Virus record (IMG/VR): IMGVR_UViG_3300035698_019318
Location: 1-28,009 of that record
Source of the DNA: a virus
Length of the DNA: 28,009 nt
Direction: 5' to 3' (one strand)
In this document: positions 1 through 28,009 of the stretch, in pieces
How the letters are laid out: every line of letters begins with the position of its first letter
Numbering within the stretch: position 1 is the stretch's first letter
Notes under the pieces: generated by a model
The model's input: only the letters and a program-made list of their open reading frames with translations
Told to the model about the DNA's origin: nothing
Database searches by the model: none
Position numbers and translations under genes: made by a program

Positions 1-296
1 AGAATGAAAAATCTAACACCCAAGCGACAGACGTAACCCCTACCCCCATATGGAATTACGGGCTTCGAAACCAAGAGCCTAACACCCAAGACCAAAAAAA
101 CCAACACCCAAGAATGAAAAATCTAACACCCAAGGACGAAAATCTTACAACCCAACACCCAAGATCAAAAAATCTAACACCCAAGAATGAAAAATCTAAC
201 ACCCAAGCGACAGACGTAACCCCTACCCCCATATGGAATTACGGGCTTCGAAACCAAGAGCCTAACACCCAAGACCAAAAAAACCAACACCCAAGA
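1..296 (+). repeat. 183-bp in-frame direct duplication
   Basis: Bases 1-113 are identical to bases 184-296, an offset of 183 bp or 61 codons, and the match ends at 114/297. The duplication carries several iterons plus a unique insert that includes CATATGGAATTACGG. The copy extends to the first base of the window, so its true left edge is not visible. Perfect identity suggests recent duplication or strong homogenisation. Confidence 0.9.
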
Positions 297-923
297 TCAA
301 AAAAGCTAACACCAAACAAGAACAGTATTACAAGAACAAGTACTCTCTCTCCCCTACCCCTCTCAGATTGCGAAGCCGAAAAAAGCTGTGAGAGAGAGAC
401 CTTTTTAGAAGACAAAAAGCAAAAGCATGAGGACACAGCAGAAACGCAGACTACCGGCGACAGTCTGCTAAAAGAATCACTCTCAGAGCTTGACAGGTCA
501 TATATACCACAGTCCCCGAACTACCAAGCCGCAGGGCGCATTATAACGTATTTCAAAACCCAAACCGGCAAAGCCACGCGAGACCGCAGATTCATATTTG
601 ATTTATTGAAAACTTATACCGAGGGCGAACTAAAAAAAATAATACGAATAAAAAAAACCGACCCGTATTACGGGAAAAACCCGGATGCGCTGTCAGTTTA
701 CAATGTTCTTGGTAAAAGATCAATTGACGCTGTTATAGACAAGCCAGAAGATTACTACAGAAAAAAAGCACACAAAACCCCGGAAGAAATAAAAGGATTC
801 ACTCACCCGGAAACAGGTAAGAGTGTATCGCTGGCAGAATATTTGCAGGCGAAAAAAGACCAGGAGGGAAACAAGAGCGATGATGCAAGACGATTATCAG
901 ATACCTCAGTCGCGGGATATTGA
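3..923 (+). CDS. Phage replication initiator-like protein (5' partial)
   Basis: The frame is open from base 3 with no stop, so the gene probably begins upstream; the first in-window ATG is at 114. The N-terminal half is low-complexity (repeated NTQ, QHPR and LTPK motifs) and is encoded by the iteron-like array. The C-terminal part, from about codon 175 of the open frame, has a short helical domain (IITYFKTQTGK, then YGKNPDALSVYNVLGK). This resembles the conserved C-terminal domain of phage DnaD/O-like replisome organisers. Its position directly before a DnaB-type helicase, with a 44-bp overlap, fits an initiator that loads the helicase at the origin. The DNA-binding domain would lie in the missing upstream part. 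The family assignment is inferred from a weak motif match plus context. Confidence 0.6.
   Translation, partial: NEKSNTQATDVTPTPIWNYGLRNQEPNTQDQKNQHPRMKNLTPKDENLTTQHPRSKNLTPKNEKSNTQATDVTPTPIWNYGLRNQEPNTQDQKNQHPRSKKLTPNKNSITRTSTLSPLPLSDCEAEKSCERETFLEDKKQKHEDTAETQTTGDSLLKESLSELDRSYIPQSPNYQAAGRIITYFKTQTGKATRDRRFIFDLLKTYTEGELKKIIRIKKTDPYYGKNPDALSVYNVLGKRSIDAVIDKPEDYYRKKAHKTPEEIKGFTHPETGKSVSLAEYLQAKKDQEGNKSDDARRLSDTSVAGY
15..317 (+). repeat. Iteron-like array, 22-bp phasing
   Basis: AACACCCAAG occurs exactly at 15, 81, 103, 125, 154, 176, 198, 264 and 286, with a degenerate copy (AACACCAAAC) at 308. Successive distances are 66, 22, 22, 29, 22, 22, 66, 22 and 22, so nearly all are multiples of 22 bp, about two helical turns. 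The array sits inside the initiator-like gene, as the lambda origin sits inside gene O. It is a candidate replication origin. Confidence 0.7.
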
Positions 924-2241
924 AGATGCTGTATTGGGATCGGTCATGTATGACCAAGACGCCGCCAACATAGTAATGGACAGTCTTACCCGGAAAGATT
1001 TCTACAGCGTACAATGCGGCGCGATATTCGCGGCAATGTCAAGGCTTCACGAGAATAACGCACCAATTGACCAGTTGACGATGGTAACTCAGTTGCACAA
1101 AGACGGCAATCTTAAAAAGGCTGGCGGTGAGTCTGCTGTAGCTCGATTGATAATAGAAACAACAAGCGCGGCAAACATCGCTTATCATTGCGAAGTATTG
1201 AGAGACAAGACGCTGAAAAGAAGTATTTTGGCGCGAATAAGAACCGCAAGCTTATTATGCTACGAAGACAGAACGGAAGGAATAAACATATTATCGGACC
1301 TCGAGGCTCAGCTAACCGATATAAACAAAGATGAAAAACATGATGGATACGTACCTGTATCAAAAGAAATCATTGCAACGATGGAAAAGTTTGGGGTAAT
1401 AAATAACAGCGAAAACAGAATAATCGGGGTAAACACCGGGTTTCCGAGTCTGAACAGAGAAATAGGCGGGCTCCAGAATGGCAGATTAACTATTCTTGCC
1501 GGGAAAACGGGTGAGGGAAAATCAGCACTCTCTCTTGAATTTGCCATGAATGCCGCAAGAACGCAAGTCCCGGTTGGGTTATTTAGCCTCGAAATGAGCG
1601 CTGAAGAGATCGCAGGGCGAATGATACAAAACCTTTCTCCGTTCGATGTAACAAAAATATATCAAGAAAAGCTAAAAAACGAAGATTGGGCGATGCTAAA
1701 TAGCGGGGCAAGTAAAGCTTACGAGATGAATATATATATTAGCGATCAGGGCGGTATTTCAATAAGTGAGCTCATGGCAAGAGCAAAACGAATGAAGCGA
1801 GAGAAAGACATTGGGTTAATAATAGTAGACTATCTCCAGCTTGTAGCCGGGCGTGGCGACTCTCAGGAGCAGAGAATAACAAGCGTAAGCCGGGGATTAA
1901 AAACACTCGCAAAAAATCTAAAAATCCCGGTGGTGGCACTTAGTCAATTCAATAGAAAAGTTAATGAGAGCAACGATGAACCAGAGTTGCAACATTTAAG
2001 AGAATCAGGGGCTATTGAGCAGGATGCAGACACGGTATTGATGTTATTCAATCGACACGCCGGGTTTGAAGACGGCGCGTTTTTTGACTACAATGAAGGC
2101 GCTTATAACGAATATGTGAGAGAATTGACAATCAAAAAAAACAGAGGCGGTAAACTCGGTAAAAAAATATTAATGCTCTGGAAACCAGAGTATACAAGGT
2201 TTGGTGAAATCAGTTACGAAATGAAAGGCATTTGCCAGTGA
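880..2241 (+). CDS. dnaB: Replicative DNA helicase, DnaB family
   Basis: This hexameric 5'-3' helicase would unwind the phage replication fork. The start at 880 follows AGGAGGG (862-868) and gives 453 aa, the usual DnaB length; the frame is open further upstream but without a ribosome site. The N-terminal domain begins with DIEDAVLGSVMYD. The RecA-like core has a Walker A motif GKTGEGKS at residues 208-215, the Walker B-like IGLIIVDYLQLV, the VVALSQFNR segment and the LRESGAIEQDADTVL motif ahead of the final strands. The gene overlaps the initiator-like gene by 44 bp, and its stop overlaps the next gene's GTG by 3 bases, so the three are probably co-translated. Confidence 0.95.
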   Translation: MMQDDYQIPQSRDIEDAVLGSVMYDQDAANIVMDSLTRKDFYSVQCGAIFAAMSRLHENNAPIDQLTMVTQLHKDGNLKKAGGESAVARLIIETTSAANIAYHCEVLRDKTLKRSILARIRTASLLCYEDRTEGINILSDLEAQLTDINKDEKHDGYVPVSKEIIATMEKFGVINNSENRIIGVNTGFPSLNREIGGLQNGRLTILAGKTGEGKSALSLEFAMNAARTQVPVGLFSLEMSAEEIAGRMIQNLSPFDVTKIYQEKLKNEDWAMLNSGASKAYEMNIYISDQGGISISELMARAKRMKREKDIGLIIVDYLQLVAGRGDSQEQRITSVSRGLKTLAKNLKIPVVALSQFNRKVNESNDEPELQHLRESGAIEQDADTVLMLFNRHAGFEDGAFFDYNEGAYNEYVRELTIKKNRGGKLGKKILMLWKPEYTRFGEISYEMKGICQ

Positions 2242-2744
2242 TAAAAAGCTTTGTTATAAAAATTTCTCCCGAAGGGAAAAGAGAAAGCAGGTCATATGCG
2301 ATAAAAGGGAAATGGAGCAATAAAAAAGACGGATGGACAACAAAACAAACAAAAGACAACAAGCAAAAGGCTTATGAAGCTGAAATCATTCCAGAGTTGA
2401 AAAAGTTTTCACCACATTCACCGATAGAAAGCCCTGTTATATTGGGCGTAAAAGCGTTTGTTAGAATGCCAAAATATATATCATCCGTTCCGTGGAAAAA
2501 CCAGGCGGCTGAACTCGGGCTAATACGTCCAGCGAAAAAACCGGACTTCTCAAATTTATTAAAGTGTATTGAAGATTGCATGACGCAAGCGGAATTTTGG
2601 AAAGACGACAGCCAGGTTATCAATTACACAGAAGACAGCGGCAAATATTATTCCATGAATCCACGATGGGAAATAAAAATAATTGAATTTCACAATATTG
2701 CTAATAAAAAAGAGTTTTTGCAGATACAAGAGAATATACAATAA
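2238..2744 (+). CDS. rusA: RusA-like Holliday junction resolvase
   Basis: RusA enzymes are dimeric endonucleases that resolve Holliday junctions during recombination and replication. The signature here is KKPDFSNLLKCIED (D103) followed by FWKDDSQV (D123, D124) and a PRWEIKI strand. The second Asp of the usual DxDN motif is Ser105, so one expected metal ligand is changed. I prefer the GTG at 2238, which forms GTGA with the dnaB stop and has AAAGG at 2225-2229; a TTG at 2232 is the alternative. The 168-aa length is somewhat longer than E. coli RusA (120 aa), mainly at the N-terminus. Placement between helicase and SSB fits a recombination and replication role. Confidence 0.8.
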   Translation: MIKSFVIKISPEGKRESRSYAIKGKWSNKKDGWTTKQTKDNKQKAYEAEIIPELKKFSPHSPIESPVILGVKAFVRMPKYISSVPWKNQAAELGLIRPAKKPDFSNLLKCIEDCMTQAEFWKDDSQVINYTEDSGKYYSMNPRWEIKIIEFHNIANKKEFLQIQENIQ

Positions 2745-2788
2745 TTAACAAAAAAAGAATAAAAATAACATAAAAAGCAAAATAATAC

Positions 2789-2817
2789 TTGGTTTGTCTA
2801 CTGATTATTTTTATTTT
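2789..2817 (+). promoter_or_regulatory. Possible sigma70-type promoter
   Basis: TTGGTT and TATTTT are separated by 17 bp in the A/T-rich 124-bp gap after the RusA-like gene. Both hexamers are imperfect and the region is biased towards A/T, so this is weak. It would drive the small ORF at 2869 and ssb. Confidence 0.3.
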
Positions 2818-2868
2818 TAAATTAGCTCCAGCACACTAAACCCAAGCAAAGGAAGAGAGGAAAAGGCA

Positions 2869-3159
2869 ATGAAAAAAACACCCCCGAAAAACCACCATTA
2901 CGAAGTTGTTTATTTATTTAACAAAAACCAAAAACCAATGGCGGGAAGGTTATTCTTCATAAGTAAAATTGACTACGAGCAGTCCCCGCCTGAATTAATC
3001 GCAGAAATCAAGGCAAAAATACGGGAAAGCGTACTCACCAGAGTAGCAATAGAATCCATCAAAGAAATGCTTGTATGGAATGAAAAAGCATATTTCCGGT
3101 ATCTGCCGCCCGTAAGAAACAACGCAAAAATGCAGTGTGAACTCGTATTAGTAAGCTAA
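2869..3159 (+). CDS. Hypothetical protein, 96 aa
   Basis: I do not recognise this protein. It starts at an ATG preceded by GAGAGGAAAAGG, a good ribosome site. The sequence is basic at the N-terminus (KKTPPKNHH), followed by alternating hydrophobic segments (YEVVYLF, GRLFFIS), a helical middle (ELIAEIKAKIRE) and a strand-like end (CELVLVS), suggesting a small alpha/beta fold. It has no signal peptide or membrane segment. It lies 31 bp before ssb in the same direction and probably shares its transcript, so a replication or recombination accessory role is possible but unproven. Confidence 0.75.
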   Translation: MKKTPPKNHHYEVVYLFNKNQKPMAGRLFFISKIDYEQSPPELIAEIKAKIRESVLTRVAIESIKEMLVWNEKAYFRYLPPVRNNAKMQCELVLVS

Positions 3160-3190
3160 AAACAAACAAAAAAACAAGGAAAATAGCGAA

Positions 3191-3721
3191 ATGGCGCACG
3201 GTCTCAACAAAGTTATGCTCATCGGGAATCTTGGTGACGAACCAGAAATAAAATTTACTCAATCCGGGTATACAATAGCAAATATGAGTGTGGCGACAGC
3301 CGAAAACAGAAAAAACGCAGATGAAGAATGGGTTGAACACACGGAGTGGCATCGTGTAACGTTTTTCGGAAAGCTTGCCGAAGTCTGTCAAGAGTATGTT
3401 CACAAGGGAAACAGGATTTACGTAGAGGGCAGACTCCAGACAAAATCATGGGAAACCGAAACAGGCGAAAAGCGATATGCAACCAATATTGTCGGAAATA
3501 AGCTGATAATGCTGACAAGTGCCGCAAACGGCTCAAATACACCACCTGCGGCAGGAAATAATAACAATTCATCATACACCCCCCCACCGAATGCGCAACA
3601 GCACGGGGCGCAACAACAGCGCTCAGGAGAACGTAATGCTTCGACCAGAAACCAGCAGCCCAAATTCGTGCCGCCTCCGGCTTCATACCCGGAAGCACGA
3701 GATGAAGATTTGCCATTTTAA
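3191..3721 (+). CDS. ssb: Single-stranded DNA-binding protein
   Basis: SSB coats single-stranded DNA and recruits replication partners through its C-terminal tip. The OB-fold covers about residues 1-110, beginning LNKVMLIGNLGDEPEIKF and continuing through TEWHRVTFFGKLAEV and GNRIYVEGRLQT, all typical of bacterial and phage SSB. A Gln/Asn/Pro-rich linker follows, and the protein ends in the acidic DEDLPF tip that binds partner proteins. The 176-aa length is normal. The ATG at 3191 has AAGGA 10 bases upstream. It completes the replication block with helicase and resolvase. Confidence 0.96.
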   Translation: MAHGLNKVMLIGNLGDEPEIKFTQSGYTIANMSVATAENRKNADEEWVEHTEWHRVTFFGKLAEVCQEYVHKGNRIYVEGRLQTKSWETETGEKRYATNIVGNKLIMLTSAANGSNTPPAAGNNNNSSYTPPPNAQQHGAQQQRSGERNASTRNQQPKFVPPPASYPEARDEDLPF

Positions 3722-3750
3722 TATTTTAACGTAGAACGAAGAAAGTGGAA

Positions 3751-4221
3751 ATGCCGACAAAAGAAACAACATGGAAGTGTGATATATGTGGTTTACGGTA
3801 CGATACGGAAGAACGGGCGAGAGAATGCGAAAGCCGGGGAAAACCACCTGAATACACGCCTGGTGTCGTGTTTGGAGCCAACGATAGTGATGTAGAAGCA
3901 AGGTACAAAAAAATAGTATTTGCTGTCGCGGGCAATGACATTGAGGGGCATGGAAATGACGTAAATTTGTGGGCGGCGCGTGATACCGGAGCGGGTGATC
4001 ATTTTGGGAAAGGTAGTTGTGGTATGCTTGTATCGAATGGGCATAAGCTTTTTTCAGCAACAGACAGCGGTGTGAACCCATGGAGCCGAAGGTTTTTGCG
4101 AATGGAAAAATGGCTTATATCTCAAAAAATACCGATCCTTGTCTGGAGTGATAACGATATATTTTCACTGAAAGATTACAGGCTTGAATATGCAAAACGT
4201 CACCCGGAAAAGAAAAAATAA
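3751..4221 (+). CDS. Hypothetical protein with N-terminal Cys motif
   Basis: The N-terminus reads TTWKCDICGLRYDTEERA with a further Cys at RECE, a small zinc-finger-like knuckle seen at the start of many phage proteins. The remainder (VVFGANDSDVEARYKKIVFAV, then a Trp/Gly-rich middle) matches nothing I recognise. An in-frame GTG at 3745 is an alternative start; the ATG at 3751 is chosen because GAAAG lies just upstream, though neither ribosome site is strong. The gene follows ssb by 29 bp. Its 3' end overlaps the next ORF by 32 bp, suggesting coupled translation. Function unknown. Confidence 0.75.
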   Translation: MPTKETTWKCDICGLRYDTEERARECESRGKPPEYTPGVVFGANDSDVEARYKKIVFAVAGNDIEGHGNDVNLWAARDTGAGDHFGKGSCGMLVSNGHKLFSATDSGVNPWSRRFLRMEKWLISQKIPILVWSDNDIFSLKDYRLEYAKRHPEKKK

Positions 4222-4396
4222 GCAAGCAAGACCCGCTTGCCCCAATTGCGGGGCGAGCGGGGTAGAAACAGAAATGTTCTGGTTAACACTTGCCACATTC
4301 GGCTGTGATATAACGGCAAAATGCTCAGTCTGTTCGACACGATTCAGAATATATACACCGACAGAAGAAAAATTATTTACAACAGAGGTACTTTAG
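4190..4396 (+). CDS. Small zinc-ribbon protein, 68 aa
   Basis: Two CxxC knuckles, CPNCGASG and CSVCSTRF, separated by about 24 residues, form a classic zinc ribbon. The N-terminus is strongly basic (TRKRKNKQARP), consistent with nucleic-acid binding. The ATG at 4190 is preceded by ACAGG at 4178-4182; a TTG at 4184 is an in-frame alternative. It overlaps the preceding gene by 32 bp in another frame. The exact role is unknown; small zinc ribbons in phage early regions are often transcription or host-interaction factors, which is only a general expectation here. Confidence 0.7.
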   Translation: MQNVTRKRKNKQARPACPNCGASGVETEMFWLTLATFGCDITAKCSVCSTRFRIYTPTEEKLFTTEVL

Positions 4397-4398
4397 CA

Positions 4399-4542
4399 AT
4401 GAAAAAAAAGCACACTAAACCAAATGGAAAACCCCGGAAGCATAAAAAAAGGCATCCATTTTGCCGCATTATTGCCGGAGTAAAAACACAAGACAAACAC
4501 ATTGAATTTCAGCAACCACCACCCTTTAGCTTTCACGTATAA
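4399..4542 (+). CDS. Small basic hypothetical protein, 47 aa
   Basis: The ATG at 4399 lies 2 bp after the stop of the zinc-ribbon gene, with AGAGG at 4383-4387 as a plausible ribosome site. The product is highly basic for its first 25 residues (KKKHTKPNGKPRKHKKRHP) and then has a Pro-rich tail ending FSFHV. I do not recognise it. The charge suggests RNA, DNA or ribosome contact. The frame is open further upstream, but that part is shadowed by the preceding gene. Confidence 0.5.
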   Translation: MKKKHTKPNGKPRKHKKRHPFCRIIAGVKTQDKHIEFQQPPPFSFHV

Positions 4543-4556
4543 TCGGGAGAAAAGTA

Positions 4557-5233
4557 ATGAGTATTGGAGCGGAAGAAGTCAAAAAATATTACAATGATTT
4601 TTTGTCTCGGTTAAAACGAGATCATGTTACCGAAAATAAAAGACATTTCTATTTCCGGGAACATTTCGCATCGCGGTACATAAAGCCGGGGAACACAGTG
4701 CTTGATCTCGGTTGCGGTACTGGTATAACATCTCTCATGATGGCAAACATGGGGGGCGCGTAGATGCTGTTGACATCGCGCCGGATTTGATAAAATACGC
4801 AAAAAAACACTCGGCTCATGAAAATATAAAATATTTCAACACAGATATTACCGAGTTTCGCAAGAATTTGCACATGGGCGTTAAATATGATTTTATTATA
4901 CTCATGGATTGTTTTGAGCATGTTTTCCCGGACAAGATTTACAAACTACGTGATGATGTATTGGCAGATCATTCCCACAAAGATACAATCATATTTCTCA
5001 ACATACCAAGCGCGCAACATACCATATATTTAAAGGAAAACAAACCGCTCTGGCTTCAAATTATTGACGAAGCGTACCCAATTCATTGGATAACGAATTA
5101 TTTTGATAAGATCTGTTATGCTCCGGTAGAAATCGACATTTACAGTATAGACGGTGCTTTCCCTCAGTATAATTCGTTTGTATTCAAGGCGTGTGAGCAC
5201 ATAAACGAATCGCTTTTTATGTATTATCATTGA
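4557..5233 (+). CDS. Class I SAM-dependent methyltransferase split by -1 frameshift at G6
   Basis: Two ORFs together make one methyltransferase-like protein of about 226 aa. Frame 0 starts at ATG 4557 (GGGAG at 4545-4549), carries SAM motif I VLDLGCGTG at residues 48-56 and stops at TAG 4761. The -1 frame continues with GGRVDAVDIAPDLIKYAKK, which is the expected acidic second strand, then YDFIILMDCFEHV, and ends at 5233. The switch point is a run of six G at 4751-4756. Frame 0 there reads ATG GGG GGC, so GGGGGGC is also a proper -1 slippery heptamer. Possible explanations are programmed frameshifting, a true one-base deletion, phase variation or a homopolymer sequencing error. Substrate unknown; the C-terminal half contains no DNA-methylase DPPY-type motif. 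Confidence 0.8.
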
Positions 5234-5325
5234 TAGCTTAAAAGTCATTCGAAACAAGTCAGAAGCTACACGAGTAATCACAAAATATATATTTATATTA
5301 GCACTAAACCCCAGGAGAGAGAATT

Positions 5326-5781
5326 ATGATCTTAGTTTATGTGGATGCATTCGGCAGTGCAATTGAAATCCCAAAATATACGGAATATCTAAAAAAATTG
5401 GGTGTAAAGGCAATGGTAACGGATAGCCCGATGGAGCACATAAGAAACTCGCACAAATATACGCACATATTTCTGGACTATGGCGGGCTTGGCGGCATGA
5501 CGGGTAATGATTTATTTGGCGCGCATTGTCGTGAGATCGACAGGCTTATAATAGAGCATCCCAGCATTGAATTTGTGTTTATATCAGCACTCGGTTCAAT
5601 ATATTTTGAGTCAGAGATGGGAAACATCAAAGAGGCAAATGTCTCTTTTATGGGTGATTTTCTCGATAGCGAAGAGCTTTCTGAACTGCTCGGATTCGAA
5701 CCGCCTGAGAAAACCAAGCCAAAATTACTTATTGCCCCGGATAAACCAAAGAAGAGAAAAACCTTAAACTTGAAGTGGTAG
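5326..5781 (+). CDS. Hypothetical protein, 151 aa
   Basis: The ATG at 5326 has AGGAGA at 5313-5318, a strong ribosome site. The protein has alternating strands and helices: MILVYVDAF, then VKAMVTDSP, THIFLDYGG, then IEFVFISAL and ANVSFMGDF. That order loosely recalls a response-regulator receiver or Rossmann-like fold. The phospho-acceptor arrangement is not clear enough to call it one. The C-terminus is a basic Pro/Lys tail (DKPKKRKTLNLKW). The final codons overlap the earliest possible start of the MazG-like gene. No specific function can be assigned. Confidence 0.75.
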   Translation: MILVYVDAFGSAIEIPKYTEYLKKLGVKAMVTDSPMEHIRNSHKYTHIFLDYGGLGGMTGNDLFGAHCREIDRLIIEHPSIEFVFISALGSIYFESEMGNIKEANVSFMGDFLDSEELSELLGFEPPEKTKPKLLIAPDKPKKRKTLNLKW

Positions 5782-5783
5782 GG

Positions 5784-6323
5784 ATGTTAGCCTTTATAAT
5801 ACATATATATAGCTCAAGAAAGGGTAATAAATTGCCGGAAATAGACAGCATGGAAGCTTACGAATCAGAAGCATCACGCACCAATAGCCAGGGCGAATAT
5901 AGAAAATTGGTGATGAAGCTTATAATAAAAGGCATGACAAAATGCGTGCAAGAACAGACGAATTGCTCGGAAGAGCTTATAAATGAGAAAATTAATGCGT
6001 CAAAAATGCATTATTATATTTATGATGCCATTCAGCCCACATGGAGCATGATGGTTGCGGCTCTGGGATTGTGCGGGGAGGCTGGTGAGTTCGCTGATAT
6101 AGTAAAGAAGCATGTAGCGCGAGGGCACGAACTCGACAGCGCAAAGCTAAAAGAAGAGCTTGGTGATGTGCTCTGGTACACCGTAGCGGGCTGCAAAGCA
6201 ATGAATACGACACTAAGCACCGTAGCGGGTGAAAACATGACGAAGCTCAGGAAGAGATACAAGAACGGCTTCACAGCCGATGAGAGTATCAACCGCAAAA
6301 ACAAAAAGGGGAATGAAGAATGA
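5784..6323 (+). CDS. MazG-like nucleotide pyrophosphohydrolase
   Basis: MazG-type enzymes hydrolyse NTPs or dNTPs, or (p)ppGpp-related alarmones in some phages, to monophosphates and PPi. The conserved all-helical core is at the C-terminal half: GLCGEAGEFADIVKKH (E99, E102) and KLKEELGDVLWYTVAGC, supplying the EExxE/ExxD-type magnesium ligands, then a helix with ENMTKLRKRYKNGF. The N-terminal ~75 residues are not part of the core. The start is uncertain: GTG 5775, ATG 5784 and TTG 5832 are in frame, and TTG 5832 has the best ribosome site (AAAGGG at 5819-5824). The stop overlaps the next ATG (ATGA), coupling it to the exonuclease. A role in dNTP-pool or alarmone control is inferred. Confidence 0.85.
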   Translation: MLAFIIHIYSSRKGNKLPEIDSMEAYESEASRTNSQGEYRKLVMKLIIKGMTKCVQEQTNCSEELINEKINASKMHYYIYDAIQPTWSMMVAALGLCGEAGEFADIVKKHVARGHELDSAKLKEELGDVLWYTVAGCKAMNTTLSTVAGENMTKLRKRYKNGFTADESINRKNKKGNEE

Positions 6324-6892
6324 TATTGACATTTATCGACGTGGAAACGACGGGGCTTGACCCGAAGCACAGCGGGGTAATTCAGATATCAGGCATGATT
6401 GATAGGGGTTTTGGAACCAATGTAGAGCCTTTTAATTTTAAAGTGCAGCCTTTTCCCGGAGACGAAATAACTGACAAAGCATTGTCTGTACCGGGAACGA
6501 CACGGGAGCAGATTGCAACATACAAAGAACCCCAAAATGTATATTGGGATTTGTCAGATAAATTCGATGATGCTGTTGATAAATATAAGAAAACAGACAA
6601 GATGTTTTTTGTCGGGTTTAATGCTATTTTCGACATGAATTTTATGTTTAATTGGTTCGAAAAATGCGGGGATGCTTATTTTGGAAGTTACTTTTTTTAT
6701 CCGCCAATTGACGTTGCTGTGCTTGCGGGACATGCTCTCATGGACAGAAGAGCACAAATGAAAGATTTTAAGCTGGCTACAGTGGCGCAAGAGCTTGATA
6801 TAAGGATTGACAAAACCCGGCTGCATGATGCGATGTACGATATTGAGCTAACGCGGGATATATACCGAACTTTGTTTATGTCGAGGGTTTAA
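6320..6892 (+). CDS. DnaQ-like (DEDDh) 3'-5' exonuclease
   Basis: All three exonuclease motifs are visible. Exo I is TFIDVETTGLDP with D7 and E9; Exo II is GFNAIFDMNFM with D105; Exo III is LHDAMYDIELT with H169 and D174. These four acidic residues and the His form the two-metal active site of DEDDh enzymes. At 190 aa it is a stand-alone nuclease domain, as in proofreading subunits or RNase T-like enzymes. It starts at ATG 6320 inside an ATGA overlap with the MazG-like gene and ends in a TAATG junction with the next ORF. Possible roles are proofreading, end trimming or host DNA/RNA degradation; no phage polymerase is visible here. Confidence 0.9.
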   Translation: MILTFIDVETTGLDPKHSGVIQISGMIDRGFGTNVEPFNFKVQPFPGDEITDKALSVPGTTREQIATYKEPQNVYWDLSDKFDDAVDKYKKTDKMFFVGFNAIFDMNFMFNWFEKCGDAYFGSYFFYPPIDVAVLAGHALMDRRAQMKDFKLATVAQELDIRIDKTRLHDAMYDIELTRDIYRTLFMSRV

Positions 6893-7155
6893 TGATAGCA
6901 GGGAAAAGGTTACTCAATATATACGCCGAAATCTGTCTAAATTGCCAAAAAGAAAACCCCCGCATTAATAAAAAAACATGCCAGTTTTGCAGACTAAAAC
7001 AGCTTAACGATATGGCGGGGCTTGTCAGTGCTGGCATGACAGAGCATGAAGCGTACAAAGAAACTCAGGAGGAAATCGAAAGAAGTGTAAAGGCATTAAG
7101 GAGCCATTCAGTATCAGAGCAACGGTTAAACAGCAGAGCAATAAAGTACGCCTAA
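6892..7155 (+). CDS. Small Cys4 protein, 87 aa
   Basis: It starts in a TAATG overlap with the exonuclease stop. Two cysteine pairs, CLNCQ and CQFC, are separated by about 12 residues and probably bind one zinc ion. The rest is helical and charged (HEAYKETQEEIERSVKALRSH) and could form a short coiled coil. I recognise no family. Translational coupling to the exonuclease suggests a small partner or regulator, but that is inference only. Confidence 0.7.
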   Translation: MIAGKRLLNIYAEICLNCQKENPRINKKTCQFCRLKQLNDMAGLVSAGMTEHEAYKETQEEIERSVKALRSHSVSEQRLNSRAIKYA

Positions 7156-7178
7156 ACCCCATAGCGAAAGACAAAACA

Positions 7179-7364
7179 ATGAAATTTCACGGAGTATCAA
7201 AGCCCGGAACCAGCGTTGCGAATATTCGTTCTTTTACAACAAAAGAATCGAGGGATAACTGGATAGATAAGGACCCCACGACAAGACGGTGTACAAATCA
7301 GAGGGACAGGGATAAGATGAGAACACTACGAAGACATGACGGGCTGGAGCCATATAAGGCTTAA
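7179..7364 (+). CDS. Hypothetical protein, 61 aa
   Basis: The ATG at 7179 is preceded only by a weak GCGAAAG site. The product is small, basic and polar, with RSFTTKESRDNWIDKDP and RRCTNQRDRDKMRTLRRHDG, and no membrane segment. Similar short phage proteins with an aromatic 'RDxW' segment exist, but I cannot name a family. It is the last gene before a 281-bp gap that carries a new promoter, so it probably ends the preceding transcription unit. Confidence 0.6.
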   Translation: MKFHGVSKPGTSVANIRSFTTKESRDNWIDKDPTTRRCTNQRDRDKMRTLRRHDGLEPYKA

Positions 7365-7407
7365 AAGAATCAATACGTAAAAAAAATAACAAATAAGTAA
7401 AAAATAC

Positions 7408-7436
7408 TTGACAAAATGAAGTTAAATGATTAATTT
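7408..7436 (+). promoter_or_regulatory. Sigma70-type promoter
   Basis: TTGACA (perfect -35) and TAATTT are separated by 17 bp in an A/T-rich gap. Transcription would start near 7443. The next items downstream are a terminator-like hairpin (7508-7552) and the first DUF488 gene (7646). Confidence 0.7.
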
Positions 7437-7442
7437 GTAACT

Positions 7443-7552
7443 GTGAGCAAAAAACCTACAATAAAGCAATACCACGTTTGCCACAACATTCCTTTCTCCT
7501 TTCGGGTATACGCCCGGCGTTTAAACCAGTGGCGTCGGGCGTATTTATTTTA
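7443..7552 (+). ncRNA. Candidate leader or small RNA
   Basis: A transcript starting about 7 bases after the promoter would run 110 nt and end in a strong hairpin plus U-rich tract. No ribosome site precedes the GTG frame at 7443, so coding is unlikely. It may be a short RNA or an attenuating 5' leader of the DUF488 gene. Confidence 0.35.
7508..7552 (+). terminator. Intrinsic terminator-like hairpin (attenuator?)
   Basis: ATACGCCCGGCG (7508-7519) pairs with CGTCGGGCGTAT (7533-7544) over 12 bp with a single G-U pair. The loop is 13 nt, followed by TTTATTTT. It lies between the promoter and the DUF488 gene, so it could stop or attenuate transcription. Confidence 0.6.
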
Positions 7553-7645
7553 CAAAAGAAATCATCCTGGGAAAAAATATATAGTGAACCCGCACCCCCT
7601 ATCATTTTTATCAAGACCACCTTAGCAGAGGGAGAAAGAGGAAAG

Positions 7646-8074
7646 ATGCTATATACATTTGGTTACGGTCAAGACAGCCTGCAAACTCTGATAGATATAA
7701 TAAAAAAATACAGCATAAATATAGTAATTGACATCAGAGACAGACCAAACTCAAATTTTAATGCTGAATATGACAAAAATAACCTTGCCGCCCATCTCGG
7801 AAAAGTATATGAGTGGCAAGGTTTGAAGTTTGGGCGCAATCGAGAGATACAAGAGAAAACGCTAAAACATCTTGTTTACATCAGCACGAAAAAAAGAGTT
7901 CTTTTGCTCGGTGCAACAGCAGACCCGACAAAATGTCATCGCCACACCAGAATAGCAAAAAAACTGGCTCAAAATTATGGATGCTCAGTCATTCATTTGT
8001 TGCGAAACGGCAAGCAGACAACCCCTAAATTTATAGGGCACACAAGAACACAATGCGAGCTACAACTACTTTAA
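7646..8074 (+). CDS. DUF488 family protein (first copy)
   Basis: DUF488 proteins are small, found in bacteria and phages, and share an N-terminal 'GxG ... DxR' segment and a C-terminal Cys-His motif; their biochemical role is not firmly established. Here YTFGYGQ is followed by IVIDIRDRPNSNF and, near residue 92, GATADPTKCHRHTRIAKKL. The 142-aa product starts at ATG 7646 behind a purine-rich GGAGAAAGAGG; the frame is open much further upstream, but that part runs through the leader hairpin and lacks a ribosome site. A divergent paralogue follows at 8172. Confidence 0.8.
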   Translation: MLYTFGYGQDSLQTLIDIIKKYSINIVIDIRDRPNSNFNAEYDKNNLAAHLGKVYEWQGLKFGRNREIQEKTLKHLVYISTKKRVLLLGATADPTKCHRHTRIAKKLAQNYGCSVIHLLRNGKQTTPKFIGHTRTQCELQLL

Positions 8075-8103
8075 ATAAATACGGTATTATAAAAAAATAA
8101 AGC

Positions 8104-8132
8104 TTGCTTTAACTGGTTGTAATCATTATATT
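8104..8132 (+). promoter_or_regulatory. Sigma70-type promoter
   Basis: TTGCTT and TATATT with a 17-bp spacer lie in the 97-bp gap between the two DUF488 genes. It would drive the second copy and perhaps the tRNA-like genes. Confidence 0.6.
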
Positions 8133-8171
8133 TAAATCGTACCCAATACAATAACCCGAAGGAGGAGAAAG

Positions 8172-8609
8172 ATGCTTTACTCAATTGGTTATGGTAACGA
8201 TTTAGAGCCGGAAGTGCTTGTAAATCAAATGAAGGCGCGTAACATCTATTGTCTTGTGGATGTGAGAACAAAACCGTACTCAAGGTACAGACCACAGTTC
8301 AATCGAAAGACGCTAAAGGCAGTGGTCGAATCGACACCCGGCATATCATATATTTGGAAGGGTGACGTACTCGGCGGGCTTGATGGACAAGTTATAGCAA
8401 ACGTAACACTCAAAAAATTGTTGGTTTTTGACGCAACCTTGAATGCAGTGCTTATGTGTTCAGAGCGAGATTACCGCAAGTGTCACAGGCACAGCGAAAT
8501 AGCCCGAAGACTGGCGCTTGATTATGGTATTAAAGTAATGCATATCAAGAAAGACAATACCGAAGAGATAGCTATTTATGCCGAACAACTGGAGATGTTC
8601 CCGGCATAA
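8172..8609 (+). CDS. DUF488 family protein (second copy)
   Basis: The paralogue of the preceding gene starts at ATG 8172 with an excellent AAGGAGGAG site (8159-8167). Family features are clear: YSIGYGN, CLVDVRTKPYSRY, ISYIWKGDVLGGLDG (the LGG segment is missing from the first copy) and LMCSERDYRKCHRHSEIARRL. It is 145 aa. The first copy lacks the catalytic-looking LGG and Cys-x-Glu part (it has GATADPTKCHRH), so the two may differ in activity. It has its own promoter and is followed directly by the tRNA-like genes. Confidence 0.85.
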   Translation: MLYSIGYGNDLEPEVLVNQMKARNIYCLVDVRTKPYSRYRPQFNRKTLKAVVESTPGISYIWKGDVLGGLDGQVIANVTLKKLLVFDATLNAVLMCSERDYRKCHRHSEIARRLALDYGIKVMHIKKDNTEEIAIYAEQLEMFPA

Positions 8610-8620
8610 GAACATTATAA

Positions 8621-8699
8621 CGCAGGGTAGCCTAATTAAGGGTAAGGCCCCCGGTAGAGTTACCGGGAAATGGCGGTTCGAATCCGCCCCCTGTGTCCA
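8621..8699 (+). tRNA. tRNA-like gene, anticodon unresolved
   Basis: Acceptor CGCAGGG (8621-8627) pairs with CCCTGTG (8689-8695, one G-U), followed by T and an encoded CCA. The T arm is GGCGG-TTCGAAT-CCGCC. The D arm GCCT/AGGC has a GGG-containing loop. The anticodon arm CCCGGTA-GAGT-TACCGGG can pair for 7 bp. Drawn with a normal 5-bp stem it leaves an 8-nt loop (TAGAGTTA), or 6 nt if T-A pairs; a regular 7-nt loop with U33 cannot be drawn. It may be a divergent, special or decayed tRNA. Confidence 0.6.
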
Positions 8700-8714
8700 T
8701 AAAAATCAAATAGT

Positions 8715-8789
8715 TGCAGGGTCGTCTAAGATCAGAACGCTGACCTTCTCGGGCTGGTAATAGCGGTTCAAGTTCGCTCCCTGCATCCA
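8715..8789 (+). tRNA. Second tRNA-like gene, anticodon unresolved
   Basis: The acceptor TGCAGGG/CCCTGCA is a perfect 7 bp, followed by T and CCA. The T arm AGCGG-TTCAAGT-TCGCT is good. The D arm is short and lacks the usual GG. The anticodon arm around CTGACCTTCTCGGGCTGG has mismatches. A TCT (Arg) or TTC (Glu) reading is possible but unsupported by clean pairing. Its acceptor resembles the upstream element, so the two may be duplicates. Confidence 0.5.
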
Positions 8790-8807
8790 GAAATAAGAGA
8801 AATGTGA

Positions 8808-10223
8808 ATGCTTCAAAACAACACTATTTTTCTCGGAAACACACATGCACAACAACGAATGTTTTTACTGAACCTTTTCCAGAAGCTTAAAAAACGATAC
8901 ACAAAAATCATTGTCCCCGCTGTGGGACAATTTGCCATCCCAAAAACCGCCATGCAAGCCGGATATGAAGCAAAAAATATATATTCCAGCGATATATCGG
9001 CTTTTACTTCTATACTCGGATATCTCTACAGCAAAAACCCCCTTTCAACTCTACCAATGATAATATGTGAGCAGTACCGGGAAGAATACGAGTCGTATAA
9101 AACCGATGCGGGAAAAGCCGCCTTTTTAATGTGGCTTATGAAAAAAGCGCAACTCGGGCAAAAAAACTATTTCATGCAGTCTTTTTACGAACACTTTGAA
9201 CTAACCAAAGTCAAGCAGATAAAAGCCACGGCAAAAAAGCTAAATATTTTTATAGAAACGTATTCAGGGCTCAATTACTCCATAGAAGACCTGCGGGACT
9301 CAATCAGCAATGAAAATAATGAGCAGTCTATTGTCATTATCAATCCCACGGCTTACCTGAATGGATATGAGAAAATGTTTCCATTCGAAGAAATATTAGA
9401 ATGGAAAGTTGGTATAGAAAGCTTTGATTTAGACAAAGGATACAATGACCTATACCGAAAAAGCAAAGACAACCCGGCGTTGTTTTTGTGGTACAGGCAC
9501 AAAGATATAGAAGGGCTACCGCAAGAGGATGCTTTTTACGCAAAAGAGTACTCTGTTGACCGTCACGGCTATTGGATGGTTACAAAGCCGGATGTAGCCT
9601 TGTCGGTAGGTATGAAATCGTATGTAGATTTCAAGGGGCAAACTGATTACAAGCCCCTGAAAATTCCGTTGTGCTCATACGATTATAAGATTACGGCAAA
9701 AACGAAAATCACGTTTAAAATAATAAAAAAAGAAAATGGTTTGTATTATCGTGACCTGTTTGCGCACAAACTTGGCAACGTAGCGGCAAGAATCTACGTA
9801 GCTATGCTATTGGACGGGAAAATATTCGGAACTATCGGGCTGCATACAGAGAATTTATTTGCGAGAGTAACCAACCATATTTTTGAAAACTATGGGTTCA
9901 GCACTCCGCTGAAAGACTTCCCGACAGCCAACCGGTTATTAATGATGGCAATAACTTGTAAAGAATTTAAGAAATTTCTTTACGCGACATTTTTAAAGTC
10001 AAATAGAATATATGATATGCACGGTCTCAGCACTGTTTGTCTTGCCAAGTATAGGAAGGCGAAGCAAAACAATGGGTTGCTAAAAGTTACGGCAAGAGAG
10101 CATTTGCCAGAGGGCTTATATAAAATCAGCTATCAGACGGATTGGCATGACCGTACATTCGACCAGTGTGTTTTTGACTATCTCGAAGAGTTGAGACAGA
10201 AACAGAAGGGCGTAAAAGCATGA
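8808..10223 (+). CDS. D12 methyltransferase-like / GNAT-like modification protein
   Basis: The 471-aa protein has an N-terminal half resembling D12-class adenine methyltransferases: FLGNTHAQQRMF, GYEAKNIYSSDIS (D62, the SAM ribose position) and VIINPTAYLNG at residues 176-186. That last motif stands where DPPY or NPPY should be, so the catalytic Pro-Pro is lost. The C-terminal half has strands like an acetyltransferase (AMLLDGKIFGTIGL, D336 to L345) and ends with a conserved-looking EHLPEGLYKISYQTDW, vaguely like phage Mom-type domains. The start at ATG 8808 directly follows the tRNA-like genes. Its stop forms ATGA with the ParB-like gene. A role in DNA modification or anti-restriction is inferred, not shown. 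Confidence 0.5.
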   Translation: MLQNNTIFLGNTHAQQRMFLLNLFQKLKKRYTKIIVPAVGQFAIPKTAMQAGYEAKNIYSSDISAFTSILGYLYSKNPLSTLPMIICEQYREEYESYKTDAGKAAFLMWLMKKAQLGQKNYFMQSFYEHFELTKVKQIKATAKKLNIFIETYSGLNYSIEDLRDSISNENNEQSIVIINPTAYLNGYEKMFPFEEILEWKVGIESFDLDKGYNDLYRKSKDNPALFLWYRHKDIEGLPQEDAFYAKEYSVDRHGYWMVTKPDVALSVGMKSYVDFKGQTDYKPLKIPLCSYDYKITAKTKITFKIIKKENGLYYRDLFAHKLGNVAARIYVAMLLDGKIFGTIGLHTENLFARVTNHIFENYGFSTPLKDFPTANRLLMMAITCKEFKKFLYATFLKSNRIYDMHGLSTVCLAKYRKAKQNNGLLKVTAREHLPEGLYKISYQTDWHDRTFDQCVFDYLEELRQKQKGVKA

Positions 10224-11152
10224 AGGCGAATAAAAGCGAAATGATTGCCGAGAAACGGCTTCTCGACTTGGGCAACGGGCTTGCTATTTACTTGATTCCG
10301 ATAAACATGTTCAGAGAGCAGGATATAAACGCCCGTGTAATGTCACCGGAAAAGTTTGCAAGGCTTACCGAGAACATAAAGCAAGACAAGCGAATTGAAT
10401 CCCTGCCGCTTGTGATTAAGAAAACACATCCAGGCGCGAAAGATTGTTTTCTTATTATCTCAGGGCATCACAGAATTAGGGCGGCGCGCAAAGCACTCGT
10501 ACTTGATATTCATTGCATCGTTATAGAAGACGAACTAACGGTTGATGAAATACGGTCCAAACAGTTAGCACACAACTCATTACAGGGCGACGATAATAAG
10601 GATTTGTTGCAAGAAATATACCGTTCAATAAACAACATTGATGAAAGAATTAAAGCCGGGCTGCCAGACCTTGAGCGGAAAATCGAAGCGGGCAAGGTAT
10701 CAATTGATGAAATTTCTTTTGATATAGATTTCGAACTATTAAATATAGTTTTTTTGCCGCATAAAAAAAAGCAGTTTGATAATCTGATTAAATTGCTTGA
10801 TAAAAAAGCAGATGTTTATGAAGTGGATCTGGCGCTATTTGACAGATTCAAAAAAGCATTGCAAATCGCTGGACATTGGGAAGATGTCCGTAATATATCG
10901 GCAATAATAAGCAAGATGTGTGATATTATTGAGGCGCATTATGCCGAGGGCGATATTCCTGAAAAAGACAGGGATAAATATATATCATTATCGGCACTTA
11001 TGAAGACAAAAAATATACCGATTGAATCCGCAGAAATAGTCAAAAACGCCTTGGACAAAATCAAAAAATATAACAAGCTCTCCGATGAAAGCACATGGAA
11101 AGCACTTGAAATTATGGCAGCAATCGCATTAAGAGCAAAAGAGAAAAAATAA
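10220..11152 (+). CDS. ParB-like nuclease/NTPase-domain protein
   Basis: The N-terminal ~130 residues form a ParB/Srx-like domain: IPINMFREQDINARVMSPE, then LTENIKQD and SLPLVI, and the signature ISGHHRIRAARKA (I80 to A92). The ParB fold uses this GxxR-type loop to bind nucleotide; phage versions often sit beside DNA-modifying enzymes just before the terminase. The C-terminal ~180 residues are helical and charged with no recognised domain. It begins in ATGA with the methyltransferase-like gene and ends in TAATG with the small terminase, so all three are translationally coupled. Confidence 0.8.
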   Translation: MKANKSEMIAEKRLLDLGNGLAIYLIPINMFREQDINARVMSPEKFARLTENIKQDKRIESLPLVIKKTHPGAKDCFLIISGHHRIRAARKALVLDIHCIVIEDELTVDEIRSKQLAHNSLQGDDNKDLLQEIYRSINNIDERIKAGLPDLERKIEAGKVSIDEISFDIDFELLNIVFLPHKKKQFDNLIKLLDKKADVYEVDLALFDRFKKALQIAGHWEDVRNISAIISKMCDIIEAHYAEGDIPEKDRDKYISLSALMKTKNIPIESAEIVKNALDKIKKYNKLSDESTWKALEIMAAIALRAKEKK

Positions 11153-11616
11153 TGGCGGTAGGACGACCAAATAAATACGAGATAAACGTCAAACTGAGAC
11201 TAACTACGGTAAAAGCTTGGTCACGGGACGGGTTAACGAGAGCACAAATCGCAAAAAATCTCAGAATCCATATCTCCACGCTCATAAAATACGCAAAAAA
11301 GTATCCCGAATTTAACGAAGCCTTAAAAGAAGGGCTTGACGACCATGTTGCGGAAGTAGAGAATGCACATGCAAAAAGCGCGCTCGGCTTCACTTATGAA
11401 GAACGCAAGGTTTGTTATGATGTGGATAAGGAAGGTAAGCCGACCCGTGTAACAAAAATCGAGGTGGTGACAAAAGAAGCCCACCCAAACATAACAGCAG
11501 GCATATTTATTCTGAAAAACAGAGCACCCGCCAAGTGGCGCGACAGAAGAAATGCGGAAGATGACGACTCAAAAGTTGTTGACATCAGAGTAACCCTTGC
11601 GGGCGATAAAGATTAA
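11152..11616 (+). CDS. Terminase small subunit
   Basis: Small terminase recognises phage DNA and hands it to the large subunit for packaging. This 154-aa protein begins VGRPNKYE, then has a helix-turn-helix (LTRAQIAKNLRIHISTLIKY), and a C-terminal segment with KSALGFTYEE and ILKNRAPAKWRDR, typical of phage small terminases that precede PBSX-type large subunits. The ATG overlaps the upstream stop (TAATG). The large-subunit gene follows directly. Confidence 0.88.
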   Translation: MAVGRPNKYEINVKLRLTTVKAWSRDGLTRAQIAKNLRIHISTLIKYAKKYPEFNEALKEGLDDHVAEVENAHAKSALGFTYEERKVCYDVDKEGKPTRVTKIEVVTKEAHPNITAGIFILKNRAPAKWRDRRNAEDDDSKVVDIRVTLAGDKD

Positions 11617-11675
11617 TAGGCTAAATCATAAGATATAATATAGTAATAGAACCAGAAATATATAACGCTTCATAC

Positions 11676-12908
11676 TTGCCATATTTAAAGGACAGCACAA
11701 GAATACAGATTTATTTTGGCGGATCCTCCTCCGGGAAATCTGTATTTTTGTCGCAAAGAGCAGTAGGTGATCTGCTCCGGGGCGGGCGCAACTATCTTAT
11801 TGTTCGAAATACCGCGGGCACAATCCGAACGTCTACGTTTAACGAGATCAAAAAAACTATATATGGGTGGGGCGTAGAGAAGCTATTCAGTGTTAACAAG
11901 TCTGACATGACTATAACCTGTGCGAACGGTTACCAGATCATATTTAAGGGGCTTGATGACGTACAAAAGATTAAGTCAGTCACTCCGGAAATTGGCGTTA
12001 TAACAGATATCTGGAATGAGGAGGCGACAGAAACAAAGCGAGAAGACGTGAAAGAATTACAGAAACGTCTCCGGGGAGTCTTGCCGACAAGATACAAACA
12101 TATCAAAAAAAGAATGACGCTAAGCTTCAATCCGATTTCACGTTCTCACTGGATTTATAAAGAGTATTTTGAAGGGAAATTCAAAGACAGCGATACATGT
12201 TACCGAGATGATAACTTACAAATACTCAAGACGACATATAAAAACAATAGATTTTTAACGAGTGAAGACAGGCGCGACCTCGAAAGCGAAAAAGACGAAT
12301 ATTACTACAAAGTTTATACCCTCGGCGAGTGGGGCGTTCTCGGCAACCTGGTCTTTAAAAACTGGCAGATAGCAGACCTCTCCGGGAAAGAGGGCATGTT
12401 TGACGTATTCAGGAACGGGCTTGATTTTGGTTTTACAAACGACCCGACAGCAGCACTCAGAACGGCGCGGCACAAGAAAGACCTTTATTTGCTCGGTGGC
12501 TTGTATGATTGGGGTCTAACTAATGACGTTATAGCGACCAGGCTAAAGCCAATAATCGGCAACGAAAATATATATTGTGATTCGGCAGAACCAAAAAGTA
12601 TAAGAGAGTTGCAACAATACGGCATAAGTGCTTACTCAGCACTCAAGGGAGCGGGATCGCTAAATTACGGTATCCAATGGATAAATCAGCACAATGTATT
12701 TATTGACAGACGGCTACAGGGTGTAATAAATGACTACTCTCTTTATCAATACCGGAAAAACAAAGACGGCGAAACACTGAACGAACCGATCGACAGAAAC
12801 AACCACGCGCCGGATGCGACCCGATACGCATGGAGCGATGTTTTAACGCAAGAACTTGATGGTATAAAGGGAATCAGCAAAAAGAGATCAGCAGTGAATG
12901 TATTTTAA
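11676..12908 (+). CDS. Terminase large subunit (start uncertain)
   Basis: This is the packaging motor ATPase and nuclease. Walker A is FGGSSSGKS, close to the N-terminus; Walker B is GVITDIWNEEATE; the coupling motif is LSFNPISRSHWIY. The nuclease domain has GLDFGFTNDPTAAL, IYCDSAEPKSIREL and NNHAPDATRYAW, carrying its acidic residues. TTG 11676 is the only canonical start but has no ribosome site. The same frame is open back to 11625 and encodes VIEPEIYNASYLPY, the strand normally found at the N-terminus of these proteins, with only ATC or ATA codons as possible starts. The true start is probably upstream and non-canonical, or a base is missing. Confidence 0.93.
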   Translation: MPYLKDSTRIQIYFGGSSSGKSVFLSQRAVGDLLRGGRNYLIVRNTAGTIRTSTFNEIKKTIYGWGVEKLFSVNKSDMTITCANGYQIIFKGLDDVQKIKSVTPEIGVITDIWNEEATETKREDVKELQKRLRGVLPTRYKHIKKRMTLSFNPISRSHWIYKEYFEGKFKDSDTCYRDDNLQILKTTYKNNRFLTSEDRRDLESEKDEYYYKVYTLGEWGVLGNLVFKNWQIADLSGKEGMFDVFRNGLDFGFTNDPTAALRTARHKKDLYLLGGLYDWGLTNDVIATRLKPIIGNENIYCDSAEPKSIRELQQYGISAYSALKGAGSLNYGIQWINQHNVFIDRRLQGVINDYSLYQYRKNKDGETLNEPIDRNNHAPDATRYAWSDVLTQELDGIKGISKKRSAVNVF

Positions 12909-12950
12909 CTTTATTTATACACGAGAGCGCACGGAAAACAGAGGAAAACA

Positions 12951-14363
12951 TTGACTATAGAAGAAATATTAGCACTGGGCGATGACGAAAAAACCATCGC
13001 ATATTTAACGCCAGTGAATGACGACCTCGAGGTGGACAAGTGGCAGGGCGAATATGACGGCGTTCACGCCATCCTGAAGCGGGTCAACAAAACAGTGGGC
13101 ACGGGATCGGACCAAAAAACAGTAGTATTGAACAAAGAAGTTATAACGCTTCAAAAAAAAGTCACAGAAACAGCGGTAGCGTTTCTTCTCGGCAACCCCC
13201 CTACCTTAACACTAAAAAGCGAAGAAAAGAGCACAGGCGAGGCGTTTGCGCTGATAAATCGCACTATCAAACGTAATAAGTTAAGGTATGTCAATAAAAA
13301 AATCATGAGGGCGCTTTGTATCGAAACGCAAGCCGCCGAATTGTGGTACACGAAAGAAAATACAGGTAATGGCTCAGATAATACGGCAGCGAAATTCAGT
13401 CCCCGCGTAATGCTCTTGACGGCGAAAAACGGACATGAGATTTTCCCGCATTTCTCGACAACAGGAGACATGGATGCTTTTGCGGTCAAATATACAACAG
13501 CAGAATTGGTTGACGGCACTGAAAAAGCAATACAGCACGTAGATATTTACACAGATACAGACTTTGTATTTTTTACACAGGTCGAAGGAAGTTGGGCGAA
13601 AGAAACCCAAAAAAACCCGTATGGGAAAATCCCGGTAATTTATTATTCTCAAGAAGCTCCGGAGTGGAAAGATATACAGACATTAATCGACAGACTTGAA
13701 ATAGTGGTCAGTAAACACGCAGATACAAATGACTATTTTGCGTCACCAGCGGTGAAAGTCAAGGGCGAGATTGAGAACCCTCCAGACAAAGATGAGGCCG
13801 GAAAAGTTTTCAGATTAAACGGGTCAACATCAGTTGATGGCAAGGTGGAATATGGGGATATAGATTATATTACATGGAATCAATCACCTGATAGCGTAAA
13901 GCTGGAAATTGATACACTCAAAGAATTTATATACAGCCTTACTTCAACACCAGATATCTCCTTTAACAATGTAAAGGGGGTCGGGAACGTAAGCGGGATA
14001 GCATTGAAACTTATGTTTTTAGACGCTATACTTAAAGCGAATAATAAAGAGGAGATTTTTGGCGAGTGTTTTGAGCGCAGATATAATCTATTGAGAGCAA
14101 TGCTTTCTGTCACCGACAGCAAATTGGTAACCCAATTACAAGAGACTGATATAAATATAGAATTTCACAATCCATTGCCTGAAAACATCACGGAATTAAT
14201 TGAGAATTTAACAGTCGCGACAGGCGGCGAGTCTCTTATGTCACGCGAAACAGCAGTATCAAAAAATCCGCTTATTGATGATCCGGCAGAAGAGAATGAC
14301 AGAATGGCAACAGAGGACGCCGCCAGATCAGCCGCTCTTGTTGGTGACAGTTACAACTTGTAA
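12951..14363 (+). CDS. Portal protein, SPP1 gp6-like
   Basis: The dodecameric portal forms the DNA channel at one capsid vertex and docks the terminase. The protein begins TIEEILALGDDEKTIAYL and then has KEVITLQKKVTETAVAFLLGNPP, the usual clip/stem lead-in of SPP1-type portals; a middle stretch with YGKIPVIYYSQE and ETLKEFIYSL-like helices follows, ending in an acidic tail. At 470 aa it is a normal size. The start is TTG 12951 with GAGGAAAA just upstream. It follows the large terminase by 42 bp, the standard order. Confidence 0.9.
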   Translation: MTIEEILALGDDEKTIAYLTPVNDDLEVDKWQGEYDGVHAILKRVNKTVGTGSDQKTVVLNKEVITLQKKVTETAVAFLLGNPPTLTLKSEEKSTGEAFALINRTIKRNKLRYVNKKIMRALCIETQAAELWYTKENTGNGSDNTAAKFSPRVMLLTAKNGHEIFPHFSTTGDMDAFAVKYTTAELVDGTEKAIQHVDIYTDTDFVFFTQVEGSWAKETQKNPYGKIPVIYYSQEAPEWKDIQTLIDRLEIVVSKHADTNDYFASPAVKVKGEIENPPDKDEAGKVFRLNGSTSVDGKVEYGDIDYITWNQSPDSVKLEIDTLKEFIYSLTSTPDISFNNVKGVGNVSGIALKLMFLDAILKANNKEEIFGECFERRYNLLRAMLSVTDSKLVTQLQETDINIEFHNPLPENITELIENLTVATGGESLMSRETAVSKNPLIDDPAEENDRMATEDAARSAALVGDSYNL

Positions 14364-14397
14364 GAATAACAATAACATTTTGCACAAGGAAAAGAGA

Positions 14398-14778
14398 ATG
14401 AAAAACTCAGACAAAGATCGAGCAAAAGAGGCGGTGATAAATTACCTGAACGCAATGTCAAAAAAAGATTGGGAGTTGGTAAAAAAATATATACAGAAGA
14501 CGTGGATCGAGACGCGGAATAGCAAATATGTGCAGCAGTATATTGAGCAGATACATAAAACAGATGGGTGGGACGATATTGAGCGATATGAAGTGTTGAG
14601 TGCCAAGCCCAAAAGCGAAACCACGTGTGATGTTATCGTAAGGTTTTATCCTGTCAATAAAGAAGTTGAACCTTATGACCAGCGACACAGGGTAGTTTGC
14701 GAGAAAGCACCGTATTCCCCTTCTATATGGGGCGTGTGGGGTGTGAACCCCGCATCAGTACATAACTCGACTTTATAG
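14398..14778 (+). CDS. NTF2/SnoaL-like hypothetical protein (paralogue A)
   Basis: ATG 14398 has AAGGAAAAGAG upstream and gives 126 aa. The N-terminal helix AVINYLNAMSKKDWELVKKY followed by YIQKTW and then strands resembles small alpha+beta cone folds (NTF2/SnoaL-like). It resembles the protein at 15053: AxxYL...KDxxxxKKYxQxxW is shared. It sits between the portal and the MuF-type head gene, where extra genes are often inserted. The function is unknown. Confidence 0.7.
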   Translation: MKNSDKDRAKEAVINYLNAMSKKDWELVKKYIQKTWIETRNSKYVQQYIEQIHKTDGWDDIERYEVLSAKPKSETTCDVIVRFYPVNKEVEPYDQRHRVVCEKAPYSPSIWGVWGVNPASVHNSTL

Positions 14779-14830
14779 CAAGCAACATAAACTTTGTTGG
14801 GTAAAAACCGCAGAAGAGGGGGCGTTAAAA

Positions 14831-15049
14831 ATGAGCACACCAAAAGCATACAGAGTCCTACGGTGGGATTATGATGAGCCATGTGACACAGAAGGCGTTG
14901 TGGTGGCTATCAATGAGCTATATGACGAAGGCTACAGAGTGGTAGCGTATCAATTCGAAGACGAGTCTTACACTGTGTTGGTTGTCTGCGATGAGACGAT
15001 AACAGAAAGCCTAGCATGGAAACTATGTACACAAGAATACGGGGAATAA
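14831..15049 (+). CDS. Small hypothetical protein, DUF4177-like
   Basis: The 72-aa protein starts at ATG 14831 behind GAGGGGG (14816-14822). Its pattern, a strand (YRVLRW), a helix (VAINELYDEGYRVV), and two strands (YQFEDESYTVLVVC), is reminiscent of DUF4177-type small proteins, where a 'LNELxxEGWxxV' helix is typical. It is flanked by two paralogous NTF2-like ORFs. No specific function can be assigned. Confidence 0.65.
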   Translation: MSTPKAYRVLRWDYDEPCDTEGVVVAINELYDEGYRVVAYQFEDESYTVLVVCDETITESLAWKLCTQEYGE

Positions 15050-15052
15050 ATT

Positions 15053-15448
15053 ATGCTACCAATATTATGGAGATGGTTTAAGTGTAAAAAAGCAGAAATG
15101 CAGGAAAAACAGAGAGTAATTGAAAATGTTGCTCACTATCTTACGACATTACACGCAAAAGATTACGAAGAAACCAAGAAATACGTACAGAGATCATGGC
15201 TCAAAAGACACCCCGGCAAAGAAGCCGACGAACGTCTCGCTGTGGCAAGGGAAAAAGCACTGATTACATCTGACTCTGTTGGTTTTGATATAAAATTATT
15301 ACGATTTGAAAGTGAAACGCTGGCGATTATCTCAGCGAGATTTATAGCAGACAACCGCAGGCTGGTAGAAAAACTCATTTGGGTAGAGAAAGAAAAAACG
15401 CCAAACAATCAAGACTTATGGTGTGTTATTCCTAATACTTGGTTTTAA
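15053..15448 (+). CDS. NTF2/SnoaL-like hypothetical protein (paralogue B)
   Basis: ATG 15053 follows GGGGA and lies 3 bp after the previous stop. After a basic/hydrophobic start (MLPILWRWFKCKKAEMQ) the helix VAHYLTTLHAKDYEETKKYV and QRSWLKRHP parallels paralogue A. The hydrophobic N-terminus could be a weak membrane anchor, or translation may begin at the internal Met16. The two paralogues with a small ORF between them suggest a local duplication followed by insertion. Confidence 0.7.
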   Translation: MLPILWRWFKCKKAEMQEKQRVIENVAHYLTTLHAKDYEETKKYVQRSWLKRHPGKEADERLAVAREKALITSDSVGFDIKLLRFESETLAIISARFIADNRRLVEKLIWVEKEKTPNNQDLWCVIPNTWF

Positions 15449-15478
15449 AATGCAGCGAATCAGGGGAGTAAATATATA

Positions 15479-17383
15479 TTGGCAAGTGAATTAGATTACG
15501 AAAAGCAACACTTAAATGATATGCTCAGCTTAATCGGCAAAAATAACGGCAAAAACCTTTCTTCTTGTAACGGGAAGATTGCCAAAATGTTCAAACAATC
15601 TGCTAATAATATCGCAAAAGATATTGACAGATTTGTAAAGAACAGGGCGAAAAAAGGTTTAGCAAATATGCCGTATACGGGCGAGTTCTTCAAACGCAAT
15701 GCACAGATAGCCAAACAGATAGAACGAACGCTCACGGGGCTTCATGACGGCGTATACAAGAGCATTCAAGACGGTGCTGTATCTCAATGGAGTCTTGCAA
15801 ACGAGAAGTGGAATGGCATCGTAGTCGGCATGAGTAAGGGTGTGAAAATACCTGCGGGGCTTGCAACGTCTATGAATCAAATAAATATCACCGCCCTTAA
15901 TGCGTTTGTTAAGCGTTCCGACAAGGGACTTGACTTGAGCGGTCGTGTTTGGAATTTTGTTGATAATACCAGAGACCAGCTTGATACTTATTTGGGCGCA
16001 GGGATAGCCACAGGACGCAGTGCGAGAGCGATAAGCAGAGACATAAGACACTTGCTAAACGAGCCTGACAAGCTATTCAGGCGAGTGAGAGACGCGGACG
16101 GTAATCTTGTATTGAGCAAAGCCGCGAAAGCGTTTCATCCGGGGCGCGGCGTTTATCGCTCTTCATACAAGAACGCTCTTCGGACGGCAGCAACAGAAAC
16201 CAACATAGCATATAGATTATCGGATCACGAACGAAGAAAACAATTGCCGTTCGTGACCGGGTTCACTGTTCATTTAAGTCACTCCCACCCCCGCCTTGAT
16301 ATTTGTGATTCAATGGCGGGCGATTATCCTAAAAACTTTATATTCAGCGGCTGGCATCCCTGGTGCTTATGCTACACGACAGCGAAAATGCTTGATAAAA
16401 AAGATTTTGTCGCATATATAAAGAGCGGTAAATTTAATAAAAAAAGTAACGTCGCCGCCATTCCAAGGGCAGCAAAAATATATATTAATGCCAGAAAGCC
16501 AGCAATAAAGGGCATGGCAAAAAAGCCTTATTTTATTGAGGACAATTTTACTCCCGGGCTGGTGGTTAAAAAGAGTGTATTGACAACAGAAGTTCCCGAT
16601 TTACTCACAGGGAACATTTACAGCACAGAAACCGCCGCCATGGGGACAATGACAGTAGAACAGCAGATTGAGGCCGCTGCAATAAATGGCGATGTGACAG
16701 AAATTAATCGTATTACACGCAACAGCGGGATAAACAAATCATACAAAATGACAGTTGAAGGGTCTGGTGATTTTGTATTCAAGCCAGAGTTTGGGGAAGA
16801 TAGCTATTTGATCGACCGTGTTGGCGGAAGTCTTGCAGACAGGGAGCGGGCTGTTTATTTGATTGATAAAGAAATGGGAATAAACAGAGTACCCTTGACA
16901 GTCAAGCGTAAGGTAAACGGGAAAATTGGATCAGCACAACAGTGGGTTGATGCCGAAGAAGTGCTGAACAGTTTTTATGGTGAAAAAATACCTGTATGGA
17001 AGAAAAAAGAAACAGCAAAAATGCAGTTGTTTGATTTGTTGACACAGAATACCGACAGGCATCGTTTAAATTATCTAATCAACAAAAAAGAAAAAAAATA
17101 TGTATACATAGATAATGGACTGTCATTATTTGATAGCTTTGACCCGTCACCGCTCCATGAAGGTGAAAGAGTTCAGGTAAGAAATGCCTTTAAGCTCATG
17201 ACAAAAAAAGAGGTTGAAAGTTTTGCGCAGGGCTTAAAGAAAATAAGATCAGATGCATTTATAAAAACATTGGAAAATAGCAACATAGGAGAAAAAGCCA
17301 TAGAGGGCTTGAAGATAAGGGCAGATAATATAGAATATATATTACAAATGGAATACGCGGTCAAATGGAAAAGAAACCTGTAA
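15479..17383 (+). CDS. MuF/SPP1 gp7-type head protein fused to kinase-like domain
   Basis: Residues ~1-310 are a phage head morphogenesis (MuF-like) domain. Its end carries the metal-binding set C276 (LDICDSM), H293, C296 and C298 (HPWCLCY). A linker of ~90 residues follows. Residues ~395-625 resemble a protein/lipid-kinase fold: FVFKPEFGE with K435, DRERAVYLI with E456, NTDRHRLNYL with D526 and N531, and YVYIDNGLS with D545. Spacing D-x4-N and then D 14 residues later matches the catalytic loop and DFG Asp of kinases. The gene starts with TTG 15479 behind GGGGAG. MuF proteins enter the capsid in small copy number, so the kinase could be packaged and injected. Standard MuF proteins are about half as long. 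Confidence 0.85.
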   Translation: MASELDYEKQHLNDMLSLIGKNNGKNLSSCNGKIAKMFKQSANNIAKDIDRFVKNRAKKGLANMPYTGEFFKRNAQIAKQIERTLTGLHDGVYKSIQDGAVSQWSLANEKWNGIVVGMSKGVKIPAGLATSMNQINITALNAFVKRSDKGLDLSGRVWNFVDNTRDQLDTYLGAGIATGRSARAISRDIRHLLNEPDKLFRRVRDADGNLVLSKAAKAFHPGRGVYRSSYKNALRTAATETNIAYRLSDHERRKQLPFVTGFTVHLSHSHPRLDICDSMAGDYPKNFIFSGWHPWCLCYTTAKMLDKKDFVAYIKSGKFNKKSNVAAIPRAAKIYINARKPAIKGMAKKPYFIEDNFTPGLVVKKSVLTTEVPDLLTGNIYSTETAAMGTMTVEQQIEAAAINGDVTEINRITRNSGINKSYKMTVEGSGDFVFKPEFGEDSYLIDRVGGSLADRERAVYLIDKEMGINRVPLTVKRKVNGKIGSAQQWVDAEEVLNSFYGEKIPVWKKKETAKMQLFDLLTQNTDRHRLNYLINKKEKKYVYIDNGLSLFDSFDPSPLHEGERVQVRNAFKLMTKKEVESFAQGLKKIRSDAFIKTLENSNIGEKAIEGLKIRADNIEYILQMEYAVKWKRNL

Positions 17384-17622
17384 TGATTAGTATTACTGAC
17401 TACACGGGGAAAGAGCGATGCACAATAGAACTTATCAATAACAAGCTGGTTGCAAAATCGCAAGATCCGGGATTCGAGGAGATGATACAAAACATGCTCG
17501 ATAAAGATAAATTGCTCCCGAAAAACCCGGCAGAAGCTTACGCAGCAATACCGCACCGGTACTCAAATTTGTCAAGATATGCGTTCGAACAAGTTGATGG
17601 CAAACACAAAAGGAGAAAGTAG
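17383..17622 (+). CDS. Small hypothetical protein, 79 aa
   Basis: I place the start at ATG 17383 in a TAATG overlap with the head protein, with GGAAAAG just upstream; an ATG at 17365 would add 6 residues. The sequence starts with strands (MISITDYTGKERCTIELINNKLVAK) and continues with a helix and a basic tail ending KHKRRK. I do not recognise it. Coupling to the MuF-kinase gene makes an accessory role plausible. Confidence 0.65.
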   Translation: MISITDYTGKERCTIELINNKLVAKSQDPGFEEMIQNMLDKDKLLPKNPAEAYAAIPHRYSNLSRYAFEQVDGKHKRRK

Positions 17623-17625
17623 TTT

Positions 17626-18573
17626 ATGAACAAACCAAAACTTGCAGTAATTTGCCTGAAAAGCCTGGATAATTTTCTCGAATGGACTGAATATATTGAT
17701 CAGTTCGAGACAAAAATTTTTGTGGTATCTTCAGAGAAGGATGTAGAGGACGCGATTGCGTGGGGTGATTATATCTGGTTTGAGTGGGCAAATGACGTTG
17801 CGATATCGGGAACACGAATGATAGCAAGAACACCGGGCAAAAAAAAGAAAGTCTTTGTCAGGCTCCACCGTTATGAGGCATTTACGCAAATGCCTGCAAA
17901 CATTTCATGGTCTCAAGTCGATGGTCTTATATTTGTTGCTGAACATATCCGGGAAACGGTACGCAACCAAGGCGGTTTTTCTATACCGCGCCGAGTGAAG
18001 CAAACAGTTATATATAATGGCGTAGACCACGAAAACATTGATATTGTCGGCAAAGGACACATGTTTGATATTGCTGTCGTGTCAAGTATTAATAGCCGAA
18101 AAAACCCACAGCTTGTTTTACCGATAGCCCGAATGTTAAAAGATATTGATGACGAGTTTAGAATACATTGGGCAGGAGCTATTCAAGATGCTCAGTTCGG
18201 CGGATATCTAAAATACATGACAGCAGAAATGGGGCTTAATGATAACATTGTATTTTATGGACACCTGTCACGTGAAAAGATGGACAAGTTTTGGGCTGAC
18301 AAGGGCGCGCTCTTACACACATCCATTCATGAAGGGCACAGCGTGGCAGTGCTCGAAGCGGCGGCACGGGGAATACGCCCGGTTATCCATAATTTTGATG
18401 GGGCGAAAGCCTTATACCCCAAAGAATGGCTATTTAATACACCTGAAGATGCCGCCGATTCGCTCTGGCTCGATGGGGCGCACGGGCAGGAAATAAGGCA
18501 AGTGATCATTGACAGTGGCTATACGATAAAAGCCCAGGTCGAAGCAATTGAAACGTTTTTGCTGGAGGTATAA
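17626..18573 (+). CDS. Glycosyltransferase, GT4 family
   Basis: GT4 retaining enzymes use nucleotide sugars to modify various acceptors. The 315-aa protein has an N-terminal Rossmann half beginning LAVICLKSLDN, an inter-domain stretch with TVIYNGVDHENI (typical 'NGVD' of GT4) and a C-terminal Rossmann half with AVVSSINSRKNPQLVL and HTSIHEGHSVAVLEAAARG, the E-x7-E motif (E236, E244). The start at ATG 17626 has AAGGAG at 17611-17616. No signal or membrane segment is evident. Its location inside the head operon suggests that it glycosylates a virion protein or DNA in the infected cell; the target is unknown. Confidence 0.85.
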   Translation: MNKPKLAVICLKSLDNFLEWTEYIDQFETKIFVVSSEKDVEDAIAWGDYIWFEWANDVAISGTRMIARTPGKKKKVFVRLHRYEAFTQMPANISWSQVDGLIFVAEHIRETVRNQGGFSIPRRVKQTVIYNGVDHENIDIVGKGHMFDIAVVSSINSRKNPQLVLPIARMLKDIDDEFRIHWAGAIQDAQFGGYLKYMTAEMGLNDNIVFYGHLSREKMDKFWADKGALLHTSIHEGHSVAVLEAAARGIRPVIHNFDGAKALYPKEWLFNTPEDAADSLWLDGAHGQEIRQVIIDSGYTIKAQVEAIETFLLEV

Positions 18574-18831
18574 GTGAGTGAGAATAACAGAGCGCAAACA
18601 CAGAAAAAACGTGCTGGGCAAGAAAAAGAGCCTATTTGTAGTCTTACGGGCAACGAATCATTCGTTATTGAAACGCCCGGAAACACGCAAATTATTGCGA
18701 GAGTTGGCGAATATAGCATTAAGCAAAACGGGGATATCATCCAAATTACATGCACAAAACCAATTGACGCTATCGGGACGGTACTTGATGCAAGCGGGAA
18801 CAGCCACGAAACAATAATAAAAATTGGATAG
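18574..18831 (+). CDS. Small beta-rich hypothetical protein
   Basis: GTG 18574 follows the GT4 stop immediately, with GGAGG at 18564-18568. The 85-aa product has a polar, Lys-rich start (QTQKKRAGQEKEP) and then alternating strands (SFVIETPGNTQIIARVGEYS, IIQITCTKPIDAIG). This could be a small structural or binding domain. It matches no family I recognise. Confidence 0.65.
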   Translation: MSENNRAQTQKKRAGQEKEPICSLTGNESFVIETPGNTQIIARVGEYSIKQNGDIIQITCTKPIDAIGTVLDASGNSHETIIKIG

Positions 18832-18835
18832 CCAG

Positions 18836-19021
18836 ATGTTTAAAAAACTAATCGGAAAATACCGCATGTGGAAATTACAGCGCGCGGTCACCGTTCTCGA
18901 AAACCTTGACTGTTATATCAGAAACAATTTCAGCAGACAAGAGGGGCGGCAGTTCTGGCGACAGATCGCCTCAAGCCGAGAAGCAAGAAAGCAGGTTTTT
19001 GCACGTCTTACCAAGATGTAA
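18836..19021 (+). CDS. Small basic helical protein, 61 aa
   Basis: The best start is ATG 18836, just after the previous stop; TTG 18824 is an alternative. The product is basic and helical (MFKKLIGKYRMWKLQRAVTV, then REARKQVFARLTKM). The N-terminus could be an amphipathic, membrane-seeking helix. No family recognised. It ends 44 bp before a strong promoter, closing this operon part. Confidence 0.6.
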   Translation: MFKKLIGKYRMWKLQRAVTVLENLDCYIRNNFSRQEGRQFWRQIASSREARKQVFARLTKM

Positions 19022-19064
19022 ATATATTTTTTTGCGCATATATATAACATATATGTAAAAAGAC

Positions 19065-19093
19065 TTGACAAAAATGTAAAAAAAAGGTTATAT
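19065..19093 (+). promoter_or_regulatory. Sigma70-type promoter
   Basis: A perfect TTGACA is followed 17 bp later by TTATAT (or TATATT at 18 bp). The predicted start point is about 19100, which coincides with a GTG codon. It lies just before the small ORF and terminator that precede the capsid genes. Confidence 0.7.
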
Positions 19094-19099
19094 TTGGGC

Positions 19100-19279
19100 G
19101 TGAGTGAAAAAACGGATAATATAGATATTGACAGCTTGATAGATAGTATTGAAAGACTTGTTGTCAGAAAAAACATCAGTGGAGGAAGCCAGAAAAAATT
19201 TTTCGGGACTGTATCCATTGCAATACAGTTTGGGAAAGCACTCCGAATAACAAGAGAAGACACCCGAAAAATAAACTGA
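19100..19279 (+). CDS. Possible leaderless small protein, 59 aa
   Basis: GTG 19100 is nearly at the predicted transcription start of the promoter, so the message would be leaderless; TTG 19094 is an in-frame alternative. The product has acidic and then basic helices (TDNIDIDSLIDSIERLVVRK, IQFGKALRITREDTRKIN). I do not recognise it. It is followed by a terminator at 19356. It may be a true short protein or just an open stretch of a leader transcript. Confidence 0.4.
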   Translation: MSEKTDNIDIDSLIDSIERLVVRKNISGGSQKKFFGTVSIAIQFGKALRITREDTRKIN

Positions 19280-19355
19280 TTTTTTTCTGCGGTTTGCCTT
19301 GTGCCGCATATTTGTAAACAGGGAATAGCACCACATTTCAGAGTCGGAATAACCG

Positions 19356-19398
19356 GGCTGAATGCTTGAGTACTACACGAGCATTTAGCCTTTTTTTT
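19356..19398 (+). terminator. Intrinsic terminator before capsid genes
   Basis: GGCTGAATGCT (19356-19366) pairs with AGCATTTAGCC (19380-19390) over 11 bp with one G-U, and eight T follow (19391-19398). It is a textbook rho-independent terminator on the + strand. The scaffold-like gene begins only 22 bp later, with no obvious promoter between, so read-through must occur. Confidence 0.85.
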
Positions 19399-19419
19399 AT
19401 GTAAAATTGGAGATAATGC

Positions 19420-20124
19420 ATGTTTGAGGACATAATCAAGAAACAGCTTACGACGCTGGGACTTAACGACATACTCAATGACGCTACACGGGTGGAAAAG
19501 ATCGCCGCAAAAGTCAAAAAGGAAGAAGATATACCGAAAGCGGTGTATGAATATGCGCTTGAATCAGAGGCAGACAGGCGCGTAACGAAGGCTCTTGAGA
19601 CACACGCAACAAAACTCAGAGATGAGTTTGAAAAACAACTGGAGGCAGTAAAGGCCATGCTCCCGGCGAAAGAGACGCAAGACCCATCACCGGGTAAGAC
19701 GAAAAACGCAGAAGGCGGTGAAGTGGATACAAAAACACCCGACCAGAACGAACTTATTACAAAACTTACCGAAACAATAACGGCAGCGACAAAACCACTT
19801 GAAGAGCGTTTGGCTGCAATCGAAACAACCGGGAAGAAAAGTACTCAACAGTCACTTGTAACCGAAGCTATAAAAGCGGCGGGGCTATCACCTGAATTGT
19901 CTAAATATATAGCCATCGAAGACACGGATACAGCGGACACGCTTGCAAAAAAAGCGGAAATGCTGAAAGTGGATATGGGGATAAGCATTCAAGCAAATAA
20001 TGACGCGCTTCTTGCGAAAACTGGCGGGCGACCTGCAACCAGTATAATGACGCAAGACCAGGCGGATGCAGCAACGCTTGAACTCGCGGCAGAGCGGGGT
20101 GAAATTTATATCGGCAAGAAGTAA
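19420..20124 (+). CDS. Scaffold-like head assembly protein
   Basis: The 234-aa protein is highly charged, Ala/Glu/Lys-rich and helical, with coiled-coil-like tracts (ESEADRRVTKALETHATKLR, LITKLTETITAATKPLEERL), as seen in scaffolding proteins that guide procapsid assembly and then leave or are cleaved. Its location just before the decoration and major capsid genes supports this. ATG 19420 has TTGGAG at 19407-19412. The C-terminal half (GLSPELSKYIAIEDTDTADT) may be a small structured domain. A protease is not evident in the window. Confidence 0.65.
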   Translation: MFEDIIKKQLTTLGLNDILNDATRVEKIAAKVKKEEDIPKAVYEYALESEADRRVTKALETHATKLRDEFEKQLEAVKAMLPAKETQDPSPGKTKNAEGGEVDTKTPDQNELITKLTETITAATKPLEERLAAIETTGKKSTQQSLVTEAIKAAGLSPELSKYIAIEDTDTADTLAKKAEMLKVDMGISIQANNDALLAKTGGRPATSIMTQDQADAATLELAAERGEIYIGKK

Positions 20125-20171
20125 GCATAGCACTTCAAAATTAACAAAAAAACAATCAGGAGTTTTCATAT

Positions 20172-20771
20172 ATGGGTTTACAAATAAGTTCTACCTCGGA
20201 TACCAAGTACCTGTCTCCTTTTGTGAGCATTGCCGAGGGAATCCAGGGCGGTATCACTCTTTCAACTGCCAATTTGCCATCTGATAAGTATGAGGTGAAA
20301 GAAGGGCAGTTGGTCGCAGTTAATAGCGGCAAACTTTATGAAGTTGTGAAGACAGTAAAGCTTACCGCTTCATTAACATCAGCCGGTACTACAATGTATA
20401 TCAATATCAATAATTTCTTGAAGGTTGGCGATTTTATTACGCCGGGGGATCGTACGCCACAAAGAATTTCTGCAATAACGCGAGGCGCCACATATGACAC
20501 CGTAACGCTGGCTTCGGCACTGGCTGGCGCGGCTGACATGGACACCAACGATTTGTTATTCGAAGCTCTTACATCGGCAGTTTCCACCAATAAACACGCG
20601 GCATCAGCATTGTTACGCGATACCGTTAAGTACCAGGAAGCGGACGGCACTGATTTACAGAATATCTTTACTGATGGCGTTGTACGCGGGACGGTGAACG
20701 AAAGTCTGTTACCGACCTTTGCAACGACAGCGGACAAAACAAGCCTTTCTGCCAGAGTGTTGTTTATCTAA
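20172..20771 (+). CDS. Putative head decoration/stabilisation protein
   Basis: It starts at ATG 20172 with CAGGAG 10 bases upstream. The 199-aa protein is beta-rich with many Thr/Val/Ala residues (VNSGKLYEVVKTVKLTASL, NINNFLKVGDFITPGD). Such a protein, located between scaffold and major capsid gene, usually decorates or cements the capsid, as lambda gpD does. The N-terminal TSDTKYLSPFVSIAEGIQGG is suited to partner contacts. The assignment rests on position and composition. Confidence 0.55.
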   Translation: MGLQISSTSDTKYLSPFVSIAEGIQGGITLSTANLPSDKYEVKEGQLVAVNSGKLYEVVKTVKLTASLTSAGTTMYININNFLKVGDFITPGDRTPQRISAITRGATYDTVTLASALAGAADMDTNDLLFEALTSAVSTNKHAASALLRDTVKYQEADGTDLQNIFTDGVVRGTVNESLLPTFATTADKTSLSARVLFI

Positions 20772-20831
20772 AAATCTATATTATTGGAATGGCAGAACAA
20801 ATAATTAAAAAAACAAGGAGTTAAGACATAA

Positions 20832-21965
20832 ATGGAAAATAGTGTTTTAAATGAATTTAGCAAAAAGAACGCGGAAGCATACCTGCGAGTACTTGATTAT
20901 ATGCAGGGTTTCGCATTCACCAGCTTGTTCCCCTGGCAGCCGAATCCGACTATCAGCTACGAGACGATATCAGGCATAAAGGGGCTTATCGTAGCTGCTG
21001 ATGTTGTTGGGTGGAACTCACCGGCTCCGCTCAAGTCACGTAAAGTCTTGAGTGTTCTCAAGGGAGAAATTCCTTCTGTTCGCGTTAAGCGGTCAATGAC
21101 CGAAAAAGACATGAATAAGCTTATCGGTTTTCGCGCGATGGCGAGCACGGCGGGACATAAAGCGATCCTGGACATGATCTATAATGATATAGATTTTGTC
21201 GTCAAGGGCTGTCTCGGTCGTCTCGAATGGCTTGCTTATCAAGCCCTGTCTAATCTTAAGGTTTCCCTGACATCTTCAAACAATGGCAACGGGACCGTGA
21301 CCGAGCATGATATTGATTTTCAAATGCCTGCGGCAAATAAGAGAGCACTAGAAACAGGAACAGCCACAAGAGCATGGGACACGGGTACGGCAGCACAGCT
21401 TTTCCCCATCACTGATATTATTGCTGTAGTAAAGGCGGGTAAAGCCATCGGCTTGCGTTTCGGGAAAATATATATGAATGATACGCAGTGGGCTCAGTTT
21501 GTTTCGGCAACGCAGGTAATTAATCTTTGCGCGCCCTATATGGGAGCGGGCAACCTGCATACCGCTTCTTTCGCACCCACCCCATCGGTTGAAGCCGCAA
21601 ACGCTTTTTTGAAGTCTCAGAGATTGCCGCAAATTGAAATAGTTGACCGGCAGGTGATTTCAGAAAATATTGAATACGCCCAGACCACACTTGATGTATG
21701 GACTGATAATTATATTCTGTTTGCACCTGCGGGGCCGCTCGGTTACATGCTACATGCACCGATGGCGGAGGAAGTGTTTGGCGTAAATGGTAACGGCACG
21801 CAACTAAAGAAAAACAACGTGCTTGTCACCAAATTCTCACAGCCCGACCCTCTCCAGGAGTTTACAAAAGGCGAGATTAACGCCTTCCCGTCATGGAGTT
21901 CAGTTAATTCCTGTATGCGCCTTGATGTTTGTGAAGTGGCAGCAGACGGGCTTGAGGCTTCTTAA
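20832..21965 (+). CDS. Major capsid protein (HK97 fold, gpE-like)
   Basis: This 377-aa protein has features of the lambda gpE-type major capsid family: an N-terminal segment ending FTSLFPWQPNPTISYETISG, followed by VVGWNSPAPLKSRK, then IPSVRVKRSMTEKDM and the helix AILDMIYNDIDFVVKG. Domain segments such as RFGKIYMNDTQWAQF, LPQIEIVDRQV and DNYILFAPAGPLGYMLHA match the usual end of the family. ATG 20832 has AAGGAG upstream. Its high expression is supported by the strong ribosome site. Confidence 0.9.
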   Translation: MENSVLNEFSKKNAEAYLRVLDYMQGFAFTSLFPWQPNPTISYETISGIKGLIVAADVVGWNSPAPLKSRKVLSVLKGEIPSVRVKRSMTEKDMNKLIGFRAMASTAGHKAILDMIYNDIDFVVKGCLGRLEWLAYQALSNLKVSLTSSNNGNGTVTEHDIDFQMPAANKRALETGTATRAWDTGTAAQLFPITDIIAVVKAGKAIGLRFGKIYMNDTQWAQFVSATQVINLCAPYMGAGNLHTASFAPTPSVEAANAFLKSQRLPQIEIVDRQVISENIEYAQTTLDVWTDNYILFAPAGPLGYMLHAPMAEEVFGVNGNGTQLKKNNVLVTKFSQPDPLQEFTKGEINAFPSWSSVNSCMRLDVCEVAADGLEAS

Positions 21966-22285
21966 TGACAAACCTTGAGGCACTACAGTCATTAATCGAG
22001 TATAGCAATGATAATTTATTCACCAAAATATTGTTAGATCGGGAAATAACCGCAAGTGGCTCTTACGATTCTGCCAATGCCCAATCAATAGATCTGGCAT
22101 TGGCAGATATGTATTTGTATTTGGCTGGGCATCCTGAATTTGCAGAGGGTGGATATAGAGAAAAATACACGCCCCAAGTCTGCCGATTTCTCAGGGAACA
22201 GTTATATGATAAATGGGGTGAAGAGCTACCCGAACGCGCCAGCAGGGTAAATGCACCTAAAATATCGGGAGAATCTTTGTGGTAA
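21965..22285 (+). CDS. Head-tail connector protein, DUF6706-like
   Basis: The ATG overlaps the capsid stop (TAATG). The 106-aa helical protein begins MTNLEALQSLIEYSNDNL and has ALADMYLYLAGHPEFAEGG followed by a C-terminal helix; this pattern recalls the DUF6706 family located at connector positions in many phages. Its place directly after the major capsid gene supports a head-completion (adaptor) role. Confidence 0.7.
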   Translation: MTNLEALQSLIEYSNDNLFTKILLDREITASGSYDSANAQSIDLALADMYLYLAGHPEFAEGGYREKYTPQVCRFLREQLYDKWGEELPERASRVNAPKISGESLW

Positions 22286-22593
22286 AGCGATATCCGGACG
22301 AGGTTACAATAAAATATAATGACGAGGGCACGGTAAGCCCTGCTACGGGTGTCTATACGCCCGGAACAGAGACGGAAGCACTCTTTACGTGCAGAATGGA
22401 GCCGAATGCGTTCAAGTCGATTATAGACACTAATGGTGACAAGATTATTTACTCATATACGTGTTATTTCCCGCCGAATACGAGCGGATTGGGAGATATT
22501 CCAAAGGGCGCTCGGCTGATATACGGACTTGAGAAATTGACAGTAATGCAAGTCCCGAATTATCAAAAACAGAAAGTACTTTATTGTGGCTAA
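22279..22593 (+). CDS. Putative head closure/stopper protein
   Basis: GTG 22279 overlaps the previous gene by 7 bp and has GGGAG at 22267-22271. The 104-aa protein is beta-rich (DEVTIKYNDEGTVSPATGVY, KIIYSYTCYFPP, KGARLIYGLEKLTVMQVP), consistent with SPP1 gp16-like stopper proteins that seal the portal. The assignment is by size, strand pattern and position. Confidence 0.6.
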   Translation: MVKRYPDEVTIKYNDEGTVSPATGVYTPGTETEALFTCRMEPNAFKSIIDTNGDKIIYSYTCYFPPNTSGLGDIPKGARLIYGLEKLTVMQVPNYQKQKVLYCG

Positions 22594-23032
22594 TTATGGC
22601 GGGATAGTACCGTGTTTTACCATGAAATCTGTTGTTGACAAAATAACCGATTTCGCAGATGAACGTGAACGCATCATGATTTTAACGTTGTCACGAGTAG
22701 GTGAGGAGTTTGTAAATCTTGCGAGAAGCACCAAAACGTACAAAGACAGAACGGGCAATCTCAGAAGTTCAATCGGCTATGTGGTTGTAAAAGAAGGCAA
22801 GATAGTAAAAAAAGATTTGAAGGGCAAGGTAGCCGGAAAAAACAAAGCAAATGAGTTTGTGCAGGGAATAATCAATGCAGAAAAGGCAGATGGTTTTATG
22901 CTCATTTGTTTTGCTGGCATGGAGTATGCTGCCGCTGTTGAATCACGGAATTTTGATGTAATTACTGACAGCGTAATGCCAACGGCAGAGTTGCTTGAAT
23001 TTTTCAAAAAAGAATTAGGATATACCAAGTGA
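22586..23032 (+). CDS. Putative neck/tail completion protein, HK97 gp10-like
   Basis: GTG 22586 overlaps the previous stop; an ATG at 22622 is an alternative. The 148-aa protein has a helix (RERIMILTLSRVGEEFVNLA), the segment TYKDRTGNLRSSIGYVVVK, which is a hallmark of HK97 gp10/SPP1 gp17-type proteins ('R/DRTGNLRSSIGY'), then a strand/helix end. It would join the connector to the tail. Confidence 0.75.
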   Translation: MANYGGIVPCFTMKSVVDKITDFADERERIMILTLSRVGEEFVNLARSTKTYKDRTGNLRSSIGYVVVKEGKIVKKDLKGKVAGKNKANEFVQGIINAEKADGFMLICFAGMEYAAAVESRNFDVITDSVMPTAELLEFFKKELGYTK

Positions 23033-23430
23033 AAACCTCTTTTGACATTCTTACCAGAGTTTTTGACGTTCTATATATAGCATCGGTTACAATGCACATT
23101 GACGGCGAGATATGGCGAAGACAGCCACCTACAGAGCTTAATAATACTCATATCGGTATAAATGTGTTGTCAAACAAGCCGAGCGTGGGACTGTTGCAAG
23201 AGGGCACTATAATAGTAAACATATTTGCACCAGACAGAAATGATGGTACACCCGATGAAACAGTATTAAAAACCATCACAGACTCAGTTGTTTCGGCTAT
23301 TGAGGATTATAGTGAAACAGGTGAATACATGAGGCTGTCAATAGCAAGTGAGTCACTTTTCCCGGTCGAGGGGATAAGAACCATGAGCTATGTGTGTATA
23401 CGGGTGAACTTTTTAATAGAGAAAGAGTAA
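23029..23430 (+). CDS. Putative tail terminator/completion protein
   Basis: GTG 23029 shares GTGA with the previous stop. The 133-aa protein is alpha/beta: SFDILTRVFDVLYIASV helix, WRRQPPTELNNTHIGINVL, EGTIIVNIFAPDRNDGT, then a helix TVLKTITDSVVSAIEDY and final strand SYVCIRVNFLIE. It is the fourth small protein between capsid and tail tube, where the tail terminator normally sits. Specific family not recognised. Confidence 0.6.
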   Translation: MKTSFDILTRVFDVLYIASVTMHIDGEIWRRQPPTELNNTHIGINVLSNKPSVGLLQEGTIIVNIFAPDRNDGTPDETVLKTITDSVVSAIEDYSETGEYMRLSIASESLFPVEGIRTMSYVCIRVNFLIEKE

Positions 23431-23448
23431 CAAGAGGGATGACAATTT

Positions 23449-23970
23449 ATGAGCTTATCTACATATAGAATTGTGGGGCTGGAAAGCATCTTATACGGCC
23501 CTTGTAACGCAGATTATTCTATGCCAGCAGTGGGATCGTTGGAGTCTATCGGGCACACCGTACCGGAAACGGCGAAGATGGCTTTTGCCACGCCTGAAGC
23601 GGCGCAGTTTTACACGGAAGAGTCAAACGATGTCGATGTTGAGATTTTGGGACCAGCAACAAAAGGTATCGAGTTCGCAACATATGATATGGGCAACGAT
23701 ACCTTTGTCCTGGCTTTTGGCGGATCCGAGAGCGGCACTACAATATGGAAAGCACCAACGTCATCTGTTCTCAGTATGGAACGGGCAGTGAAAATTACTA
23801 CAAAAACGTATGGTGGTTATTACATGGAGTTTGAAATTCCAAGATTGTCATTACGCGCCGGCGGAGAACTAAAATTCTCCAAAGCAGTACCGGGGAGCAT
23901 AGCGTTTCAGGGCACTGTATTAAAAGCCGGAACTAACGAACCCATGACGAGAACCATTAAATCGGTGTAA
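23449..23970 (+). CDS. Major tail tube protein
   Basis: The 173-aa beta-rich protein starts at ATG 23449 with AGAGGG 11 bases upstream. It contains PAVGSLESIGHTVPETAKMAF, EILGPATKGIEFATYD, TFVLAFGGSESGTTIWKAP and SLRAGGELKFSKAVPGSIAF, the type of sequence seen in tail-tube proteins, and it precedes the tail chaperone and tape measure. A GC-rich hairpin follows its stop, as is common after highly expressed virion genes. Confidence 0.8.
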   Translation: MSLSTYRIVGLESILYGPCNADYSMPAVGSLESIGHTVPETAKMAFATPEAAQFYTEESNDVDVEILGPATKGIEFATYDMGNDTFVLAFGGSESGTTIWKAPTSSVLSMERAVKITTKTYGGYYMEFEIPRLSLRAGGELKFSKAVPGSIAFQGTVLKAGTNEPMTRTIKSV

Positions 23971-23982
23971 TCGTAATTACAC
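23965..23982. repeat. Small perfect inverted repeat at tail-tube stop
   Basis: GTGTAAT (23965-23971) pairs with ATTACAC (23976-23982) around a CGTA loop. It covers the stop codon and may affect mRNA end processing; it could also be chance. Confidence 0.35.
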
Positions 23983-23994
23983 GATGATGTAAGC

Positions 23995-24019
23995 GGGGGG
24001 CGGCGCGAATCCGCCCCCC
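23995..24019 (+). terminator. GC-rich hairpin after tail tube gene
   Basis: GGGGGGCGG (23995-24003) pairs perfectly with CCGCCCCCC (24011-24019) around a 7-nt loop. No U tract follows (CCCTATTTACC), so it is more likely an mRNA-stabilising or partially attenuating structure than a full terminator. Confidence 0.5.
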
Positions 24020-24049
24020 CCCTATTTACCCGAAAATAGAAAGGCAAAC

Positions 24050-24541
24050 ATGAAGGAAGAAACCAGCACCATTAATGAAAATGAAGTTTTGTCGAGGGCG
24101 ACGAAAACAATCACGCAAAAGGGCATTGAGATAGAAATAGAAGTTGTATCACTGCGATGGTATCACAGGTTTGGGATTCCAAAAAAGCGCGCTTTTTCGC
24201 TAAATCCTTTCACGGCTTCCACGCTACTCAGTGTATCAGATATACTCATAGGTATTGATTATAACGCAATCAAACAGCCTGCGGACATCATAAAGCACAC
24301 GAATGCAGTTATTGATATTATCGCTTATGCACTGTCTAACAACGCAAAAAAACCGAGTGCGTTATTAAGGCGATTTCTGAAAAACAATCTTACAGCCCCG
24401 GAGATGTTAAAGTTAACCAGAATTGCTATCGAGCAGATGCGGATAAACGATTTTTTTACCTGTATGGGCTTGTTGAGAGTTCTGAATCTTGTCAAGCCGG
24501 AGGAGACAGTAGCGACAAACACCCCAACATCTGGCGAATAA
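24050..24541 (+). CDS. Tail assembly chaperone, frame-0 product (gpG-like)
   Basis: This 163-aa helical protein sits where lambda gpG-type chaperones sit, between tail tube and tape measure. It includes IKQPADIIKHTNAVIDIIAY, AKKPSALLRRFLKNNLTAPE and AIEQMRINDFFTCMGLLRVL. At 24451-24457 seven T occur in frame 0 as GAT TTT TTT, i.e. the -1 slippery heptamer T_TTT_TTT, near residue 136. The ribosome site is GAAAGG, 6 bases before the ATG. Such chaperones coat the tape measure during tail assembly. Confidence 0.8.
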   Translation: MKEETSTINENEVLSRATKTITQKGIEIEIEVVSLRWYHRFGIPKKRAFSLNPFTASTLLSVSDILIGIDYNAIKQPADIIKHTNAVIDIIAYALSNNAKKPSALLRRFLKNNLTAPEMLKLTRIAIEQMRINDFFTCMGLLRVLNLVKPEETVATNTPTSGE

Positions 24542-24720
24542 TCGGGACAGTTGTTAAATATTACAGATTTTCATGGAATGAGGTGCTATGCGAAATATCA
24601 TTTACAAATATACTAATGCTCATGAAGTCGATACCGGAACACAAGAAAAGCGAGGACGCCGGCGGCAAGATAGCGGTGGAAGAAATAAACAGTATCGAAG
24701 AGCTAAACGGGCTTTTTTAG
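24050..24720 (+). CDS. Tail assembly chaperone -1 frameshift product (gpGT-like)
   Basis: The frame-0 ORF up to 24457 continues in the -1 frame to TAG 24718, giving about 223 aa (136 + 87). The -1 frame is open well upstream of the slip site and encodes HPNIWRIIGTVVKYYRFSWN, EVLCEISFTNILMLMKSIPEH and a charged end (VEEINSIEELNGLF). The 'FSWxxVLxxISxxNIxML' pattern is characteristic of the C-terminal domain of frameshifted tail chaperones. This is established biology in lambda (gpG/gpGT), applied here by inference. The extension lacks its own start and would be lost without frameshifting. It overlaps the GT2 gene from 24588. Confidence 0.75.
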
Positions 24721-25928
24721 CGAAAAACAGAAAAAAGCGATCGGCACAGTATGAACTCAGTATATGTATGATAGTCAAAAACGAAGAAAAAAACTTGCCT
24801 CGGTGCCTTGAAAGTCTTCGCCCATTGCTGACTATGGATTGGTGCCAATTGATTGTAGTCGATACGGGAAGCACAGACAATACAGTAAAAATTGCGAACA
24901 AATACACCGATAATGTTACAAAAAAAGACTTTACTCCATGGAATTTTTCTGTGGCGCGAAATTATTGTGTTGGCATGGCGCGGGGGAAAAGAATCATGAC
25001 CATTGATGCGGATGAAGAGCTTATCCCGGGAAGTGCGGAAAATATAAAGACAGTACTGCTTAACCCAAAATGCGAAGAGTTCAAAACCGTTTTTGTATCA
25101 ATACATAATATATATACGCAAGACCACAACCAATATACAGAGTTCATGCAGGCGCGCATGTTTATAAATGATAGACAGCCAATATATACGAGAAAAACCC
25201 ACAACAAACCACGCTCCGAAACACCTTATTTAATTGCAGACAATATAATTTTTAATCATTACGGGTATTTATGGGAAGGCGATCCAGAGCTTGCAAAAAA
25301 GAAAATACTCGAACGGTCTCTTCCTATGCTGCTCAGTGAATACGAGACAGATCCCACAGACCTTCACGTTATAAATCACATTTCTAAGTCTTACTATGCC
25401 CTTCGGGATTATCCTAAAACTATCGAGTACGGCGAATTGTGGATAAAGCTCATGGAAAACACAGAGTATCACATCGGCTGGTATGCACATTTATCTGTAA
25501 TTATCCATCTTGTGGCGTCATATGTGGCGAGCGGAGATATAGAAAATGCCGAGCGTATTACAGGTATCGCAGAAGAGAAGTATTCGAAGCGGCTTATTGA
25601 TGTGTATATAATGCTCGGAAATTATTACGCGGGGAAAGATGACGATAAAGCGGCAGCACTGTTTGAATACGCGATTGACCTTAGTAAAGAAGACCCGGAC
25701 AATCACGAATATATGTTATGCGTAAATTACAAGATGAACATACCAACAATTTATAATTGGCTTGCGGTATATTTTTTCAGAAAAAAAGATTTTGAATTGT
25801 CCGGTGAATATTTGAATGGTGGGATAGAAACCCTTTACGGTCGTCTTACCATGCGATGGGATATTTTTAACGAAACAAGAGCACACGAACAGCTTATTGA
25901 TAAAACTACTGAACTTATGAAGGTATAG
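24588..25928 (+). CDS. Glycosyltransferase GT2 with TPR-like C-terminus
   Basis: After a basic, Arg/Lys-rich 58-residue N-terminus, the GT-A domain begins LSICMIVKNEEKNLPRCLES and includes LIVVDTGSTDNTVKIA and TIDADEELIPGS, whose DAD (residues 140-142) is the metal/nucleotide-sugar motif. From about residue 235 the chain is helical with TPR-like repeats (YYALRDYPKTIEYGELWIKL, AALFEYAIDLSKEDPDN), common in glycosyltransferases that act on proteins. The only in-frame starts are ATG 24588 (AGG four bases upstream) and ATG 24768, which would remove the first strand. The first 133 bp are shared with the chaperone extension in another frame. The acceptor is unknown; virion proteins are likely. Confidence 0.85.
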   Translation: MRNIIYKYTNAHEVDTGTQEKRGRRRQDSGGRNKQYRRAKRAFLAKNRKKRSAQYELSICMIVKNEEKNLPRCLESLRPLLTMDWCQLIVVDTGSTDNTVKIANKYTDNVTKKDFTPWNFSVARNYCVGMARGKRIMTIDADEELIPGSAENIKTVLLNPKCEEFKTVFVSIHNIYTQDHNQYTEFMQARMFINDRQPIYTRKTHNKPRSETPYLIADNIIFNHYGYLWEGDPELAKKKILERSLPMLLSEYETDPTDLHVINHISKSYYALRDYPKTIEYGELWIKLMENTEYHIGWYAHLSVIIHLVASYVASGDIENAERITGIAEEKYSKRLIDVYIMLGNYYAGKDDDKAAALFEYAIDLSKEDPDNHEYMLCVNYKMNIPTIYNWLAVYFFRKKDFELSGEYLNGGIETLYGRLTMRWDIFNETRAHEQLIDKTTELMKV

Positions 25929-25932
25929 AAAA

Positions 25933-28009
25933 ATGGCGTTAAACATTAAGGGCGATGATGGCTTGTATTGGAATGCTAGAATAAACCATAGCAGCATGAA
26001 ATCTGACGCGGCTGCTATTACGGGCATCATCGCCAAACTAAAAGCCAATACAACCAAAACAGATGTGTTTGTGGGCTTGGCGCTTTCTGCGGGTGTGGCT
26101 TTTGCTGCCATTTCTGCGAACGCATACAAGCTTGAAAAAGAATTTGAATCGGCGATGACCGAAGTCATGACCATATCAGATGATGTGTCTAAACATTTTG
26201 ACGAAATGTCACAAGCATTGTCAGATATGTCAAGAACAGTTCCCGATAGTGTTGTGGGTTTATCAAAAGCTTATTATCAAGTAGTCTCTGCCGGGTATGA
26301 TGGCGCGGCTGGTTTAGAAATTCTTGCGAAAGCAGCAAGGGGAGCTGTTGCGGGTGTCTCAGACACGCTCACAGCAGTTGACGGACTCACTACAGTACTA
26401 AATGCGTTTAAGCTGCCGGCAACCGAAGCAGGACGTGTTTTAGACGTTATGTTTCAGACAGTGAAAAAGGGAAAAACAACTTTCCCTGAGCTTGCCAATA
26501 ATATCGCTACCGCCGCTCCGATTGCAGCGGCGGCTGGCATAAAATTTGAACAGGTTTCTGCCGCTGTTGCAACTCTTACGAAACAGGGAACGCCGACCAG
26601 CGTAGCATTAACGCAGATAAGAGCATCTTTATTGAGTCTCAATAATGTGCTTGGTGACGGTTGGTCTGCAACGATGACGTACCAAGACGCGCTTGCTAAA
26701 GTCCGGGATATGGCGGGCGGAAGCCAGAATAAAATTCGTGAAATGATGGGGCGAGTTGAGGGGCTTAATGCAGTCCTGGGGCTTACGGGCATAAATGCTA
26801 AAATGGCAGCCGATGATTTAGATTCCATGAATAACGCGCTGGGCGCTTCTGACAAAGCATTTGATAAAATGTCTCACACAAAAGTCAACCAGGCAAAATT
26901 ACTTTCCAACAACATTGCGGCTTCATTAAGACCGATAGGGCAAGCACTGAAAAGCTTTGCTTACGAGGTCAGTAGAAATATAAACTTGTTATATAACAGT
27001 GTTGACCTGACAACCACGGCATTAAAGAGAAATACTACTACTTTGGTGAACGCTGTCAATGATAGAAAAGAAACGCTTGAAGAATTGATGGAAAAATATA
27101 ACGGGGCAAAAAAAGGGACTGACGAATATAAACTTGCCGAAGAAAACCTTGCTTTATTCTTGGAAAGCACGGCAACAACAGCCTATGACTCTGCCGCAAA
27201 CAAAGCAAATTTATATGCTGACGCAAAGCTCAGAATAAAAGAACTAAATGAGCAATCTTTAGAGCTTGAAATGAACCTTTCCCGTATACAAGAATCAAAT
27301 ATCAAAGTTGCTCTTGAGCAGGCAAAGCGCGGCGCAGATGAAACGGCAGCAGCCCTTGAGCGGGCGAGGGAAAATCTTGAAAAAATGTCAGCGGGTTCCA
27401 CACGGGGAGTAGACGAAGACTTTACAAACCTTAGCAGAATACACACGCTTCGGCTTGTTGGCATCCCGGAAGAAACCTTATCATTTGAGATAGACAAGAT
27501 TATCAAAAGATACGAATCATACGGCGTTAAAATTACAGATCTCAAGGGAAAGCTTACCGAGCTATCACGCGCTCAAAAAATAGATGCTTCTATGCCTATG
27601 CTTGAATTAAAAGCAGAAGTAACAAAACAACTAATAGCAGGAAGCGCAGAATACCAAACGGCGTTAACTGCTGTTGCCGAGGCGGAAATTCTTCATAATA
27701 ATCAAATTGCTGAATTGGGGATAAAATACCAGGTGCAAATAGCGCATACTGAAAAACTCTCAGATGCGCTTAATGGGTTGGGCGAAAAAACAAAAGACGC
27801 AAGCGAAGGTGCGCAAGCCAGCATTCGCGCGGTGAGAATATATACCGAAGAAGAGGTTGAAAGACTCAGGAAAGTTGACCAAATTTGGAAAGAAGCCGAT
27901 GCGGGAAAACGCAAAGAGCTACTATTAACATATGCTTATTACAGAGCAAAAGACAAAGAATATCTGGCGGCGCGAATAGCAACCCTTGAGGTGGAAATTA
28001 AGGCAAGCA
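25933..28009 (+). CDS. Tail tape measure protein, TP901-type (3' partial)
   Basis: The frame runs open from ATG 25933 to the window end, so at least 692 residues and no stop. The N-terminus has a hydrophobic stretch (VFVGLALSAGVAFAAISANA), then EFESAMTEVMTISDDVSKH, MSRTVPDSVVGLSKAYYQVV and LAKAARGAVAGVSDTLTAVD, matching the conserved N-terminal region of TP901-family tape measures. Long charged coiled-coil-like helices follow (EESMEKYN-type and LARENLEKMS-type). It determines tail length and is chaperoned by the preceding gpG/gpGT-like proteins. The ribosome site is weak (GGTATAGAAAA), 4 bases after the GT2 stop. Confidence 0.9.
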   Translation, partial: MALNIKGDDGLYWNARINHSSMKSDAAAITGIIAKLKANTTKTDVFVGLALSAGVAFAAISANAYKLEKEFESAMTEVMTISDDVSKHFDEMSQALSDMSRTVPDSVVGLSKAYYQVVSAGYDGAAGLEILAKAARGAVAGVSDTLTAVDGLTTVLNAFKLPATEAGRVLDVMFQTVKKGKTTFPELANNIATAAPIAAAAGIKFEQVSAAVATLTKQGTPTSVALTQIRASLLSLNNVLGDGWSATMTYQDALAKVRDMAGGSQNKIREMMGRVEGLNAVLGLTGINAKMAADDLDSMNNALGASDKAFDKMSHTKVNQAKLLSNNIAASLRPIGQALKSFAYEVSRNINLLYNSVDLTTTALKRNTTTLVNAVNDRKETLEELMEKYNGAKKGTDEYKLAEENLALFLESTATTAYDSAANKANLYADAKLRIKELNEQSLELEMNLSRIQESNIKVALEQAKRGADETAAALERARENLEKMSAGSTRGVDEDFTNLSRIHTLRLVGIPEETLSFEIDKIIKRYESYGVKITDLKGKLTELSRAQKIDASMPMLELKAEVTKQLIAGSAEYQTALTAVAEAEILHNNQIAELGIKYQVQIAHTEKLSDALNGLGEKTKDASEGAQASIRAVRIYTEEEVERLRKVDQIWKEADAGKRKELLLTYAYYRAKDKEYLAARIATLEVEIKAS

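What the first reader, a model, noticed from the sequence alone, without database searches (positions are those of the whole stretch)
16600..17383. Kinase-like domain fused to a MuF-type head protein
K435, E456, D526-x4-N531 and D545 reproduce the catalytic set of the protein/lipid-kinase fold, on a head protein that is normally packaged in the capsid. MuF proteins are known carriers of C-terminal effector domains. A kinase here could be injected with the genome and act on host proteins at once, as T4 Alt does by ADP-ribosylation. Alternatively it acts as a maturation enzyme for virion proteins.
Basis: partly seen in the sequence, partly recalled or inferred. Interest (0 to 1): 0.8.

Follow-up and report, generated by a model that had tools for sequence, protein, structure and literature searches.

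The report
Phage head protein carrying a kinase
A minor head protein of a Bacteroidota-type phage ends in a well-preserved kinase domain followed by a small partner gene, and the same kinase-plus-partner pair is attached to head proteins of many other phages, which suggests that phages may carry a kinase inside the virion to act on the cell they enter.

Summary
ORF 15479-17383 (634 aa) is a MuF-type minor head protein (aa 1 to ~365) with a C-terminal atypical protein-kinase-like domain (aa ~390-630). A profile built without the window finds the domain at E=1.6e-47. The MSA-based AlphaFold2 model (pLDDT 88, pTM 0.86) matches PI4KII (Z 19.7), Fam20C, CtkA and HipA. The MuF half belongs to the Bxa-type family, whose members carry ADP-ribosyltransferases, peptidases, nucleases or nothing; none of 80 near relatives has a kinase. 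A motif scan of viral contigs shows that kinase-bearing head proteins recur: 25 of 86 extended kinases carry Pfam MuF, others portal domains. New here: the 85-aa ORF 17365-17622 belongs to an undescribed small family encoded directly downstream of these kinases (87 of 90 cases). Best explanation: a virion-packaged kinase effector with a cognate regulator or immunity protein. Packaging, injection, activity and substrate are untested. HipA-like phage kinases between portal and capsid genes were reported before (PMC8008677), without MuF fusion or partner.

The parts
15479..17383 (+). MuF-kinase gene (634 aa, TTG start)
   Evidence: ORF; MuF PHROGs; kinase profile built without the window E=1.6e-47
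15479..16585 (+). MuF minor-head domain, aa 1-369 (ends with the family's P-Y-F-I-x-D-N motif at aa 350-356)
   Evidence: phrog_35295 5e-73, phrog_16625 (Bxa) 9.7e-50; alignment with 7 phage MuF proteins, invariant C276/H293/C296/C298
16586..17380 (+). Atypical (PI4KII/Fam20C/HipA-like) kinase domain, aa 370-634
16781..16783 (+). K435, predicted ATP-phosphate lysine
   Evidence: 76/77 relatives, not in search pattern
16844..16846 (+). E456, predicted lysine-pairing glutamate
   Evidence: 76/77 relatives, not in search pattern
17054..17071 (+). D526-R-H-x-x-N531 catalytic loop
   Evidence: invariant, but in the search pattern
17111..17119 (+). D545-N-G547 metal-binding motif
   Evidence: invariant, but in the search pattern
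17365..17622 (+). Partner gene, 85 aa, start overlaps the kinase stop by 19 nt; member of an undescribed small family encoded downstream of these kinases
   Evidence: profile without window: only significant window ORF, 12.7 bits, E=0.002, versus best 7.4 bits among 8731 control ORFs; hhalign P=1e-5
12951..14363 (+). Portal protein (context)
   Evidence: SPP1_portal 5.6e-63
20832..21965 (+). Major head protein (context)
   Evidence: phrog_29 8.5e-40
17626..18573 (+). Glycosyltransferase next to the module (context, not claimed as part of it)
   Evidence: Glycos_transf_1 1.6e-13

Best explanation
The gene encodes a MuF minor head protein whose C-terminal cargo is an atypical kinase with its catalytic residues intact, and the 85-aa gene after it encodes the kinase's cognate partner. 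Shown here: the domain fusion, the predicted kinase fold, the kept catalytic residues, the polymorphic C-termini of the MuF family, the recurrence of the kinase on head proteins of other phages, and the conserved downstream partner family. Inferred: the MuF half seats the protein in the capsid near the portal; the partner holds the kinase inactive in the producing cell or virion (immunity or safety catch); on infection the kinase enters the new cell with or before the DNA and phosphorylates host proteins, as HipA-fold kinases do, either to take over the host or to inhibit competitors.
For: Kinase: E=1.6e-47 with a window-free profile; model pLDDT 88.3, pTM 0.86; VIA-align Z 19.7 PI4KII-beta, 17.2 Fam20, 16.0 CtkA, 13.1 HipT, 11.6 HipA; PDB profile hits PI4KII 1.2e-17, Fam20C 1.6e-9. 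Catalytic set kept. Head-protein carrier. Polymorphic C-termini in relatives: none in about half; ADP-ribosyltransferase, metallopeptidase-like, CdiA_C, Gln_amidase in others; Porphyromonas phage005 has an ADP-ribosylglycohydrolase gene close to its MuF gene, as Bxa does (PMC11699363). Recurrence: 25 of 86 extended kinases carry PF04233, 4 min_cap2, about 6 portal; the MuF label needs 12 changes by parsimony, at least 3 of them forced by well-supported branches. Partner: 87 of 90 partner ORFs lie directly downstream of a kinase, 0 in MuF control loci; also after a SCO1664-like kinase on Brevibacterium plasmid pAP13, found without the motif (21.9 bits). Portal-kinase followed by partner-MuF in L230, L193 and L255 puts both pieces on adjacent head proteins.
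Against: No experiment shows packaging, ejection, activity or toxicity. The window's partner match is weak by itself (12.7 bits, under 25% identity to any member). The partner is not found after every kinase (55 of 108 extended, 13 of 62 short), although unmatched short ORFs occur there too and Mx1 has an unrelated small gene. The window record is an incomplete 28 kb contig without close relatives, so selection on the domain could not be tested.
Confidence: 0.6

Rival explanations
1. MuF polymorphic antibacterial toxin with immunity protein: the kinase is mainly a weapon against competing bacteria or non-lysogens and the 85-aa gene protects the lysogen. This is a narrower version of the best explanation.
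For: N-terminal half is homologous to the Bxa MuF; [quoted passage not shown] polymorphic C-termini.
Against: Kinase and partner also sit on portals and on very large phage proteins, which fits host takeover as well; no phage integrase found in this fragment, so a temperate life style is not shown. Fusion of the partner to MuF in some phages suggests a role in the virion rather than only protection of the lysogen.
Confidence: 0.25
2. Late-expressed kinase acting in the producing cell, for example superinfection exclusion together with the neighbouring glycosyltransferase, as proposed for the Gratiaviridae HipA-like kinase.
For: Same position between portal and major capsid genes with a glycosyltransferase nearby (PMC8008677).
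Against: Here the kinase is one polypeptide with a head protein, which a free cytoplasmic enzyme would not need; the fusion recurs with several MuF types and with portals; glycosyltransferase homologs follow MuF also in loci without kinase, e.g. L016, L019, L020.
Confidence: 0.12
3. Virion-maturation or assembly kinase: it phosphorylates capsid, portal or the partner during head assembly.
For: Fusion to portal or MuF and partner-MuF fusion place enzyme and possible substrate on head proteins.
Against: Closest MuF relatives do without it, and other relatives carry toxin-like domains in the same place; the pair also occurs on a plasmid and on short kinases without a long N-terminal part.
Confidence: 0.1
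4. The domain phosphorylates a small molecule or lipid rather than protein (PI4KII-like).
For: Nearest solved structures are PI4KII.
Against: Fam20C and CtkA, which phosphorylate proteins, score close behind; fold similarity does not give substrate; residues for inositide binding were not examined.
Confidence: 0.1
5. Inactive remnant (pseudokinase) or chance resemblance.
For: No assay available; no close relatives for selection tests.
Against: All catalytic residues kept, in an intact 634-aa frame, at the end of a long divergent branch.
Confidence: 0.03

Closest known systems
Bxa and Bacteroidales MuF polymorphic toxins (PMC11699363; MuF toxins PMC5576092)
   Same: Homologous N-terminal MuF half, position after portal, enzymatic C-terminus, small ORF directly downstream
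   Different: C-terminal domain is a kinase, not ADP-ribosyltransferase, glutamine deaminase or alarmone synthetase; toxicity and immunity untested here; the partner is a different small family
HipA-like kinase of Gratiaviridae Bacteroides phages (PMC8008677)
   Same: HipA-fold kinase between portal and major capsid genes of Bacteroidetes phages, glycosyltransferase nearby
   Different: The paper's text reports no MuF or other head-protein fusion and no partner gene, and proposes superinfection immunity; whether its proteins also carry MuF was not checked
Polyvalent-protein kinases and MuF fusions to zeta-toxin-like kinase (PMC5512222)
   Same: Kinase or phosphotransferase domains on phage proteins thought to be delivered into the host
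   Different: Those are a kinase group without C-terminal subdomain, or a zeta toxin; the present domain is PI4KII/Fam20C/HipA-like with C-terminal helices; that paper's main text mentions no HipA or PI3/4-kinase
TIGR03843 / SCO1664 family (actinobacterial)
   Same: Best sequence family match (E=3e-16); shared start, lysine, glutamate and catalytic loop; a SCO1664-like kinase on a Brevibacterium plasmid also has the partner
   Different: Far below the family cut-off; the SCO1664-type example in L002 lacks the counterpart of N531 and is a stand-alone protein of unknown function
HipA / HipT toxins, CtkA, Fam20C, PI4KII
   Same: Fold and catalytic residues
   Different: No HipB-type antitoxin next to it; carried on a head protein; 13-22% identity in the structural alignments

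Membership tests
MuF-type minor head protein | N-terminal MuF homology | tested here: met
   PHROG head-morphogenesis families and the Bxa MuF family, to 5e-73, alignment A1; PF04233 itself not reached
MuF-type minor head protein | Gene lies between portal and major capsid genes | tested here: met
   three small genes lie between portal and MuF
MuF-type minor head protein | Present in the virion | not testable with these tools
   needs virion proteomics
Bxa-type MuF polymorphic toxin | MuF half homologous to Bxa and C-terminus variable among homologs | tested here: met
   phrog_16625 9.7e-50
Bxa-type MuF polymorphic toxin | Small immunity-type ORF directly downstream | tested here: met
   85-aa ORF, conserved family; immunity function not tested
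Bxa-type MuF polymorphic toxin | C-terminal domain toxic, neutralised by neighbour | not testable with these tools
   needs expression assay
Bxa-type MuF polymorphic toxin | Temperate phage or prophage | tested here: inconclusive
   no PF00589 integrase in the 28 kb fragment
Atypical protein-kinase-like fold (PI4KII/Fam20C/HipA) | Fold | tested here: met
   predicted model and comparisons
Atypical protein-kinase-like fold (PI4KII/Fam20C/HipA) | Lysine, glutamate, D-x4-N, second Asp | tested here: met
Atypical protein-kinase-like fold (PI4KII/Fam20C/HipA) | Phosphotransfer activity | not testable with these tools
   needs assay
hipBA toxin-antitoxin | Adjacent HipB helix-turn-helix antitoxin | tested here: not met
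   no HTH family for the immediate neighbours scanned, 14275-14778, 15053-15448, 17365-17622, 17626-18573
TIGR03843 SCO1664 equivalog | Score above 172.4 bits | tested here: not met
   59.4 bits
Polyvalent-protein kinase group of PMC5512222 | Loss of the C-terminal kinase subdomain | tested here: not met
   model has four helices after the D-x-G segment, residues 192-263 of the domain

The most novel reading that the evidence does not exclude
A portable two-gene cassette, an atypical kinase and a small dedicated partner, is grafted by many unrelated phages onto their head proteins (MuF or portal) so that both the enzyme and its control protein ride in the virion and are released into the next cell: a virion-borne kinase switch.
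Probability: 0.35. Interest if true: 0.85.

Novelty: new variant of a known kind. Interest (0 to 1): 0.68.

Why it matters
Virion-delivered enzymes such as T4 Alt or N4 RNA polymerase act before any phage gene is expressed. A kinase family delivered this way in many phages would be a broad, unstudied route of host takeover or competition, and the partner gene gives a direct experimental handle. It also offers a different reading for the HipA-like kinase reported between portal and capsid genes of gut phages.

Tried and rejected
Single-protein searches for close relatives of the domain or whole protein in viral contigs found none; the whole protein in genome contigs found one MuF relative without kinase; 395 Bacteroidota genomes gave no domain match by protein and only two weak TIGR03843 matches; the one of these that was read (L012) is a short chromosomal frame without a head protein. 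A two-sequence alignment search in viral contigs also failed. A DNA pattern for N-x-D-R-H-x2-N ... D-x-G worked, at the price of fixing those residues. AlphaFold2 without alignment gave a useless model (pLDDT 45); the 77-row alignment solved it. The apparent phage hit MT835969 is a scaffold that carries an actinobacterial-type SCO1664 operon, so it was not counted as a phage kinase. I considered the NTF2-like genes upstream as immunity candidates, but the first also has homologs at that place in MuF loci without kinase. No PDB or Pfam family matched the partner family. Four papers were read in part (PMC5512222, PMC11699363, PMC5576092, PMC3482391) besides PMC8008677; none of the passages found describes a MuF or portal fusion of this kinase type, but the held library is open-access only.

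Full report
What was checked. The window is a 28,009-base linear virus record. TerL (11676-12908), portal (12951-14363), a head-morphogenesis protein (15479-17383), major head protein (20832-21965) and tape measure (25933-end) lie in the usual siphovirus order. Best phage matches of the head protein are Porphyromonas, Riemerella and Bacteroides phages, 33-41% identical over parts of its first ~410 residues only, so the host is probably in Bacteroidota.

The observation. The second half matches TIGR03843 (3e-16), PF00454 (5.7e-6) and phrog_3162 (5.6e-8). After collecting relatives, a profile of 76 phage domains that leaves the window out finds this ORF alone at 1.6e-47. AlphaFold2 with the 77-row alignment gives pLDDT 88.3, pTM 0.86. 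Structure comparison puts PI4KII first (Z 19.7, 221 residues, 3.5 A), then Fam20 (17.2), CtkA (16.0), HipT (13.1), CotH (12.0) and HipA (11.6). K435 and E456, which the search did not prescribe, are kept in 76 of 77 relatives and in all 25 MuF-fused ones.

The carrier. The MuF half is homologous to that of Bxa, the ADP-ribosyltransferase head protein of a Bacteroides prophage (phrog_16625). Eighty MuF relatives were fetched from viral contigs. About half end after the MuF domain; the rest carry different C-termini in at least 13 clusters: ADP-ribosyltransferases, a CdiA_C domain, a glutamine amidase, probable metallopeptidases (HExxH-like motifs) and unknowns. None has the kinase, even with the deep profile. 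The nearest relative (L004, 41-46% identical) stops right after the MuF domain. The kinase is therefore a cargo domain in a polymorphic slot. This agrees with published MuF polymorphic toxins (PMC5576092, PMC11699363).

Recurrence. A degenerate DNA pattern for the catalytic loop, run twice on IMG/VR, brought in about 210 loci. Iterated profile search found some 170 distinct kinases. Of 86 with more than 200 residues before the kinase, 25 carry Pfam Phage_Mu_F, 4 Phage_min_cap2 and about 6 a portal domain; PHROGs agree, and judging by open-frame length the MuF match lies in the same frame as the kinase in about 25 loci. On the kinase tree the MuF carrier needs 12 changes by parsimony and at least 3 forced by well-supported branches. 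The window kinase sits on a long branch without a firm place. Structural matches in BFVD include uncultured Caudovirales proteins named portal, head morphogenesis and PI3/4-kinase.

The partner. Looking downstream of the MuF-kinase genes, a small ORF of 80-100 aa overlapping or abutting the kinase stop appeared again and again. An iterated profile seeded with one of them, window excluded, collected 90 ORFs (71 distinct sequences); 87 lie directly downstream of a kinase on the same strand, none in the loci not chosen by the motif (L002-L093). The window has one match, ORF 17329-17619 (gene 17365-17622), at 12.7 bits, E=0.002; the best of 8731 control ORFs scores 7.4. Hhalign against the family gives P=1e-5, probability 82%. 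A check outside the motif scan: the SCO1664-like kinase on Brevibacterium plasmid pAP13 is followed by an 89-aa gene that matches the partner profile at 21.9 bits. Myxococcus phage Mx1 has a kinase followed by a 103-aa gene of a different small family. No Pfam or PDB family matches the partner.

Rearranged fusions. In L230, L193 and L255 the kinase ends a portal protein and the next, overlapping frame begins with the partner and continues into MuF. Portal and MuF are neighbours in the particle in SPP1-like phages (general knowledge). Kinase and partner thus remain adjacent in gene order and probably in the particle, whichever head protein carries them.

Mechanism. Shown: fusion, predicted fold, catalytic residues, polymorphic slot, recurrence, conserved partner. 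Inferred: packaging by the MuF half; restraint by the partner; release into the infected cell; phosphorylation of host proteins. The toxin and the takeover versions differ in who benefits and cannot be separated here. A maturation role or a late superinfection role (as suggested for Gratiaviridae, PMC8008677) fits less well, because near relatives lack the domain and because the enzyme is covalently a head protein.

Limits. Start codons of metagenomic ORFs were not verified, and some fusions may be affected by frame errors. Literature coverage is open-access only.

Noticed in passing
window 14275-14778 and 15053-15448: Two paralogous small genes (26% identity, 1e-7; the first matches the TcaA_5th NTF2-like domain) lie between portal and MuF; homologs of the first sit at the same place in several MuF loci (L016, L021, L022, L048, L056, L057, L091), so they belong to the head region rather than to the kinase.
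   Followed up: partly
window 17626-18573 and 24588-25928: Two glycosyltransferase genes inside the structural operon; the first has 35-42% identical homologs after MuF in L016, L018, L019 and L020.
   Followed up: partly
L039:4028-5668, L040:2936-5041, L126:2853-5987: MuF proteins interrupted near the C-x-C region by what looks like intein or Hint sequence; Pfam Intein_splicing matches two of the kinase-bearing proteins.
   Followed up: no
L128:2083-4839: MuF-kinase with a homing-endonuclease-like stretch (HNH PHROGs) at residues 384-556 between MuF and kinase.
   Followed up: no
L246:9508-12876: Kinase ORF of 1123 aa with RNA-ligase-like and phosphoheptose-isomerase-like stretches before the kinase: a polyvalent protein with the partner in the next frame.
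   Followed up: no
L002 (MT835969.1): A human-gut 'phage' scaffold that holds an actinobacterial-type chromosomal stretch (histidine phosphatase, DUF3090-like, SCO1664) next to unrelated DNA: likely chimeric.
   Followed up: partly
L305:4864-7048 (Myxococcus phage Mx1): Annotated kinase followed by a 103-aa gene resembling the small genes after kinases in L123 and L203: a second, different partner family.
   Followed up: partly
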